Shown here in pieces: positions 1-64,000 of a stretch of DNA of 64,000 bases; the stretch's first letter is position 1, and every line of letters begins with the position of its first letter. Made by a program: the position numbers and the translations under genes. Source of the stretch: Edwardsiella piscicida (lineage in GTDB: Bacteria > Pseudomonadota > Gammaproteobacteria > Enterobacterales > Enterobacteriaceae); the NCBI RefSeq assembly GCF_001896205.1, contig NZ_MPNU01000001.1:3245992-3309991 (forward strand), read 5' to 3'. The notes under the pieces were generated by a model. It made no database searches. It was not told the DNA's origin and worked only from the letters and a program-made list of their open reading frames with translations.

Positions 1-498
1 CCCCCCCTGGGCCACGCTCTCCTGCAATGACATGACAACGGATGAGAACTCCTTCATCACCCGGCGGTAAACATCGCGCTTAAACGACACTACCTGACGC
101 ACCGGATACCAATAGCTGACCCAGCGCCAACCATCAAACTCCGGCGTATTGCTGCGCTGCATATTGATCTCCGCCTCACTGCACAGCAGCTGCAGTAAAA
201 ACCAGCGCTGCTTTTGGCCGATACACACCGGCTTCGTATCCCAACGCACCAAACGTTTAGGTAATTTATAGCGTAACCAGTTACGGGTAGAGGCCAGAAT
301 TTTCACATCCTTACGTCCCAGCCCCACCTCTTCAAACAGTTCGCGGAACATCGCCTGCTCGGCGGTCTCCCCGGCGTTGATCCCGCCCTGCGGGAACTGC
401 CAGGAGTTTTGCCCATAGCGACGTGCCCACAGCACCTGCCCCTGCCGGTTACAGATTACAATACCTACGTTCGGGCGGTAGCCATCATCATCGATCAC
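1..498 (-). CDS. rppH: RNA pyrophosphohydrolase RppH (C-terminus cut by window edge)
   Basis: Nudix hydrolase that removes pyrophosphate from the 5' triphosphate of mRNAs, opening them to RNase E decay. Read on the minus strand, a GTG start at 498 gives [15 protein letters not shown] and a Nudix box (GGIN.GE...[10 protein letters not shown]). The frame is open to base 1 (166 codons; the E. coli protein has about 176 residues), so roughly the last 10 residues are missing. The visible end ([15 protein letters not shown]) matches the E. coli tail. It is divergent from mutH across a 690-bp spacer, the E. coli arrangement. The family call is secure; only the C-terminus is unseen. Confidence 0.95.
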
Positions 499-683
499 CA
501 GACTACCTCAATAAGCAAAATCGCAAGATGACATGATTGTTTCACACTCGCACCAAGCGGTAAACCATTGGCTCAACGCCGAGATTTCCCGCGCGTGCGC
601 CGCATAATTTCGGGATAACTCACAGATAAATGCAAAGTTATAAACACACACGCGATAGCGAGGCGGCTTTTATTCACTTTTTC

Positions 684-1008
684 TGTGGATATATTTGTGT
701 AGAAGTGTCTGGAAAGAGGGGTAAAACTTATCGTCACCGCCATAGCCACTCAACGCCACCACAAAATATTTCAATATCTTTCAATTAATTAATCAACAAC
801 CTCACCCTGTATACAGGATAAAAATGTGATCCATGCACGCTTAGGATCCCGCGCTGTCTAAAGATCGCGCAATGCCGATTTTATCCACAACATATCCGCA
901 AAACTTGCACACTGCGGCAGCAATTTCGCAAAAAACCGCGTCCGTCAAGGCTGTAAATCAAACCAGTGTCCGCCGATAAAACGGGTTATCCAAAATATCT
1001 GTGGATAA
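684..1008. promoter_or_regulatory. DARS2-like DnaA-box cluster in the rppH-mutH spacer
   Basis: The 690-bp rppH-mutH spacer has no convincing ORF but several DnaA boxes: an exact TTATCCACA at 881-889, an exact TGTGGATAA (reverse orientation) at 1000-1008, a one-mismatch TTATCCAAA at 986-994 facing it across 5 bp, and a near-match TGTGGATAT at 684-692. E. coli DARS2, which reactivates ADP-DnaA to ATP-DnaA, lies in this same mutH-rppH(ygdP) spacer. The identification is inferred from position plus boxes. IHF and Fis sites, needed for DARS2 in E. coli, could not be assigned by eye. The rest of the spacer (499-683, 1009-1185) is AT-richer and should hold the divergent promoters; I see no RNA gene in it. 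Confidence 0.65.
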
Positions 1009-1185
1009 ATAGGTGTAAGATCCTGTTCATTGTCAGTGGCTAGTGGTGCACAATAGCAGATCCCGGTCCGGAGCGGGGAGAGCGTTATAAAAAATTTCAT
1101 TATGAATCATAATATTATTTATAGCCTGCGCCGCTGTCGCCCGCGCTGTTGATAAGCCCTGAATGAGCGTACGTTTTTTAACCAG

Positions 1186-1875
1186 ATGATGAACGAACCG
1201 TTTCCTCCCCACTCGCCGCCGGCGGATCGCCAGGCGCTGCTGCAGCGCGCCCTGCGTCTGGCCGGATACACCTATGCCGAGCTGGCCGCGCTGGCCGGCC
1301 TGACCATCCCGCGCGATCTGCGCCGTGATAAGGGCTGGGTCGGTCTGCTGCTGGAGCGCTGCCTCGGCGCCTGCTCGGGCAGTAAGGCGCAGCAGGACTT
1401 TCCTGCGCTGGGCGTCGAGCTGAAGAGTATCCCTATCGATGCCCAGGGACGGCCCCTGGAGACCACCTTTGTCTGCGTGGCTCCGCTGACGGGAAATACC
1501 GGGTTAACCTGGGAGCACTGCCATCTGCGCCGCAAGCTGCAGTGCGTACTGTGGATCCCGGTAGAGGGGGAGCGTCAGATCCCGCTGGCCGAGCGCCGAG
1601 TCGGCGCCCCGCTGCTGTGGACCCCCTCTGCGCAGGAGGAGCTGGCGCTGCGGCGGGACTGGGAGGAGCTGATGGATCTGATCGTGCTGGGGCGGGTTGA
1701 GTCGATCACCGCCCGCCACGGCGAGGTGCTGCAGCTGCGTCCCAAGGCGGCCAACAGCCGGGCGCTGACCGAAGGCATCGGCCAACGCGGCGAACCGATA
1801 ATGACCCTGCCGCGCGGCTTCTATCTGAAAAAGAACTTCACCGCGGCGCTGCTGGCCCGCCATTTTCTGCTGTAA
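1186..1875 (+). CDS. mutH: DNA mismatch repair endonuclease MutH
   Basis: Nicks the unmethylated strand at hemimethylated GATC after MutS/MutL activation in methyl-directed mismatch repair. It has 229 residues, the same as E. coli MutH. The catalytic D-x(n)-E-x-K signature is visible as [13 protein letters not shown] near residues 70-80, and the conserved [16 protein letters not shown] and [22 protein letters not shown] segments are present. Two ATGs in tandem (1186, 1189) are possible starts, and neither has a strong Shine-Dalgarno sequence. It is monocistronic between the DnaA-box region and ygdQ. Confidence 0.97.
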
Positions 1876-1962
1876 ATGTTGTTTTACGCCCCGCGAGCGC
1901 TGCGCAGCGGGACACTCTCGGTGTATAATTCCCGTTTATGATTTGTTTAGGTATTTATCTCT

Positions 1963-2679
1963 ATGTTTGCGTGGATTGCCGATCCTAACGCCTGGCTGGC
2001 GCTGGGGACCTTAACGATTCTGGAAATCGTTCTGGGCATCGATAACATCATCTTCCTCTCCCTGGTCGTGGCGAAGCTGCCCAAGAAACAGCAAAACAAA
2101 GCGCGCCGCATCGGCCTGCTGGCCGCCATGGGGATGCGCCTGTGCCTGCTGGCCTCGATCGCCTGGGTAGCCCACCTGGTGCATCCGCTGTTCAACCTGT
2201 TCGGCCACGCGGTCTCCGCCCGCGATCTGATCCTGCTGCTCGGCGGGCTATTCCTGATCTATAAGGCCAGTAAAGAGGTGCACGAGACCATCGAGGGCAG
2301 CAACGATAACCATGCTACCCACGTGCACTCGTTTATGGGGGCCATCGTGCAGATCATGATGCTGGATATCATCTTTAGCCTGGACTCCGTGATCACCGCC
2401 ATTGGCCTGTCCGATCACCTGTTCATCATGATGGCGGCGGTGATCATCGCCGTGGGCGTGATGATGTTCGCCGCCCGGCCGATCGGCGAGTTTGTCGCCC
2501 GCCATCCGTCGGTCAAGATGCTGGCGCTGGCCTTCCTGATCCTGGTGGGCTTCACCCTGATCCTGGAAAGCTTTGCGGTACACGTCCCCAAAGGCTATAT
2601 CTACTTCGCCATGTTCTTCTCCATGGCGGTGGAAAGCCTCAATCTGGTCCGTAACAAAAAGGCCAGCGACGGCGAATAA
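1963..2679 (+). CDS. ygdQ: TerC-family inner membrane protein YgdQ
   Basis: Integral membrane protein of the TerC/Alx family (238 aa; E. coli YgdQ 237 aa). The family is linked to metal-ion homeostasis, but the role of YgdQ itself is not established. About seven hydrophobic segments are visible. The family's acidic membrane motifs EIVLGIDNIIF (about residues 20-30) and DIIFSLDSVITA (about 130-141) are intact. A TATAAT at 1924-1929 is a plausible -10 element, with only a weak -35. A perfect hairpin follows the stop. It comes straight after mutH as in E. coli, but ygdR and tas do not follow. Confidence 0.93.
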   Translation: MFAWIADPNAWLALGTLTILEIVLGIDNIIFLSLVVAKLPKKQQNKARRIGLLAAMGMRLCLLASIAWVAHLVHPLFNLFGHAVSARDLILLLGGLFLIYKASKEVHETIEGSNDNHATHVHSFMGAIVQIMMLDIIFSLDSVITAIGLSDHLFIMMAAVIIAVGVMMFAARPIGEFVARHPSVKMLALAFLILVGFTLILESFAVHVPKGYIYFAMFFSMAVESLNLVRNKKASDGE

Positions 2680-2697
2680 GCCGCGCGACACCAACGA

Positions 2698-2721
2698 CAG
2701 AGGGGCGTAAACGCCCCTCTG
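2698..2721. terminator. Hairpin between convergent ygdQ and the 280-aa gene
   Basis: Perfect 10-bp stem (2698-2707 with 2712-2721) around a TAAA loop, between two convergent genes. There is no long U tract on either strand, so efficiency is uncertain. It probably serves both genes. Confidence 0.55.
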
Positions 2722-2751
2722 CTTATCCCACCGATTCCCCGTCCGTACGAC

Positions 2752-3594
2752 TCACTCCACGCAGTCCCTGCGATTCAGCACCAGAATGCGCTCCTCCTGA
2801 TGCACCCGGTAGACATACATCACCTTCATGCCGAACTGACGCACGCCGCGTTCGTGGCAGTGCTGAAGAAAGTCGCTCAGGGCGTGACGGCGCAGAGATG
2901 CCTCGCTGGCCGCCTCTCCCTCCAGACGCACGCGGTAGACAAACACCAGCGTACGCCCCTCTAGGCGCACCCGCCGCAGCCAAATCCCGGGGGCATTCGG
3001 CGTTTCGGCAACCGTCAGGTGCTGATAACGTCCCAGCATCTGGCGGCGATACTCGATCCACAGCAGTGGATTCTCTCGCTTTTTATCCAGCCAGCGCAGG
3101 GCAAAGCCGCTGCTGAAGCTGCTTATCAGCAGCGCCAGCAGCATCAATACCAGCACCGGCCGCCAGCCACGCCGCGCCAGCCACAGCGGCCGCGCCGCGC
3201 CCCGCGCCTGGCGTTGGCGCTGCGTCGTCGCGATGGCGCCAAACAGGAAAAACAGGACAAACAGGAAGCTGATCGCCAGATTAAAGGCGGTTCCCCGTAG
3301 AAACAGATACAGCAGCAGCGCATTAAACCCAATCAGCAGTGCCCAGGCGCAGATGCGCGGAAAACGCAGCATCCCCAGCAGCAGCAGCAAAGTCACCGGC
3401 CCCAGATAGACCCCGGCCAGCATATAGGTGCGCTCTTTAAAATCACCGGGGAACATCAGCACCATCATTAACGTCAGCAGGACGCTGCTGGCCGCCGCCA
3501 TGACGCCGCACAGCTGATAAAAGCGTAGATGTTCATCCAGCTCAGCATCGACGTCGTCGTCCGCACCGGGCGAAACAGGATGTTTTATGAACAT
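2752..3594 (-). CDS. Unrecognised inner membrane protein (280 aa)
   Basis: I do not recognise a family. An acidic N-terminus of about 25 residues is followed by five hydrophobic stretches (roughly residues 28-48, 58-76, 82-101, 107-125, 146-166). A basic, probably cytoplasmic or periplasmic, C-terminal domain of about 110 residues follows, rich in Arg and with strand-like alternation (RTLVFVYRVRLEG, KVMYVYRVHQEERI). It occupies the position of E. coli ygdR/tas between ygdQ and lplT. Its upstream region (3595-3682) is AT-rich and would hold its promoter. Codon use resembles neighbouring genes, which argues for a real gene. Confidence 0.75.
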   Translation of the reverse strand: MFIKHPVSPGADDDVDAELDEHLRFYQLCGVMAAASSVLLTLMMVLMFPGDFKERTYMLAGVYLGPVTLLLLLGMLRFPRICAWALLIGFNALLLYLFLRGTAFNLAISFLFVLFFLFGAIATTQRQRQARGAARPLWLARRGWRPVLVLMLLALLISSFSSGFALRWLDKKRENPLLWIEYRRQMLGRYQHLTVAETPNAPGIWLRRVRLEGRTLVFVYRVRLEGEAASEASLRRHALSDFLQHCHERGVRQFGMKVMYVYRVHQEERILVLNRRDCVE

Positions 3595-3682
3595 ATTTAA
3601 TTAGATGTGTAAATAAATGCACATAAAACATACCATAAGAATAATAAATAGTTCACTGATACTTTTATGCGTTACCCGGGAT

Positions 3683-3719
3683 AAAAAAAGCGGCCCGGGC
3701 GACAATAGCTCCCGGGCCG
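3683..3719 (-). terminator. Rho-independent terminator of phoA
   Basis: On the minus strand, a 9-bp GC-rich stem (3719-3711 with 3699-3691) is followed immediately by a run of seven T (3689-3683). It lies 18 bp past the phoA stop. Confidence 0.9.
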
Positions 3720-3736
3720 ACGATCTCGGTCACGGC

Positions 3737-5179
3737 TTAGGGGGCGGTTTTCAGTCCCAGCGCGTCGCGCAGGGTAAAGAACAGATCGGTCTGATCCGTC
3801 AGGCCGACCACGTTGGCTCCGTGGGGACCGTAGGCGGCGATGCGCAGCTGAGAGCCGGTATGCTCCTGGCTATCCGCCTCTTCTGCGGTGCCGTAGCTGA
3901 TGGTCATCGGTACCCCATCCTGGGTGATCAGCGTCTGCGTCAGCCCCGGCGCCTTGGCGTCGTTGGGCACGATCTGGCTGGTGTGGGCGTGGTCGGCCGT
4001 GACCACCACCAGGGTGTTGCCATCGCGGCGGGCGAACGCCAGCGCCTTCTGCACCGCCTCATCCAGATCGACCGTCTCGCCAAACTGACCGCACGGATTC
4101 GCAGCGTGATCCTGTTTATCGATCGATGCCCCCTCAACCTGCAGGAAAAAGCCGTTGGGATTCTTGCTCAGCAATGAGATGGCCTTCTCGGTCATCTGCG
4201 CCAGGCTCGGCTGGCTGTCGCTGCGCTGCGGGTTCGGCTGACAGGTCACCGGCGCCTGCTGGTTGCCGTGCCGCGTGGCCTTGGGCCCCAGCCAGCGCAC
4301 CGGCATGTTGCCCTCGGCGAACAGGCCCAGCAAAGGACGCCGATCGTCGGCCTCCGTGACGGCGTTCATCTCATCCAGATTGCTGACGATGTGATAGCCC
4401 TGCGCCTGCGCCTGCTGGAGCAGGGTCTTCCCCTTAAATGCCCCCGCGCTCACCGTCTGCGCAAAGGTCTTCGCCCCGCCGCCCAGCGTCACATCGGCGC
4501 GCGCCTTCAGCATCTGCTCGGTGATCGATCCGGCGCCGCCGTTATCCAGGGCGTTCTCCGGGCACGTCGCCAGGGTCTGCTGCGGACCATAGCATTTGCG
4601 TCCGCTGACATGGGCGAACATCGCCGCCGGCGTGGCGTCCTGCAGCTCCGCAGTCGAGACGTTTCCGGTCGACTTGCCCGCCGCGCGCGCCAGCTCCAGC
4701 AGCGTCGGGTGGGACTTGCCCGTCACATCGATGCCCAAGGCGCCGTTATAGGTCTTTACCCCGCTGCTCCAGGCGGTCGCCGAGGCCGCCGAGTCGGTGA
4801 CATAGTTCGGTCGATGGGTTTGGCGATCCAGCGAATAGTGCGTGTACTGCCCGGTCAGCGGCAGGGCATCGATACCGCGCAGCATTCCGCCCGCGCCGGC
4901 CGCATAGTTACGGGCGGCGGTGATCTCCGCATCCCCCATGCCATCGCCGATCAGCAGGATCACGTTCTTGGCCGGACGGGCGCTCAGCGACGCCTGCAGC
5001 GCCGCGGTCTGATCGCCGAGCAGACGGCGAGCGCCGCCCCGCTGGGTAATATCGCCGCGCGCGGCGCGTTCGGTCAGCACCTGCTCTGCGCTCGGCGCAG
5101 CGGGCGCGGCCTGCAGCGGCAGGGCCAGGCTAAGAGAAAGCATCAGTAAAGAAAGGGAGAAAGGGGTATGGCTCGCCAT
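3737..5179 (-). CDS. phoA: Periplasmic alkaline phosphatase PhoA
   Basis: Zn/Mg phosphomonoesterase that scavenges phosphate in the periplasm. The start at 5179 ([10 protein letters not shown]...) is chosen because a GGAG lies 8 nt upstream and a Sec signal peptide follows (hydrophobic core about residues 8-22, cleavage near LQAA); longer upstream frames lack a signal. The length is 480 aa. Metal and catalytic residues are all visible: GDGMGD, nucleophile Ser in [12 protein letters not shown] in [10 protein letters not shown] in TADHAHTS, and His in QEHTGSQ. Two Cys pairs (GRKCYG/TCPEN and TCQPN/NPCGQ) can form disulfides. It sits next to lplT, an unusual place relative to E. coli, and carries its own promoter and terminator. 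Confidence 0.96.
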
Positions 5180-5235
5180 GATAAGACTCCGTGTCCAAGA
5201 GGAAAATCGATCAATTAATGAATGAATTGGCACGA

Positions 5236-5268
5236 AGTATAAGGAGAGATAATGTCGGTTAGGTGACA
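5236..5268 (-). promoter_or_regulatory. Candidate PhoB-dependent promoter of phoA
   Basis: On the minus strand, TGTCACCTAAC is followed in 11-bp phase by CGACATT (5268-5251), resembling the two half repeats of a Pho box (TGTCA periodicity). About 10 bp further on lies TATACT (5241-5236), a good -10. No recognisable -35 is present, as expected for a PhoB-activated promoter. The second half-site has two mismatches. Confidence 0.6.
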
Positions 5269-5299
5269 CTCCGGTGAAGGCTGAATGACAGGCGGCGCC

Positions 5300-6490
5300 T
5301 CAGCGCCGCCCCCAGCGCCAAACCGCGACGATCGCCAGGGCAAACAGCAGGCCAAAGCCCGCGCCGGCCGCCACCACCGGCACCCCGCAGCGAATCGCGG
5401 CGGAATAGCACGCCAGCATCAGCAGCATGGCGCCATTCTCCCCCAGATTCTGCACCGCGATCGCGTGGCCGGCGCCTACGCTTTCGCGCCCGCGCTGCTG
5501 CAGCAGCGCGTTGAGCGGAACCACGAAAAAGCCGCCGCACACCCCGACCAGCAGCAGCAGCGGGTAGGAGAGCGCCAGGCTGTGCTGCAGGGAGAACAGC
5601 AGCACCAGCAGGCCTATCAGGATCCCCGCGGGCATGCAGCGCTGCGCCGTGCTCAGGGTGACCAGCCGCCCCGCCGCCGCCGCCCCGATCACGATGCCGA
5701 TGGCCACCATGGCGTTCAGCAGCGTCGGGGTGGTGTTATCCGCCACGCCGAGCACCGTCGGCACCCACAGCACCAGCAGAAAGCGCAGGGTCACCCCGGC
5801 GCCCCAGAAGAGGCTGGTTCCCACCAGCGAAAAGCGGGCCTGCGGATGACGCCACAGGGTACGGCAGGCCGCGCTAAACTCCGCCAGCATCGCGCCCGGT
5901 CGCCACGCCTCAACCCGGCGCGCCGGCGCGAGGCGTGGAATATACAGGTTGGCGATCAGCGCCGCGGCATAGATCAGCGCACAGATAGCCAGCGCCGCGC
6001 TGACGTGCCAGTCGGCCAGCATGCCGCCGGCGACCGATCCGGACAGGATCGCCGCGATCGTCGACGCCTCCAGGACGCCGTTGGCCTTCACCAGGCGACC
6101 GCCGTCCGTCAGCTCGCCCAGGATCCCATACTTGGCCGGAGAGTAGGCCGCCGCGCCAATCCCGACCAGGGTATAGCCGACAAAGGGATTCACCCCGAGA
6201 CAGATCAGCAGCGCCCCCAGCAGCTTGAGGGCGTTGGCCCCCATCATCACCCGCCCTTTGGCAAAGCCGTCGGCCAGGTGTCCGACAAAGGGGGCAAACA
6301 CGATATAGGCCGCAACAAAGGCCATCTGCAGCGCCGGCTGACTCCACTGCGGGAAATGCAGCCCCTTCAGCAGCGCCAGCGTCACAAACAGCAGGGCATT
6401 GTCGCCAAACGCAGAGAAAAACTGCGCCACAACAACCGCTCGCATTCCCCGTCCGCGCTCACCGACGGAGGCGCGCTGTGTCTCATCCAT
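5300..6490 (-). CDS. lplT: Lysophospholipid transporter LplT
   Basis: Major-facilitator flippase that moves 2-acyl-glycerophosphoethanolamine (lyso-PE) across the inner membrane for reacylation by Aas. It has 396 aa (E. coli 397) with about 12 hydrophobic segments. Family-conserved stretches include [53 protein letters not shown] and [13 protein letters not shown]. The ATG overlaps the last 8 bp of aas, so the two are translationally coupled in an aas-lplT operon, as in E. coli. Confidence 0.96.
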
Positions 6491-8642
6491 TCACGCTATC
6501 CTCAGACTCCGCCATACGGCGTAGCGTTACAAAATCCACCTTGCCGCTGCCCAACAGCGGCAGGACCTTCAGGTAGCGAATATCCCGCGCCACCGCCAGC
6601 TCTGGGGCACCGCTGACGCGGGCCGCCGCCAGCAACTGCTCCCGCCCCAGTTCGGCATCGGTGGTAAACAGCACCAGTGCCTCCCCCTTGAGCCGATCGC
6701 TTCGCGCGCTGGCGGCATGTTCGCCCTGCGGCGACGCCGCGCGCGCCAGCTGTTCAACCCGCTCCAGCGACACCATTTCGCCAGCCAGTTTGGCAAACCG
6801 TTTAAGGCGTCCGACAATCGTGCAGTAGCCCTGTGCATCCAGCGTCACAATATCGCCGGTATCGTACCAGCCCGCCTCCATCTCACCCTGCGCGTTCGCC
6901 GCCTGCGGCGGCAGCAGAACCCCCGGCGCCTCGACCCGCAGGTAGCCTTTCATAATATTGGGGCCACGCAGCTGCAGACAGCCACCCTGCGAGATCCCCG
7001 CCACCGGGATCAGCCGCGCCTCCATTCCCGGCAGAATGCAGCCGACGCTGCCGATGCGCGTCGCCATCGGCACATTGATCGCCACCACCGGCGCACATTC
7101 AGTCACCCCGTATCCCTCAAGAATACGGATGCCAAACTTCTCAAACCACAGCCGCGCCGTCTCCGGCGCCAGCTTCTCTGCGCCGGCAACCACATAGCGC
7201 AAACGGGCAAAGTCATAGGGATGAGCGAAGCGCGCGTAGTGCCCCAGGAACGTCGAGGTCGCGAACAGCACGGTGCAGTTTCGGTCATACACCATCTCCG
7301 GCACCATACGGTAGTGCAGCGGGCTGGGGTACAGAAAGACCCGGCTGCCGCACAGCAGCGGCGTCAGCAGCCCCACCGTCAGCCCGAAGGCATGAAACAG
7401 CGGCAGCGCCGACATAAAGCGATCGCGCGGGGTAAAGTCCGCTACGCAGCGGATCTGCTCCACGTTGGCCAACAGGCTGCGGTGAGAGTGTACCACCCCT
7501 TTAGGCGCGCCCTCTGAACCGGAGGTAAACAGGATCAGCGCCGCATCGTCGGGCTGGCGCGGCAGCATCGCGCCCTCGGGTCGCAGCAGGTACCGCAGCA
7601 CCCAGAGCTTATCCCGCCACCCTAGCGTATCCCGCAGATCCTCCAGGTAGATCCAGCGTGCGCCGTCCACCTGCTGCGGCAGCTGCTCCAGGCGCGCCTT
7701 CTGCAAAAACTGTCGCGAGGTGACCACGGTCTCGATCCCGGCGGCCAGCAGGGCGTTGCGCAGCCCGGCGGCGCCGGCGGTGTAGTTCAGCATCGCCGGC
7801 ACCCGATTGCGCAGCGTCGCGCCGAGGATCGTCGCCGCCGTGACGGTGGCGTTGGGCAGCAGCATACCGACGTGCTCATCCTCGCGGGTAAAGCGCTGCA
7901 GGATCCGGCTGACGGCGAGGCTCTTTTTCAGCAGCCCGCGGTAGCTGTCCTCACGCAGGTTAATGTCATCGATCGCCCGGCTGCTCGCCCCATAGCGCCG
8001 CATCGCCGCCAAATAGGCGGCAAACAGCGTGGTCATCGGCTGCGCCTCCAGACGCGCGCGCATCATAATGGCGTGCAGGCGTTCACCGGCCAGCAGGCGC
8101 CGCTCGCGCGCCCGCGCGGCCTGCGGCATCGCCAGATGCGTCACCGGCAGTAGATGAAGGGAGAGCGGCGGTAGCAGGCGCAGACGAAACAGCCCCTTCA
8201 GACGACCAAAGTGGCTGAACTCAGCGCCCTCGATGCGCACCGGCAGCAGGGCTGCGCCGGAGCGGGCCGCCACAAACGCCGCGCCGTCATAGACCTTCAT
8301 CAGCGAGCCGGTCACGGTGATACGTCCCTCGGGGAAGATCACCACCGGCCTGCCCTGCTCTACCAAGCGGATCAACCGTTTGATCGCCATCGGCTTGCGC
8401 GGATCCAGGGCGACGATATCGACAAAGCGCCCGACCAGGCGCATCAGCCAGCTGTCTGCTATCGAACTGTAGACGGCAAACACCGGCCTAACCGGCAGAT
8501 ACAGCGTCAGCAGAACGCCATCCAAGAAGGAGACGTGGTTGGGAACGATCAGCAGCTTCGGGTGATCGAAACGCTGATCGAAGCCGGTCAGACGAAGACG
8601 GAACAGCGTTTTCAGCAGCGCGCCGATGAATCGGTACAGCAT
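6483..8642 (-). CDS. aas: Bifunctional lyso-PE acyltransferase / acyl-ACP synthetase Aas
   Basis: Re-esterifies lyso-PE at the inner membrane with an acyl group activated as acyl-ACP. An N-terminal PlsC-type acyltransferase domain shows the NHVSFLD motif (H-x4-D) near residues 35-41 and [12 protein letters not shown]-terminal AMP-binding domain shows [15 protein letters not shown] and the YDTGDIV motif. Start: a GGGAG abuts the ATG at 8648, so the ATG at 8642 (MLYRFIG...), 6 nt from the GGGAG, is preferred; this gives 719 aa, exactly the E. coli length. It is the first gene of the aas-lplT operon. Confidence 0.96.
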
Positions 8643-8759
8643 GGACATCTCCCTATGTGCGGCAGAATAGCGCGGCTAGCATACTACCCCATGCCAGAAG
8701 CGCCGCAAACTGCACAGGCGGGAATATCTGCGCCCGAGCACGGGCGGGCGCGACGGGCA

Positions 8760-8850
8760 AAAAAAAACCTACGCATCTGCGTAGGTCGGTGTAAGCGTTG
8801 GTCGGCTTTCCGGCGGGAAAACCAGAACGTCACCCATCAATACCTCTGGG
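8760..8850 (-). ncRNA. omrB: OmrA/OmrB-family small RNA, aas-proximal copy
   Basis: About 91 nt on the minus strand. The 5' end (CCCAGAGGTATTGAT at 8850-8836) is the conserved Omr seed that pairs with outer-membrane protein mRNAs. The 3' end is a 9-bp terminator stem (8786-8767) with a run of at least 8 U. TACACT (8862-8857) is placed correctly as a -10. Upstream, near 8905-8925, a GTTTCACTTTGAAC stretch could bind OmpR. E. coli has OmrA and OmrB in this aas-galR gap. From memory, the terminator loop (CGCAGATGCG) is closer to OmrB; the A/B assignment is tentative. Confidence 0.88.
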
Positions 8851-8948
8851 ACAATCAGTGTAGGAAAATAACGGCCGACGCCGCCACGAATAATTCGCAA
8901 GCTAACGGTTCAAAGTGAAACAGAGTGTAATCGAGGGGAAAATGAGGC

Positions 8949-9037
8949 AAAAAAAACCTACGCATCCGCGTAGGTCGGTGTAATTTTGTTGGCTTCAGCA
9001 ACTGAAAACTGAACTCTCACCAATCAATACCTCTGGG
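8949..9037 (-). ncRNA. omrA: OmrA/OmrB-family small RNA, galR-proximal copy
   Basis: About 89 nt on the minus strand, sharing with its neighbour the 5' seed (starting at 9037) and the 3' terminator hairpin followed by 8 U (8956-8949); the middle differs completely. The 5' 22 nt resemble E. coli OmrA as I remember it (GATTGGTGAGA). TATGCT (9049-9044) is a well-placed -10. This is the known tandem EnvZ/OmpR-controlled sRNA pair; conserved ends with divergent middles are typical of the family. Confidence 0.88.
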
Positions 9038-9196
9038 ACATTCAGCATACGGGGCATCCCTGCGATACATGAAGTCCCGAATGGCAACATTCGACTGCGA
9101 AATGTAACCAGCGGTGTACTTTGTTGTTTTTCGCACATATTAGAGGCTCAAACGCCCATCCTCGGCTTGCAGGCGCGGCGCTTTTCCGCAACACTG

Positions 9197-9212
9197 GTGT
9201 AAACGTTTACGG
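9197..9212 (+). promoter_or_regulatory. Galactose-type operator upstream of galR
   Basis: GTGTAAACGTTTACGG at 9197-9212, centred on CG, matches the GalR/GalS operator pattern (GTGKAANCGNTTNCAC) except at the last two positions. It lies 24 bp before the galR ATG, so autoregulation is likely. Confidence 0.7.
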
Positions 9213-9235
9213 TTTGCAGTTGGACACTCAAGAAC

Positions 9236-10243
9236 ATGGCTACGATCAAAGATGTTGCCAGGCTTGCCGGCGTATCGGTAGCCACCGTCTCCCGGGTTAT
9301 CAATAACTCCCCCAAGGCCAGCGAAGGCTCGCGCGCGGCGGTGCACGCCGCCATGGCGCAGCTGCGCTATCACCCCAACGCCAATGCGCGGGCGCTGGCT
9401 CAGCAGTCGACGGAGACCCTGGGGCTGGTAGTCTGCGACGTCTCCGACCCGTTCTTTGGCGCCATGGTCAAGGCGGTCGAGCAGGTAGCCTACGCCACCG
9501 GCAACTTTCTGCTGATCGGCAACGGATACCATGAGCAGCACAAGGAGCGGCAGGCCATCGAACAGCTGATCCGCCACCGCTGCGCGGCGCTGGTGGTCCA
9601 CGCCAAGACCATTCCCGACGATGAGCTGGCGGCGCTGATGCAGCAGATCCCCGGCATGGTGCTGATCAACCGAACGCTACCCGGCTATGAGCAGCGCTGC
9701 GTGGCGCTGGACGACCGCTACGGCGGCTGGCTGGCGACCCGTCATCTGATCCAGCAGGGACATCGCCGCATCGCCTGTATCTGCTCCAACCATGCCATCT
9801 CCGACGCCCACGACCGCCTGCAGGGGTACCTGGAGGCTATGCGCCAGCACGATCTGCCGATCGATGAACGGCTGATCGTCCATGCCTCGCCCGATGAGCT
9901 CGGCGGCGAGCAGGCGATGACCGAACTGCTGGGACACGGGCGTAAGTTCAGCGCCGTCACCTGCTATAACGATCCCATGGCCGCCGGCGCGCTATCGGTG
10001 CTGAACGACAACGGCATTGAGGTGCCGGGTGCGGTCTCCCTGATCGGCTTTGACGACGTGCTGATCTCACGCTACCTGCGCCCGCGGCTGACCACCATCC
10101 GCTATCCGGTGGTGGCCATGGCGACCCAGGCGGCGGAGCTGGCGCTGGCGCTGGCCGCGGGGAAAACGCCGCCGGAAACCACCAACATGTTCAGCCCCAC
10201 GCTGGTATGTCGCCATTCCGTCTCTCCCCTGCGGACGCTGTGA
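9236..10243 (+). CDS. galR: Galactose operon repressor GalR
   Basis: LacI-family repressor of galactose genes, released by galactose. It has 335 aa. The N-terminal helix-turn-helix (MATIKDVARLAGVSVATVSR) and the hinge (NANARALAQQ) are essentially identical to E. coli GalR. The ligand-binding domain retains VSDPFFGAMVKAVEQVAY and SLIGFDDVLISRY. The C-terminus is about 8 residues shorter than E. coli's. An operator of its own type lies just upstream. Confidence 0.95.
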   Translation: MATIKDVARLAGVSVATVSRVINNSPKASEGSRAAVHAAMAQLRYHPNANARALAQQSTETLGLVVCDVSDPFFGAMVKAVEQVAYATGNFLLIGNGYHEQHKERQAIEQLIRHRCAALVVHAKTIPDDELAALMQQIPGMVLINRTLPGYEQRCVALDDRYGGWLATRHLIQQGHRRIACICSNHAISDAHDRLQGYLEAMRQHDLPIDERLIVHASPDELGGEQAMTELLGHGRKFSAVTCYNDPMAAGALSVLNDNGIEVPGAVSLIGFDDVLISRYLRPRLTTIRYPVVAMATQAAELALALAAGKTPPETTNMFSPTLVCRHSVSPLRTL

Positions 10244-10289
10244 TACACTGCTGCACGTCATCGCCGTCAGCCAAGGGAGAGAAGGAACT

Positions 10290-11300
10290 ATGATCACCAT
10301 GCTGGACGTCGCACGCCGCGCAGGCGTATCCAAAGCGACGGTATCCCGCGTGCTCAACGCCACCGGACAGGTCAAGCAAAGCACCCGCAGCGCCGTATTC
10401 CGCGCGATGGAGGAGCTGGGCTATCGCCCCAACCTGCTGGCCCAGGCGCTGGCCAACCAGACCTCCAACACCCTGGGACTGGTGATCTCCCACTTTGACG
10501 GCCCCTACTTTGGCCGCCTGCTGCGCCAGGCCGCCGCGCAGGTCGAAGCCAGCGGCAAGCAGCTGATCGTGACCGACGGCCACGATACGCCCGACGGCGA
10601 GCGCCAAGCGGTGCAGATGCTCAGCGATCGGCGCTGCGACGCCATCGTTCTGTATACCCGCTTTATGGCCGAGGCCGATCTGATGAAGCTGGTCTCTCAG
10701 TACCCCTCTCTGGTGGTGATCAACCGAGCGCTGCCGCAGGCGGCGCAGCGCTGTATCTTCTTTGAACAGCGCGCGGCGGCGCGCCAGGCGGTGGAGTATC
10801 TGATCGGCCGCGGCCATCGTCGCATCGCCTGTATCACCCTGACCATCGACACCCCGACCGGACAGGCCCGCCTGCAGGGCTACCGCGACGCGTTGCAGGC
10901 CCATGGCCTCTGCGCACCCGCCCAGCGCGTCGCCCACGGCGATAACAGCGTAGAGGGCGGATACCAAGCCTGCCTGCGGCTGCTGGAGAACCGCGACGCG
11001 CCGTTCAGCGCCCTGTTCTGCTGCAACGATGATATGGCCATCGGCGCCCTGCGCGCCCTGCGCCAGGCCGGGCTGCGCGTCCCGCAGGATGTCTCCCTGT
11101 TCGGCTTTGACGACCAGCCCATCGCCGCCTACCTGATGCCGGCGCTCTCCACGGTCTACCTGCCCATCGATGCCATGATCGCCGCCGCGATCCAGCAGGC
11201 CCTGCGCCTGAGCCGCGGCGACCCTGTCGACGCCCTGCCGCCCTTTTGCGGCGAAATGCGTCTGCGTGAGTCGGTCGCTGACGCCCCCGCGGCGCAGTAA
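10290..11300 (+). CDS. LacI-family regulator, AscG-like
   Basis: 336-aa LacI-family protein: HTH at residues 4-23 (MLDVARRAGVSKATVSRVLN), hinge SLAQ-like NLLAQALANQ, then a periplasmic-binding-like effector domain ending SLFGFDDQPIAAYLMPALSTV. As recalled, it is closest to E. coli AscG (repressor of the beta-glucoside ascFB operon), which in E. coli also lies beside hydN. No ascF or ascB is present here, so its target must be elsewhere or different. A [11 protein letters not shown]hine-Dalgarno precedes the ATG. Ligand unknown. Confidence 0.8.
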   Translation: MITMLDVARRAGVSKATVSRVLNATGQVKQSTRSAVFRAMEELGYRPNLLAQALANQTSNTLGLVISHFDGPYFGRLLRQAAAQVEASGKQLIVTDGHDTPDGERQAVQMLSDRRCDAIVLYTRFMAEADLMKLVSQYPSLVVINRALPQAAQRCIFFEQRAAARQAVEYLIGRGHRRIACITLTIDTPTGQARLQGYRDALQAHGLCAPAQRVAHGDNSVEGGYQACLRLLENRDAPFSALFCCNDDMAIGALRALRQAGLRVPQDVSLFGFDDQPIAAYLMPALSTVYLPIDAMIAAAIQQALRLSRGDPVDALPPFCGEMRLRESVADAPAAQ

Positions 11301-11332
11301 CGCATCGTCATAAGTGTCGACATGCCGCATAC

Positions 11333-11371
11333 GCTGTCGACATCGTCACCTTATCGAGCGATGTCGACAGC
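11333..11371. promoter_or_regulatory. Inverted repeat with TGTCGACA cores upstream of hycB (candidate FhlA site)
   Basis: A perfect 13-bp inverted repeat (11333-11345 with 11359-11371) separated by 13 bp, each arm containing TGTCGACA; a third TGTCGACAT lies at 11315-11323. The repeat is centred about 75 bp upstream of the sigma54 -24 element, a normal distance for an enhancer-binding protein, and its TGTCG half-sites resemble FhlA target sequences. It also follows the AscG-like gene, so a terminator role is possible, though no U tract follows. Confidence 0.55.
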
Positions 11372-11424
11372 ATCGTCATATTACAATCCATTGATTTAAA
11401 ACAATAAGCACAGCAACAATTCTC

Positions 11425-11442
11425 TTGGCACGATTTATGCTT
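11425..11442 (+). promoter_or_regulatory. Sigma54 (-24/-12) promoter of the hyc operon
   Basis: TTGGCACG-N4-ATGCTT: GG (11427-11428) and GC (11439-11440) have the exact 12-bp offset of RpoN promoters. It lies 45 bp before the hycB ATG. Confidence 0.9.
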
Positions 11443-11486
11443 ATCCGGGGCGGATCTTTTTTATAGTCTGTCTTTGAGGACATAAC

Positions 11487-12101
11487 ATGAACCGCTTTGT
11501 GATTGCGGATCCCCGACTGTGCATCGGGTGCAATACCTGCATGGCCGCCTGCTCGCAGGAGCATGAGGCGCAGGGCCTGCAGGCACAGCCGCGCCTGACG
11601 CTGGTCAAGACCAGCCACGAGTCGGCGCCGCAGATGTGTCATCACTGCGAAGATGCCCCCTGCGCCCTGGTCTGCCCGGTCAATGCCATTACTCGCCAGG
11701 ACGGCGCGATTCAGCTCAATGAAAGCCTGTGCGTCGGCTGCAAACTGTGCGGTATCGCCTGCCCCTTCGGCGCCATCACGCTGGGCGGCAGCAAACCGCT
11801 GCATATTCCCGCCAACAGCAATACGCCGCTGGCGCCGCCTGCGCCCCCGGCTCCCCTCATCGTCGGCCCGTTCCTGGACTGGTACCCCGGCATCCGCAGC
11901 ATCGCGGTGAAGTGCGACCTGTGTCAGTTTAGCGACGCCGGACCGGCCTGCGTCCGCGCCTGCCCAACCCATGCCATCGTACTGGTGGATGCGCGCCGCC
12001 TAGAGGACGCCAGCGCCGCCAAACGCCTGAACGTACTCGATGCCCAGCGCGCCGACCTGCTGGCTCTCGCTCGTATATCCGGGGGAAATGACGCCCTATG
12101 A
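11487..12101 (+). CDS. hycB: Hydrogenase-3 iron-sulfur subunit HycB
   Basis: Polyferredoxin that passes electrons from formate dehydrogenase H (FdhF) to the hydrogenase-3 core in formate hydrogenlyase. It has 204 aa (E. coli 203). Four [4Fe-4S] Cys motifs are visible: CIGCNTCMAAC near residue 12, CHHCEDAPCALVCP near 51, CVGCKLCGIACP near 83, and CDLCQ...CVRACP near 145-165. The Pro-rich linker (APPAPPAP) distinguishes HycB from HydN. It is the first gene of the hyc operon here because hycA is not upstream. A good GAGGA precedes the ATG; the stop overlaps hycC (ATGA). Confidence 0.95.
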   Translation: MNRFVIADPRLCIGCNTCMAACSQEHEAQGLQAQPRLTLVKTSHESAPQMCHHCEDAPCALVCPVNAITRQDGAIQLNESLCVGCKLCGIACPFGAITLGGSKPLHIPANSNTPLAPPAPPAPLIVGPFLDWYPGIRSIAVKCDLCQFSDAGPACVRACPTHAIVLVDARRLEDASAAKRLNVLDAQRADLLALARISGGNDAL

Positions 12102-13999
12102 GTATTCTGCAGCTGTTTAATCTGATGCTGGCGCTGTATCTGTGCAGCGCCGTCATCGCGCTGGCGTTCAGCGGCATCGGCCGACTGGGCGCCCGCATCG
12201 CCGCCGCCGGCGGGCTACTGGCCGGCCTCTGCGGCAGCGCCGCCGCCGCCGCCCTGTTACTGCAGGCGCCGCAGTTTCCTCCGGCGATCCTGCTGTTCAA
12301 CCGCCTGCCGGTACTGTTCAGCCCGCTGAATAACCTGATGCTGCTGCTCACCTCGCTTATCAGCCTACTGTGCGCGCTGTCGGCCTTTAGCGTCTCCCGG
12401 CACGACACCGGTAAAGCCGCGCGCAGCGGCTGTCTGATGAACCTGCTGAGCGCCGCCATCAGCCTGCTGGTGGTATCGAACGATGCGCCGACCTTTATGG
12501 TGATGCTGGAGCTGATGAGCCTGAGCGCCGCGCTGCTGGTCTGCCAGGGCGGCAGCGCCAAGGCGCGCCGCGCCGCCGGACTGTACTGGCTGATGTCCCG
12601 CCTGGGCTCGCTGGCGCTGCTGCTCTGCTTCTGGCTGCTGTGGCGCGCCAGCGGCACGCTGCTGCTGAGCGAGTTCCATCTGGCCAGCCTGAGCCACGCA
12701 CAGCAGAGCATCGTCCTGCTGCTCGGCCTGCTCGGCTTTGGCATCGTCACTGGCCTGGTGCCGCTGCACGGCTGGATCCCGGAGCTGCACGCCCACGCCC
12801 CGGCGCCGGCGGCTACGCTGTTTGCCAGCGTCATGCTCAAGATAGGCCTGTTCGGCCTGCTGAAGCTCAGCATCGATTGGCTCGGCGTCCCGCCGCTGTG
12901 GTGGGGGCTGCTGCTGCTGTGCTGCGGCGCCCTCACCGCCTTTATCGGCGGGCTGTATGCCCTGGCGGAGCACGATCTGCGCCGCCTGCTGGCCTATCAC
13001 ACCGTGGAAAACAGCGGCATCATCCTGCTCGGGCTGTCGGCCTGCGTCATCGGCGTCGCGCTGGGCAGTCCGCTGCTGGCGGTGATGGGGCTGCTGGCCG
13101 GGCTGTTCCATCTGATCAACCACACGCTGTTTAAGGGCGGACTGTTCTTCGGCACCGGCGCCCTGACTCACGCCACCGGTCTGCACGACATCGATAAGAT
13201 GGGGGGCCTACTGCGGCGCATGCCGCTGCTGGGGCTGATGATGCTGCTGGCGCTGATGGCCATGGCGGCCCTGCCGCCGCTGAGCGGGTTTGTCAGTGAA
13301 TGGTACACCTACCAGTCCCTGTTCAGCCTGAGCCAGCGCGGCGCCGGCGCCCTGCGCCTGCTGGCACCGCTGGCGATGGTGGCACTGGCGATCGCCGGCG
13401 CGCTGGCGGTGATGTGCGTAGCCAAAATCTTCGGCATGACCTTCCTGGGGGCCCCGCGCAGCGAGGCGGCGGCCAATCCGGGCGCGACGCCGTGGAATAT
13501 GCTGCTACCGACCCTGCTGCTCAGCCTGTGCTGCGTCCTGTTTGGGGTCGGCGCCCCCTGGGTGGTTCCCGCCCTGCTGCGCCTCAGCGCTCAGGTGCTG
13601 CAGCTGGCCATCGGCAGCGATGCGCTGACGATGGGCGCCATCATGTCACCGGGCAGCGGTAACCTGACCCTGCTGTCGCCGCCGCTGATGACCCTGCTGC
13701 TGCTGGCCTTCCCGCTGCTGCCGCTGCTGCTGAGCGCCCTATACCGCGGCAGCCGCCTGCCGGCGCGCCGCCACGGCGATGCCTGGACCTGCGGCTACGG
13801 CCATGAGGCGGGCATGGTGGTTACCGCCGGCGGCTTTGCCCAGCCGCTGCGCGTCCTGTTCTCCCCGCTGTTTGCCCTGCGTCGGGTCTGCAATCCGGCG
13901 CCGCTGTGCGGCGGACTGCTGAGCGAGGGCGCCCTGCGTGTCTACCCGGTACTGGCGCTGTGCGAACTGGCGCTGCTGCTGGTTGCCGTGTTCTCCTGA
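12098..13999 (+). CDS. hycC: Hydrogenase-3 membrane subunit HycC (NuoL/Mrp-like)
   Basis: Large inner-membrane subunit of formate hydrogenlyase, homologous to the antiporter-like subunits of complex I. It has 633 aa (E. coli 608) and is almost entirely hydrophobic, with about 14-16 predicted spans. The family core is visible: VPLHGWIPELHAHAPAPAA near 220-240 with the conserved Lys/His region, HTVENSGIILLGL, and LFHLINHTLFKGGLFFG. The ATG overlaps the hycB stop. The C-terminal part (ARRHGDAWTCGYG) is typical of HycC/HyfB. Confidence 0.95.
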   Translation: MSILQLFNLMLALYLCSAVIALAFSGIGRLGARIAAAGGLLAGLCGSAAAAALLLQAPQFPPAILLFNRLPVLFSPLNNLMLLLTSLISLLCALSAFSVSRHDTGKAARSGCLMNLLSAAISLLVVSNDAPTFMVMLELMSLSAALLVCQGGSAKARRAAGLYWLMSRLGSLALLLCFWLLWRASGTLLLSEFHLASLSHAQQSIVLLLGLLGFGIVTGLVPLHGWIPELHAHAPAPAATLFASVMLKIGLFGLLKLSIDWLGVPPLWWGLLLLCCGALTAFIGGLYALAEHDLRRLLAYHTVENSGIILLGLSACVIGVALGSPLLAVMGLLAGLFHLINHTLFKGGLFFGTGALTHATGLHDIDKMGGLLRRMPLLGLMMLLALMAMAALPPLSGFVSEWYTYQSLFSLSQRGAGALRLLAPLAMVALAIAGALAVMCVAKIFGMTFLGAPRSEAAANPGATPWNMLLPTLLLSLCCVLFGVGAPWVVPALLRLSAQVLQLAIGSDALTMGAIMSPGSGNLTLLSPPLMTLLLLAFPLLPLLLSALYRGSRLPARRHGDAWTCGYGHEAGMVVTAGGFAQPLRVLFSPLFALRRVCNPAPLCGGLLSEGALRVYPVLALCELALLLVAVFS

Positions 14000-14011
14000 G
14001 GAGATGATGTG

Positions 14012-14950
14012 ATGATGAGTTCACTTTCCATTTTCGCCCTGGCCCTGGGCCAGGCGCTGATCCTGCTGGCGCTGGCGCCGCTGGCCAGCGGTATCACGCG
14101 CGTGCTGCGGGCGCGCATGCACTGCCGACAAGGCCCCGGTCTCCTGCAGGAGTACCGCGATATCGCCAAGCTGCTGCGGCGCCAGAACATCGCCCCGCAG
14201 TGCAGCGGCGCGCTGTTCCAGATGATGCCCTACGTCATGGTCGGCACCATGCTGACCATCGCCAGCGCCCTGCCGCTGGTCACCCGCAGCACGCCGCTGC
14301 CGGGACTGGGTGACGTCATAACCCTGGTCTACCTGTTCGCCGTCGCCCGCTTCTTCTTCATCTTGGCGGGGCTGGACACCGGCAGCCCGTTCAGCGCCAT
14401 CGGCGCCAGCCGTGAATCCCTGCTGGGCATTCTGGTCGAGCCGATCCTGATGCTGGGGCTGTGGGTGACCGCGCTGCTGGCCGGCTCCAGCAACCTGGGG
14501 CTGATGGGGGGCTATGTGCATGACTGGCATCAGCACGCCTCGCTGGCGCTGGGCCTGGCGCTGCTGGCCTGCGCCTTCGCTACCTTCATTGAAATGGGCA
14601 AGCTGCCGTTCGATCTGGCCGAGGCCGAACAGGAGCTGCAGGAGGGGCCGCTGACAGAGTACGCCGGCTGCGCGCTGGGCATCCTCAAGCTGGGCATCAG
14701 TCTCAAGCAGTTGGTGGTGCTGCAGCTGTTTATCGCGGTGTTCATCCCCTGGGGGCAGAGCGCCACCCTGAGCGGCGGCGCCCTGCTGCTGGCGCTGGTC
14801 ATCGCGCTGGTCAAGCTGCTGATCGGCATCGTCGTCGTCTCCCTGCTGGAAAACAGCATGGCGCGCCTGCGTTTCCTGAAGACCGGCTACACCACCTGGG
14901 CCGGCTTTGGCCTGGCGCTGTTGGCGTTCTTCTCCTGGCTGATCGCGTGA
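14012..14950 (+). CDS. hycD: Hydrogenase-3 membrane subunit HycD (NuoH-like)
   Basis: Membrane anchor of the hydrogenase-3 catalytic dimer, homologous to NuoH of complex I. It has 312 aa from the ATG at 14012 (E. coli 307). Conserved stretches include GPGLLQEYRDIAKLLRRQ, ARFFFILAGLDTGSPFSAIGASRE and FATFIEMGKLPFDLAEAEQELQEGP (quinone-site-like acidic loop). Start: GAGGAG at 13998-14003 fits the ATG at 14012 (8 nt); GTG 14009 and ATG 14015 are alternatives. It is 12 bp past hycC. Confidence 0.95.
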   Translation: MMSSLSIFALALGQALILLALAPLASGITRVLRARMHCRQGPGLLQEYRDIAKLLRRQNIAPQCSGALFQMMPYVMVGTMLTIASALPLVTRSTPLPGLGDVITLVYLFAVARFFFILAGLDTGSPFSAIGASRESLLGILVEPILMLGLWVTALLAGSSNLGLMGGYVHDWHQHASLALGLALLACAFATFIEMGKLPFDLAEAEQELQEGPLTEYAGCALGILKLGISLKQLVVLQLFIAVFIPWGQSATLSGGALLLALVIALVKLLIGIVVVSLLENSMARLRFLKTGYTTWAGFGLALLAFFSWLIA

Positions 14951-14958
14951 GGCGAACC

Positions 14959-15024
14959 ATGACATCTATCGCCACGACGACCCGTTTTCCCTTTTTTGGC
15001 ACAACCCATGAGGCCGCAAAGTAA
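14959..15024 (+). CDS. Possible 21-residue leader ORF before hycE
   Basis: The 75-bp gap between hycD and hycE, in an operon where most other junctions overlap, holds ATG...TAA encoding 21 residues (MTSIATTTRFPFFG...). GAGG lies 9 bp before its ATG, and its stop ends one base before the hycE ATG at 15026, which itself has a poor Shine-Dalgarno. Translational coupling into hycE is an inference. It could equally be chance. Confidence 0.3.
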   Translation: MTSIATTTRFPFFGTTHEAAK

Positions 15025-15025
15025 A

Positions 15026-16726
15026 ATGACACAACACACCGGACAACACTACATTGCGGCGCTGCGTCAACAGTTCCCCCACGCCATTATCGAGGAGAGC
15101 TGGCAGACCGATACCCAGGCCACCCTCACGGTGAAGACCGACATGCTGCCGGAGGTGGTCGAATACCTGTACTATCAGCAGGGCGGCTGGCTGTCCGTCC
15201 TGTTCGGCAACGATGAGCGCCCGCTGTGCGGCAGCTACGCGGTCTACTACGTTCTGTCGATGGAGCGCGGGACCAAGTGCTGGATAACCGTCAAGGCGCT
15301 GGTCGACGCCGCGACCCGCGAATACCCGTCGGTCACGCCGCGGGTGCCCGCCGCCGTGTGGGGCGAGCGCGAAGTCCGCGACATGTATGGACTGATCGCC
15401 GTCGGCCTGCCGGACGAGCGTCGCCTGGTGCTGCCGGACGATTGGCCGGACGATCTCTACCCGCTGCGCAAGGATGCGATGGACTATCGTCAGCGCCCGG
15501 CGCCGACCACCGATCGCGAGACCTACCCCTTCGTCAACGACAGCAGCAGCGGTAAAATCGTTCCCATCGGCCCGCTGCACATCACCTCTGACGAGCCAGG
15601 TCACTTCCGCCTGTTCGTGGACGGCGAGGACATCGTCGACGCCGACTATCGCCTGTTCTATGTCCACCGCGGCATGGAAAAGCTGGCGGAGACCCGCATG
15701 GGCTACAACGAGGTCACCTTCCTCTCCGACCGCGTCTGCGGTATCTGCGGCTTTGCCCACAGCACCGCCTACACCAGCTCGGTCGAAAACGCGCTGGGCA
15801 TCCAGGTGCCGCAGCGCGCCCAGGCTATCCGCTCCATCCTGCTGGAGGTCGAGCGTCTGCACAGCCACCTGCTCAATCTGGGGCTCTCCTGCCACTTCGT
15901 CGGCTTCGATTCGGGTTTCATGCAGTTCTTCCGGGTACGTGAAAAATCGATGAAGATGGCGGAGATCCTCACCGGCTCGCGCAAAACCTACGGCCTGAAC
16001 CTGATCGGCGGTATCCGTCGTGACATGCTCAAAGAGGACATGATCGCCACCCGCCGTCTGGCCGCAGAGATGCGCGCCGAGGTCAAAACCCTGGTCGATA
16101 TCCTGTTCAGCACCCCCAATATCGAACAGCGCACCGTCGGTATCGGCCGCCTCGACCCGCAGATCGCCCGCGACTTCAGCAACGTCGGCCCGATGGTTCG
16201 CGCCAGCGGCCACGCGCGCGACACTCGCGCCGACCATCCGTTCGCCGGCTATGATCTGCTGCCGATGCAGGTCCACAGCGAGCAGGGCTGCGACGTCATC
16301 TCGCGCGTCAAGGTGCGCATTAACGAGGTGTTTACCGCCCTCAACATGATCGAATTCGGGCTGGATAACCTGCCGGGCGGCCCGCTGGCGGTCGAAGGCT
16401 TTACCTATGTTCCGCAGCGCTTTGCCCTGGGCTTTACCGAGGCGCCGCGCGGCGACGATATCCACTGGTCGATGACCGGCGACAACCAGAAGCTGTACCG
16501 CTGGCGCTGCCGCGCGGCGACCTACGCCAACTGGCCGACCCTGCGCTACATGCTGCGCGGCAACACCGTATCCGATGCGCCGCTGATCATCGGCAGTCTC
16601 GACCCCTGCTACTCCTGTACCGACCGCGTCACCCTGGTGGACGTCAACCGCCGCAGGTCAGTGAGCGTGCCTTACAAAGAGATTGAGCGCTACGGTCTGG
16701 AGCGCAAGGACTCACCGCTGAAGTGA
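15026..16726 (+). CDS. hycE: Hydrogenase-3 large catalytic subunit HycE
   Basis: [NiFe] large subunit that reduces protons to H2 in formate hydrogenlyase; N-terminal NuoC-like and C-terminal NuoD-like domains are fused. It has 566 aa (E. coli 569). Nickel ligands: RVCGICGFAH and DPCYSC. A 32-residue tail after Arg534 is expected to be removed by HycI; the residue after the cleavage Arg is Val where E. coli has Met. Start: the ATG at 15026 (MTQHTGQHYIAAL) aligns with E. coli; upstream ATG 15008 and TTG 14996 are possible but extend beyond the family N-terminus. Confidence 0.95.
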   Translation: MTQHTGQHYIAALRQQFPHAIIEESWQTDTQATLTVKTDMLPEVVEYLYYQQGGWLSVLFGNDERPLCGSYAVYYVLSMERGTKCWITVKALVDAATREYPSVTPRVPAAVWGEREVRDMYGLIAVGLPDERRLVLPDDWPDDLYPLRKDAMDYRQRPAPTTDRETYPFVNDSSSGKIVPIGPLHITSDEPGHFRLFVDGEDIVDADYRLFYVHRGMEKLAETRMGYNEVTFLSDRVCGICGFAHSTAYTSSVENALGIQVPQRAQAIRSILLEVERLHSHLLNLGLSCHFVGFDSGFMQFFRVREKSMKMAEILTGSRKTYGLNLIGGIRRDMLKEDMIATRRLAAEMRAEVKTLVDILFSTPNIEQRTVGIGRLDPQIARDFSNVGPMVRASGHARDTRADHPFAGYDLLPMQVHSEQGCDVISRVKVRINEVFTALNMIEFGLDNLPGGPLAVEGFTYVPQRFALGFTEAPRGDDIHWSMTGDNQKLYRWRCRAATYANWPTLRYMLRGNTVSDAPLIIGSLDPCYSCTDRVTLVDVNRRRSVSVPYKEIERYGLERKDSPLK

Positions 16727-16745
16727 TCGCCGGAGACGAGAGACT

Positions 16746-17303
16746 ATGCTGAAACTGTTAAAAACTGCCCTGCGTCATCGCCATGCTACCGTCGCCTATC
16801 CGGCGCGTCCGCTGGATGTCGACGCCAACTTCCGTGGCAAGCCGCAGTATGATGCCCAGCAGTGCATCGCCTGCGGCGCCTGCACCGCCGCCTGCCCGGC
16901 CAACGCCCTGACCATGCAGACCGACGCCGCCAGCGGCGTACGGACCTGGGCGCTCAATCTGGGGCGCTGCATCTTCTGTGCCCGCTGTGAAGAGGTGTGC
17001 CCCACCGCCGCCATCGTGCTGTCGCCGGAGTTTGAGCTGGCGGTGTGGCGCAAAGAGGATCTGCAGCAGCGCGCCGAGTTCCGCGTCTGCCGCTGCGTCG
17101 AGTGCGGCGCGCCTTACGCCGCGCAGAAAGAGATCGACTACGCCATGGCCCTGCTGGTCCAGGCCGGTCACCTGACGGCCGACCAGGCCGAGGCGCGCCG
17201 GGCCCAGTTTGAAACCTGCCCGGCGTGCAAGCGTCAACACAACATGATCCCGACGGCGCGCATTGCGCTGGGCCGTCACCTGATGCCGGAGGCGTCACAA
17301 TGA
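16746..17303 (+). CDS. hycF: Hydrogenase-3 iron-sulfur subunit HycF
   Basis: NuoI-like 2x[4Fe-4S] ferredoxin linking HycB to the HycG/HycE dimer. It has 185 aa (E. coli 180). Cys motifs: [16 protein letters not shown] near residue 39 and [16 protein letters not shown] near 75. An additional Cys group near the C-terminus (CRCVECG and CPACKRQH) may bind a further metal. The stop overlaps the hycG ATG. Confidence 0.95.
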
Positions 17304-18121
17304 GCCAGATCATCACTACCCCGCCGGCGGGCGCATTAATCGGTCCGCGCGACGCCAACGGCCAGCCGGTGCCCATCACGCTGGATGCACAGGCCGCCCG
17401 CCTGAAGCAGACCCTGCTGAAGGACATCCGCCGCTCGGCCTATGTCTATCGCGTTGACTGCGGCGGCTGCAACGGCTGCGAAATTGAAATTTTCGCCGCC
17501 ATCTCCCCGCTGTTCGACGCGGAGCGCTTCGGCATCAAGGTGGTCGCCTCGCCGCGCCACGCCGATATTCTGCTGTTCACCGGCGCGGTGACCCGCGCCA
17601 TGCGCATTCCGGCGATCCGCGCCTACCAGTCGGCCCCCGATCCCAAAATCGTGATCTCCTACGGCGCCTGCGGCTGCAGCGGCGGCATCTTTCACGATCT
17701 GTACTGCGTTTGGGGCGGCACCGACAAAATCGTCCCGGTGGATGTCTATATTCCCGGCTGTCCGCCGACGCCGGCGGCGACCCTGTATGGCTTTGCCGTC
17801 GCCCTCGGCCTGCTGGATCAAAAGCTCAAGGCGCAGCACCACAGCCAGCAGGACGATGAACAGGCGGCCATCCTGCACCCGGATATCCCGCAGACCCTGC
17901 GGGTGCTGATCGATCGCGAGGCTCGGCGCATGTCCGGCTACCGCTATGGCCGCCAGCTGGCCGACAAGTTTATGGCCCTGCTGGCCAGCCGCGACGCCGA
18001 TACCCTGGAGCAACGCCTCGACCGCTTCCTGGCGGCGGAAAACGATCCGCGCCTGAGCGAGGTCATGGGACGGCTGATGCAGGTGTGCAGCGATGCGGCC
18101 CCCCAGGGAGATCGCCGATGA
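17300..18121 (+). CDS. hycG: Hydrogenase-3 small subunit HycG
   Basis: NuoB-like small subunit carrying the [4Fe-4S] cluster proximal to the NiFe site. The ATG at 17300 overlaps the hycF stop (ATGA) and gives 273 aa (E. coli 255). Cluster ligands: C54/C57/C60 region ([10 protein letters not shown]), [10 protein letters not shown], and IPGCPPTP. The N-terminus is about 10 residues longer than E. coli's, and the C-terminal region after residue 185 is variable. Confidence 0.95.
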
Positions 18122-18561
18122 CCGAACGCGCGTCCGCCTACTTTCCCGACCCGACGGTGGTGTTTCACATCCTCAACGCCAAGTTTGTACAGCAGGCTGA
18201 AGATGACGCGGCAACGCCGCCGGCGGCGCGAGAGGTTATCTACTACAGCCTGGCCATCGGTCACCACCTGGGGGTGATCGACTGCCTGAAGCCCTACCTC
18301 TCCCTGCCCCTGAGCGACTACCGGGCGTGGATAGCGCAGCTGGAAGCCGGCGAGGCGCGGCGCAAGCTGGAAGGCGTGCTGCGCTTTGGCGAGATCGGCA
18401 TCGATATCAGCCATATTCACACGCTGGCCTGCGCGCTGGATCGGGCGCTGCCGGCGATGACGCCCCCGCAGCAGGCGTGGAGCCGCAGCCTGATCGACGC
18501 GCTGCAGCTGATCGAGAATGAACCGACAATCTATCTGATGGTGAAACGACACAATGGCTGA
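18118..18561 (+). CDS. hycH: Formate hydrogenlyase maturation protein HycH
   Basis: Needed for hydrogenase-3 large-subunit maturation; biochemical role unclear. The ATG at 18118 overlaps the hycG stop (ATGA), giving 147 aa (E. coli 136). The conserved block [16 protein letters not shown] and the pattern [27 protein letters not shown] match the family. The stop overlaps the hycI start by 8 bp. Confidence 0.93.
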
Positions 18562-19033
18562 CAATCTAATCCTGTGCGTAGGCAACAGCATGATGGGCGA
18601 CGACGGCGCCGGCCCGCTGCTGGCGGAGAAGCTGTGCGGACACCCTATCCCCGGCTGGCAGGTCATCGACGGCGGCAGCAGCCCGGAAAGCTACGCCCAC
18701 ACCGTGCGCGAACTGCGCCCGCAGAAGCTGCTGATCGTCGATGCGACGGAAATGGGGCTGGAGCCGGGCGAAATCCGCATTATCGACGAGCGCGACATCG
18801 CCGAGCTGTTTATCGTCACCACCCATAACCTGCCGTTGAGCTACCTGATAGCCCAGCTGCGCGAGGACGTGGACGATATCACCTTTATCGGGATCCAGCC
18901 GGCCATCGTGGCTTTTTACGCGCCGATGATGCAGCCGGTCAAAGAGGCGGTCGAGACGCTGTATCAGCGCCTGCACCGCTGGGGAGACGACGGCGGCATC
19001 GCACGTCTGACGGTGCCCTCAGGCGAGATCTGA
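18554..19033 (+). CDS. hycI: Hydrogenase-3 maturation endopeptidase HycI
   Basis: Nickel-dependent protease that removes the C-terminal tail of HycE after NiFe insertion. It has 159 aa (E. coli 156). Family motifs: LCVGNSMMGDDGAGPLLAE (metal-binding Asp near residue 16), VIDGGSSPE (Asp near 37-39), and TTHNLPLSYL (His near 93). Last gene of the hyc operon. Confidence 0.95.
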   Translation: MADNLILCVGNSMMGDDGAGPLLAEKLCGHPIPGWQVIDGGSSPESYAHTVRELRPQKLLIVDATEMGLEPGEIRIIDERDIAELFIVTTHNLPLSYLIAQLREDVDDITFIGIQPAIVAFYAPMMQPVKEAVETLYQRLHRWGDDGGIARLTVPSGEI

Positions 19034-19065
19034 CGCGCGGCGCCGAGCCGGGTGCCAAAATTGTG

Positions 19066-19079
19066 CGACAGTTTTGTCG
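19066..19079. promoter_or_regulatory. CGACA-N4-TGTCG dyad upstream of fdhF (candidate FhlA site)
   Basis: CGACA(19066-19070)-GTTT-TGTCG(19075-19079), centred about 100 bp upstream of the fdhF sigma54 promoter. The same dyad with a 4-bp spacer recurs at 29610-29623 upstream of the hycA sigma54 promoter, which supports a common activator, inferred to be FhlA. Confidence 0.6.
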
Positions 19080-19172
19080 AGTCCGTCGGCACTTTGATGC
19101 GGATCATCACGGGATTCCTACGCCAGCCTTTATAGTTCAGGCAATTAGGCCACCTGGCTTGATGGGAAAACC

Positions 19173-19188
19173 TGGCACGCATCATGCA
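19173..19188 (+). promoter_or_regulatory. Sigma54 promoter of fdhF
   Basis: TGGCACG-N4-ATGCA with GG at 19174-19175 and GC at 19186-19187, exactly 12 bp apart. The leader to the fdhF ATG is about 150 nt and contains an inverted repeat (CCGGACG at 19291-19297 with CGTCCGG at about 19307-19313). Confidence 0.88.
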
Positions 19189-19338
19189 TATATAATCGGG
19201 AGAGCGCGGCGGACGGCCTCTGTGCCGCCGCCCGTACATGACAGGCGGGACGCACACCGATGCGCCAAGGCTCTCTGTAGATAGTTACGCCGGACGGGTA
19301 CGCAACGTCCGGTGGTCATAAAAATAGGAGCAATGTTG

Positions 19339-21483
19339 ATGAAGAAAGTCATCACGGTCTGCCCTTATTGCGCCTCGGGTTGCAAAATCAACCTGGTGGT
19401 GGATAACGGCAGAATTATTCGTGCCGAAGGGGCGAATGGCGTGACGAACCAGGGCGAGTTGTGCCTGAAAGGGTACTACGGCTGGGATTTTATCCACGAT
19501 ACCAAAATCCTGACCCCGCGCCTGAAGTCACCGATGATCCGCCGCGAGCGCGGCGGCAAACTGGAAGCGGTTTCCTGGGACGAGGCGATCGCCTTCGCCA
19601 GCTCCCGTCTGCTGGCGGTCAAAGAGAAGTACGGCCCGGATGCCATTATGACCACCGGCTCATCGCGCGGTCCCGGCAACGAAGCCAACTACGTGATGCA
19701 AAAGTTCGCCCGCGCGGCTATCGGTACTAACAATATCGACTGCTGCGCACGCGTCTGACACGGCCCTTCGGTTGCAGGTCTGCAGCGATCGGTCGGTAAC
19801 GGCGCCATGAGCAACTCTATCGTCGAACTTGAAGATACTGACTGCATTTTTGTCTTCGGCTACAACGCCGCGGACTCTCACCCCATCGTCGCCCGTCGCA
19901 TCCTCCATGCGAAGGCGAAAGGGGCAAAAATCATTGTCTGCGATCCGCGTCGCATTGAAACCGCACGCATTGCCGACATCCACGTTCCGTTGAAAAACGG
20001 CTCTAACATTGCGTTCCTCAACGCGATGGCGCAGGTGATCATCGCTGAAAACCTGCACGATCGCGCGTTTATCGAACGGCATACCGAGGAGTTTGACACC
20101 TTCCGCGATCTGGTCGCCGCCTACACCCCGGAATCGGTTGAAGAGACCACCGGCATCAGCGCGCAGATGATCCGCGAAACGGCGCGGATGTATGCCAAGG
20201 CGCCCAGCGCCACCATCCTGTGGGGCATGGGGGTCACCCAGTTCTATCAGGGGGTGGAGACCGTACGTACCCTGACCAGCATCGCGCTGTTGACCGGCAA
20301 CCTGGGCAAGCCCCACGTCGGCGTCGGCCCGGTTCGCGGGCAAAACAACGTACAGGGCGCCTGCGATATGGGCGCGCTGCCCAACACCCTCCCCGGCTAT
20401 CAGTACGTGAATCAGCCGGGCGTACTGGAGAAGTTTGCCAAGGCCTGGGGCGTTGAAAAGCTGAACGACAAGATTGGCTACGCCCTGAGCGAGGTGCCGC
20501 ACAATATCGATCACGGCCTGATCAAGGCGCACTACGTGATGGGCGAAGATCCGCTGCAAACCGAGCCGGATCTCGCCACGATTCGCCGCACCTTCGAACA
20601 GCTCGATCTGCTGATCGTGCAGGACATCTTCATGACCAAGACCGCGGCCATCGCCGACGTGATCTTCCCGGCCACCAGCTGGGGCGAACACGAAGGGGTG
20701 TACACCTCCGCGGATCGCGGTTTCCAACGCTTCTATAAAGCGGTGGAGCCGGTGGGCGACGTGAAGCGCGACTGGGAGATCATCGGCCTGATGTCAACGG
20801 CGATGGGCTACCCGATGCGCTACAGCGATACCCAGGAGATTTGGGACGAGCTGCGCGAGCTGTGCCCGATCTACTACGGCGCCACCTACGAGAAGATGGC
20901 GGATCTGGCCTATATCCAGTGGCCGTGCCCGACGCTGGAAAGCCCCGGCACCCAGTACCTGTACCAGGGCGGCAAGTTCGACACTCCCAATGGCAAAGGC
21001 CAGTTCTTTACCTGCGAATGGCGTCCGCCGATCGATCGCGTCAGCGACGACTATCCGCTGGTGCTGGCGACGGTACGCGAAGTGGGCCATTACTCCTGTC
21101 GCTCCATGACCGGTAACTGCAAGGCGCTGGCCGCGCTGGCCGACGAGCCGGGCTATATTCAGATCAACACCGAGGACGCCAAGACCTTTGGCATCCGCGA
21201 TCAGGATCTGGTGTGGATCCGCTCGCGCCAGGGCAAGGTCATCAGCCGGGCGGCCGTCAGCGAGCGCGCCAACCGCGGGGCGGTCTATATGACCTACCAG
21301 TGGTGGATCGGCGCCTGTAACGAGCTGGTCGCGGAGAACCTGAGCCCCATTACCAAGACGCCGGAATACAAATACTGCGCGGTCACCCTGGAGGCCATCG
21401 CCGATCAGCCGGCGGCGGAAGCCTACGTGGAACGTGAGTATGACAGTATCAAGCGGCATCTGCGCGAAAGCGCAGAGGGGTAA
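19339..21483 (+). CDS. fdhF: Formate dehydrogenase H, selenocysteine-containing (FdhF)
   Basis: Mo-bis-MGD formate dehydrogenase that oxidises formate to CO2 in the formate hydrogenlyase complex. The frame contains one in-frame TGA (19756-19758) at codon 140, the position of Sec140 in E. coli, in the context DCCARV-U-HGPSVAGL; read through, it gives 714 residues (E. coli 715). N-terminal [4Fe-4S] motif CPYCASGC and CLKGYYG. Start: AGGAG at 19326-19330 is 8 nt from the ATG at 19339 and only 2 nt from the ATG at 19333, so MKKVITV is chosen. It should not be annotated as two fragments or a pseudogene. Confidence 0.97.
19756..19797 (+). other. SECIS element and Sec UGA codon of fdhF
   Basis: The 40 nt starting at the UGA are nearly identical to the E. 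coli fdhF SECIS as I recall it. They fold into a stem with an apical GGUCU loop motif (GCAGGTCTGC at about 19776-19785), the SelB-binding part; the differences seen fall in the lower stem. Confidence 0.9.
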
Positions 21484-21660
21484 CGGGCTGCGGCTCTCAA
21501 AACAATAACGCGCCTTTGAACGCCTTATCAACGGGGTGCGCGGCGGATTATCAAACTAACACGCCGCGTATCACTTTTGATAACCGTCCGGCGGGGTCAG
21601 CAGCAGCGACTCCGCCGGTGTTCCCCGGCGCGACACTATAACGATATCGGGAGTAATTGA

Positions 21661-22203
21661 ATGAATCGGTTTGTCATTGCGGACCCCAAAACATGCATCG
21701 GCTGCCGTACCTGCGAAATCGCCTGCGTCATGGCCCACCGGGAGGAGAGCGAGCTGCATAACCTCAGCCGCGATAACTTCACCCCGCGCATTCACGTCAT
21801 TAAGGGAGACAACATCAGCACGGCGATCCTGTGCCGCCAGTGTGAAGACGCCCCCTGTGCCAATGTCTGCCCCAATGGTGCCATCAGCCGCCAGCAGGAC
21901 TTCATCTGCGTTGACCAGGAAAAATGCATCGGCTGCAAGACCTGCGTGGTCGCCTGTCCTTACGGCACCATGGAGGTCGTCACCACCACGGTGACGCAGC
22001 GCTACGGCAGCAGCGGCTGTATCAGCAGCAGCAAGGCGGAGGCCAACAAGTGCGATCTGTGCAATCACCGCGCCAACGGCCCGGCCTGCGTGGAAGCCTG
22101 CCCGACCAAGGCCCTGAAGCTTATCGATCGCAACGCCATGCAGGCGCTGATCCAGGAGCGACGCCAGCGCGCCGCCTTCGATAACCTGGGCGATCTGCTG
22201 TAA
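21661..22203 (+). CDS. hydN: Ferredoxin-like electron carrier HydN
   Basis: Polyferredoxin associated with formate dehydrogenase H activity. It has 180 aa (E. coli 175) and four [4Fe-4S] motifs: CIGCRTCEIAC near residue 12, CRQCEDAPCANVCP near 57, CIGCKTCVVACP near 87, and CDLCNHRANGPACVEACP near 130. It resembles HycB at both ends but lacks the Pro-rich linker and keeps the HydN-specific VIKGDNIST. The 177-bp gap after fdhF shows no sigma54 element, so cotranscription with fdhF is likely. Confidence 0.93.
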   Translation: MNRFVIADPKTCIGCRTCEIACVMAHREESELHNLSRDNFTPRIHVIKGDNISTAILCRQCEDAPCANVCPNGAISRQQDFICVDQEKCIGCKTCVVACPYGTMEVVTTTVTQRYGSSGCISSSKAEANKCDLCNHRANGPACVEACPTKALKLIDRNAMQALIQERRQRAAFDNLGDLL

Positions 22204-22510
22204 CCGGGCATACGCCCCTCCCCACCGTTCTCGCGGGGGTCTCCCCCGCAACCGGCGCACCGCGGCAAAGCGAGAGCCAACGCTCAGATATGACATGCCG
22301 CGTTGCACGGCCCCCGGCCCATTTGCGACAATTTATTCACCGTTCGCTTTATTTAACGCGCTGCGATTTGCGTGTAGGCTGCCTGATATCAATGCGGCCT
22401 GGCGCCGCTGCCGCTAGTCTTATTCCCGGTCAACCAGCGCAGCGCCGCTATCCCCGGACAACCCAGGTATCAACGCCAGCCCCGCAGCGCGCTGGCACGG
22501 AGTTATTTTT
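22204..22510 (+). other. hydN-hypF intergenic region
   Basis: 307 bp without a supported gene. A 7-bp GC hairpin (22233-22239 with 22243-22249, 3-nt loop, no U tract) follows hydN. The 3' half carries the hypF Shine-Dalgarno (GGAG at 22499-22502). A TGGCACG at 22493-22499 lacks the matching -12 GC and is too close to the start to be a sigma54 promoter. Confidence 0.5.
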
Positions 22511-24835
22511 TTGGAACACAACGCCATCGCATTACGGATAAAAGGAAAGGTTCAGGGCGTCGGCTTTCGCCCCTATGTCTGGCAGATAGCCCAGGCGCTG
22601 GGGCTACATGGCGAGGTCAGCAACGACGCCGGCGGCGTCTGGCTGGTGGTTCGCCTGCCGGCGGATCTGGACACGCTGATCCAGCGACTGCACGCAGACT
22701 GCCCGCCGCTGGCGCATATCGATACCATCGAACGCCACCCCTGGGCAGAGACGCCCGCGGACGGTTTCCGGATCGTCGACAGCCGCCAGGGTGCCATGGA
22801 TACCCAGATCGTGCCCGACGCCGCCACCTGCCCACGGTGCCTGGCTGAGATGCGCGATCCGGCCAACCGCCGCTACGGCTACCCGTTTATCAACTGTACC
22901 CACTGCGGCCCGCGTTTTACCATCATCCGCCGTATGCCCTACGATCGCCCCTTTACCGCCATGGCCGACTTTCCGCTGTGCCCGGCCTGCGCCCGCGAGT
23001 ACCGCGATCCCGCCGACCGACGCTTTCATGCCCAGCCGACCGCCTGCGCCCTCTGCGGCCCGACGATGTGGACCTGCGGCGCCAACGGCGTCGACCGGCG
23101 CGAAGGCGAGGCGGCCTGGCAGGCCGTCACCCAGGCCCTGGATGCCGGACATATCGTCGCCGTCAAAGGGCTGGGGGGATTTCATCTGGCCTGTGACGCC
23201 GAAAACGACGCCGCCATCGCCCGCCTGCGCGAACGCAAACGGCGCCCGGGAAAACCGCTGGCGCTGATGCTGCCCGACCTGAGCTGGCTGGCGCGCTACT
23301 GCCGCACCGCGCCGGACGACGGGCTGCAGGCCCTGCTGAGCAGTCCGGCGGCGCCCATCGTCCTGATCCCCGCGTCCAGCGCCGTACCGCCGCGGGTGGC
23401 ACCCGGCCTGGATGAAGTCGGCGTCATGCTACCCAGCACGCCGCTGCACCACCTGCTGATGGCGCGGATCGGGCGACCGCTGGTGATGACCTCCGGTAAC
23501 GCCAACGGCCAACCGCCGGCGCTGGATAACGCCCAGGCGCTGACGGATCTGGTGGACATCGCCGATCTGTGGCTGCTGCACAACCGCGATATCGTCCAGC
23601 GCGCCGACGACTCGCTGGTGCGCTACGCGCCGGCGGGGAGTGAGATGCTGCGCCGGGCCCGCGGCTATGTGCCGGATACCCTTGCGCTGCCCGACTCCTT
23701 TAGCACGCTCCCAGACGTCGCCGCCGTCGGCGGCGACCTGAAAAATACCTTCTGCCTGCTGCAGCGCGGACGCGCCCTGCTCAGCCAGCATCTGGGCGAT
23801 CTGGGCGAGGCGCGCATTCAGCAGCAGTTCCTGCAGACCTGGCAGCTACTGCTGCAAACGTACCAGTTCAGCCCGCGCGCTATCGCCTGCGATCGCCACC
23901 CCGGCTACCACAGCCACAGGCTCGCGCAGCAGCAGGCCGACGCGCGCGCGCTGCCGCTGATCGCGGTGCAGCATCACCATGCACACCTGGCGGCCTGCAT
24001 GGCTGAACACGGGATTACGCCGCAGGAGACCCCGCTGATCGGCCTGGCGCTGGACGGCATCGGCTACGGTGAGTCGGGTGAATTCTGGGGCGGCGAGTGC
24101 CTGCGGGTCGACTACCGGGGGTACACCCGCCTGGGCGGGCTGCCGGCGGTGGCGCTGCCCGGCGGCGATCTGGCCGCCCGTCAGCCCTGGCGTAACCTGC
24201 TGGCCCAGCTGCTGCGCTTTGTCCCCGACTGGCAGCGTTACCCGGAAACCCAGCGGATACAGGCAAAAAACTGGCCGCTGCTGGCCCGGGCCATCGATCG
24301 CGACCTGAACTGCCCGCGCGCCTCCTCCTGCGGACGCCTGTTTGACGCGGCGGCGGCGGCGCTGGATCTCTGCCACGAGCAGATAAGCTTTGAGGGCGAG
24401 GCGGCCTGCCGTTTAGAGGCGCAGGCCTGGCAGGCTTGGCCCCAGGAGACGCCGGTCACCCTGAGCCTTGACGCGCAGGGTGAGCTGGCCATGGGCGATT
24501 TCTGGCGCGACTGGCTCGGCTGGCGGGCACCGGTGCCCCTGCGCGCGCTGGCCTTTCACCGGGCGCTGGCCGACGGTCTCGCGGCGCTGCTGCGCTACCA
24601 CGCCGAACGCGAAGGGTGCCAAACGCTGGTATTGTCCGGCGGGGTGCTGCACAATCGACTGCTGCGTCAGCTGTTGCTGGCGCGGCTGGCGGACTACCGT
24701 CTGCTGCTGCCCCTGCGCCTGCCCGCCGGAGACGGCGCGTTGGCTCTCGGTCAGGCCATCATCGCCGCTCACTGCCTAAAAGAGGCGATAGATCCCGCGC
24801 AGGCGTCATGCAGCGCCGAGGAATCGGTGAACTGA
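22511..24835 (+). CDS. hypF: Carbamoyltransferase HypF
   Basis: Transfers the carbamoyl group of carbamoyl phosphate to the C-terminal Cys of HypE, the first step in making the CN ligands of [NiFe] hydrogenases. It has 774 aa (E. coli 750). Domains in order: acylphosphatase-like ([10 protein letters not shown], residues about 12-21), two CX2C-X18-CX2C zinc fingers (CPRC...CTHC and CPAC...CALC, about 109-180), YrdC-like ([11 protein letters not shown]), and Kae1-like ([24 protein letters not shown]). The start is a TTG at 22511 with GGAG 8 nt upstream; no ATG fits as well. Confidence 0.95.
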
Positions 24836-24905
24836 TGACGGTAATCAAGGTTCAGCCGTCCGCTTTCCCCGAGGATAAGCCCGGCACAACGAAAGAAGAA
24901 TGACC

Positions 24906-25247
24906 ATGCATGAATTATCCCTTTGCCAGAGCGCATTTGACATCATTGAACGCCAGGCGCGCGACAGCGGCGCCAAGCGTGTCACATCGGTCTGGCTGGA
25001 CATTGGCGCCCTCTCCTGCATTGAAGAGAGCGCATTAACCTTCTGTTTTGACATCGTCTGTCGCGGCACCCTGGCCGAGGGCTGCGCGCTGCGAATCAAC
25101 ACCGTTCCGGCCCAGGCCTGGTGCTGGAACTGCAGCCGCCCGATCACGGTAACCAGCCACGACGCGGGCTGCCCGCACTGCCAGAGCCACAATCTGCGCG
25201 TCGACGGCGGTGACAGCATGCAAATCAAACAGATTGAGATTGAGTAA
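24906..25247 (+). CDS. hypA: Hydrogenase nickel-incorporation protein HypA
   Basis: Nickel metallochaperone acting with HypB to load Ni into the hydrogenase large subunit. It has 113 aa. The start is set at 24906 (MHEL) rather than 24900 because the free N-terminal Met-His2 coordinates nickel in this family. Zinc-ribbon: CWNC near residues 72-75 and CPHC near 89-92. It lies about 70 bp past hypF, so hypF and hypABCDE probably form one operon here, unlike E. coli. Confidence 0.94.
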
Positions 25248-25272
25248 CCCTAACGCTCAGGAGATCCCCTAT

Positions 25273-26391
25273 ATGTGTACCACCTGCGGCTGTGCAGCCG
25301 GCGAACTGCATATTGAAGGCGACGAACACCCTCACGCTCACCGTCACGACAGCGACGGTCATGCGCATCACCACGGTCACCACCATCATGGCCATCACCA
25401 TGAGAGCCAGGACGCCGCGCGCGTCGTGAATGTGCATCATCACTACCACCATAATGGCGATGTGCACCACCACTATCACTATGTCTTCGCTACGCCTGAA
25501 CAGGCACAGCAGCATGCCCATAGCCATGATAGCCACCCTGCGCATACCCACAGTCATGACCATAGCCATGACCATGACCATGACCACCATCATGACCATG
25601 CGCACGAACACGAGCATGAGCATAGCCATGCCCATCGCCATGCCGACGAGACGGCGTTCGCGCCCCACCAGCATCACGACGATCTGGACTATGGCCACGG
25701 CGAGGCGGGCGCCCACGCGCCGGGCATCAGCCAACGCCGCATGGTGCAGATCGAGCAGGACGTACTGAGCAAAAACAACGCGCTGGCCGAGCATAACCGC
25801 GAACACTTCACTCGCCAGCATATTGCCGCGCTGAATCTGGTCTCCAGCCCTGGCTCCGGTAAAACCACCCTGCTGACCGAAACCCTGAAACGCATCGCCA
25901 GCCGCTTCCCGTGCGCGGTGATCGAAGGCGATCAGCAGACCACCAACGACGCCGAACGCATTCGCGCCACCGGCGTCAGCGCGATTCAGGTCAACACCGG
26001 CAAAGGCTGCCACCTGGATGCTCAGATGGTACATGACGCCATGCACCGCCTGGCGCTGCCGGACCACAGCCTACTGTTCATTGAAAACGTCGGCAATCTG
26101 GTCTGCCCGGCCAGCTTCGATCTGGGTGAACGCCATAAAGTCGCGGTGCTGTCTGTCACCGAAGGTGAAGACAAGCCGCTGAAATATCCACATATGTTTG
26201 CAGCCTCCAGCCTGATGATCATCAATAAGATCGATCTGCTGCCCTACCTGCAGTTCGACGTCGACGCCTGCATTGCCAACGCGCGACGCATCAACCCGCA
26301 GATCCAGGTGATCCAGCTCTCCGCCACCAGCGGAGAGGGAATGGACGCCTGGCTGGCCTGGCTGGAAACCACGCTGGGAGAAAATCAATAA
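25273..26391 (+). CDS. hypB: Hydrogenase nickel-insertion GTPase HypB with long His-rich region
   Basis: GTPase that drives nickel insertion into the hydrogenase-3 large subunit. It has 372 aa against 290 in E. coli. The N-terminal CTTCGC nickel motif (residues 2-7) is followed by about 130 residues containing about 50 His, many as HHH, HDH or HEH. A standard G domain follows: P-loop [23 protein letters not shown]. The His-rich region suggests Ni storage, as in rhizobial HypB. At DNA level it is built from CATGAC/CATAGC-like short repeats (about 25340-25640), which could change length by slippage. Start: ATG at 25273 begins the MCTTCGC motif. Confidence 0.95.
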
Positions 26392-26684
26392 TGTGTCTGG
26401 GAATTCCGGGAAAAGTGGTCGCCGTCGGCGACGATATCCACCAGCTGGCGCAGGTCGACGTCTGCGGCGTGAAGCGTGACGTCAACATCGCGCTGGTGTG
26501 CGAAGGCGACACCCGCGATCTGCTGGGTCAGTGGGTGCTGGTGCACGTCGGCTTTGCCATGAGCGTGCTGGACGAGCAGGAGGCGCAGGATACGCTGGAG
26601 GCGCTGAAGTCCATGGAAGCGGTAGAGGCCGACGTGGCGCACTTTATGCGCGTCGGCGCCGGCGCGGCGCGCAGCGGAGAGTGA
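26391..26684 (+). CDS. hypC: Hydrogenase assembly chaperone HypC
   Basis: Small chaperone that, with HypD, carries the Fe(CN)2CO unit and delivers it to HycE. It has 97 aa (E. coli 90). The essential Cys2 in MCLGIPGKV is present. The ATG shares its first A with the hypB stop. Confidence 0.95.
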
Positions 26685-26687
26685 TAA

Positions 26688-27806
26688 ATGCAGTTTGTTG
26701 ATGAATTCCGCGATCCCCAGCTGGCGGAGGCGCTGCTGGCGAAGATCCGCCAGCGCGTCAGCCAACTGCCGGCCAGCTGCCGTCTGCCGCTGCAGATCAT
26801 GGAGGTGTGCGGGGGGCATACCCACGCCATCTTCAAATTTGGCCTCGATCAGCTGCTGCCCAAAGAGATCGAATTCGTACACGGTCCGGGCTGTCCGGTC
26901 TGCGTACTGCCGATGGGGCGTATCGACCAGTGCGTGGAGATCGCCCGCCGCCCCGGCGTGGTGTTCTGCACCTTTGGTGACGCCATGCGCGTGCCGGGTC
27001 GCAGCGGCTCCCTGCTCGACGCCAAGCGTCAGGGGGCGGACGTACGCATCGTTTACTCTCCCCTCGATGCGCTGAACCTGGCGCAGCAGATGCCGGATCG
27101 CGAGGTGGTCTTCTTCGGCCTTGGCTTTGAAACCACCATGCCCAGCACCGCCGTCACCCTGCAGCAGGCTCGCGCCCAGAACGTGAAAAACTTCAGCGTC
27201 TTCTGCCAGCACATCACCATTACCCCGACGCTGCGCAGCCTGCTGCAGCAGCCCGATGTGCGCATCGATGGCTTCATTGCGCCGGGACACGTCAGCATGG
27301 TGATCGGCGCCCATCCCTACGCCTTTATCTGCGATGAGTTTCACAAGCCGCTGGTGATCACCGGCTTTGAGCCACTGGATATTCTGCAGTCTCTGGATAT
27401 GCTGCTGGCCCAGGTGTGCGAAGGACGCTGCGAGGTGGAAAACCAGTACCGCCGCATCGTACCGGACAGCGGTAATGCCCTGGCGCAGCGGGCGCTGGAT
27501 GAGGTGTTTGTCACCCGCGACAGCAGCGAATGGCGCGGACTCGGTGAAATCGCACACTCCGGGGTAGCCCTGAGCCCGGCCTACGCCGCGTTTGACGCCG
27601 AGCTGCGTTTTCACCCCCAGCGCCAGCGCGTGGCTGACGATCCGCTCGCCCGCTGCGGCGACGTGCTGACCGGCCGCTGCAAACCGGCGGAGTGCCCGCT
27701 GTTCGGCACCCGCTGTAATCCCCAGAATGCCTTTGGTGCGCTGATGGTCTCTTCGGAAGGGGCCTGCGCGGCGTTCTACCAGTATCGTCGAGGAATGGAG
27801 CAATAA
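26688..27806 (+). CDS. hypD: Hydrogenase Fe-ligand assembly protein HypD
   Basis: Iron-sulfur scaffold on which the Fe(CN)2CO centre is built with HypC and HypE. It has 372 aa (E. coli 373). Key motifs: C41 in CGGHTH, GPGCPVCVLP, TFGDAMRVPG, FGLGFETTMP, and the C-terminal cluster Cys (CGDVLTGRCKPAECPLFGTRC). It is 3 bp after hypC and 2 bp before hypE. Confidence 0.96.
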   Translation: MQFVDEFRDPQLAEALLAKIRQRVSQLPASCRLPLQIMEVCGGHTHAIFKFGLDQLLPKEIEFVHGPGCPVCVLPMGRIDQCVEIARRPGVVFCTFGDAMRVPGRSGSLLDAKRQGADVRIVYSPLDALNLAQQMPDREVVFFGLGFETTMPSTAVTLQQARAQNVKNFSVFCQHITITPTLRSLLQQPDVRIDGFIAPGHVSMVIGAHPYAFICDEFHKPLVITGFEPLDILQSLDMLLAQVCEGRCEVENQYRRIVPDSGNALAQRALDEVFVTRDSSEWRGLGEIAHSGVALSPAYAAFDAELRFHPQRQRVADDPLARCGDVLTGRCKPAECPLFGTRCNPQNAFGALMVSSEGACAAFYQYRRGMEQ

Positions 27807-27808
27807 GC

Positions 27809-28837
27809 ATGAGCAAATGGTCTGAAGACGATGTGATTACCATGGCGCACGGTAGCGGCGGCCTGGCAATGCAACAGCTGCTCGATACCCTGTTTTTACC
27901 GCTGTTTGACAATCCGGCGCTCAACGCCCGTGAAGATCAGGCGCGTCTGCCGCTGTGCGGCTTCAACCAGCTGGGCGATCGGCTGGCCTTCACTACCGAC
28001 AGCTACGTGATCGATCCTATCTTCTTCCCCGGCGGTAACATCGGTAAGCTGGCGGTCTGCGGCACGGCCAACGATCTGGCGGTCAGCGGCGCCTATCCCA
28101 AGTTTCTCTCCTGCGGCTTCATCCTGGAAGAGGGGCTGCCGCTGCGCGATCTGGAGCAGGTTGTTCAGAGCATGGCCCAGACGGCACGCGACGCCGGGAT
28201 CCAGATCGTCACCGGCGATACCAAGGTAGTGCAGCGCAGTGCGGCGGATAAGATCTTTATCAATACCGCCGGCATCGGCGCCATTCCGGCGGATATCCGC
28301 TGGGCGGCCGCCGAGATCCAGCCGGGCGATCGTCTGATCGTCAGCGGCACCCTGGGCGATCACGGCGCCACGATCCTTAATCTGCGGGAAAAGCTGGGGC
28401 TAGAGGCCGAACTGAGCAGCGACTGCGCCGTGCTGGCGCCGCTGATCGCGCCGCTGCGTAACATCCCGGGCGTACGCGCCCTACGCGATGCCACCCGCGG
28501 CGGCGTTACCGCCATTCTGCATGAGTTTGCCCAGGCCAGCGGCTGTGGCATGGATGTCGACGAGAAGTCGCTGCCGGTAAAAGACGCGGTGCGCGGGATC
28601 TGCGAACTGCTGGGGCTGGAGCCGCTCAACTTCGCGAACGAGGGCAAGCTGGTGCTGGCCGTCGCGCCCGAGGCGGAGCAGGCGGTGCTGGATTGCCTGC
28701 ATGCCCACCCGCTGGGGGCGAATGCCGCCACCATCGGCGTCGCCACCGATCGGCGTCAGGTGCGCCTGGTCGGCCTGTTCGGCGCGGCGCGTCTGCTCGA
28801 CCTGCCGCACAGCGAACCGCTGCCGCGCATCTGCTGA
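27809..28837 (+). CDS. hypE: Hydrogenase CN-ligand synthesis protein HypE
   Basis: ATP-dependent dehydratase that converts a thiocarboxamide on its C-terminal Cys into thiocyanate, the source of the CN ligands. It has 342 aa and ends PRIC, with C342 as the carbamoyl acceptor. N-terminal MAHGSGGLAMQQL and GGNIGKLAVCGTANDLAVSGA motifs of the PurM-like ATPase family are intact. Last hyp gene; a terminator follows. Confidence 0.96.
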   Translation: MSKWSEDDVITMAHGSGGLAMQQLLDTLFLPLFDNPALNAREDQARLPLCGFNQLGDRLAFTTDSYVIDPIFFPGGNIGKLAVCGTANDLAVSGAYPKFLSCGFILEEGLPLRDLEQVVQSMAQTARDAGIQIVTGDTKVVQRSAADKIFINTAGIGAIPADIRWAAAEIQPGDRLIVSGTLGDHGATILNLREKLGLEAELSSDCAVLAPLIAPLRNIPGVRALRDATRGGVTAILHEFAQASGCGMDVDEKSLPVKDAVRGICELLGLEPLNFANEGKLVLAVAPEAEQAVLDCLHAHPLGANAATIGVATDRRQVRLVGLFGAARLLDLPHSEPLPRIC

Positions 28838-28847
28838 GCGCGGATCG

Positions 28848-28874
28848 ACACCGGGCATCTCCGCCCGGTGTTTT
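28848..28874 (+). terminator. Rho-independent terminator after hypE
   Basis: A 9-bp stem (28848-28856 with 28863-28871) and 6-nt loop, followed by T (28872-28874) and then C. It lies between convergent hypE and hycA. Confidence 0.75.
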
Positions 28875-28884
28875 CCCCTGGGGG

Positions 28885-29355
28885 TTAGGCGGGAACGTTG
28901 CCACCCCAGCGGGCGAACAGCACCTCATGCAGCGGACGGCTGTCCTGCATGGCATGGTACAGGGTGTCATACAGCGACTGAATTTTTTCCAGGTAGTGCT
29001 CCAGTACGCCGTCGCGATCGCGATTGCTCACCCGGCCATCCAGAATCCCCTCGTCGTCAAAGGTCGCCCGTCCCAGCTCGACAAAGCGATCCTCATCGCC
29101 GCCGTTCAGCCGCAGGCCGTACTGAATGGTCTTGCTGTAAAACTCCCCGGCCAGACGGATCTCCACCATAAAGTGGTCAAACACGGTAAAGTTGACGCTG
29201 TCGCCGTCACCGCAGCTGAACTCATGGAAAATCTTCAGTCGGGAAGAGGTGGTCGCCTTGATCAGGCTGCTTTTATAGGTCGCCCACTGCGCCATCAGCT
29301 TCTCATTTTTATTATGGATAAATAGCGACTTCTCGGTTAGTTCGCTGACCTTCAT
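28885..29355 (-). CDS. hycA: Formate hydrogenlyase regulator HycA, relocated beside fhlA
   Basis: Antagonist of FhlA; in E. coli it is the first gene of the hyc operon. It has 156 aa (E. coli 153). Identification rests on conserved positions: the N-terminal xSEK..I pattern, QW..Y..SL, and especially NRDRDGVLEHYLEKIQSLYDTLY, which matches the E. coli NIRDREQVLEHYLEKIAGVYDSLY block. Here it lies alone on the minus strand downstream of fhlA, with GGAG before its ATG and its own sigma54 promoter at 29472-29456, so FhlA should switch on its own antagonist. Overall identity is moderate. Confidence 0.85.
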   Translation of the reverse strand: MKVSELTEKSLFIHNKNEKLMAQWATYKSSLIKATTSSRLKIFHEFSCGDGDSVNFTVFDHFMVEIRLAGEFYSKTIQYGLRLNGGDEDRFVELGRATFDDEGILDGRVSNRDRDGVLEHYLEKIQSLYDTLYHAMQDSRPLHEVLFARWGGNVPA

Positions 29356-29455
29356 AGTAATTACTCCACCATACTCCAGAGATTGCGCGCATCGCGATGT
29401 GATGCGCCGTGCAGCCGACGCGCGATCGACATAACCGCCCGTCGGTCACCAAAAT

Positions 29456-29472
29456 AAGCAGGATACGTGCCA
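29456..29472 (-). promoter_or_regulatory. Sigma54 promoter of hycA
   Basis: On the minus strand TGGCACG-N4-CTGCTT, with GG and GC 12 bp apart, a near-consensus RpoN site. It is about 100 bp upstream of the hycA ATG. The surrounding spacer is AT-rich. Confidence 0.85.
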
Positions 29473-29599
29473 GTTTTAATTATTAATTATTTGTATGATG
29501 TTTTACAGGAAATTAGTAACTTAAATAACGTATTTCAGCGCAGATGATGCGTTTATCGCCAGAGGGGATGCCGCGCGGCGCGGGGCACCCGCTAAAACG

Positions 29600-29633
29600 A
29601 CGGCGGCATCGACACTAATGTCGATGCCGCCGT
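29600..29633 (-). terminator. Long palindrome between fhlA and hycA: fhlA terminator and/or FhlA site
   Basis: A perfect 15-bp stem (29600-29614 with 29619-29633) with a CTAA loop. On the minus strand CGTTTT follows, so it can terminate fhlA. Its centre is CGACA-N4-TGTCG (29610-29623), the same dyad found upstream of fdhF, about 140 bp upstream of the hycA sigma54 site. A dual role is inferred. The rest of 29356-29656 shows no gene. Confidence 0.65.
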
Positions 29634-29656
29634 GACACCCCTGGCGACGCCTGAGG

Positions 29657-31789
29657 CTACAGGGTGGCGTCGTGGGCCGAGATCCCCAGACGCTGCATGC
29701 GCGAGATCAGCGTCGTGCGCTTCAGCCCCAGGCGAACCGCCGCGCCGCGCGGTCCAGCGACGATGCCGTTGCATTCGCGCAGCACCTGCAGGATACGCTC
29801 TCGCTCGCTCGCCTCCCCCGGCTCCGGCGCCGACGACGCGGACGCCATCGGCGCCGAGATCGGCATACTTCGGTTAGCCAGCGGCGGGGAGAGATGGTAC
29901 TGCAGCTCATCCAGCGGCAGATTCAGCACCGGACCACGGCTCAGGATCACCGCCCGCTCGATAATATTTTCCAGCTCACGCACGTTACCCGGCCAGGGCA
30001 GCTGGCTCAGCATGCGGATGGTCTCCGTGGGAATGCTGTCGATAGTGCGGTTCATCCGCTTGGCTATCTTGCGGGTGAAGAACTTAACCAGCAGCGGGAT
30101 ATCCTCGGGGCGCTCCCGCAGCGGCGGAATAACGATAGGAAAAACGTTGAGCCGGTAGTAGAGATCGCTACGGTACTGGCGATCCTGCACCATCTGCTTC
30201 AGATCGCGGTTGGTGGCGGCGATCAGCCGCACGTCCACCGGGATCACCCGGCTGCCGCCCAGGCGCTCGATCTCGCGCTCCTGCAGCACCCGCAGCAGCT
30301 TGGGCTGCAGCTCCAGCGGGATATCCCCGACCTCGTCCAGAAACAGCGTGCCGTGGTCGGCCAGCTCAAAGCGCCCCATGCGCAGGGCGCTGGCGCCGGT
30401 AAAGGCCCCCTTCTCGTGACCGAACAGATCGCTCTCCAGAAGTCCGCTGGGAATGGCGGCGCAGTTCATCTTGACCATTCGCTTCTGATTACGCAGGCTG
30501 AGGTTATGGATCGCCTGTGCGATCAGCTCCTTACCGGTGCCGGTCTCCCCCAGGATCAGAACGCTGCAGTCGCTGGCCGCCACCATCTCCACCTGCTCCA
30601 GCACGCTGCGCATCGCCTCGCTCTGGCCGACAATCTCGCCAAAGTCGCCCTCCTGGCGGATGCACTCCGTCAGATAGCGGTTCTCATGCACCAGGCTGTC
30701 CTTCAGGCGCGAAATCTCGCCGTAGGCCAGCGCATTATCGACGGCAATGGCGATGCGGGCGGCGATCTGACGCAGCAGCTTCAGGTTGCGCGGATTAAAC
30801 ACTCCCGCCTGGCACTGGGCCAGCTTCAGCACGCCCAGCACCTTATTGCCAAAGATCAGCGGCAGCTGGCAGACGGTACGGTTGCCAAAGCTCAGCATCT
30901 GAGCCAGCTGACGATCCTGCGGCGCCAGGCGGGCGGAATCGGAGAGATCCATCAGCAGCATGGTCTTATCCCGGATCACCCGCTGGGCCAACGAGCCGGC
31001 CAGCGGCAGCAGCTTTTGCTCGCGCAGCACCGCCTTGCCGCTCTGATAGCCGGTGATATAGGACTTAAGGCGCTCGTCACCCTGCTCGATCAGCGACAGC
31101 CCGATGTAGTCGATACCGAAGAAGCGGTGGATCTCCTTGGAGACCTCGGCCGCCAGCGCATCCATCTCCAGCTTGGAGGTCACCGCATTGGTCACGTCCA
31201 CCAAAATACGGAAATGGTCACGCTCGCGGCGCAGCAGCTCCTCCTGCTGCTGGAACTGCTCCCGCTCCAGCAGACGCTCGAAGATCTGCGCCACGATCTC
31301 AGCCAGCGGCGCCGCCAGCGCCAGCTCTCCCTCGCTGAAGGCATCGGCTCGATACTTAATGAACTCAATACCGCCCAGACGCTGTCGCTCCGTGGTCAGC
31401 GGCAGCTGGCAATAGGCCGTAATCCCGGCATAGTGCGGCAGCGCGGCGACGGCGGCGAAGTCAACGCAGAAATCGGCGCCCGAGCAGCAGACCGGGCGCT
31501 GCTCGGTCCAGACTCGCCCGCCGGGGCCATCGGCCAGCAGGACATCGCCGTCCTGGATCACCCGATCCTGCTGCGGATCGTAGCGATACAGGGTGATGCG
31601 GTTATGCAGCGGATCCAAGCGCAGAATATTGACGCGATCGAAGCGGATCGCGGAGAAGGAGAGCTGATGCAGGGCACGCATCAGCTCGGGAAGCGAACGC
31701 TGAGCCAGCAGACTCTGCGTCGCCTGATGCAACAAATCCTGCCAGATCGGCTCCAGGCGCGATAACGAACAGGTTTTCGTGCTCTTCAT
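29657..31789 (-). CDS. fhlA: Formate hydrogenlyase transcriptional activator FhlA
   Basis: Formate-sensing sigma54 enhancer-binding protein that activates hyc, hyp, fdhF and hydN. It has 710 aa from the ATG at 31789 (E. coli 692). GAF-type sensor regions occupy about residues 20-180 and 190-360, ending [21 protein letters not shown]. The AAA+ domain has Walker A GETGTGKE (414-421) and the sigma54 loop GAFTGA (461-466). A C-terminal Fis-type HTH ends [18 protein letters not shown]. The start is uncertain: the frame stays open 61 codons further upstream through a structured GC-rich leader, and no clear Shine-Dalgarno is seen. Confidence 0.93.
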
Positions 31790-31837
31790 ACTCGACTGTA
31801 TCCCATTGCTGTAACGGTGCGTGGCGTCGACGCTGAG

Positions 31838-32058
31838 CCAGAAATGGGGGGCAAGACGCGAAGGCCAGTGGCTCCGGTCCGACGGTGCAGCGTTCCCATT
31901 TCTGGCGCGCATCATGCAGCGGAGCCCGACGCCCAGCGCTGCGCTACTCACGGCGTATTGGGGGTGACGCATCTTGCCGCTCGCGCCTTGCGCTGGGCCA
32001 ACATGACCGTCGCTGCCGCCCCGCTACGGGAGACGTCCCACCCCAATCACGCAGTAAG
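31838..32058. repeat. Nested inverted repeats upstream of fhlA
   Basis: The 416-bp fhlA-lysA gap holds a GC-rich block with several inverted pairs: CCAGAAATGGG (31838-31848) with CCCATTTCTGG (31895-31905); GGCAAGACGCG (about 31850-31860) with CGCATCTTGCC (about 31968-31978); and ATTGGGGGTG (31957-31966) with CACCCCAAT (32039-32047) plus partly matching flanks. Downstream (32059-32205) is AT-rich. I see no tRNA or known sRNA. It could be a folded fhlA leader or a decayed small mobile repeat. Confidence 0.5.
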
Positions 32059-32205
32059 AAATCAGGCCGCTGAGTGTAGGCGATCCGCTCTGGGGGAAAT
32101 ATGATCTAATTAGTTAAATAACGTTATTGTTGGCTCGTGAAACATAAGGCAACAATTTAATATGTTTAATTTGAGAGCAATGGCGCAGAACGATTCCTGA
32201 AATCA

Positions 32206-33465
32206 TTATATCTGCTCCAGCGCCAATAGCTCATCCATTCGCTGACGACGGCGGATCAGCCGGGCCTTATTCCCCTCCACCAGCACCTCCGGCAGCAGCG
32301 GACGGCTGTTATAGTTGGAGGACATCGAGGCCCCGTAGGCGCCGGTATCGTGAAACACCAGCCAGTCTCCCACCTGCGCCGCCGGCAGCGCGCACGAGGT
32401 CACCTTGCCCCCCTCGCGCTGGGTAAACACATCACCCGACTCACACAGCGGTCCCCCCACCACCGTTTCGATGCACGGCGTCGCGACGTCGCGCCCATCC
32501 TGCGGCAGCAGCGAGATATGGTGATGGCTGCCGTACATCGCCGGGCGCATCAGATCGTTAAACCCGGCGTCCGCCAGGACAAAGTGGCGCTGTCCCATCG
32601 ACTTCACCGCCCGCACCTGCGCCAGCAGCACGCCGGCCTGCGCCACCAGATAGCGTCCCGGCTCGATCTCCAGACGCACCGGATGCCCCAGATGCGCGGC
32701 GATACGCCGCCGCGCCGCATCCCACAGCCCATAGTAGTGCCTGACGTCCACCGCGGCGTCGCCGTCGCGGTAGGGTATGCTGAGCCCCCCGCCGGCGGAA
32801 ATCGCCTGGATATCACGCCCCAGCGCGATCGCCTGGTTGGCCAGCGTATCGCAGACCCGGGCCAGGTGGTCGTAATCCACGCCGGAGCCAATGTGCATAT
32901 GCAGGCCGACCAGACGCAGGCCGTAGGTATCGATCAGGGCCAGCGCCTGCGCCAAATCCTGATGCCAGATGCCATGCTTGCTGTTTTCTCCGCCGGTATT
33001 GGTCTTCTGGCTGTGGCCGTGGCCAAAGCCCGGATTGATGCGCAGCCAGACCGGGTGCCCAGAGGCTCGGCGGCCCAGCTGGCGCAGCATGTCGCAGGAT
33101 CCCGCGTTAACCGTGATCCCCAGCGCACAGATCCGATCCAGCGTCGCCTCATCGATCACGTCGGCGGTAAAGACGATCTCCTCATCGTCGCCGCCCGGGC
33201 GAAATCCCGCCACCAGCGCCCGCTCAATCTCCCCCAGCGATACCGCGTCTACCTTCACTCCGGCCTGACGCATCAGGCGCAGAATATGCAGGTTGGAGCA
33301 GGCTTTCTGCGCGAAGCGAATGGTGTCGAAGGCGCGCAGAGAGGCTATCTGGCGTTCGATCAGCGCCGCGTCATAAACCCACAGCGGCGTACCAAAGCGG
33401 CCCGGCAGAGCGGCGAGCAGCGAGTCATTCAGGGCATAACCGGCCTGATTCAGAGGATAGGGCAT
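32206..33465 (-). CDS. lysA: Diaminopimelate decarboxylase LysA
   Basis: PLP enzyme catalysing the last step of lysine synthesis, meso-DAP to lysine. The ATG at 33465 (MPYPLNQ...) has GGAG about 9 nt upstream and gives 419 aa (E. coli 420). Motifs: FAQKACSNLHILRLM with the PLP Lys, VNAGS, GFGHGHSQKTNTGGENSKHGIW, HMHIGSG, EPGRYLVAQ, and GPLCESGDVF with GAYGASMSSNYNSRP at the C-terminus. It is divergent from lysR, as in E. coli. Confidence 0.97.
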   Translation of the reverse strand: MPYPLNQAGYALNDSLLAALPGRFGTPLWVYDAALIERQIASLRAFDTIRFAQKACSNLHILRLMRQAGVKVDAVSLGEIERALVAGFRPGGDDEEIVFTADVIDEATLDRICALGITVNAGSCDMLRQLGRRASGHPVWLRINPGFGHGHSQKTNTGGENSKHGIWHQDLAQALALIDTYGLRLVGLHMHIGSGVDYDHLARVCDTLANQAIALGRDIQAISAGGGLSIPYRDGDAAVDVRHYYGLWDAARRRIAAHLGHPVRLEIEPGRYLVAQAGVLLAQVRAVKSMGQRHFVLADAGFNDLMRPAMYGSHHHISLLPQDGRDVATPCIETVVGGPLCESGDVFTQREGGKVTSCALPAAQVGDWLVFHDTGAYGASMSSNYNSRPLLPEVLVEGNKARLIRRRQRMDELLALEQI

Positions 33466-33549
33466 GGCAAAAGGCTCCGGAAAAATCAGCATTCCTCTTT
33501 ATGTAGCAGCGCGCTGAGCGAATAAAAAATATCTATTTGTCACAAGTCT

Positions 33550-33569
33550 ATTCATTTATGATATGGAAT
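33550..33569. promoter_or_regulatory. Candidate LysR operator between lysA and lysR
   Basis: Imperfect dyad ATTCAT-N7-ATGGAAT in the divergent spacer, with a T-N11-A-like core typical of LysR-family sites. Low information content. Confidence 0.3.
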
Positions 33570-33610
33570 ACGCCCGTTTCCTGTACCGCCGCGCGTCGCC
33601 GGAGCCCGCC

Positions 33611-34546
33611 ATGCACCGTATTTCCCTGCGTCAGGTCGCCATCTTTCATGCCGTGATGACCAGCGGCAACCTCACCGAGGCCGCCGCGCAGCTGCACACC
33701 TCTCAGCCGACCGTCAGCCGCGAACTGGCCCGCTTTGAGCAGCTGCTGGCGCTAAAGCTGTTCGATCGGGTGCGCGGTCGTCTGCGGCCAACCGCCCAGG
33801 GGCTGCAGCTGTTTGAAGAGGTTCAGCGCGCCTACTACGGTCTTGAGCGTATCGAAGATGCCGCCAGCCAGATCCGCCAGTTTCGTCGGGCCACGCTGGA
33901 TATCGTCTGTCTGCCGGCATTCTCCCAGTCCCTGCTGCCGCAGGTCTGCCGCCGCTTTCTCGCCCGCTATCCGGAGGTCAGCCTGACCATTACCCCGCAG
34001 GAGTCCCCCCTGCTGGAGGAGTGGCTTTCGGCCCAGCGCTACGATCTGGGGCTGACGGAAGAGTGCAGCACGCCGCCGGGCTGCGATCGCCACGCCCTGG
34101 CGACGCTGAATGAGGTCTGCGTACTGCCGGACGATCACCCGCTGCTACGCCATGCCATCCTGACCCCGGCCCACTTTGCGGCGCAGCCCTATATCAGCCT
34201 GTCGACCGGCGATAGCTATCGCCATACCTTGGATGCCCTGTTTCAACGGGCGGGGATCGCACGCCGGATGGTGGCAGAAACCCACAGCGCCGCCGCCGTC
34301 TGCGCGCTGGTGCGCCAGGGAATCGGGCTGTCTATCGTCAATCCTCTGACCGCGCTGGACTTCGCCGGCCGCGGACTGGCGTGGCGCCCCTTCAGCGTAG
34401 CCGTTCCCTTTACCGTCAGCCTGATCCGCCCCCGCCACCGCCCCGGCTCCGCCGCCGTAGAGACCTTTATCGCCTCGCTGCAGGAGGAGATCACGGCCGT
34501 CGCCGAACAGCTGCGCGAGCCCCACGACAACAACGAAAATCATTGA
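33611..34546 (+). CDS. lysR: Transcriptional activator of lysA, LysR
   Basis: LysR-family founding member; activates lysA when DAP is high and lysine is low. The ATG at 33611 (MHRISLRQ) has GGAG 6 nt upstream and gives 311 aa, the E. coli length. HTH: IFHAVMTSGNLTEAAAQLHTSQPTVSRELARFE (residues about 11-43, shown here in parts: IFHAVMTSGN, TSQPTVSREL). The effector domain keeps PQESPLLEEWLSAQR and ETHSAAAVCALVRQGIG. Confidence 0.96.
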   Translation: MHRISLRQVAIFHAVMTSGNLTEAAAQLHTSQPTVSRELARFEQLLALKLFDRVRGRLRPTAQGLQLFEEVQRAYYGLERIEDAASQIRQFRRATLDIVCLPAFSQSLLPQVCRRFLARYPEVSLTITPQESPLLEEWLSAQRYDLGLTEECSTPPGCDRHALATLNEVCVLPDDHPLLRHAILTPAHFAAQPYISLSTGDSYRHTLDALFQRAGIARRMVAETHSAAAVCALVRQGIGLSIVNPLTALDFAGRGLAWRPFSVAVPFTVSLIRPRHRPGSAAVETFIASLQEEITAVAEQLREPHDNNENH

Positions 34547-35000
34547 AAGCAAAAGATCATTTATTGCACAAACAAGCTACACAAACACCTTTCGTTTTAG
34601 TTTTTATAAAACAGAAGGCATGCAATAACATGATTTATCGTTATTTATCTATTAATCACGACGCTTTCGATTGCATGCGTTGCTATTTTCGGTGCGCGAT
34701 GGTCACCCCGACGCCGCGGCGGCTCGCCACGGAAATCCTCCCCCGTAACCATCACGATTTCCGTCTGGTCATCGCGCGGTAACGCCTTTAAAAACCGTAT
34801 GCTACGCGGTAATACCTGTTAAGTACCTCACAGTTTTCTCCGCCCCTCGTCCCCCCTTCACCGCGCCGTAGTGCATTTAGTGTGATCTTGCTTTTATTTC
34901 CATGATTTTCGTTAATTTATGATTTGAGCTGCACAAAAAGTATAAATAAGATGTGTAAAAACCAAACGAAAGAAAACGCAAAAACAAGAAGGGGGGTTTG
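34547..35000 (+). other. lysR-sulfatase intergenic region
   Basis: 454 bp, AT-rich, no supported gene. It presumably carries the promoter of the chondroitin locus. TGTGATCTTGC at 34880-34890 and TATGATTTGAGCTGCACAA near 34918-34936 are weak CRP-like stretches. A strong AAGAAGGGGGG Shine-Dalgarno ends the region. Confidence 0.5.
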
Positions 35001-36566
35001 ATGTCCGTTACTCGCAGGAGCTTTCTGAAAGGATTGGCCGCCGGAGGTGCAGCCATCTCTGCGCCGGCCGCCCTCGCCGCCACGCTGGGGCAGGAGCAGG
35101 GAAAAGGCGCACAGGCCAGACCGGCGGATGCGCCGAATCTGCTGATCGTGTTTCCCGACGAATTCCGCGCCCAGGCGCTGCAGTTTATGGGACAGGACCC
35201 CTCGCTGACGCCGAACTTAAACGCCTTCGCCAAGCAGTCTCGCGTGATGCGCCAGGCCGTGTCCAACTACCCGCTGTGTACGCCGTTTCGCGGCATGCTG
35301 ATGACCGGGCAGTACCCGATCCGCAACGGCATCACCGGCAACGCGCATGACTTTGGCGGCAAGGTCGGGATTGAGCTGTCGCGCTACGCCCAGTGCTGGT
35401 CAGACGTACTGAAAAAGCTGGACTACAGCACCGGCTACATCGGCAAATGGCATCTGGACGCCCCCCAGGCCCCCTTTATTGAAAGCTACAACAACCCGAT
35501 GGAAGGGCGCTACTGGAACGACTGGACCGCCCCGGATCGCCGCCACGGCTTTGACTTCTGGTACTCCTACGGCACCTACGATCTGCATATGCGCCCGATG
35601 TACTGGGGCAATAATACCCCGCGTGAATCGCCGATGTATGTCGATCAGTGGAGCGCCGAACACGAAGCCGATATGGCCATTAAGTTCCTGCGCAATGAGA
35701 AAGGCAGCTTCCGCGCCGCCGACAAGCCGTTCGCGCTGGTGGTGTCCATGAACCCGCCGCACTCCCCCTACGATCAGGTGCCGCAAAAATACCTGGACCG
35801 CTTCCCGGGCAAGAGCTCGCGCGATCTCAACACCCGTCCCAACGTCGACTGGCAGGCCAACTACCAAGAAGGCTATGGCCCGCAGTACTTCAAGGAGTAC
35901 ATGGCGATGGTCAACGGGGTCGATGAACAGTTTGGCCGTATTCTGGCCGAGCTGGACAAGCAGGGGCTGGCGGAGAATACCCTGGTGGTGTTCTTCTCCG
36001 ATCACGGCTGCTGCCTGGGCGCCAACGGTCAGCCGACCAAGAACGTCCCCTATGAAGAGGCGATGCGCATCCCGATGATGTTCCGCCTGCCGGGCAAAAT
36101 TGCCCCGGGCAACGATGACGCGCTGATGTCGGCGCCGGACATCTACCCGACCATCCTCGGTCTGATGGGACTGGAGCAGTGGATCCCCGGCACGGTCGAG
36201 GGCAGCAACCTGGCATCGCGCATCACCCACGGTAAGGGCGAAACGGCCAGCTCTCAGCTATACCTGTTTGTTCCCTACGGCGAGCCCTCTTTCGGCCGCC
36301 GCGGCGTACGCACCACCAGCCACACCCTGGTTATCGATCGCCAAGATGGCCAGCCGCTGAAATACACCCTGTACGATAATGTTAACGATCCCTATCAGAT
36401 GAAGAATATTGCCGCTGGCAATGATGCTCTGATTAAAAAACTCACCGATGAAGAATTAATTCCATGGCTGGAAAAAACCGGTGACTCTTGGCGCCCGGTT
36501 GAATTTACCACCGCCACCACCAATAAACTGAACAAAAAAGTGGCTGAGTGCGCTAAAGCCAGCTAA
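35001..36566 (+). CDS. Tat-exported Cys-type sulfatase of the chondroitin locus
   Basis: Alkaline-phosphatase-superfamily sulfatase, 521 aa. The start is ATG 35001, with a strong Shine-Dalgarno; TTG 34998 is rejected. The N-terminus carries a twin-arginine motif TRRSFLKG followed by an Ala-rich h-region, so export folded via Tat is predicted. The sulfatase signature C-T-P-F-R at C93 means a formylglycine made from Cys; no maturase gene is in this window. Metal-binding motifs: FPDEFR near 50, GKWHLD, and FFSDHGCCLG. Substrate is inferred from context as sulfated chondroitin/dermatan oligosaccharide; sulfate position unknown. Confidence 0.88.
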   Translation: MSVTRRSFLKGLAAGGAAISAPAALAATLGQEQGKGAQARPADAPNLLIVFPDEFRAQALQFMGQDPSLTPNLNAFAKQSRVMRQAVSNYPLCTPFRGMLMTGQYPIRNGITGNAHDFGGKVGIELSRYAQCWSDVLKKLDYSTGYIGKWHLDAPQAPFIESYNNPMEGRYWNDWTAPDRRHGFDFWYSYGTYDLHMRPMYWGNNTPRESPMYVDQWSAEHEADMAIKFLRNEKGSFRAADKPFALVVSMNPPHSPYDQVPQKYLDRFPGKSSRDLNTRPNVDWQANYQEGYGPQYFKEYMAMVNGVDEQFGRILAELDKQGLAENTLVVFFSDHGCCLGANGQPTKNVPYEEAMRIPMMFRLPGKIAPGNDDALMSAPDIYPTILGLMGLEQWIPGTVEGSNLASRITHGKGETASSQLYLFVPYGEPSFGRRGVRTTSHTLVIDRQDGQPLKYTLYDNVNDPYQMKNIAAGNDALIKKLTDEELIPWLEKTGDSWRPVEFTTATTNKLNKKVAECAKAS

Positions 36567-36595
36567 CGCCACGCATCGTACGTATTTACCCGTCC

Positions 36596-36626
36596 CCCTT
36601 ACTGTCGACGCTGTCGACAGTAAGGG
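36596..36626 (+). terminator. Hairpin between sulfatase and porin genes
   Basis: A perfect 14-bp stem (36596-36609 with 36613-36626) with a 3-nt loop. A U tract does not follow directly, so it may attenuate or stabilise RNA rather than stop transcription completely. It lies between sulfatase and porin, which would give the sulfatase separate expression. Confidence 0.5.
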
Positions 36627-36714
36627 CAGCGTTTGGTTTGCGTTCGAAAAATAATCATAACAATACCAGCAAAAGCATTAATTCATCACGGTTGTTATTA
36701 TCGTAAGGAATGCT

Positions 36715-37599
36715 ATGAACAAGCACAATCAATTACTTCTGGGATCGCTTATTGCGCTGTCGCTGACCTCTCTGAGCGCGCAGTCAGCCAATATTAATAC
36801 CATATTTTCTTGGGAAACCGCCGATTATGATACGCCGGCTAACTACTCCGGTTACCGCTTAGATATCAATATTAACCCCACGAAATCCAACTGGTATTTT
36901 GATGCCGGACTACGTCAGCGTGAAGCCGATAATAACAGTCGCTATCAGCGTCTGGATTTGCAGGCTGGCTATCGCTACAAGATCAATAATGGTTGGATCC
37001 AGCCCAGCTTCAAGGTGCGTCAGGACACAACCACGTATGACAACGGCAACCGTATTACCGTTGACTTCTACAGCACCAAGACATCCTATTACTACAACCT
37101 CTCGAACAATTGGGCTCTGGCGGGCAGCGCCATGTTCAGCATGGAGAAGAAAGAGAATCTGGCAAAGGGGCTGACCACCAATACCGACTATCTCTCCTGG
37201 GAGTTAGAGCCTGGCATCCGCTACTTTATCACCCCGAATATCAATACCACCGTCGCCTATTTCCAAAGTGGCAAGCACGCCAATAAGCAAAATGAGTTTG
37301 AGACCCGCGAACTCCAGCGCAACCAGCAGGTGCGTGTTTATCTCAACTGGAATACCCCCATCGGCCTGGTTATCTCGCCATCGACCCGTCAGTCGGTATT
37401 TGGTGAGATCACCGAGCGTAATGCCAAGGGCGACTTTATCAATAAAGACATGTCACGTTATACCCTGCAACTGGCCTATCCGATTAATAATCAGTGGCGC
37501 GTAATGACCGAGTACTATCACGAAAAAATCAAAACAAAAAATAGCGATTTGAAGACCGAATACGACTATTTCAAGGTCGCCGTACGCGCCAGTTTCTAA
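36715..37599 (+). CDS. KdgM/oligosaccharide-specific porin-like outer membrane protein
   Basis: 294 aa with a Sec signal (hydrophobic residues about 8-22, cleavage near AQSA). Alternating aromatic strands (YRLDININ, NWYFDAGLRQR, WELEPGIRYF, VRVYLNW, YFKVAVRASF) and a C-terminal Phe indicate a monomeric beta-barrel of about 12 strands. It resembles the KdgM family of acidic-oligosaccharide porins, so uptake of unsaturated chondroitin oligosaccharides is inferred. The gene is clearly lower in GC than its neighbours, consistent with transfer or relaxed composition. AAGGA precedes the ATG. Confidence 0.75.
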   Translation: MNKHNQLLLGSLIALSLTSLSAQSANINTIFSWETADYDTPANYSGYRLDININPTKSNWYFDAGLRQREADNNSRYQRLDLQAGYRYKINNGWIQPSFKVRQDTTTYDNGNRITVDFYSTKTSYYYNLSNNWALAGSAMFSMEKKENLAKGLTTNTDYLSWELEPGIRYFITPNINTTVAYFQSGKHANKQNEFETRELQRNQQVRVYLNWNTPIGLVISPSTRQSVFGEITERNAKGDFINKDMSRYTLQLAYPINNQWRVMTEYYHEKIKTKNSDLKTEYDYFKVAVRASF

Positions 37600-37634
37600 T
37601 CCACTAATAAGAATGCCAACACCGAGGTTATCAC

Positions 37635-39725
37635 GTGAATAAATATAAGCATCTTTTCCTCTATACCGCTATTGCCTCTGCACTCTACAACACCGCCTGG
37701 GCCGCGGATTGCGATCCTGCCAGCGATATCTGCGATACCATGATCATTGGCGGTGGCGGCGCAACGGTCAATAAAAACATCATCGTCAATACTCCAGATA
37801 CCCCCGCAATGCTGGTTGAAAAAGGCACCACGGTCACCAACAATGTCTATATCAACGGCGTCAACGTTATCAGCAAACAGGGCACCGCTATTCAGGTCGA
37901 TGGAAGTTTCTCCAGCGGGCGTATCTTCAGTGTCAAAGGCGGTGCGACCGTCCAAGGCGGCAATGGCATCGCCATGGACTTCCGTCAGGCAAGCGGTCCG
38001 ATGCGCGCAGATATCGTCGATGGCAGTACCATTATCGGCGATATCTTAGGTAACGGTAACACCGAAAAAGGCAACAAGATCAACTTTGCCCTTAACAACA
38101 GCACCGCCATCTTCAACGGTAACAATATCAGTGGGTTTAATACGGTCGAAAACTGGGGCACGTTGACCATCATCGGGCAAGACAGCACCATCCACTTTGG
38201 CGGAACCTTTGTAAACCAGAAAGGCAGTAATCTGGTCTTTCAGCTCAACGATCGAACCAACCTGGACGAGGCCATCCTGCGGGTCGACAAACTCTCCCTG
38301 CATAAAGATGGCAGTACCGTCAGCATGGGCTACAACGGCAGTCAGATTTCGAACATTATCAATAAAGATATCGTGCTGATCGAAGCCACCGAGGGCATCA
38401 CCAACGCCGACAAAGTCACTATCACCGGCATGGATGGCGCCAAGCTCGACATCTCCCCGCTGCTGACCCAGACCAACTCCTGGATAGAGCCCTCTCCGCC
38501 GCAGATGAACGGCGGCGTCAGCGGCAATCAGCTGATCGTCAACTACGGCGTCAGCTACGGCGGCGCCAGCACCTTTGCGGCCCTGGCTGAGCAGGGTGGC
38601 GCCTCGGCCAACGCACTGCGCACCACCGCCTTTATCGTCCCCAACGTACTGAATGAATTTAACGGTACCCACAGCGCCGCCTCTGATCAGGCGCTGGCGC
38701 TGCTGGTCTCCGCCGGCAGCAACGCCGAAGCCATCGCGACGCTGGCCAACCAGATGACCCCTAACGGCGACGGCAGCGAGATCCGCGCCGCCAACCAGCT
38801 GGTCGGCGACATGCGTAACAATATCGCCCAGCGCCAGCTCGGCTATCTGGGTCAGCTGCCGCTGCAGGAGCGCGACAGCGGCTGGAACCTGTGGGTCAAC
38901 ACCCTGTACGGCCACGGTACCCAGAGCGGCAATGACTATGCCAACGGCTTTCGCATGAACCGCTACGGTATCAGCCTGGGCGCCGATCAGGAGATCGACG
39001 ACAGCGCCATGCTCGGCTTTGCCCTCGGCTATAGCCATAGCCAGGCCGACAGCCGCGGCGTGACCCAGAGTAAACGCATCGATGCGGTCGAGCTGATGCC
39101 CTACCTCGGCTGGCGTAGCGGCATACTGTTCGCCGACGGTAACCTCAACATCGGCTATCTGCGCGTCAACAGCGAGCGTCACATCGGCGGCGACAGCGGC
39201 TGGCAGGGCGAAACCCAGGCCAACGGCGACTATACCGGCATGCAGGCAGGCTACCAGCTCAACGCGGGCCTGAATCTGGAGCTGGGCGCCCTGCACCTGC
39301 GCCCGATGCTCACCTACCAGTACCAGTGGCTCAACTTTGACTCCTGGCGTGAAAATGGCTCCATCCTCTCCCTGAGCAACAGCAGCCAGAAATACAGCCT
39401 GAACCACCTGGGCGGCGGCCTGAGCGCCTGGGCACAGTACGCCACCGGCTGGGGCACGCTGACGCCATCGATGCAGGTCAGCTATCTGCACGATCTCGAC
39501 GGCGATCGCCGCATCCGTCAGCAGCATACGCTGGTCGCCATCACCAACGGCGGCTCGACCTTAGAGACCGTTGGCGCCCGAGTGGGCGGCAATCAGCTGC
39601 GCGTCGATGCCAGCGCGCGCATGGATATCAGCGAGTCGCTCAACCTGGGGATCGGTCTGGGCTATAACCGTGATGACCGCTACGGCGAAGGCGTTATCGG
39701 CCTGACCCTGGGCAATCGTTTCTAA
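37635..39725 (+). CDS. Classical (type Va) autotransporter embedded in the chondroitin locus
   Basis: 696 aa; GTG start with GAGG 7 nt upstream. A signal peptide (YTAIASALYNTAWA) is followed by a passenger of about 320 residues rich in G/N/T/V, with beta-helix-like repeats (TVNKNIIVN, TVTNNVYINGV, TVQGGNGI). A linker helix (about 360-410) leads to a standard C-terminal autotransporter barrel (WNLWVNTLYGHG, GISLGADQEID, VGARVGGNQLRVDASARMDI, ending LGNRF). No protease, esterase or lyase motif is seen in the passenger. The passenger half is lower in GC than the barrel half, suggesting domain exchange. Role in the locus unknown; adhesion to matrix is a guess. Confidence 0.85.
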   Translation: MNKYKHLFLYTAIASALYNTAWAADCDPASDICDTMIIGGGGATVNKNIIVNTPDTPAMLVEKGTTVTNNVYINGVNVISKQGTAIQVDGSFSSGRIFSVKGGATVQGGNGIAMDFRQASGPMRADIVDGSTIIGDILGNGNTEKGNKINFALNNSTAIFNGNNISGFNTVENWGTLTIIGQDSTIHFGGTFVNQKGSNLVFQLNDRTNLDEAILRVDKLSLHKDGSTVSMGYNGSQISNIINKDIVLIEATEGITNADKVTITGMDGAKLDISPLLTQTNSWIEPSPPQMNGGVSGNQLIVNYGVSYGGASTFAALAEQGGASANALRTTAFIVPNVLNEFNGTHSAASDQALALLVSAGSNAEAIATLANQMTPNGDGSEIRAANQLVGDMRNNIAQRQLGYLGQLPLQERDSGWNLWVNTLYGHGTQSGNDYANGFRMNRYGISLGADQEIDDSAMLGFALGYSHSQADSRGVTQSKRIDAVELMPYLGWRSGILFADGNLNIGYLRVNSERHIGGDSGWQGETQANGDYTGMQAGYQLNAGLNLELGALHLRPMLTYQYQWLNFDSWRENGSILSLSNSSQKYSLNHLGGGLSAWAQYATGWGTLTPSMQVSYLHDLDGDRRIRQQHTLVAITNGGSTLETVGARVGGNQLRVDASARMDISESLNLGIGLGYNRDDRYGEGVIGLTLGNRF

Positions 39726-39753
39726 TCGGCGCACTTGGGAAAGGGAATCTACC

Positions 39754-42700
39754 ATGTTATCCATGCATCGCACCCTGCTAGCGGCCGCTATCGCCGCCCT
39801 GCTTCTCAACGCGGCGGCCACGGCGGCCCCGGACGCCAACGCCCGCGATCGCGCCGAAATGATGCGCTCGCAGATCTACAGCTTTGATCAGCCGGAAGAT
39901 CTCCGCGACATCACCACCACGCCCGGCTCGCGCGTCGCCCTGAGCGATAAGCGCGCCATCATGGGGGAACGGGCGCTGGTCTGGGACTGGCAGCGCGGCG
40001 GCAGCCTGCTGCTGCGCCACGCCATGAATATTCCAACGGATGCCCAGGTCTCCAAGATCTGGGGACGGGCCGCCACGCCGGTGCTCTCCTTCTGGATCTA
40101 TAACGAGCATCCCATCGATGATGTCCTGACCGTCGATCTCGGCAATGGCCTGAATGGCACCAATGAGGCCGACGCCGGTACCCAGGTCAAGCTGAACTTC
40201 CGCGGCTGGCGCGCCGTCGGCGTCTCGCTGAACAACGATCTGGCCAACCGGGAGATGAGCGGCGCCGGCGTCCGCAGCGACGAGGACGCGGCGGAGCCCA
40301 GCGTAGGCCGCACCCTCGGCGATCGTATCGACACCCTTCGTCTGCGCGCCCCCAGCGGGGAGAAATCTGGCCGCCTGTTCATTGACCGGGTGATGATCTC
40401 GGTGGATGACGCGCGCTATCAATGGTCCGATTACCACGTCAAAACCCGCTATACCGAGCCGGAGATCCAGTTCCATCGCGCCACGCCGACGCTGGCGATG
40501 ACGCCCGCCAACCAGGCCGGCGTCGAGCTGATCCGCCAGCGCCTGATCGACGAATTCGTCAACGGCCCGCAGGACAGCACCCTGAAAGCCGAAGCGGATC
40601 TGAGCAAACTGCGCGCCGCCTTCGACGCCCTGCAGATCCATCAGGCCGCCGACGGCACCCTTAGCGGCCGTCACCTGATCACCGATAAGCAGAAGATCCT
40701 TTACCAGCCGGAGCACCTGAGCGCGCAGGATAAGGCCAAGTTCGATCGCTATGTCATCCTGGGTGACTACACCACGCTGATGTTCAATATCAGCCACGCC
40801 TATCGTCAAAGCCACGATCCTGCCGTGCAGCGCCAGCTGGCCGATATGTATCTGCTGATGACCCGCCACCTGCTCGACCAGGGCTTCGCCCAGGGCAGCG
40901 GTCTGGTCACCACCCACCACTGGGGCTACAGCGCCCGCTGGTGGTACATCTCGGCGCTGCTGATGAGCCCGGTGCTGGATCAGGCCAAGCTAACGCAGCC
41001 GGTCTACGACGCCCTGCTGTGGTACTCACGCGAATTTAAGGCCAGCTTCGACATGAAGGTCGGGCCCGAGAGCAGCAACCTGGACTACTTCAATACCCTG
41101 TCGCGTCAGCATCTGGCCCTGCTACTGCTGGAGCCCAATCCCCAGCAGCGCATCGATCTGCTGAACAGCTTCAGCCACTATATCAGCGCCGCACTGGCGC
41201 AAACGCCGCCGGGCAGCAATGACGGTCTGCGTCCCGACGGCACCGCCTGGCGCCACGAGGGGAACTACCCGGGCTACTCCTTCCCGGCGTTCAAGAATGC
41301 GGCCCAGCTGGCCTATCTGCTGCGCGGCACCCCCTTCGCCCTGCAGCAGGACGGCCTGGACAAGCTCAAACAGGCCATGGTGGCCGCCTGGATCTACAGC
41401 AACCCGCAGACCGGTATTTCGCTGGCCGGACGCCATCCGTTTAACTCCCCCTCGCTGGAGAGTCTGACCAACGCCTACTACTGGCTGGCCATGTCCTATG
41501 GCAAACGGCCTGACGCCACCCTGGCCGCCATCTACCTACGCCTGGCGAATAAAACGGCGGCGGATGCGAAGACCCTGTTCGGCGAATCGCTTCAACCGGC
41601 GGCGCTGCCGCAGGGGTTCTATGCCTTCAACGGCGGCGCCTTCGGCATTCATCGCTGGCGCGACAAGATGGTGACCCTGAAGGCGTTTAACAGCAACGTC
41701 TGGTCCTCTGAGATCTATCTTAAGGACAACCGCTATGGCCGCTACCAGAGCCACGGCGTCGTCCAGATCGTCTCTCACGGCCCCCAGGAGGAGCAGGGCT
41801 ACCGCCAAGCGGGATGGGACTGGAACCGCATGCCGGGCGCCACCACGCTACACCTGCCGCTGGAGGCACTCAACAGCCCGAATCGTCACACGCTGATGCT
41901 GCGCGGCGAACATCCCTTCAGCGGCACCTCATCGCTGGATAATCGCTACGGCATGCTGGCCTTCGATCTGCGCCCGTCCCGGGAGCAGCCCAGCTTTGAC
42001 CAGGGGCTGAGCGCCCTGAAGAGCGTCCTGGCCGTCGATGACCGACTGATCATGGTCGGCAGCGATCTGAACAGCAGCGATGGTAAACATGCGCTGGAGA
42101 CCACCCTGTTCCAACTGGCCAACTCACCGGGACGCGACAGCGCCATCTGGGTCAACGGTCAGCGCATCGACGCGGCCGCCTGGCAGGGCAGCCTGCAGAA
42201 CGGCGACTGGCTGATCGACGCCGATGGCAACGGCTACCTGCTGGTGCAGGGGCCGACGGCAGAGGTACGCCGCCAGCTGCAGCGCTCCGCCGACAATAAG
42301 AACATGGCCCCGACAGAGGGGGAGTTCAGCGTCGCTTGGCTCAATCACGGTACGGCGGTCAAGAACGGCGCCTATCAGTATCTGGTGGTGCTCGACGCCA
42401 CGCCGCAGCGCATGCGCGATCTGGCTCAGCAGCTGAAGCAGGGGAATGCCCCCTTCACGGTCCTCCGTAGCCAAGACGGCGTACACGTGATCCGCGACAA
42501 CGCCAGCCAGGTCACCGGCTATGTCTTTTACCGGACGCCAACCCTGAAGGAGGGCCCGGTGATCGGCGTCAACCGCCCGGCCATCGTGATGACCCGACCA
42601 CAGGACGGCGGCCTGGTGCTCAGCGCCGTGACGCCGGATCTGAACATGACGCGCCAGAAGGCGGCTAAGCCGGTCACCATCGAGGTCACCCTGCGGGGAC

Positions 42701-42822
42701 GCTGGCAGCCTGCCGCCCCGGTCGACGGGATCGCCTGCGCCGCGCGCGGCGACGAAACCCGCCTGCGGTTCAGCATCGACTTCGGCATTCCACAGCAGAT
42801 TGCGCTGAAAAAAATGCCTTAA
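39754..42822 (+). CDS. Chondroitin sulfate ABC endolyase (ABC lyase I type)
   Basis: Eliminative lyase (PL8) that cleaves chondroitin and dermatan sulfate to unsaturated oligosaccharides. It has 1022 aa (Proteus vulgaris enzyme 1021). Catalytic residues fall at the same numbers as in Proteus: H501 and Y508 (RHEGNYPGY), R560 (AGRHPFNS), E653 (WSSEIYLKDNRYGRY). The N-terminal carbohydrate-binding-like domain (SFWIYNEHPIDD, GWRAVGVSLNNDLANREM), toroid middle domain and C-terminal sandwich (DLNMTRQKAAKPVTIEV) are intact. Sec signal at residues 1-25. AAAGGGAA precedes the ATG. GC matches the chromosome. Confidence 0.96.
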   Translation: MLSMHRTLLAAAIAALLLNAAATAAPDANARDRAEMMRSQIYSFDQPEDLRDITTTPGSRVALSDKRAIMGERALVWDWQRGGSLLLRHAMNIPTDAQVSKIWGRAATPVLSFWIYNEHPIDDVLTVDLGNGLNGTNEADAGTQVKLNFRGWRAVGVSLNNDLANREMSGAGVRSDEDAAEPSVGRTLGDRIDTLRLRAPSGEKSGRLFIDRVMISVDDARYQWSDYHVKTRYTEPEIQFHRATPTLAMTPANQAGVELIRQRLIDEFVNGPQDSTLKAEADLSKLRAAFDALQIHQAADGTLSGRHLITDKQKILYQPEHLSAQDKAKFDRYVILGDYTTLMFNISHAYRQSHDPAVQRQLADMYLLMTRHLLDQGFAQGSGLVTTHHWGYSARWWYISALLMSPVLDQAKLTQPVYDALLWYSREFKASFDMKVGPESSNLDYFNTLSRQHLALLLLEPNPQQRIDLLNSFSHYISAALAQTPPGSNDGLRPDGTAWRHEGNYPGYSFPAFKNAAQLAYLLRGTPFALQQDGLDKLKQAMVAAWIYSNPQTGISLAGRHPFNSPSLESLTNAYYWLAMSYGKRPDATLAAIYLRLANKTAADAKTLFGESLQPAALPQGFYAFNGGAFGIHRWRDKMVTLKAFNSNVWSSEIYLKDNRYGRYQSHGVVQIVSHGPQEEQGYRQAGWDWNRMPGATTLHLPLEALNSPNRHTLMLRGEHPFSGTSSLDNRYGMLAFDLRPSREQPSFDQGLSALKSVLAVDDRLIMVGSDLNSSDGKHALETTLFQLANSPGRDSAIWVNGQRIDAAAWQGSLQNGDWLIDADGNGYLLVQGPTAEVRRQLQRSADNKNMAPTEGEFSVAWLNHGTAVKNGAYQYLVVLDATPQRMRDLAQQLKQGNAPFTVLRSQDGVHVIRDNASQVTGYVFYRTPTLKEGPVIGVNRPAIVMTRPQDGGLVLSAVTPDLNMTRQKAAKPVTIEVTLRGRWQPAAPVDGIACAARGDETRLRFSIDFGIPQQIALKKMP

Positions 42823-42883
42823 CCGGATCGCGGACGGGGCTTCCCGTCCGCTCCGCCCACGTTTGATTACGGGATACCTGCCC

Positions 42884-45800
42884 ATGCACAACCATCACGG
42901 CATCAATACCCTCACGCTGGGGCTGCTGACCTGTCTGTCGGCTCCCCTTTACGCCGCCCTGCCCTCGGTCAGCCAGGAGCCGGGCGCCGGCCACGTCTAC
43001 CTGTTTGAACAGACGCTGCCGACGTCGATCTCCACCCATAATGCCACGCTACGCATCAGCGATCTGCGCGCCAAAGATGGACAGCATGCGCTGCAGTGGC
43101 ACTATCAGCCCGGCGCCACCCTGACCGTGAAGACCCCGATCCGCTACCGCGACGCCGCCGACAGCGCGACCCCGCTGACCTTTATGGTCTGGGTGTACAA
43201 CGCGCGGCCCGTGAACGATGCGCTCACCTTCCGCTTTGGCCAAGGCGAACGCAGCGACGCCCACTTTCAGGCCAGCCTCAACTTTCAGGGCTGGCGTGGC
43301 ATCGCCGTTCCCTACCGCGATATGCAGGGCACGCCGAGCGCCTCGATGGACCGTCTGACCATCACCGCGCCGGCGCAGGCCGGCACGCTCTATTTTGATC
43401 AGCTGATGCCGGCGGTACCGGTGGATAACCGCTGGCCGCTCCCCGACTACACGACGCCGTTTGCCAATCGCGCGGTCAACGACATGGTCAGCAAAAACTG
43501 GAGTGCGCTGCTGATGTATGACGAGATGCTGCGTCAGCGCTTCCCCACCCTGAACTTCGATGTCGCCTTCAGCGACAGCAGCGGCCCAAGCGCCTCGCTG
43601 TACCGTCGCTTCGACGACTACCAGGGGATCCGCAGCGACAGCCGCGTCACCCCCGAACAGGTCGAACAGAACCTTGAGGCCTACCGCCGCCTGGGCATCC
43701 GTACGCTGGCGGACGGCACCCTCGGCGGAACGCCGCTCGACCACCCAAACCGTCAACACTTTATGAAGGTGAAGGGGGTCTTCACCCCGCAGACCGTCGA
43801 TGCCCTCACCGCGGGAAATCCCATTCGCGACGTCGGCAAAACGCTGCTGCAAAGCGCGCGCTACCTGCGCAGCGACAGCCTGACGGCACAGCAGCGCGAC
43901 GCGCTGCAGCGCCAGTTCCTGGATACCACCCGCTATGTGCTCGATCAGGGCTTCGCCCGCGGCAGCGGCTACCAGATCATCACCCACGTCGGCTATCAGA
44001 CCCGAGAGCTGTTCGACGCCTGGTTTATTCAGCGCAACCTGCTGGCCCAGCACCACCTGTTGGCGCCGACGCAGCAGGCCATGATGTGGTACAACGCCAC
44101 CGGGCGCATCTTTGAGCCTGAGGCCGACATTGTGGATGCCAATGTGGACATCCTCAACACCCAACTGCAGTGGATGGTGAAGAGCATTCTGATGCTGCCG
44201 GATCCCGCCCAGCGCGACGCGCTGCTGGCCCAGACCCGCCAGTGGCTGGCGAAAACCGTCTTGAGCTCCAAGGGGGTCGGCGGCGGCTTTAAGCCCGATG
44301 GCGCTATCTTCCATCACTCTCAGCACTACCCGGCCTACGCTAAAGACGCCTTCGGCGGGCTGGCGCCGACGGTCTACGCCATGAGCGGTTCGCCTTTCCG
44401 CCTGCCGACGGACGCGCACCAGCGGCTGAAAGAGGTGCTGCTCAAAATGCGCATCTACACCAAAGAGACCCAGATCCCGCTGACCCTAAGCGGTCGACAC
44501 CCCACCGGCCTGCACAGCATTACCATTGCGCCATTTAAGTGGATGGCGCTGGCCGGCACCCCGGACGGCAGCCAGTCGGTCGATCCGGAGCTGGCCGCCG
44601 CCTATGCCCGCCTGGCCGGAGAGACACAGTTCGCCGCGATCGCCGCCGAGGCCGAGCCCAGCGGCGCCTGGGCGATGAACTATGCGGCAATGGCCATACA
44701 GCGCCGCGCAGGGCAGCAGAACGACGGACGCTCCTGGCTGGCCATCACCCGCGGCTTCAGCCGCTATCTGGTGGGTAACGAAAGCTATGAGAAGAACAAC
44801 CGCTATGGCCGCTACCTACAGTATGGCCAGCTGGAGATCATCCCGGCCGATAAGGCACAACAGGGATTCCGCCACGCGGGCTGGGACTGGAACCGCTATC
44901 CGGGCACCACGACGGTGATCCTGCCCTATCCCCAGCTCAAGGCACAGCTGAACCAACTGCCGGGGGCGGGTATTGAAGAGATGCTGCTGTCGACGGAAAG
45001 CTACGTCGGCGCCAACGCCCTGGACGGCAACAGCATGTTTGCGATGAAGCTGCACGGCCACAGCAAGTATGGGCAGGAGAGTCTGCGCGCGAATAAATCT
45101 TACTTCCTGTTCGATAATCGCGTGATCGCCCTGGGCTCCGGCATCAGCAACAGCGACCGCCAGCACCCGACGGAGACCACCCTGTTCCAGTTTGCCGTTC
45201 CGCAGCAGCAGCCGATCGGCGTCAACGGAGAGCAAATCAATCAGCCGGACAGCCTGCGGACGCTGCAGGGCGCGGCCCATCTGGTCGATCCGGCGGGTAA
45301 CAGCTACTGGCTGCCGGCGGGTCAGCAGGTGCGGGTCAGCTACCGCCAGCAGCACTCTCTCGACGATCGCAACGATGCGCCGACGCAGGGGCTGTTTGCC
45401 GTTGCCAGCCTGCTGCATGGCAGCGCACCGCAGCAGCAGGGGTATGAGTATGCCATCGCCATCGATGACCCCGGCACCCAGGCACCCGCTTACCGGGTTC
45501 TGCAAAAGGACGACACGCTGCACGCCGTCCGTGACCAGAACAGCGGACAGGAGGGCTACGCCTTCTTCCGCGCCGCCCAGCGTCAGGGCGACGGTCTGCT
45601 GCTCGCCGCCGACGCGCCGCTGATGGCCATGCTGGCGCCGCGCGAAGACACCCTGCGCCTGAGCATCGTCAACCCGGACCTGGCGCTGTATCAGGGGGAA
45701 GATCCCGAGCAGCGCGACGCCGACGGTAAACAGAAAGAGGTGAGCATCTACTCCCGCCCCTGGCGCAGCAGTGAGCCGGCGCCCCAGCACGCACAGCTGA

Positions 45801-45931
45801 CGCTGAAAGGCCACTGGCAGCTGGCGCAGCCGATCCACGGTGCCAGCCTGATCCGACAGGGCGATAATACCCTGCTGCGCGTCACCACCCGCGCCGCGCA
45901 GCCGCTGGTGCTCACGCTCAACCGCGGCTAA
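42884..45931 (+). CDS. Chondroitin sulfate ABC exolyase (ABC lyase II type)
   Basis: Exolytic partner that trims oligosaccharides to disaccharides. The ATG at 42884 (MHNHHG) is preferred over TTG 42863; 1015 aa (Proteus ABC II 1013). Catalytic residues correspond to H478 and Y485 (HHSQHYPAY), Arg in SGRHPTGLH and Glu in GNESYEKNNRYGRY. Long stretches match the Proteus enzyme as recalled (VDANVDILNTQLQWM, HVGYQTRELFDAWF, RANKSYFLFDNRVIALGSGI). It is 61 bp after lyase I, so cotranscribed, and it is a paralogue of its neighbour, not a recent copy. Confidence 0.96.
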   Translation: MHNHHGINTLTLGLLTCLSAPLYAALPSVSQEPGAGHVYLFEQTLPTSISTHNATLRISDLRAKDGQHALQWHYQPGATLTVKTPIRYRDAADSATPLTFMVWVYNARPVNDALTFRFGQGERSDAHFQASLNFQGWRGIAVPYRDMQGTPSASMDRLTITAPAQAGTLYFDQLMPAVPVDNRWPLPDYTTPFANRAVNDMVSKNWSALLMYDEMLRQRFPTLNFDVAFSDSSGPSASLYRRFDDYQGIRSDSRVTPEQVEQNLEAYRRLGIRTLADGTLGGTPLDHPNRQHFMKVKGVFTPQTVDALTAGNPIRDVGKTLLQSARYLRSDSLTAQQRDALQRQFLDTTRYVLDQGFARGSGYQIITHVGYQTRELFDAWFIQRNLLAQHHLLAPTQQAMMWYNATGRIFEPEADIVDANVDILNTQLQWMVKSILMLPDPAQRDALLAQTRQWLAKTVLSSKGVGGGFKPDGAIFHHSQHYPAYAKDAFGGLAPTVYAMSGSPFRLPTDAHQRLKEVLLKMRIYTKETQIPLTLSGRHPTGLHSITIAPFKWMALAGTPDGSQSVDPELAAAYARLAGETQFAAIAAEAEPSGAWAMNYAAMAIQRRAGQQNDGRSWLAITRGFSRYLVGNESYEKNNRYGRYLQYGQLEIIPADKAQQGFRHAGWDWNRYPGTTTVILPYPQLKAQLNQLPGAGIEEMLLSTESYVGANALDGNSMFAMKLHGHSKYGQESLRANKSYFLFDNRVIALGSGISNSDRQHPTETTLFQFAVPQQQPIGVNGEQINQPDSLRTLQGAAHLVDPAGNSYWLPAGQQVRVSYRQQHSLDDRNDAPTQGLFAVASLLHGSAPQQQGYEYAIAIDDPGTQAPAYRVLQKDDTLHAVRDQNSGQEGYAFFRAAQRQGDGLLLAADAPLMAMLAPREDTLRLSIVNPDLALYQGEDPEQRDADGKQKEVSIYSRPWRSSEPAPQHAQLTLKGHWQLAQPIHGASLIRQGDNTLLRVTTRAAQPLVLTLNRG

Positions 45932-45949
45932 CGTCCGCGCCGTCGGTAA

Positions 45950-45973
45950 GCGAGGGGCGACGCCGCCCCTCGC
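45950..45973 (+). terminator. Hairpin at the end of the chondroitin operon
   Basis: A 10-bp GC-rich stem (45950-45959 with 45964-45973) and 4-nt loop, 18 bp after the lyase II stop. No U tract follows. Confidence 0.5.
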
Positions 45974-46487
45974 CATCCCGGATACGCTTAACCTGAGGCC
46001 CCACTCGGTAAATATATTTTATATATCACTGCCGCAACAATATTTATCAGACTAATCCTCTACGTCCAGCGCGTTATCCTGACAAAATAGAACTTGCTAA
46101 AACCCCCCGTGCGTGAGTTAATGCGATGCTGGTTTGCATCCATTGGGCAAACATTTCGCATTTATTCGACCTACGCTCCCGGGATCTTCCCGCCGGCATT
46201 CTTCTCTGATGCGCCGTTTACCCGCTAACAGTCGGTTTTATCTGAAAATCAGAGACCAGCGGACATGACCCCCTCCCCCGCGGCGTCGCCATGGCAGGAA
46301 ACAGGCATAATACAAAAGAAACGTTATAAAACCTGTCAATATATATAGGAAATAAATTCACATTAATTAAATAGATCAAAACACCCAAAGACACAGATAA
46401 AAATAACATCAAAAAAGTCATGGCAGCACCATCCTGCTATCGCGATAAAAAGAATACGCAGTCCAATAGATAAAAATAAGGTTTTCC
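45974..46487 (+). other. Spacer between chondroitin lyase II and the lpxP-like gene
   Basis: About 510 bp, progressively AT-rich towards lpxP; no supported gene. A 67-codon minus-strand frame (46421-46218) is judged spurious. The segment just before 46488 (AATAAGGTTTTCC) provides a Shine-Dalgarno for lpxP. Confidence 0.45.
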
Positions 46488-47414
46488 ATGAAAAAGCCGT
46501 TTCACTTCCGCCAGGCGTTCCTGCATCCCCGCTACTTTAGCCTATGGCTGGGTATCGGCCTGCTCTACCTGCTGGTACAGATGCCCTACCGCTGGATCTG
46601 CGCCCTGGGACGCTTTCTGGGTCTGTGCGCCATGCGACTGATGGCCCGACGCGCCTCCATCGCCCGTCAAAACCTGACGCTATGCTTTCCACAGAAAACG
46701 CCGGCGCAGATCGAACACATCGTCCGGGAAAACTTTAAGTCCCTGGGGATCTCTCTGTTTGAGCTCGGCATCGCCTGGTTTTGGTCCGATCGCCGCATCC
46801 GCCGCTGGTTTGACGTTTCCGGCCTGGAGCATATGCAGGCGGCGCGAGCGAAGGGAAAAGGGGTCTTGGTCGTCGGCGTCCACTTTATGTCGCTCGATCT
46901 CGGAGGACGGGTCATGGGACTGTGCAACCCCATGATGGCGGTCTACCGCCCGCATAACAACCCGGTGCTGGAGTACCTGCAGACCCGCGGGCGCTCGCGC
47001 GGCAATAAGCAGATGCTGGATCGCAAAAACCTAAAAGGGATCGTCGGAGCGCTGAAAAGCGGCGAGGCGGTCTGGTTCGCCCCCGATCAGGACTACGGCC
47101 CGCGCGGCAGCTCCTTTGCGCCATTCTTTGCCGTCAGCAGCGCCGCCACCACCAACGGCACCGCGACCCTGGCCCGGCTATCCAACGCCGTGATACTGAC
47201 CACCGTCCTGATCCGCAAACCCGGTGCTCAGGGCTACCAGCTGATTATCGAGCCCGAGCTGGAAGGCTACCCGGCGCACGATATGGTACAGGCCGCCACC
47301 TTCATGAACCGCATCGTCGAGCGCGAAATCCTGCGTGCGCCGGAGCAGTACCTCTGGCTACACCGCCGCTTTAAGACCCGCCCAGAAGGTATGCCGTCGC
47401 TGTATACCCGTTAG
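46488..47414 (+). CDS. lpxP: Kdo2-lipid A late acyltransferase, LpxP-like
   Basis: Inner-membrane acyltransferase that adds a secondary acyl chain to Kdo2-lipid IVA. It has 308 aa (LpxL/LpxP family about 306). One N-terminal membrane anchor (residues about 18-45) and the catalytic H132-x4-D137 motif (VHFMSLD) are present; WFAPDQDYGPRG and APEQYLWLHRRFKTRPEG are conserved. It is closer in memory to E. coli LpxP (cold-induced palmitoleoyl transferase; GRVMGLC..MMA.YRPHNN) than to LpxL. Chain specificity cannot be read from sequence. The long AT-rich leader would suit cold regulation, an inference. Confidence 0.88.
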   Translation: MKKPFHFRQAFLHPRYFSLWLGIGLLYLLVQMPYRWICALGRFLGLCAMRLMARRASIARQNLTLCFPQKTPAQIEHIVRENFKSLGISLFELGIAWFWSDRRIRRWFDVSGLEHMQAARAKGKGVLVVGVHFMSLDLGGRVMGLCNPMMAVYRPHNNPVLEYLQTRGRSRGNKQMLDRKNLKGIVGALKSGEAVWFAPDQDYGPRGSSFAPFFAVSSAATTNGTATLARLSNAVILTTVLIRKPGAQGYQLIIEPELEGYPAHDMVQAATFMNRIVEREILRAPEQYLWLHRRFKTRPEGMPSLYTR

Positions 47415-48122
47415 GTCACACCGCTCACGGCATCGTTTACCCGGCAGTCGATATCCTGATATACATCCGCTGCCGGGCCAACAAACGAAGGCTCAGAGCG
47501 ACGCTCGGTAATGACGCTTAATACGCTAATTTATACAACATAAAATAACAACACGGAATATAATAGAAGAAACCACACAACAGTCATGTAATAAACTGAG
47601 AAAACCAAGCCAACATTAAACTAATTTTTATACTATTGCACCCTCCAGCTTGACCATCATCAAATAACCTAACAGTTTATCTATATTGCTAAATTCACGA
47701 CAAACACATTAACTCTTTTTATATATTACACCTTACCTACCTCAGCGCGGCGAATTAACGCAAATCAATAGTCAGCAATAGTGCACTAAGTCAAATGTTA
47801 AGTGTTTTCCAAAGCGCAATGCACCAATCTCAGGGTTTACAGCATGAAGCATCGGTCATAGAATCACTTCCGGAAGATAAAAAGCGTTAAATCCAATCAG
47901 TTATAAATTAATCTATCGTTCCTTGCGGGCACCAGGGACGATAATCAACGCCTAGAATGTAAATGCATCAGCTTTTATAATCAAACTGGCAGAATAATTC
48001 GATTGTCCAACTCCTCTTCCTCTCACTCACCGTCGCAGACGGCGAGAGAACTCTTGCGTAACGATATTCCGCCGCGGCGTCTTGCGCCGTCATGCGTTTT
48101 TTGACAGAGAATGGTATATTAA
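47415..48122 (+). other. AT-rich spacer between lpxP-like gene and lipoprotein gene
   Basis: About 700 bp, strikingly AT-rich compared with the window, no ORF above 60 codons and no tRNA. Hairpins: CCCGGCAG (47440-47447) with CTGCCGGG (47470-47477) after lpxP, and a 9-bp stem TATCGTTCC (47913-47921) with GGGACGATA (47934-47942). An sRNA cannot be excluded. The 3' end contains the promoter region of the lipoprotein pair. Confidence 0.45.
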
Positions 48123-48638
48123 ATGAAATTTAACACTTCCTGTGCACTGCTGGCAGTCACCTCCTCTTTATTCCTTTCCGGCTGTATGAATAATGCAGAC
48201 CAATACGCCGCCGATGTCTATAATCCGACGCAGCTAAATCAGAAGCAGGAGAGTAAAACCGTCAATATTATTTCTATTCTGCCTGCTAAGGTTGCTGTAG
48301 ATAATAAAGAGAACAAAGAGATGGCTCAGACCGTCGGCGCGATCCTGGGCACCGTTGCCGGCGCCGCCGGCGGCTACAACCTGGGGCATGGTTCCAAGGC
48401 CGGCGCCGTTGCCGGTGGTGCCGCCGGCGCCGCGACCGGCGCTGCGGCGGGCTCACTGGTAAAAGACAAGGTCCTGGTGCACGGCGTCTCCCTGACCTAC
48501 AAAGAGGGCAGCAAGATCTACACCTCGACTCAGGTTGGCGAAACCTGTCAGTTCCAGCCGGGTATCGCACTGGTGATCTCGATGGAACAAGGGGAAACCC
48601 GTATCCAGCCGAACGCGGCCTGCCCGAAAAAGTCATAA
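48123..48638 (+). CDS. Outer membrane lipoprotein with glycine-zipper (SlyB/Pcp-like)
   Basis: 171 aa. Signal II: LSGC lipobox with lipidated C21; Met at +2 (no Asp), so outer-membrane sorting is expected. Residues about 70-118 form a Gly/Ala-rich glycine zipper (VGAILGTVAGAAGGYNLG, AGGAAGAATGAAAGSLV) as in SlyB/Pcp lipoproteins. The C-terminal region is beta-rich with two Cys (TCQF, ACPKKS). It is a family match, not a clear orthologue. It is 12 bp from the next gene, probably an operon. Confidence 0.8.
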   Translation: MKFNTSCALLAVTSSLFLSGCMNNADQYAADVYNPTQLNQKQESKTVNIISILPAKVAVDNKENKEMAQTVGAILGTVAGAAGGYNLGHGSKAGAVAGGAAGAATGAAAGSLVKDKVLVHGVSLTYKEGSKIYTSTQVGETCQFQPGIALVISMEQGETRIQPNAACPKKS

Positions 48639-48650
48639 GCGGGGTCTACC

Positions 48651-49253
48651 ATGCGCAAGCCATTAATCGCCCTGCTGCTGGCTATACCGGCGCTGACCTG
48701 CGCCAATCCGCTTTCATCCCAGCTAAACGCGGTTGCCGCCGCTGAACAGCAGGGGGAGAGAGAGGAAGCCAGCAGGCAGGCGCAGGAAGAAGCCGCCCGC
48801 CAGGCCCATCTACGCCATGAACAGGCCATCGCCGCACAGCGCCAGCGCGCCGCCGCGCAGGCCCGCCTCAAGCGAGAGCAGCAGCAGCTTGCCGCACAGC
48901 GAGAGGCGCATCAGGAACGGATAGCCGATAAGCAGCGCGAACAGTCCTACCAAGATCAGCTGCGACAGATGGAACTGGAGAACATGAAAATGGAGATGGA
49001 CGCTCGCCGCGCAGAGCTGGAGCTGTCCAAAGCCCGTAATCATGCCCGCAGCAAGCTGGTTGATGAAGAGCAGAAAAACCAGATGCAGCTGGATGCGGCT
49101 GAACGGCGCGCTGAAATCAGCAACAAATCCGCCGTCGGCGACGCCATTCGCAACGAGAGCGAGGGCGATAAGCACCTCAAGGAGCGGATGGGAAGCGGAA
49201 TTGAGAATGCGGGCAAGGCCGCCGCAGACAAGGCCAGCGGATGGTTTAACTGA
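48651..49253 (+). CDS. Secreted coiled-coil protein of unknown function
   Basis: 200 aa. Sec signal peptide (LIALLLAIPALTCA) then almost entirely charged Ala/Glu/Gln/Arg-rich helix (residues about 30-150: REEASRQAQEEAARQA, QRQRAAAQARLKREQQQ, MKMEMDARRAELELSKAR), a long coiled coil with a short tail ending GWFN. No catalytic motif. It is cotranscribed with the upstream lipoprotein and followed by a strong terminator; the pair may form an envelope-spanning or envelope-stabilising unit (inference). Confidence 0.8.
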   Translation: MRKPLIALLLAIPALTCANPLSSQLNAVAAAEQQGEREEASRQAQEEAARQAHLRHEQAIAAQRQRAAAQARLKREQQQLAAQREAHQERIADKQREQSYQDQLRQMELENMKMEMDARRAELELSKARNHARSKLVDEEQKNQMQLDAAERRAEISNKSAVGDAIRNESEGDKHLKERMGSGIENAGKAAADKASGWFN

Positions 49254-49270
49254 TCCGCTCTGACGGTATG

Positions 49271-49298
49271 GGACAGGCGACGGCCTGTCCCTTTTTTT
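49271..49298 (+). terminator. Rho-independent terminator after the coiled-coil gene
   Basis: An 8-bp stem (49271-49278 with 49283-49290), 4-nt loop, then C and seven T (49292-49298). Confidence 0.93.
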
Positions 49299-49361
49299 AT
49301 CGCTTGAAAACCGCGGACTATAGCGGGGGCGGTTATTGAGCGCGCCTGGAACCCCAATAGC

Positions 49362-49387
49362 AAAAACCCCCGCCGAGGCGAGGGTTT
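49362..49387 (-). terminator. Terminator downstream of tRNA-Gly
   Basis: On the minus strand a GC stem (CCCTCGCC with GGCGGGGG, wobble/mismatch at one position) is followed by TTTTT (49366-49362). It lies directly after the tRNA CCA end. Confidence 0.8.
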
Positions 49388-49394
49388 GCAAATC

Positions 49395-49468
49395 TGGAGC
49401 GGGCGAAGGGAATCGAACCCTCGTATAGAGCTTGGGAAGCTCTCGTTCTACCATTGAACTACGCCCGC
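49395..49468 (-). tRNA. glyU: tRNA-Gly, anticodon CCC
   Basis: 74 nt with encoded CCA. The acceptor stem pairs GCGGGCG with CGCCCGC. The anticodon loop TTCCCAA between AGAGC/GCTCT stems gives anticodon CCC; the T arm has TTCGATTC. The sequence appears identical to E. coli glyU as remembered, which lies in the same chromosomal region. Confidence 0.97.
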
Positions 49469-49908
49469 GATGTGTGAACCATTATAGTCACTTCCCTCGC
49501 CGCAGCAAGAGAAAACTGCGCTAAGTGATGAATATTTCAGCAGATATCTTATAAGCCCGCCTATGTGCCGCTTTCTTCGCCATTTCACGCGCGCCCATCC
49601 TCTCCACGGTATACGCTCTGCCTTTTTGTCCCCGCCGCACGATGCCCTCGGCACGCGGACGAGAGGATGATGATTGAAACATGACCTAAAACATCACCTG
49701 AAACAGTAATCACAACGTAATTCATCACCTGAAATAGCCAATAAATGTGTCAGAGAAAACCTTTGCAACCGAAAACTGACACTGGGGGAGCTTATCTAAA
49801 AATACAGAGCGCAATTTGCATAAGAAAACGGCAGATTACAAATACAACATCATAATATCTAACAGTTTTAATACTTGAGCCATCATTGATAAAAAAGAGG
49901 ATATTACG
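49469..49908 (+). other. Spacer between tRNA-Gly and the YadA-like gene
   Basis: 440 bp, no supported gene. The tRNA promoter should lie at its left edge (minus strand). ATCACCTGAAA occurs twice (about 49691-49701 and 49725-49735) in a short AT-rich stretch. The right end carries AAAGAGGA, the Shine-Dalgarno of the next gene. No integrase or duplicated tRNA end seen. Confidence 0.5.
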
Positions 49909-50904
49909 ATGTCCCTATTCCGCATCGGTATTATTTCTACAGCCGTTCTCTTGACCCTCTCACCGTTCGACGGCGCCGTCGCGGCGCCAGCGCCGGTACT
50001 CCCCAGCGTCGCGCCCGCCCACCGCGGGCTTCTGGATGTGCATTTGGGCAACGACAGTAACTGCGCGGACGGTAACTATGATACGGCGCTCGGCGCCAGC
50101 AGTCGCACCCGCGGCGATGCCGCTACCGCCATCGGCGCCGAATCCTACTCCGGCGGCGCCAACAGTGTCGCCATCGGTAACGAAAGCCGCAGCCAACAGT
50201 CTGGGCTGGCCGCCGGTGCCGCCAGCCTGGCAGGACAGCACTCCACGGCGCTCGGCGATGGGGCGCGTGCCACGCCCGATAATGCGATAGCGCTGGGCGA
50301 CGATGCCCAGGCCAGCGCCAGCTACTCCACCGCCATCGGCGTCAGCGGGCGGGCATCCGGGTATAGCAGCATGGCGCTGGGCAACGATAGCCAAGCATCC
50401 TATATGAACAGCATCGCCCTCGGCGCCAACAGCCAGACCGCGCGCGTCAACAGCGTCTCTATCGGCGCCCCCGGCAGCACGCGCCAGCTCACCAACCTCA
50501 GCGCAGGCACGCAGGCGACGGATGCGGTCAACGTCAGCCAGCTGCAGGGATATAGCCGTAATTTAAGCAATACAGAGCGTAACGATATGCAGGCAGCCAA
50601 TGCGCGCCTTAACCGATTCGGCCATGCGGTAGAAGGACGGGTCAACCGGCTGCAGCAGCAGATGACCGACCAGCATAACGAGAGCAACGGCGGCATCGCC
50701 TCCGTCGCCGCGATGGCCGATATTCCCTATACCACCCGGCAGACCTTTAGCGTTGGGGTTGGCGTCGCCAACTATCAGAACGCCAACGCGGTGGCCGTCG
50801 GGGCGCAGTACCAGATCACGCCGCGCACCGACATTCGTCTGGCCTCTGCGTGGAACAGCGCCGAGGGGAATGTCGTGGGGGCCGGTATTGCCTATGGCTG
50901 GTAA
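49909..50904 (+). CDS. Short trimeric autotransporter (YadA-like) adhesin
   Basis: 331 aa. Signal peptide (ISTAVLLTLSPFDGAVAA), then a head of about eight 14-15-residue repeats of the (S)AxAIGxxSxA type (residues about 60-190) forming a left-handed beta-roll. The YadA neck (LTNLSAGTQATDAVNVSQLQ, about 203-222) and a coiled-coil stalk (about 225-265) come next. The C-terminal 12-stranded trimeric anchor contributes four strands per chain (FSVGVGVANY, AVAVGAQYQI, IRLASAWNS, VVGAGIAYGW) and ends in an aromatic residue. Complete but short for the family. Surface adhesion or biofilm role inferred. Confidence 0.88.
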   Translation: MSLFRIGIISTAVLLTLSPFDGAVAAPAPVLPSVAPAHRGLLDVHLGNDSNCADGNYDTALGASSRTRGDAATAIGAESYSGGANSVAIGNESRSQQSGLAAGAASLAGQHSTALGDGARATPDNAIALGDDAQASASYSTAIGVSGRASGYSSMALGNDSQASYMNSIALGANSQTARVNSVSIGAPGSTRQLTNLSAGTQATDAVNVSQLQGYSRNLSNTERNDMQAANARLNRFGHAVEGRVNRLQQQMTDQHNESNGGIASVAAMADIPYTTRQTFSVGVGVANYQNANAVAVGAQYQITPRTDIRLASAWNSAEGNVVGAGIAYGW

Positions 50905-50939
50905 CCGGCGAAAACCGGCGTCAGCGGCAACGCGATGGC

Positions 50940-50966
50940 AAAAAAAAGCCCCGGCATAGCCGGGGC
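50940..50966 (-). terminator. Rho-independent terminator of prfB-lysS
   Basis: On the minus strand an 8-bp GCCCCGGC stem with a 3-nt loop (50966-50948) is followed by eight T (50947-50940). It may also act weakly for the convergent adhesin gene. Confidence 0.93.
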
Positions 50967-50987
50967 GGATAAGCGATTAAGACCGGC

Positions 50988-52505
50988 TTATTTCTGCGGA
51001 CGCATCGCCGGGAACAGGATCACGTCACGGATGGTGTGGCTGTTGGTGAACAGCATCATCATACGGTCGATACCCACGCCCAGACCGGCGGTCGGCGGCA
51101 GGCCGTGCTCCAGCGCGGTCACGTAGTCTTCGTCGTAGAACATGGCTTCGTCGTCGCCAGCATCTTTGGCTTTCACCTGATCCAGGAAACGCTCTGCCTG
51201 ATCTTCGGCGTCGTTCAGCTCGGAGAAGCCGTTACCGATTTCACGGCCGCCGATGAAGAATTCAAAGCGGTCGGTGATGAACGGGTTCTCGTCGTTACGG
51301 CGCGCCAGCGGAGAAACCTCTGCCGGGTATTCGGTGATGAAGGTCGGCTGAATCAGCTGGCTCTCTGCCGTTTCATCAAAGATTTCGCACTGTACGCGGC
51401 CCAGGCCCCAGCTTTTCTCGATCTTGATGCCCAGAGACTCGGCGATCTTGCAGGCCTTCTCCATATCATCCAGATCGGCAGAGGCGATGTCCGGACGGTA
51501 GTGGCAGATGGCCTCTTTCATGCTCATCTTGATAAACGGCTTGCCGAAATCGAAGGTCTGATCGCCGTACTGCACCACGCTGCTGCCCAGAACATCCTGG
51601 CTGATGGTGCGGAACAGCTCTTCGGTCAGCACGATCAGGTCTTTGTAGTCCGCGTAGGCCATATAGAGTTCCATCATGGTGAACTCAGGGTTATGACGCG
51701 GAGAGACGCCTTCGTTACGGAAGTTACGGTTGATTTCGAACACGCGCTCGAAACCACCGACCACCAGACGCTTCAGGTACAGCTCCGGCGCGATACGCAG
51801 GTACATATCGATGTCCAGCGCATTGTGATGGGTGATGAACGGACGGGCGGATGCGCCCCCCGGGATCACCTGCATCATCGGGGTTTCGACTTCCATGAAG
51901 CCTTTGTTGACCATGAAGTTGCGGATAGCGGCCAGGATCTTAGAGCGGGTACGGAAAGTCTCGCGGGAAGATTCGTTGGCGATCAGGTCCAGATAGCGCT
52001 GGCGATAGCGGGTTTCCTGGTCAGACAGACCGTGGAATTTGTCCGGCAGCGGGCGCAGGGCCTTGGTCAGCAGATGGATAGAGTGGCAATGAATAGACAG
52101 CTCGCCGGTCTGAGTACGGAACAGAGTACCGCGTGCGCCGATGATGTCACCCAGGTCCCACTTCTTGAACTGTTCGCTGTAAACATCGTCTTTCAGATCG
52201 TCACGGGCAACATACAGCTGAATACGGCCACCCATATCCTGCAGCGTAACGAAAGAGGCTTTACCCATGATACGGCGGGTCATCATGCGCCCGGCAACGG
52301 AAACTTCAACGTTCAGCGCTTCCAACTCTTCCTTGCTCTTACCGTCATACAGGCTGTGCAGCTTATCAGAGGTGGTGTCGCGGCGGAAATCGTTAGGGAA
52401 AGCGATGCCTTCCTTACGCAGAGCCGCCAGTTTTTCGCGGCGAGTCTGCATTTCGTTGTTTAAGTCCAGAGCCTGTTCGGCGCCTTGTTGCTGTTGTTCA
52501 GACAT
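50988..52505 (-). CDS. lysS: Lysyl-tRNA synthetase LysS
   Basis: Class II aminoacyl-tRNA synthetase charging tRNA-Lys. It has 505 aa, the E. coli length. N-terminal OB-fold anticodon-binding domain ([18 protein letters not shown]). Class II motif 2 ([26 protein letters not shown] shown in part: [10 protein letters not shown]) and motif 3 ([12 protein letters not shown]) are intact. It is 9 bp after prfB, the conserved prfB-lysS operon. Confidence 0.97.
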
Positions 52506-52514
52506 AGTGTTTCC

Positions 52515-53613
52515 TCATAACCCGGCTTTTAAACTTGCCTCAATAAACCTATCCAGGTCGCCATCTAACACGGCCTGTGTATTACGTGTCTCAACGCTAG
52601 TACGTAAATCTTTTATGCGGGAATCATCCAGCACATAAGAACGGATCTGACTCCCCCAACCGATATCGGACTTGGTATCTTCCATCTGCTGCCGCTCAGC
52701 ATTTTTCTTTTGCATCTCAAGTTCATAAAGCTTGGCTTTCATCTGCTTCATGGCCTGATCTTTGTTCTTATGCTGAGAACGGTCGTTCTGGCACTGCGTT
52801 ACCAGCCCGGTCGGAATGTGGGTAATACGCACGGCGGACTCCGTCTTGTTGACGTGCTGACCACCGGCGCCAGAGGCGCGGTAAACGTCGATACGCAGAT
52901 CCGCCGGATTGATATCGATATCGATATCGTCATCCACTTCAGGATAAACAAAGGCGGAGCTGAACGACGTATGACGGCGGCCGCCCGAGTCAAACGGACT
53001 CTTGCGCACCAGGCGATGTACGCCGGTTTCAGTACGCAGCCAGCCGTAGGCATAGTCACCGCTGATTTTGATGGTGGCGGACTTCAGTCCGGCCACTTCA
53101 CCCTCAGATTCTTCGATAATCTCGGTTTTGAAGCCCTTGGATTCAGCCCAGCGCAGATACATACGCAGCAGCATGCTGGCCCAGTCCTGCGCTTCGGTTC
53201 CCCCGGAGCCGGCCTGAATATCCAGGTAGCAGTCGGCGCTGTCGTATTCGCCGGAGAACATGCGGCGGAATTCCAACTGCCCCAGCTTCACGTCCAGCAG
53301 ATCGAGTTCGGCAACGGCCTCGTTAAAGGTCTCTTCGTCGTCGGCCTCTACCGCCAGCTCCAGTAATCCGGATACATCCTCCAACCCCTGGTGCATTTCA
53401 TCGATGGTGTTGACGATGGTTTCCAGGGAGGAGCGCTCTTTGCCCAGTGCCTGCGCACGCTCCGGTTCATTCCAGACATCCGGCTGTTCCAGCTCGGCGT
53501 TTACTTCTTCCAGGCGCTCTTTCTTGGCATCGTAGTCAAAGATACCCCCTCAGAACATCTGTCCGCGCAGACAGGTCCTGAATACGGTGTTTTACCGGAT
53601 TAATTTCAAACAT
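52515..53613 (-). CDS. prfB: Peptide chain release factor 2 (programmed +1 frameshift)
   Basis: RF2 terminates translation at UGA and UAA. The first frame runs from ATG 53613 for 25 codons ([13 protein letters not shown]...GYL) to an in-frame UGA at 53538-53536; after a +1 shift the main frame runs 53537-52515. Joined length is 365 aa, as in E. coli. The SPF-type anticodon-recognition region and GGQ motif ([13 protein letters not shown]) are present. The low-RF2-dependent autoregulatory frameshift is conserved, so this is not a broken gene. In operon with lysS. Confidence 0.97.
53535..53550 (-). promoter_or_regulatory. RF2 programmed frameshift site
   Basis: Minus-strand AGGGGG-TAT-CTT-TGA-C: an internal Shine-Dalgarno three bases before the slippery CUU and the UGA stop, the classic RF2 autoregulatory arrangement. 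Confidence 0.95.
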
Positions 53614-53901
53614 AGATTGTTATCTTCTTTAAAAGTGCAACGGTCGGGAAACACGGTGCCGTCATACGGCCCCCCGGCCAAAAGGACAAACGCAAAGTAA
53701 CGGGATATCGCGCCACACGCTGGCAAAGGCATAACTTAAATCCCCATCCCATTACCCCTACAGACTATAGCAACTCGTTTGCAGAAATGGCAGACCCTAC
53801 GCAGAGATCCTGCACTGTTGCTGTAAAATCCGGCACTTAACGCGGAAGTTCAACGAATTTACTAATCTGCGCGCCCCAGTTATTAATTATGCTAATAAAC
53901 A

Positions 53902-53927
53902 AGAGGGGTAACTTTCGTTACCCCTCT
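53902..53927 (-). terminator. Hairpin after recJ; rest of the recJ-prfB gap
   Basis: An 11-bp perfect stem (53902-53912 with 53917-53927) with a TTTC loop, just past the recJ stop. On the minus strand TTGTTTATT follows, a partial U tract. The rest of 53614-53954 has no ORF and should hold the prfB promoter; I could not assign it. Confidence 0.65.
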
Positions 53928-53954
53928 ACAATACATGATTTTGCTGACCCTGCC

Positions 53955-55688
53955 TCAGCGCGGCCAGAGGTGTTGGATCATTAACTGTACACTGCGATTG
54001 CCACGGTACTCATTGATGTCCAGCCGATAGGCCAGCTCCACCTCACGCACGCTGGCGTCCGGCCACAGGGCGGTATCCACATTAAACGCAATGCCGTCCA
54101 GCAGCGGGCCGCCGCCCAGCGGCTCCAGCATCAGCTTAAGGTGGCGCTCCCCGACCAGACGCTGCTGCAGAATGCGAAACTGACCGTCAAAGGTCGGCTC
54201 CGGAAACGCCTGTCCCCAGGGCCCACCGTCGCGCAGCAGCTCCGCCACCGGCAGCGTCAGCTCATCGCTGCTCAGCGCCCCGTCCGACCACACTACCCCT
54301 TCCAGCTGGGCCGGATCGAGCCATTCGCCCACCAATTCATCAAAGTGATGACGGAAGTCGTCAAAGCGCGTCGCCTCAATGGTCAGCCCCGCCGCCATTG
54401 CATGGCCGCCAAATTTCTGCATCAGCCCCGGGTGCTGGGTGTCCAGGCGCTCTAGCGCATCGCGCATGTGCAGCCCCGGCAGCGAGCGCCCCGATCCCTT
54501 TAGCAGCCCCTCTCCGGCCGGAGCAAAGGCGATCACCGGACGGTAAAAGCGCTCTTTGATGCGCGAAGCCAGGATCCCCACGACGCCCTGATGCCATTCG
54601 GGATGGTAGAGCGCCAGCCCATAGGGCAGCTGCGTCAGGGTACGCTCCAGCCCGGCGCAGATCGCCAGCGCCTCGCTCTGCATCCCCTGCTCTATCTCGC
54701 GGCGCGTCTGGTTTAGCGTATCCAGATCACAGGCCAGCGCACGCGCCTGCGGCATATCGTCGCTCAGCAGCAGCGCCACCCCCAGCGACATATCGTCCAG
54801 CCGCCCGGCGGCGTTGAGGCGCGGCCCCAGGGCAAAGCCGAGATCGCTGGCGGTCAGGCGCAGGGCGTCGCGCTTGGCCACCTCCAGCAGCGCGCGGATC
54901 CCCGGACGACAGCGCCCGGCGCGAATACGGCTCAGCCCCTGGTGCACCAGGATACGGTTGTTGGTATCCAGCGCGACCACGTCCGCCACGGTGCCCAGCG
55001 CCACCAGATCCAGCAGATCGGCCAGATTGGGCGCAGGGCGCCCCAGTTGCTCAAACCAGCCCTGCTCGACCAGGTGACGGCGCAGCGCCAGCATCAGATA
55101 GAAGGCGACGCCGACGCCGGCCAGCGACTTGGAGGGAAAATCGCAGTCGGCCAGATTCGGGTTGACGATAGCCTCCGCCGCCGGCAGCGTCTCTCCCGGC
55201 AGATGGTGATCGGTCACCAGCACGCGGATCCCGCGCGCGTGGGCCGCCTCGACCCCGGCGTGCGACGACACGCCGTTATCCACCGTCATGATCAGCTCCG
55301 CCCCCATGGCGACGGCCTGTTCGACCACCTCTGGGCTCAGGCCATAGCCATCCTCAAAACGGTTGGGCACCAGGTACTGCACGCTATCGCAGCCCATGGC
55401 GCGCAACGCCAGCACCGACAGCGCGGTGCTGGTCGCGCCGTCCGCATCAAAATCACCGACGATCACCAGTCGCAGACGCTGCGCCAGCGCCTCCTGCAGC
55501 AGCGTCACCGCCCGCTCAATACCGTTCAGCTGCTGATATGACAGCAGCCCCTTCACTCCGCGCTCCAGCTCGGCGGCGCTGCGCACGCCGCGGTTGCCGT
55601 ACAGACGGCGCAGCAGCGGCGGTATCTCGTCCGGCAGCTGACACTCCGCCGCCGCCTCTCGCCGGCAAAGCCGTGTCTTAATCGTCAA
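53955..55688 (-). CDS. recJ: Single-strand DNA 5'-3' exonuclease RecJ
   Basis: Mn-dependent DHH-family exonuclease in RecF-pathway recombination and mismatch repair. It has 577 aa, the E. coli length. DHH-family motifs: VGDFDADGATST (about 75-86), TVDNGVSSH, TDHHLPG, NPNLADCDFPSKSLAGVGVAF, and DHHA1-type GGHAMAAGLTIEA. The start is 4 bp after the dsbC stop, so dsbC-recJ is an operon. Confidence 0.97.
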   Translation of the reverse strand: MTIKTRLCRREAAAECQLPDEIPPLLRRLYGNRGVRSAAELERGVKGLLSYQQLNGIERAVTLLQEALAQRLRLVIVGDFDADGATSTALSVLALRAMGCDSVQYLVPNRFEDGYGLSPEVVEQAVAMGAELIMTVDNGVSSHAGVEAAHARGIRVLVTDHHLPGETLPAAEAIVNPNLADCDFPSKSLAGVGVAFYLMLALRRHLVEQGWFEQLGRPAPNLADLLDLVALGTVADVVALDTNNRILVHQGLSRIRAGRCRPGIRALLEVAKRDALRLTASDLGFALGPRLNAAGRLDDMSLGVALLLSDDMPQARALACDLDTLNQTRREIEQGMQSEALAICAGLERTLTQLPYGLALYHPEWHQGVVGILASRIKERFYRPVIAFAPAGEGLLKGSGRSLPGLHMRDALERLDTQHPGLMQKFGGHAMAAGLTIEATRFDDFRHHFDELVGEWLDPAQLEGVVWSDGALSSDELTLPVAELLRDGGPWGQAFPEPTFDGQFRILQQRLVGERHLKLMLEPLGGGPLLDGIAFNVDTALWPDASVREVELAYRLDINEYRGNRSVQLMIQHLWPR

Positions 55689-55692
55689 AACA

Positions 55693-56409
55693 TTAACCTT
55701 TCTTCTGGCTCATCTGCGCCTGGGCATCCAGCATCGCCAGCATCTCTTTCGGCCCCTGATAGCCAGGGATCACCATCCCGTTGCTCAGCACGATCGCCGG
55801 CGTCCCCTGAATGCCAAACTGCACGCCCAGCTCATAGTGAGACTTGATGTTCACATCACAGGTCGCCGGTGAAATCGCCTCCCCCTTCAGAGCGTCGTCG
55901 AAGGCCTTGCGGCGATCCGCCATACACCAGATCGACTGCATATCCTTCTCCGCCTTGGAGTCCAGCCCCTGGCGCGGGAAGGCGAGGTAGCGCACGGTGA
56001 TCCCCAGATCGTTGTACTCCTTAATCTGGGAGTGCAGCTTATGGCAGTAGCCGCAGGTAATATCGGTAAAGACGGTGATCACATACTTCTGCTTCGGTGC
56101 CTTATAGACAATCATCTCCGGCGCCAGCGCGTCCAGGCGCTTCATCAGCAGCTGATTGGTGACGTTTTCCGGCACCGCGCCGCTGACGTCATACATCGGC
56201 CCCTGCAGGATATGCTTACCATCGTCCGTGACATACAGCACGCCGCCCTCGCTGAAGACCGTCTTCAGACCGGCCACCGGCGACGCCTGGATCTGCGCCT
56301 GCTGGATCCCCAGCTTCTTCAGGGACTGCTGGATCGCGGCATCATCTGCCCGGGCCAGGCCGCTGACGGATGCCGCCAGTAATGCCAACCAAATCACGCT
56401 TTTCTTCAT
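55693..56409 (-). CDS. dsbC: Periplasmic disulfide isomerase DsbC
   Basis: Thiol:disulfide isomerase that corrects non-native disulfides in the periplasm and is kept reduced by DsbD. It has 238 aa with a Sec signal (residues 1-21). N-terminal dimerisation domain (to about 80), hinge helix, and thioredoxin domain with active site C119-G-Y-C122; structural pair C162/C184. The cis-Pro loop TPAIVLSNG is present. It lies between xerD and recJ as in E. coli. Confidence 0.97.
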   Translation of the reverse strand: MKKSVIWLALLAASVSGLARADDAAIQQSLKKLGIQQAQIQASPVAGLKTVFSEGGVLYVTDDGKHILQGPMYDVSGAVPENVTNQLLMKRLDALAPEMIVYKAPKQKYVITVFTDITCGYCHKLHSQIKEYNDLGITVRYLAFPRQGLDSKAEKDMQSIWCMADRRKAFDDALKGEAISPATCDVNIKSHYELGVQFGIQGTPAIVLSNGMVIPGYQGPKEMLAMLDAQAQMSQKKG

Positions 56410-56436
56410 AATGAATTCCTTTGAATTGCCCTCCGC

Positions 56437-57336
56437 TCAAGCGCGGGGATGATGCTGTTGATGTAGCTGTCTCAGACGCTCTGTCGCTACATGGGTATAA
56501 ATCTGGGTCGTAGAAAGATCGCTGTGCCCCAAAAGCATCTGTACGACACGTAAATCGGCGCCATGGTTCAACAGATGGGTGGCAAACGCATGGCGCAGCA
56601 CGTGCGGCGACAGACGCTCCGCATCGATCCCCGCCAGGACAGCATAGTGCTTAATCCGGTGCCAGAAGGTCTGGCGCGTCATCTGGCGGGCGCGATTGCT
56701 GGGAAACAGCGCCGCGACCGTCTGGCCGTTCACCAGCCACGGGCGGCCATACTCCAGATAGTACTCAATCCAGTAGATCGCCTCCTCCCCAAGGGGAACC
56801 ATGCGCTCTTTATTGCCTTTGCCGATCACCCGTACCACGCCCTGGCGCAGGCTGATATCCTCCTGCGCCAGCCCCACCAGTTCGGACACCCGCAGACCGG
56901 TAGCGTACAGCAGCTCCAGCATCGCCTTATCACGCAGCTCCAGCGGCGTATCGATGGCGGGCGCCTGTAGCAGGGCATCCACCTGGGCTTCAGAAAGATC
57001 TTTCGGCAGCCGCTGCGGCAGCTTGGGCGAAGCCAGCAGCGCGCTCGGATCGTCGCTGCGCAGCTTCTCTCGGTACAGATACTGATAGCAGCGGCGCAGC
57101 GCGCTGAGCAGGCGGGCCGAGCTGGACGCCTTATAGCCCCCGTCCATGCGCTGGGCGAAAAAGTCCTGCAGATCGCCGTGCGCCGCCGTAAGCAGGGTGA
57201 GATCGTGATAGGCCAGCCATTCGGCCAGCGTGCGCAGATCCTGGCGATAGGAGGCCAAGGTATTTTCCGCCAGATTTTTCTCCAGCCACAGCGCGTCCAA
57301 AAACTGTTCGATCAGCGCCTGATCCTGCTCGTGCAC
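56437..57336 (-). CDS. xerD: Site-specific tyrosine recombinase XerD
   Basis: With XerC and FtsK it resolves chromosome dimers at dif. It has 299 aa (E. coli 298). Catalytic set: R149 (TGLRVSEL), K173, H245/R248 (HVLRHAFATH), H271 (LGHSDL), Y280 (IYTHVATERL). The start is GTG with AGGAG 5-6 nt upstream. It is a core gene, not a sign of an integrated element. It is divergent from fldB. Confidence 0.97.
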   Translation of the reverse strand: MHEQDQALIEQFLDALWLEKNLAENTLASYRQDLRTLAEWLAYHDLTLLTAAHGDLQDFFAQRMDGGYKASSSARLLSALRRCYQYLYREKLRSDDPSALLASPKLPQRLPKDLSEAQVDALLQAPAIDTPLELRDKAMLELLYATGLRVSELVGLAQEDISLRQGVVRVIGKGNKERMVPLGEEAIYWIEYYLEYGRPWLVNGQTVAALFPSNRARQMTRQTFWHRIKHYAVLAGIDAERLSPHVLRHAFATHLLNHGADLRVVQMLLGHSDLSTTQIYTHVATERLRQLHQQHHPRA

Positions 57337-57486
57337 CCCGACTCCTTATCCATCGTATCGCTGTCTGGTATCCCGCCTGCACGCTGCGTGCGGCGCCTTA
57401 TCGACGGCCAGCCTACATGATGCGGTCAGTGGTTTCAAATCTGTTACACTGCCCGTATCCGCTTGGGCAATCATGGCAAATGCACA

Positions 57487-57999
57487 ATGAAAATCGGTCT
57501 TTTTTATGGCTCCAGCACCTGCTACACCGAGATGGCCGCCGAGAGCATTCGCGACATTCTGGGCGCCGATCTGGTCACCCTGCACAATATCCGCGACACC
57601 CCGCCCGCGCTGATGACGGAGTACGACATACTGATCATGGGGATCCCCACCTGGGACTTCGGTGAGCTGCAGGAGGATTGGCAGGCCGCGTGGGACGCGC
57701 TGCCGCCGCTGCCAGGAAAAATCGTCGCGCTGTATGGCATGGGCGATCAGCTGGGGTATGGAGAGTGGTTTCAGGACGCGCTCGGCATGCTGCACGATCG
57801 CCTGATGACGCTCGGCGCCCGCCCGATCGGCTACTGGCCGACGGCGGGCTATACCTTCACCGCATCGCGGGCAACGCTGGACGACGGGCGCCTGTTTGCC
57901 GGCCTGGCGCTGGACGAGGTTAATCAGTTCGATCTCAGCGAGGCGCGGCTCCAGCGCTGGTGCCAGCAGATCATGCTAGAAACCGCCGATCTGCTATAG
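57487..57999 (+). CDS. fldB: Flavodoxin 2 (FldB)
   Basis: FMN-binding low-potential electron carrier. It has 170 aa from the ATG at 57487 ([10 protein letters not shown]), chosen because the phosphate-binding loop GSSTCYTE must lie close to the N-terminus. Isoalloxazine loops: [14 protein letters not shown] and [13 protein letters not shown]. In E. coli fldB is SoxRS-controlled; no clear soxbox was found in the 150-bp divergent spacer with xerD. Confidence 0.95.
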
Positions 58000-58023
58000 C
58001 GGCCGCGCCGACGGGGCGCCCCG

Positions 58024-58440
58024 CTATGCGCGATCGTCGCCCGCATCGAGCAGCGTGCGGCGCAGCTGCCCCCACTCTTCGCGGCTCATGCTGTCGGCCG
58101 CCAGCCACAGACGGCGGCGGCACGGCGCACCATGGGTACTCTGCAGGATCAGCAGCGCCCCCAGATCGCTAACCCAAGGGCGTCGGGCCAGGCGCCACTC
58201 GCGCAGCTGCCAGTGCCACACCTGCGGCGCCAGCAGCTGCAGCTCACCGCGGTTACGCGCAATCCGGCGCTGGCTGCGGATACACTCAAAGATCACCGCC
58301 ACCAGCAGAATCAGCCAGAATACGCTGTAGTTTTCCGGCCAGGGCGCCAGCAGGATCGCCAGTACCAGCGCGCCGTGCCCCAGCAGAAACATCACCTGGG
58401 TACGCCAGGAGACGTGAACATTACAGCGCCAAAGGACCAC
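58024..58440 (-). CDS. ygfX: YgfX (CptA-like) inner membrane protein
   Basis: 138 aa; two adjacent membrane spans (about residues 17-34 and 38-54) and a soluble C-terminal part with [19 protein letters not shown] start. It overlaps sdhE by 20 bp, as in E. coli, where the pair was described as toxin CptA/antitoxin CptB but is now also linked to the SdhE flavinylation system. Function is known only from the family. Confidence 0.93.
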
Positions 58441-58687
58441 GTTCTTTATTTCGCGTCTGAATCAGCGTAATCATGCGGGCCAGATCGGCGTCATCCGGCT
58501 TACCCTGGTTCATCAGCCATTTAAATAGCTCAGGATCGTCACAGGCCAGCAGGCGGACAAAGGTCTGTTTATCGGCATCGTTAAGCGCATCATACTCATG
58601 TTCAAAGAAAGGCATGATGGCGATATCCAGCTCGCGCATTCCGCGGCGGCACGCCCAGTGAACCCGCGCTTTATTATTGATATCCAT
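58421..58687 (-). CDS. sdhE: FAD assembly factor SdhE
   Basis: Small soluble protein needed for covalent attachment of FAD to succinate dehydrogenase and fumarate reductase flavoproteins. It has 88 aa. The flavinylation motif RGxxE is at residues 15-19 (RRGMRELD); [21 protein letters not shown] is the conserved helical bundle. First gene of sdhE-ygfX, divergent from ygfZ. Confidence 0.96.
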
Positions 58688-58897
58688 GACTCATCCACTC
58701 CGGCTTCGGTTTCTATTTGGTAACTGACGGGACGCAGGCTCACACGCCGACGTCGCTGGCGGCGTCCCGCGCCAATGTGACTCTATTCTAGCGCGAAAAC
58801 CCGTTTGATTTAGAAAATCCCTTAACACTCTGTCATATTTTGCCCGCTCTGCCACGGATAATATTTGTTATACGTGCTTTTTTATTTAGGATTTGCA

Positions 58898-59017
58898 ATG
58901 TGTTACGCAACACCTCACGCCGAGAGCGTCTTATTTCTAAACCTGACCACATCGAGCGCAATTAACCATTGGCATTGTGGGCGACCTTTCTTACCATGGT
59001 CACTACGTCCGGTATGA
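58898..59017 (+). CDS. Possible 39-aa small ORF upstream of ygfZ
   Basis: The 347-bp sdhE-ygfZ spacer contains ATG 58898 ... TGA 59017 (MCYATPHAESVLFLN...), with an AGGA Shine-Dalgarno 7 nt upstream and an AT-rich promoter-like stretch before it. It ends 17 bp before the ygfZ ATG. I recognise no family; it could be a leader peptide or chance. Confidence 0.3.
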   Translation: MCYATPHAESVLFLNLTTSSAINHWHCGRPFLPWSLRPV

Positions 59018-59034
59018 TCTTACAGGGAACTCTC

Positions 59035-60033
59035 ATGAACCTTAACGCCCCCTTCTCCCCGCAGCCGCCTCTGGCCGCAGAGTACCTTCCCCTGACCCTG
59101 ATGCGGTTGGATGACTGGCTGCCGATCAACGTCAGCGGCCCGGATGCGCAAAGCTACCTGCAGGGGCAGCTTACCGCCGACGTGCCCGCGCTGGCCGCCA
59201 CGCAGCACACGCTGTGCGGCCACTGCGATGCCCAAGGCAAGCTGTGGAGCAGCCTACGCCTGCTGCGCCGCGGCGATGGCTTCACCTACCTGCTGCGCCG
59301 CAGCGTGGCCACCCTGCAGACGCTGGAGCTGAAAAAGTATGCGGTATTTGCCAAGGTCAGCATCGCCAGCGACGAGGCGGCGGTGCTGCTGGGCGTCGCC
59401 GGGGCGCAGGCAAGCGAGGCCCTCGGCGCCATCTTCCCGCACCTGCCGGACGCCGACGCGCCGCTGCTGCAGGACGGCCGTAGCCATCTGCTCTATCTGG
59501 CCTGGCCGCAGCCGCGCTACCTGCTGATCTGCGATGATGCGGATGAAGCGGAGCGGATTTGCACCCCGCTGGCCGCGCACGCGCGCCTGGCGGACAGCGC
59601 CCAGTGGCTGGCGCTGGATATCGAAGCCGGGATCCCGCTCATCGATGAGCCCAGCTGCGATCGGTTCCTCCCCCAGGCCGTAAACCTGCAGGCGCTCGGC
59701 GGGATCTCGTTTAGCAAAGGATGCTACAGCGGCCAAGAGATGGTGGCGCGCGCCAAATACCGCGGCGCCAACCGACGGGCGCTGTTCTGGCTGCGCGGTA
59801 GCGCAGAGCGACTGCCGCACGCCAGCGAAGATCTGGAGCTGCGCCTGGGCGACAGCTGGCGACGCAGCGGTACGGTGCTGGCGGCGCAGCGGCTGGCCGA
59901 CGGCGACGTCTACCTGCAGGCGGTGCTGAGCAGCGATCTCCCGGCAGACAGCGTACTGCGGGTACGCGACGATGCGCGGAGCCAGCTGACGCTGTCGCCC
60001 CTGCCCTATAGCATCGCAGATCAGCCGGAGTAA
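59035..60033 (+). CDS. ygfZ: tRNA-modifying/Fe-S repair protein YgfZ
   Basis: Folate-binding GcvT-like protein that supports certain Fe-S enzymes such as MiaB. The start is ATG 59035 (MNLNAPFSP) with AGGGAA upstream; 332 aa (E. coli 326). The signature KGCYxGQE is KGCYSGQEMVAR (Ser where E. coli has Thr) with the essential Cys kept. GCDAQGKLWSSLRL-type folate-fold segments are present. Confidence 0.95.
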   Translation: MNLNAPFSPQPPLAAEYLPLTLMRLDDWLPINVSGPDAQSYLQGQLTADVPALAATQHTLCGHCDAQGKLWSSLRLLRRGDGFTYLLRRSVATLQTLELKKYAVFAKVSIASDEAAVLLGVAGAQASEALGAIFPHLPDADAPLLQDGRSHLLYLAWPQPRYLLICDDADEAERICTPLAAHARLADSAQWLALDIEAGIPLIDEPSCDRFLPQAVNLQALGGISFSKGCYSGQEMVARAKYRGANRRALFWLRGSAERLPHASEDLELRLGDSWRRSGTVLAAQRLADGDVYLQAVLSSDLPADSVLRVRDDARSQLTLSPLPYSIADQPE

Positions 60034-60075
60034 CCCCCGCCGCGCCCGGCACAGCCTCTCCCCCGCGGCCGGGCG

Positions 60076-60900
60076 TCACTCTCCCCGGGCGTGGGCGGCG
60101 GCCTGCAAAAATAGCCCGTGCTCCGGTCGAATGCCGGTATACAGGACAAACTGCTCCACCGCCTGAATGGCGAACACCTCGGCCCCGGTGATCACCGTTT
60201 TCCCCGCCGCCCGCGCCGCCTGAACCAGCGGCGTCGCTATCGGTAGCGCCACCACCTCAAACACCGCGTGAGCCTGCGCGATACGCGCGGGATGAAACGA
60301 CAGCGCGTCGGCAAACTCGCCGCCGAGCATCCCCACCGGCGTGGCGTTGATCAGCAGATCGGCTGGCGCCTGCGCCGGCAGCTCATGGCACCAGGTATAG
60401 CCATACTGCGCCGCCAGACGCTGACCGGACTCGGCGTTTTTCGCCACGATATAGCCACGGGTAAACCCCGCGTCCCGCAGCGCGCAGGCGACCGCCTTGG
60501 CCATGCCGCCGCTGCCGTGCAGGACAAAGCACATGGCGGGATCGAGCGCATACTGGCGCAGCAGCTGGGCGATGGCGATATAGTCGGTGTTATAGGCCTT
60601 CAGCCAGCCCTCCGTATTCACCAGGGTATTCACCGAGCCGATCCCGACCGCCGAGGCATCCATCTCATCCACCAGCGGGATCACTGCCTCCTTAAACGGC
60701 ATGGAGATAGCGCAGCCGCGGATGCCCAGCGCCCTGACGCCGCCGATGGCGGCGACAATATCGCGGGTGGTGAAGGCCTTATACAGGTAATCCAGATCCA
60801 ACGCGTCATACAGATAGTTATGAAAGCGGGTGCCGAAGTTACCCGGGCGCGCCGCCAGCGATATGCACAGTTGGGTATCCTTGCTGAGGTGTCGGGTCAT
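60076..60900 (-). CDS. Shikimate dehydrogenase-like protein (HI0607/SdhL type)
   Basis: 274 aa. N-terminal substrate domain (FHNYLYDALDLDYLYKAF, GCAISMPFKEAV with the catalytic Lys/Asp pair in a modified context, NTDYIA) and a Rossmann domain (LHGSGGMAKAVACAL). The N-terminal start (MTRHLSKDTQLCISLAARPGNFGTRFHN) is of the SdhL/HI0607 subgroup, whose physiological substrate is not settled and whose shikimate activity is low. It is not the housekeeping AroE. It lies between convergent ygfZ and the tsx terminator. Confidence 0.85.
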   Translation of the reverse strand: MTRHLSKDTQLCISLAARPGNFGTRFHNYLYDALDLDYLYKAFTTRDIVAAIGGVRALGIRGCAISMPFKEAVIPLVDEMDASAVGIGSVNTLVNTEGWLKAYNTDYIAIAQLLRQYALDPAMCFVLHGSGGMAKAVACALRDAGFTRGYIVAKNAESGQRLAAQYGYTWCHELPAQAPADLLINATPVGMLGGEFADALSFHPARIAQAHAVFEVVALPIATPLVQAARAAGKTVITGAEVFAIQAVEQFVLYTGIRPEHGLFLQAAAHARGE

Positions 60901-61011
60901 GATAGCTCCTTAGGCCAGAAAAGTTCGCCGCACAGTCCCGACATCATGGCGCAAAACGCGGCACAGAAAAACGGCTCGTTTTCCTACGCGCCTTCCTCTT
61001 TTTTAGCCATG

Positions 61012-61038
61012 AAAAAGGCCCCGTCGCAGCGGGGCCTT
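61012..61038 (-). terminator. Rho-independent terminator of tsx
   Basis: Minus strand: a 9-bp stem (61038-61030 with 61023-61015), 6-nt loop, then T (61016-61012 overlapping the stem end). Confidence 0.9.
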
Positions 61039-61058
61039 GATGCACACAGGGCGTGGAA

Positions 61059-61931
61059 TTAGAAGTTGTAACCCACCACCAGGTAGTAACCCCAGCCGGT
61101 CGGATGCAGATCGTCGCCCAGCGCGGCGCCCTCTTTCCACTGACCGCCGTTATGGAAGTAACGGGCCACCACGGAGTAGTGCCAATGGGTGTAGTTCAGC
61201 GCCAGAATATGGCTGGAGGCGATGGAGTTATTGGAGCGCAGCTGATTGCCGTTGCTGCCAACCCCGGACTTGTCGCCCAGACGGGAGCCGAAGTCAAAGT
61301 TAGTGAAGCCGATATAGTTCAGGTTGCCGCCCCACAGCTCGGTCAACGGCACGAAGTATTTCACCTTCACGCGGTAGCCGTCCCAGCTGTTTTCGTTGGC
61401 CGCACCGTAGTTTTCCCACTGGTACTTGCCGTACACGTTCAGCGACAGGCCCATCGGCAGACCGGTGTCAATGTCGGTCCCCAGACCCATATACCAGGTA
61501 TTCTGGCGGCTATCGCTGTTACGCCCCATGTCAAAGACATAGTCGTTAGCGAAGTACCACTCTTTGAACGGACCGAAGCCCAGGTTCAAGCCGGTCAGCT
61601 TATCGATAGAGAAGCGCGGCTCGATCTCCATAAACAGCGGGGAGCCTTTATCCCAGATCCCCTTATCGACCGTGTTGCCGGCGCCGAAGAACTTCGGTAC
61701 GTCAACATAGCCATAAAAATCGAGCCAGTCCTTCTTGGCAAAGGCTTCATACTCCAGGTACACATCATTGGTACGGAACGGCCCAAAGCGGGTATGGTAG
61801 CTACCCACCACGTTCACGCTCTGATGCCACCAGTCGGAAAGATACTCGCCGTTATTGTCCGCCGCCGTTGCCGTGACGCTGGTGGAGAGACAGGACAGCA
61901 GAGCGCCCGCAGCTAAAATTGTTTTTTTCAT
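61059..61931 (-). CDS. tsx: Nucleoside-specific outer membrane channel Tsx
   Basis: Monomeric 12-stranded beta-barrel for nucleosides and deoxynucleosides. The start is ATG 61931 ([12 protein letters not shown]) since the signal peptide begins there; 290 aa (E. coli 294). Long stretches are nearly identical to E. coli Tsx: [22 protein letters not shown] (shown in part), [34 protein letters not shown], ending [10 protein letters not shown] with C-terminal Phe. It has moved here relative to E. coli. Upstream dyads suggest nucleoside/purine-linked control. Confidence 0.96.
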
Positions 61932-62099
61932 ATGAGTGCCACTTACCTTAAAAAGCTCCCCGCGCAGAGGGAGACAACGACAACATGTCAACATCGCCAC
62001 AAATCAGCCATCACTCGCGCGAACGCCCGCTCGTTGGCCTGGCGCATTATAGAAATAAACGGATACAGAAAACTGTGATCAAGTAAGAGTTTTTTAAAA

Positions 62100-62115
62100 G
62101 CGTAATCGATTGCGT
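62100..62115. promoter_or_regulatory. LacI-family type operator upstream of tsx (PurR/CytR-like)
   Basis: GCGTAATCGATTGCGT: fits CGNAANCGNTTNCG, the PurR-type pattern, about 170 bp upstream of the tsx ATG. TGTGATCAAGTAAGA (about 62072-62086) nearby is a half CRP site. E. coli tsx is under CytR-CRP control; which regulator binds here is inferred only. Confidence 0.5.
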
Positions 62116-62322
62116 TCACGATTGCGGAGAAAAACGACGCAGGAATAATACATTAATTGAGATTCTCATCAAATTAATAAGTTGGACGTTTTCCGTGCAG
62201 AAGATCTCTTTTTTGTTTAAAAATCAGTTTAGTAAATTCAACAAGATAGCCATAACCCCCGACAATCCCCCGCGCAGCGGCAAAAAGTGGCCCTGACGGC
62301 GGCGATCCGCTGTTGTAAAAGT

Positions 62323-62341
62323 AATAATCACGGTGATTATT
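62323..62341. promoter_or_regulatory. Perfect 19-bp palindrome in the tsx-yqfA spacer
   Basis: AATAATCAC-G-GTGATTATT, perfectly symmetric. Too short-armed for a terminator and without a U tract; looks like an operator for an unidentified dimeric regulator. It lies between divergent tsx and yqfA. Confidence 0.5.
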
Positions 62342-62397
62342 TGTGATTTTAAGCACATCAACTCTCACTATATGGCCGCGCGCCGCGCCGCTTTTTT

Positions 62398-62415
62398 AGC
62401 GTACACGTGTACACT
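62398..62415. promoter_or_regulatory. Candidate FabR operator upstream of yqfA
   Basis: AGCGTACACGTGTACACT contains a perfect 12-bp palindrome (62401-62412) and resembles the FabR sites of fabA/fabB; yqfA is a predicted FabR target in enterobacteria (from memory). TACACT within it could be the -10, so binding would repress. Confidence 0.6.
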
Positions 62416-62431
62416 GGAATCATTCTCAGCT

Positions 62432-62470
62432 ACTCTAGGTCGTTCCGTCGCTGGCGGAATGACCTAGAGT
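62432..62470 (+). other. Long hairpin in the yqfA leader
   Basis: A 16-bp stem (62432-62447 with 62455-62470, one G-U) and 7-nt loop, lying between the presumed promoter and the yqfA ATG, not followed by a U tract. Likely a structured 5' UTR element. Confidence 0.6.
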
Positions 62471-62536
62471 CGGGCGACGTTTTCCCGGCTTACCCAAGCC
62501 CGGCGCGGGTCGGGCTTCGCTGCGTGAGATCATACG

Positions 62537-63190
62537 ATGATGACAACCGCTTCCCCGCTGCAACCGGGGTACTCTCTGACCGAAGAGATCGCCAACAGCA
62601 TCAGCCACGGCATCGGTTTTATTCTGGGGATCGTCGGGCTGGTTCTGCTGCTGGTACAGGCCATCGGCAGCGGCGCCAGCGCGATGGCGATTACCAGCTA
62701 TAGCCTGTACGGTGGCAGCATGATCCTGCTGTTTCTGGCCTCAACCCTCTACCACGCCATCCCCAACCGGGCGGCCAAACGCTGGCTTAAAGTCTTTGAC
62801 CACTGCGCCATCTATCTGCTGATCGCCGGAACCTATACCCCCTTTTTACTGATCGGACTGGATTCGCCGCTGGCGCGCGGGCTGATGGCGGTGATTTGGA
62901 CGCTGGCGCTGCTGGGGATCCTGTTTAAGCTGGCCTTCGCCCACCGCTTTAAGATCGTATCGCTGATCACCTATCTGACCATGGGCTGGCTATCGCTGAT
63001 CGTTATCTATCAGCTGGCGATGCGCCTCTCCGGCGCGGGGATCACGCTGCTGGCGCTGGGGGGGATCGTGTATACCCTGGGGGTTATCTTCTACGTCTGC
63101 CGGCGTATTCCCTACAATCATGCCATCTGGCATGCCTTTGTCCTCGGCGGCAGCGCCTGTCACTTCTTCGCTATCTATCTGTACCTCTAA
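62537..63190 (+). CDS. yqfA: Hemolysin III-family membrane protein YqfA (TrhA)
   Basis: PAQR/hemolysin III family inner-membrane protein linked to membrane fluidity and fatty-acid homeostasis. It has 217 aa (E. coli 219) and seven hydrophobic segments. Conserved polar residues: [12 protein letters not shown] (Glu/His near 17-24), [10 protein letters not shown] (Ser/His), [16 protein letters not shown] (Asp/His near 88), and the C-terminal [16 protein letters not shown]. The FabR-like site upstream fits the lipid link. Confidence 0.95.
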
Positions 63191-63195
63191 GTAAA

Positions 63196-63224
63196 ACGGC
63201 GGCAGGGGAGCCCCCTGCCGCCGT
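63196..63224. terminator. Terminator between yqfA and the symporter gene
   Basis: A perfect 13-bp stem (63196-63208 with 63212-63224) and 3-nt loop. On the minus strand TTTT follows, so it ends the symporter gene; on the plus strand it probably acts for yqfA too. Confidence 0.85.
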
Positions 63225-63244
63225 GATGCTAACGCCCGACGTTG

Positions 63245-64000
63245 TCATTCGCCTTCGGCGACTGCGCTACCGTGACGGCGCTGGCCGATCTCTCGAGTCA
63301 GACGGATCACCACCGGCGACAGCAGCAGCAGCGCAGCCAGGTTCGGCAGTACCATCAGGCCATTGAACATATCGGCCATATTCCACACTAACTCCACGTG
63401 GAAGAAAGAGGCGATGAAGATAAAGACGACTACCAGCATCTGATACACCCGCACCGCTTTCTGCGAGTTAAACAGATAGCGCACGTTGGTCTCCGCATAG
63501 TAGTACCAGCCAATGATGGTCGAAAACGCGAAGAAGAACAGTGAGGCGGAAATAAACAGGCTGCCAAAGTGGCCATAAACATAGGAGTACGCCTGCTGCG
63601 TCACGGCTATCCCCTGGCCTGAAAATACGCCGAGGAAAGAGGCCTGCGCCTGCCCGCCATGCTGCCACATCGCCATGCCAGAGGTGATGATCACCAGCGC
63701 CGTCAGGGTGACGATCACGCACACCACAAACACCCCCATCATGGCGATAAAGCCCTGCTGTTCCGGGTGCTTCACTTTGGCCACCGCATGGGCATGCGGC
63801 GTTGACCCCATCCCGGCCTCGTTCGAGAACAGGCCGCGGGCAATACCGAAACGCATCGCCTGCTGGATAGCGATCCCCGCGCCACCGCCCAGCACCGCCT
63901 GTGGGTTGAACGCCGCCACGAAGATGGCCTTAAACGCCGGCAGAATATAGTGAGCGTTCAGGCCCAGGATCAGCAGCGCCCCGACCAGATAAAAGACCGC
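63245..64000 (-). CDS. Na+/alanine (AGCS family) symporter, N-terminal part outside window
   Basis: The frame is open through base 64000 (252 codons including stop), so only the C-terminal half is visible. At least five hydrophobic spans. AGCS signatures: GIARGLFSNEAGMGSTPHAHAVAKVKHPEQQGF (part: LFSNEAGMGS), TSGMAMW, FFAFSTIIGWYYYAETNVRYLF. It imports alanine or glycine with sodium; exact substrate not readable. No frameshift seen. Confidence 0.92.
   Translation of the reverse strand, partial: AVFYLVGALLILGLNAHYILPAFKAIFVAAFNPQAVLGGGAGIAIQQAMRFGIARGLFSNEAGMGSTPHAHAVAKVKHPEQQGFIAMMGVFVVCVIVTLTALVIITSGMAMWQHGGQAQASFLGVFSGQGIAVTQQAYSYVYGHFGSLFISASLFFFAFSTIIGWYYYAETNVRYLFNSQKAVRVYQMLVVVFIFIASFFHVELVWNMADMFNGLMVLPNLAALLLLSPVVIRLTREIGQRRHGSAVAEGE

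Follow-up and report, generated by a model that had tools for sequence, protein, structure and literature searches.

The window, a 64,000-nucleotide stretch of Edwardsiella piscicida DNA (contig NZ_MPNU01000001.1, positions 3,245,992 to 3,309,991), contains five complete genes that are all encoded on the forward strand between positions 35001 and 45931, as was stated in the first-pass annotation and is borne out by the ORF list and by Pfam. From 5' to 3' these encode a sulfatase (35001-36566, +; the ORF opens at 34998/35001 and its ATG lies at 35001), an OmpG-family outer-membrane porin of 294 aa (36715-37599, +), a type Va autotransporter (AT) of 696 aa (37635-39725, +) and two PL8 chondroitin sulfate ABC lyases of 1022 aa each, namely lyase I, a predicted endolyase (39754-42822, +), and lyase II, a predicted exolyase (42863-45931, +). 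The genes of this cassette are separated by gaps of 148, 35, 28 and 40 bp, and the DNA between positions 31001 and 48000 shares 94% identity with E. anguillarum and ~92% with E. ictaluri.

The five gene products

The sulfatase had been described as a Tat-exported Cys-type enzyme, which agrees with its matches to PF00884 (Sulfatase) and TAT_signal (23.1 bits, cut-off 22.7) and with CTPFR at residue 94, a C-x-P-x-R motif; maturase genes of both the anSME and the FGE type are present in the genome. Its best solved relative is 6j66 (790 bits, the next reaching 423 bits), with which it shares 341 of 504 aligned residues (68%) and which is the chondroitin/dermatan sulfate 4-O-endosulfatase endoVB4SF (PMC6581707). 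Among the 14 pocket residues named in the accessible text of that paper, 13 are identical, the 14th being the catalytic Cys, which the cassette sulfatase has where the deposited chain shows A. Five of the six rim residues for hexasaccharide binding are kept, and the sixth, K458, is replaced by Q (PMC6581707). It is hence predicted to be a chondroitin/dermatan sulfate 4-O-sulfatase. Because exoPB4SF, a Photobacterium enzyme, is 83% identical to endoVB4SF yet strictly exolytic according to the same text (PMC6581707), the endo or exo mode of the cassette sulfatase is unreadable from its sequence.

The porin had been called KdgM-like, an identity that is refuted, as it matches PF16946 (Porin_OmpG_1_2, 39.3 bits, cut-off 23) as well as OMP_b-brl, while PF06178 (KdgM) gives no match up to E 0.001. 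Its relatives in Moellerella and Salmonella carry the name OmpG porin. KdgM and NanC are outer-membrane porins for acidic sugars, and although the cassette porin belongs to a different family from these, a KdgM-family gene is present in the second locus discussed below. A PHROGs scan of the porin and the AT returned nothing.

In its predicted model, the AT consists of a signal peptide, a β-solenoid passenger (residues ~28-306), a helical segment (311-406) and a C-terminal barrel (417-696), and the earlier assignment to type Va stands on PF03797 (Autotransporter), the model and the fold matches of the barrel, with the signal peptide judged by eye. The passenger is modelled as a generic β-solenoid without a Foldseek match below E 0.001, and it is acidic in 17/17 aligned sequences (net charge -6 to -26), which disfavors binding of chondroitin sulfate by simple charge. 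The AT is also the least conserved of the five proteins, with 44-46% identity between Edwardsiella and Proteus vs 59-78% for the others, and 68% in E. hoshinae vs 83-94% for the other four. Both its divergence and its acidic, generic passenger would suit a general host adhesin that travels with the lyases and whose passenger binds a host protein or other bacteria, outside of any glycan pathway. In three Edwardsiella tarda records (P0016-P0018) the AT is 466-511 aa long with the barrel present, compared to 696 aa in the window, and these may represent shortened passengers or misplaced starts.

Both lyases carry the complete set of PL8 domains (Lyase_N, Lyase_catalyt, Lyase_8 and Lyase_8_C), in agreement with their earlier description as full-length ABC lyases. 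Lyase I aligns to the solved Proteus chondroitinase ABC I (1hn0 and 7eip) over residues 8-1022 (1393-1396 bits), and its domain order, together with H501, Y508, R560 and E653 at the Proteus positions and numbered as first proposed, leads to its prediction as a PL8 chondroitin sulfate ABC endolyase. Lyase II has H485, Y492 and R545 at a spacing like that of lyase I, shares 60-63% identity with the second lyase of Proteus and has 2q1f as its best solved relative. The signal peptides of both appear Sec-like by eye. Lipobox-type N-termini occur in the lyases of two distant genomes, G275 (L032:2265-5366) and G217 (L055:7548-10616), and are absent in the window and in Proteus mirabilis H63; lyase anchoring may thus differ between lineages.

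Conservation of the cassette and of its upstream region

By scanning species genomes for the AT, 13 loci were gathered, three from Edwardsiella and ten from Proteus, in which the AT is present by construction. In 13/13 of these the genes are arranged on one strand as sulfatase, porin, AT, lyase I and lyase II, and because order and strand are identical throughout, the five-gene block goes beyond chance. The surroundings differ: lysA-lysR and lpxP flank the cassette in 3/3 Edwardsiella loci, so that both order and flanks are kept among these three, whereas neither has a match >60 bits within the fetched flanks of the 10 Proteus loci (L019 and L020 end shortly past lyase II, which affects the comparison for lpxP only). 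The flanks named in the first-pass annotation are therefore correct for Edwardsiella and do not form part of the locus as such. Since the gene order is kept in all 13 loci despite the differing flanks, the porin and the AT belong to the unit, and the cassette is read as a putative transferable operon. The LysR gene at 33563-34546 was considered as a regulator of the cassette and rejected, as it diverges from lysA, has a match to PRK11013 and finds no counterpart >60 bits in the fetched flanks of 10/10 Proteus loci.

The same observations weigh against the AT being a general adhesin, as 13/13 loci combine it with the sulfatase, the porin and the lyases, only 35 and 28 bp separate it from its neighbors, and a 36% AT relative lies between the porin and lyase I in the distant genome G275. 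Despite the divergence of the AT, we regard the adhesin reading as rather unlikely and tentatively favor a role of the AT in chondroitin/dermatan sulfate utilization.

Upstream of the sulfatase, a promoter/operator region is predicted at 34878-34985 (+), in which the blocks TGTGATC, TTTCGTT, AAAAGTATAAATAAGAT and CGAAAGnAAACG are identical in 14/14 aligned upstream regions (the window and the 13 loci); AAAAGTATAAATAAGAT spans 17 bases and precedes the sulfatase in every one of them. This footprint, common to both genera, and the gene order in 13/13 loci support the earlier proposal of a single chondroitin/dermatan sulfate unit with the porin and the AT among its members. A sigma-70 scan found no site within 34878-34985, and a simple terminator scan found no + strand site in the gap between sulfatase and porin; a weak terminator-like site lies at 39700 (+), at the 3' end of the AT gene. 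Terminator-like sites are overall rarer than in shuffles (7 vs 11.2), and promoter-like sites in a simple scan are likewise no commoner than in shuffles. A CRP-like site is not proposed, as the best candidate (15/22 at 34878) was equalled in 9/500 mononucleotide shuffles and only one of its half-sites is conserved.

The hexamer CTTTCG occurs three times in 34547-35000 vs 0.39 expected, with one of the three occurrences inside the 34878-34985 footprint. The word and the regions were chosen after inspection of the promoters and expectations come from first-order resampling, under which CTTTCG is found 22 times vs 5.32 expected over 21 regulatory regions of Edwardsiella, Proteus and Vibrio, and 17 times vs 4.8 over 19 regions when the two cassette promoters are left out; in the second locus of Edwardsiella its excess is not significant (4 vs 1.95 expected, eight regions, p 0.13). 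The longer operator pattern CTTTCGTTTNNTTT, picked after both promoters had been inspected, has three exact matches in the genome, one in the anSME promoter, one in the cassette promoter and one within an ORF whose translation suggests an MFS transporter. With up to one mismatch it is unspecific, having 12 matches genome-wide vs 23 for a reversed control. We take the CTTTCG/CTTTCGTTTNNTTT pattern to resemble the AgaR operator, and control of both loci by AgaR, which is encoded beside the second locus, is a lead that these sequence patterns provide.

Import and breakdown genes and relatives in other genomes

The absence of a transporter and of an unsaturated glucuronyl hydrolase from the cassette had led to the suggestion that the catabolic half must be elsewhere or absent. 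It is elsewhere, ~400 kb away in the same genome, and its absence is ruled out by GH88, PTS, NagA and other families. A genome check for the hydrolase, a PTS and sulfatase maturases, which had been recommended, found GH88, an Aga-type PTS, anSME and FGE. Only one gene in the genome scores over the cut-off for GH88, and its neighbors are anSME and a sulfatase, of which the genome has six. The surrounding 20 kb (L023) encode PTS IIB, IIC, IID and IIA, a NagA-type deacetylase, GH88, anSME and the sulfatase, together with a DUF2264 protein, a KdgM-family porin, a methyl-accepting chemotaxis protein and a LysR regulator. In NCBIfam, NagA, AgaF, AgaW and GalNAc IIB are over the cut-off in this second locus, as are KbaZ and AgaR beside it, while an AgaS-family protein falls just below and IID well below. 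KduI lies at a third genomic site and FGE at a fourth, while the four-part PTS and GH88 are together in the second locus. Specificity of the second sulfatase for 6-O-sulfate finds no support in its sequence, because its best solved relatives are of carrageenan and S1-19 type, and a GalNAc-6-sulfatase ranks 11 among the 60 matches listed. Methyl-accepting chemotaxis proteins are found in or next to the chondroitin loci of three genomes (L023:3450-5117, L024:6984-8792 and L032:3-1829), a recurrence that suggests chemotaxis towards the sugar.

GH88 and the AT are both found in 5/5 Edwardsiella genomes, including that of the window, and in the three of these that have both on one contig the distances between them are ~410, 520 and 400 kb. 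In Edwardsiella genome G396 (contig C26) the GH88 match contains one in-frame TGA, which may precede the true start, as the query had an over-long N-terminus. In P. mirabilis H63, both halves occur in one stretch, and after a gap of 1.4 kb the cassette is followed by GH88, KduD, KduI, NagA, PTS, AgaS, AgaR, anSME, a sulfatase and DUF2264; in three further Proteus loci inspected among the ten, lyase II is again followed by GH88. The H63 gap between lyase II and GH88 (L026:20704-22033) contains three direct copies at a spacing of 515 bases, the later two being 96% and 90% identical to the first over the 300 nt compared. Two P. mirabilis records of ~4.1 Mb that are filed as plasmids (NZ_OL790811.1 and NZ_OL790812.1) look like chromosomes by their size. 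For P. mirabilis HI4320, poor growth of a ptsH mutant on chondroitin sulfate C, which was not a predicted PTS substrate, is reported in the available text (PMC13289894), and the Aga-type PTS of the chondroitin island may explain this phenotype, with the proviso that the island was read in another strain, H63.

These genes also bear on the view that the cassette is a spreading factor, by which cartilage would be loosened and the sugar little used. In the text available from two papers, chondroitinase of Edwardsiella has been discussed as a virulence factor and as the agent behind lesions of fish cartilage (PMC2764856, PMC8714846), which speaks for tissue damage; however, the genome also keeps a set of import and catabolic genes, GH88 is retained throughout the five Edwardsiella genomes, and the two halves are contiguous in H63. 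Tissue damage in place of feeding is thus judged quite improbable, while feeding and spreading can both be true.

Beyond these genera, the same catabolic genes are found in plasmid islands of Vibrio, with 2-4 lyases in the stretches examined. The islands of V. navarrensis (L024, NZ_CP065219.1 14251-53139, on a plasmid typed as conjugative) and V. cidicii (L027, CP035920.1 35000-84000) contain four lyases, sulfatases, anSME, GH88 and a PTS, with KduI/KduD annotated in V. navarrensis. None of the three Vibrio plasmid islands has a match to the cassette porin, and those of V. navarrensis and V. cidicii encode a bare barrel beside a lyase. Relatives of the porin and the AT stand side by side in the distant genomes G275 and G021, and in G021 a barrel of 397 aa without a passenger adjoins relatives of the porin and the sulfatase (57%), with no lyase I match in that genome. 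Such barrels would fit an AT whose barrel does most of the work, either as an additional channel in the outer membrane or as a platform that displays partner enzymes, and whose passenger is optional, and the G021 barrel does group with the cassette ATs in the tree. That grouping has 90/96 support, below the starred level, the bare barrel of V. navarrensis (410 aa) falls outside the cassette AT clade, and the passenger is present in the window AT, in 13/13 cassette loci and in G275, so that a role mainly of the barrel seems improbable.

The chondroitin island of G217 has KdgM and no match to the cassette porin, nor is there an AT match in the 16 of its 18.6 kb that were examined; a right-handed β-helix protein of 380 aa lies there between two lyases (L055:6341-7480). 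Comparison by hhalign revealed no kinship of this protein with the AT passenger, nor of the AT with the β-helix protein in L033. Secreted-looking β-helix proteins of a DUF4955/pectate-lyase-like type (L033:4992-6713 and L056:6632-8434) are neighbors of the group of porin, AT and sulfatase in G021 and of a PL8 lyase in G275, and DUF4955 may be an enzyme for sulfated glycans.

A proposed route and its relation to known systems

We propose, with a probability of roughly 0.6, that the cassette kept in Edwardsiella and Proteus is the outer-envelope arm of chondroitin/dermatan sulfate utilization, for which the predicted import and breakdown genes lie ~400 kb away in the E. piscicida genome. In this scheme, the surface-displayed AT passenger would keep polymer of the matrix, or partner proteins, close to the cell, which is the least certain step, and chains or oligosaccharides would enter through the OmpG-type porin. 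After removal of 4-O-sulfate by the Tat-type sulfatase and cleavage of the chains into unsaturated disaccharides by lyases I and II, the second sulfatase would remove remaining sulfate, perhaps 6-O. The Aga-type PTS would then import the sugar and the cytoplasmic GH88 would split it, the amino sugar passing to NagA, AgaS and KbaZ and the uronate to KduI. Both sulfatases would be matured by anSME or FGE, and AgaR may repress both loci.

Chondroitinase ABC of Proteus is a standard laboratory enzyme. In P. vulgaris and P. mirabilis the lyases ABC I and II are adjacent and in the same order, with ~60% identity to the Edwardsiella pair, and the parts of the Proteus literature that were available name the lyases only and do not discuss the sulfatase, porin and AT next to them. 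According to one such text, lyase activity of P. vulgaris is induced by chondroitin sulfate and repressed by glucose (PMC9067506). In the glycosaminoglycan clusters of streptococci, unsaturated disaccharides are described as being imported by a PTS (PMC6837340). The second locus of Edwardsiella likewise combines GH88 with a four-part PTS, and it differs from these clusters in the porin and AT, the Aga-type PTS, AgaR, the anSME/sulfatase pair and a separate KduI. Polysaccharide utilization loci (PULs) for chondroitin sulfate in Bacteroides comprise linked genes for lyases, sulfatases and GH88, all of which Edwardsiella has as well. The outer-membrane step is a different one, as the PULs use SusC/SusD in the source text available, in place of which Edwardsiella would employ an OmpG-type porin together with an AT. 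A bolder version, which we hold to be rather unlikely in its entirety, would make the OmpG porin and the dedicated AT a gammaproteobacterial counterpart of SusC/SusD that catches polymer for periplasmic endosulfatase and lyases, within a transferable cassette whose catabolic half is contiguous in Proteus and distant in Edwardsiella and shares an AgaR-type operator with it.

A search of the open-access literature for porins and ATs in glycosaminoglycan loci returned nothing on this AT or porin among the matches listed. The enzymes are of known kinds, and the new part is the conserved porin-AT pair as the predicted outer-membrane step for chondroitin. In the portions of the literature that were found, the delivery of polymer to the enzymes and the use of the products have not been worked out for these bacteria. 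With a fixed five-gene block that includes a porin and an AT, and with the PTS/GH88 half located, the whole route is open to gene-deletion tests.
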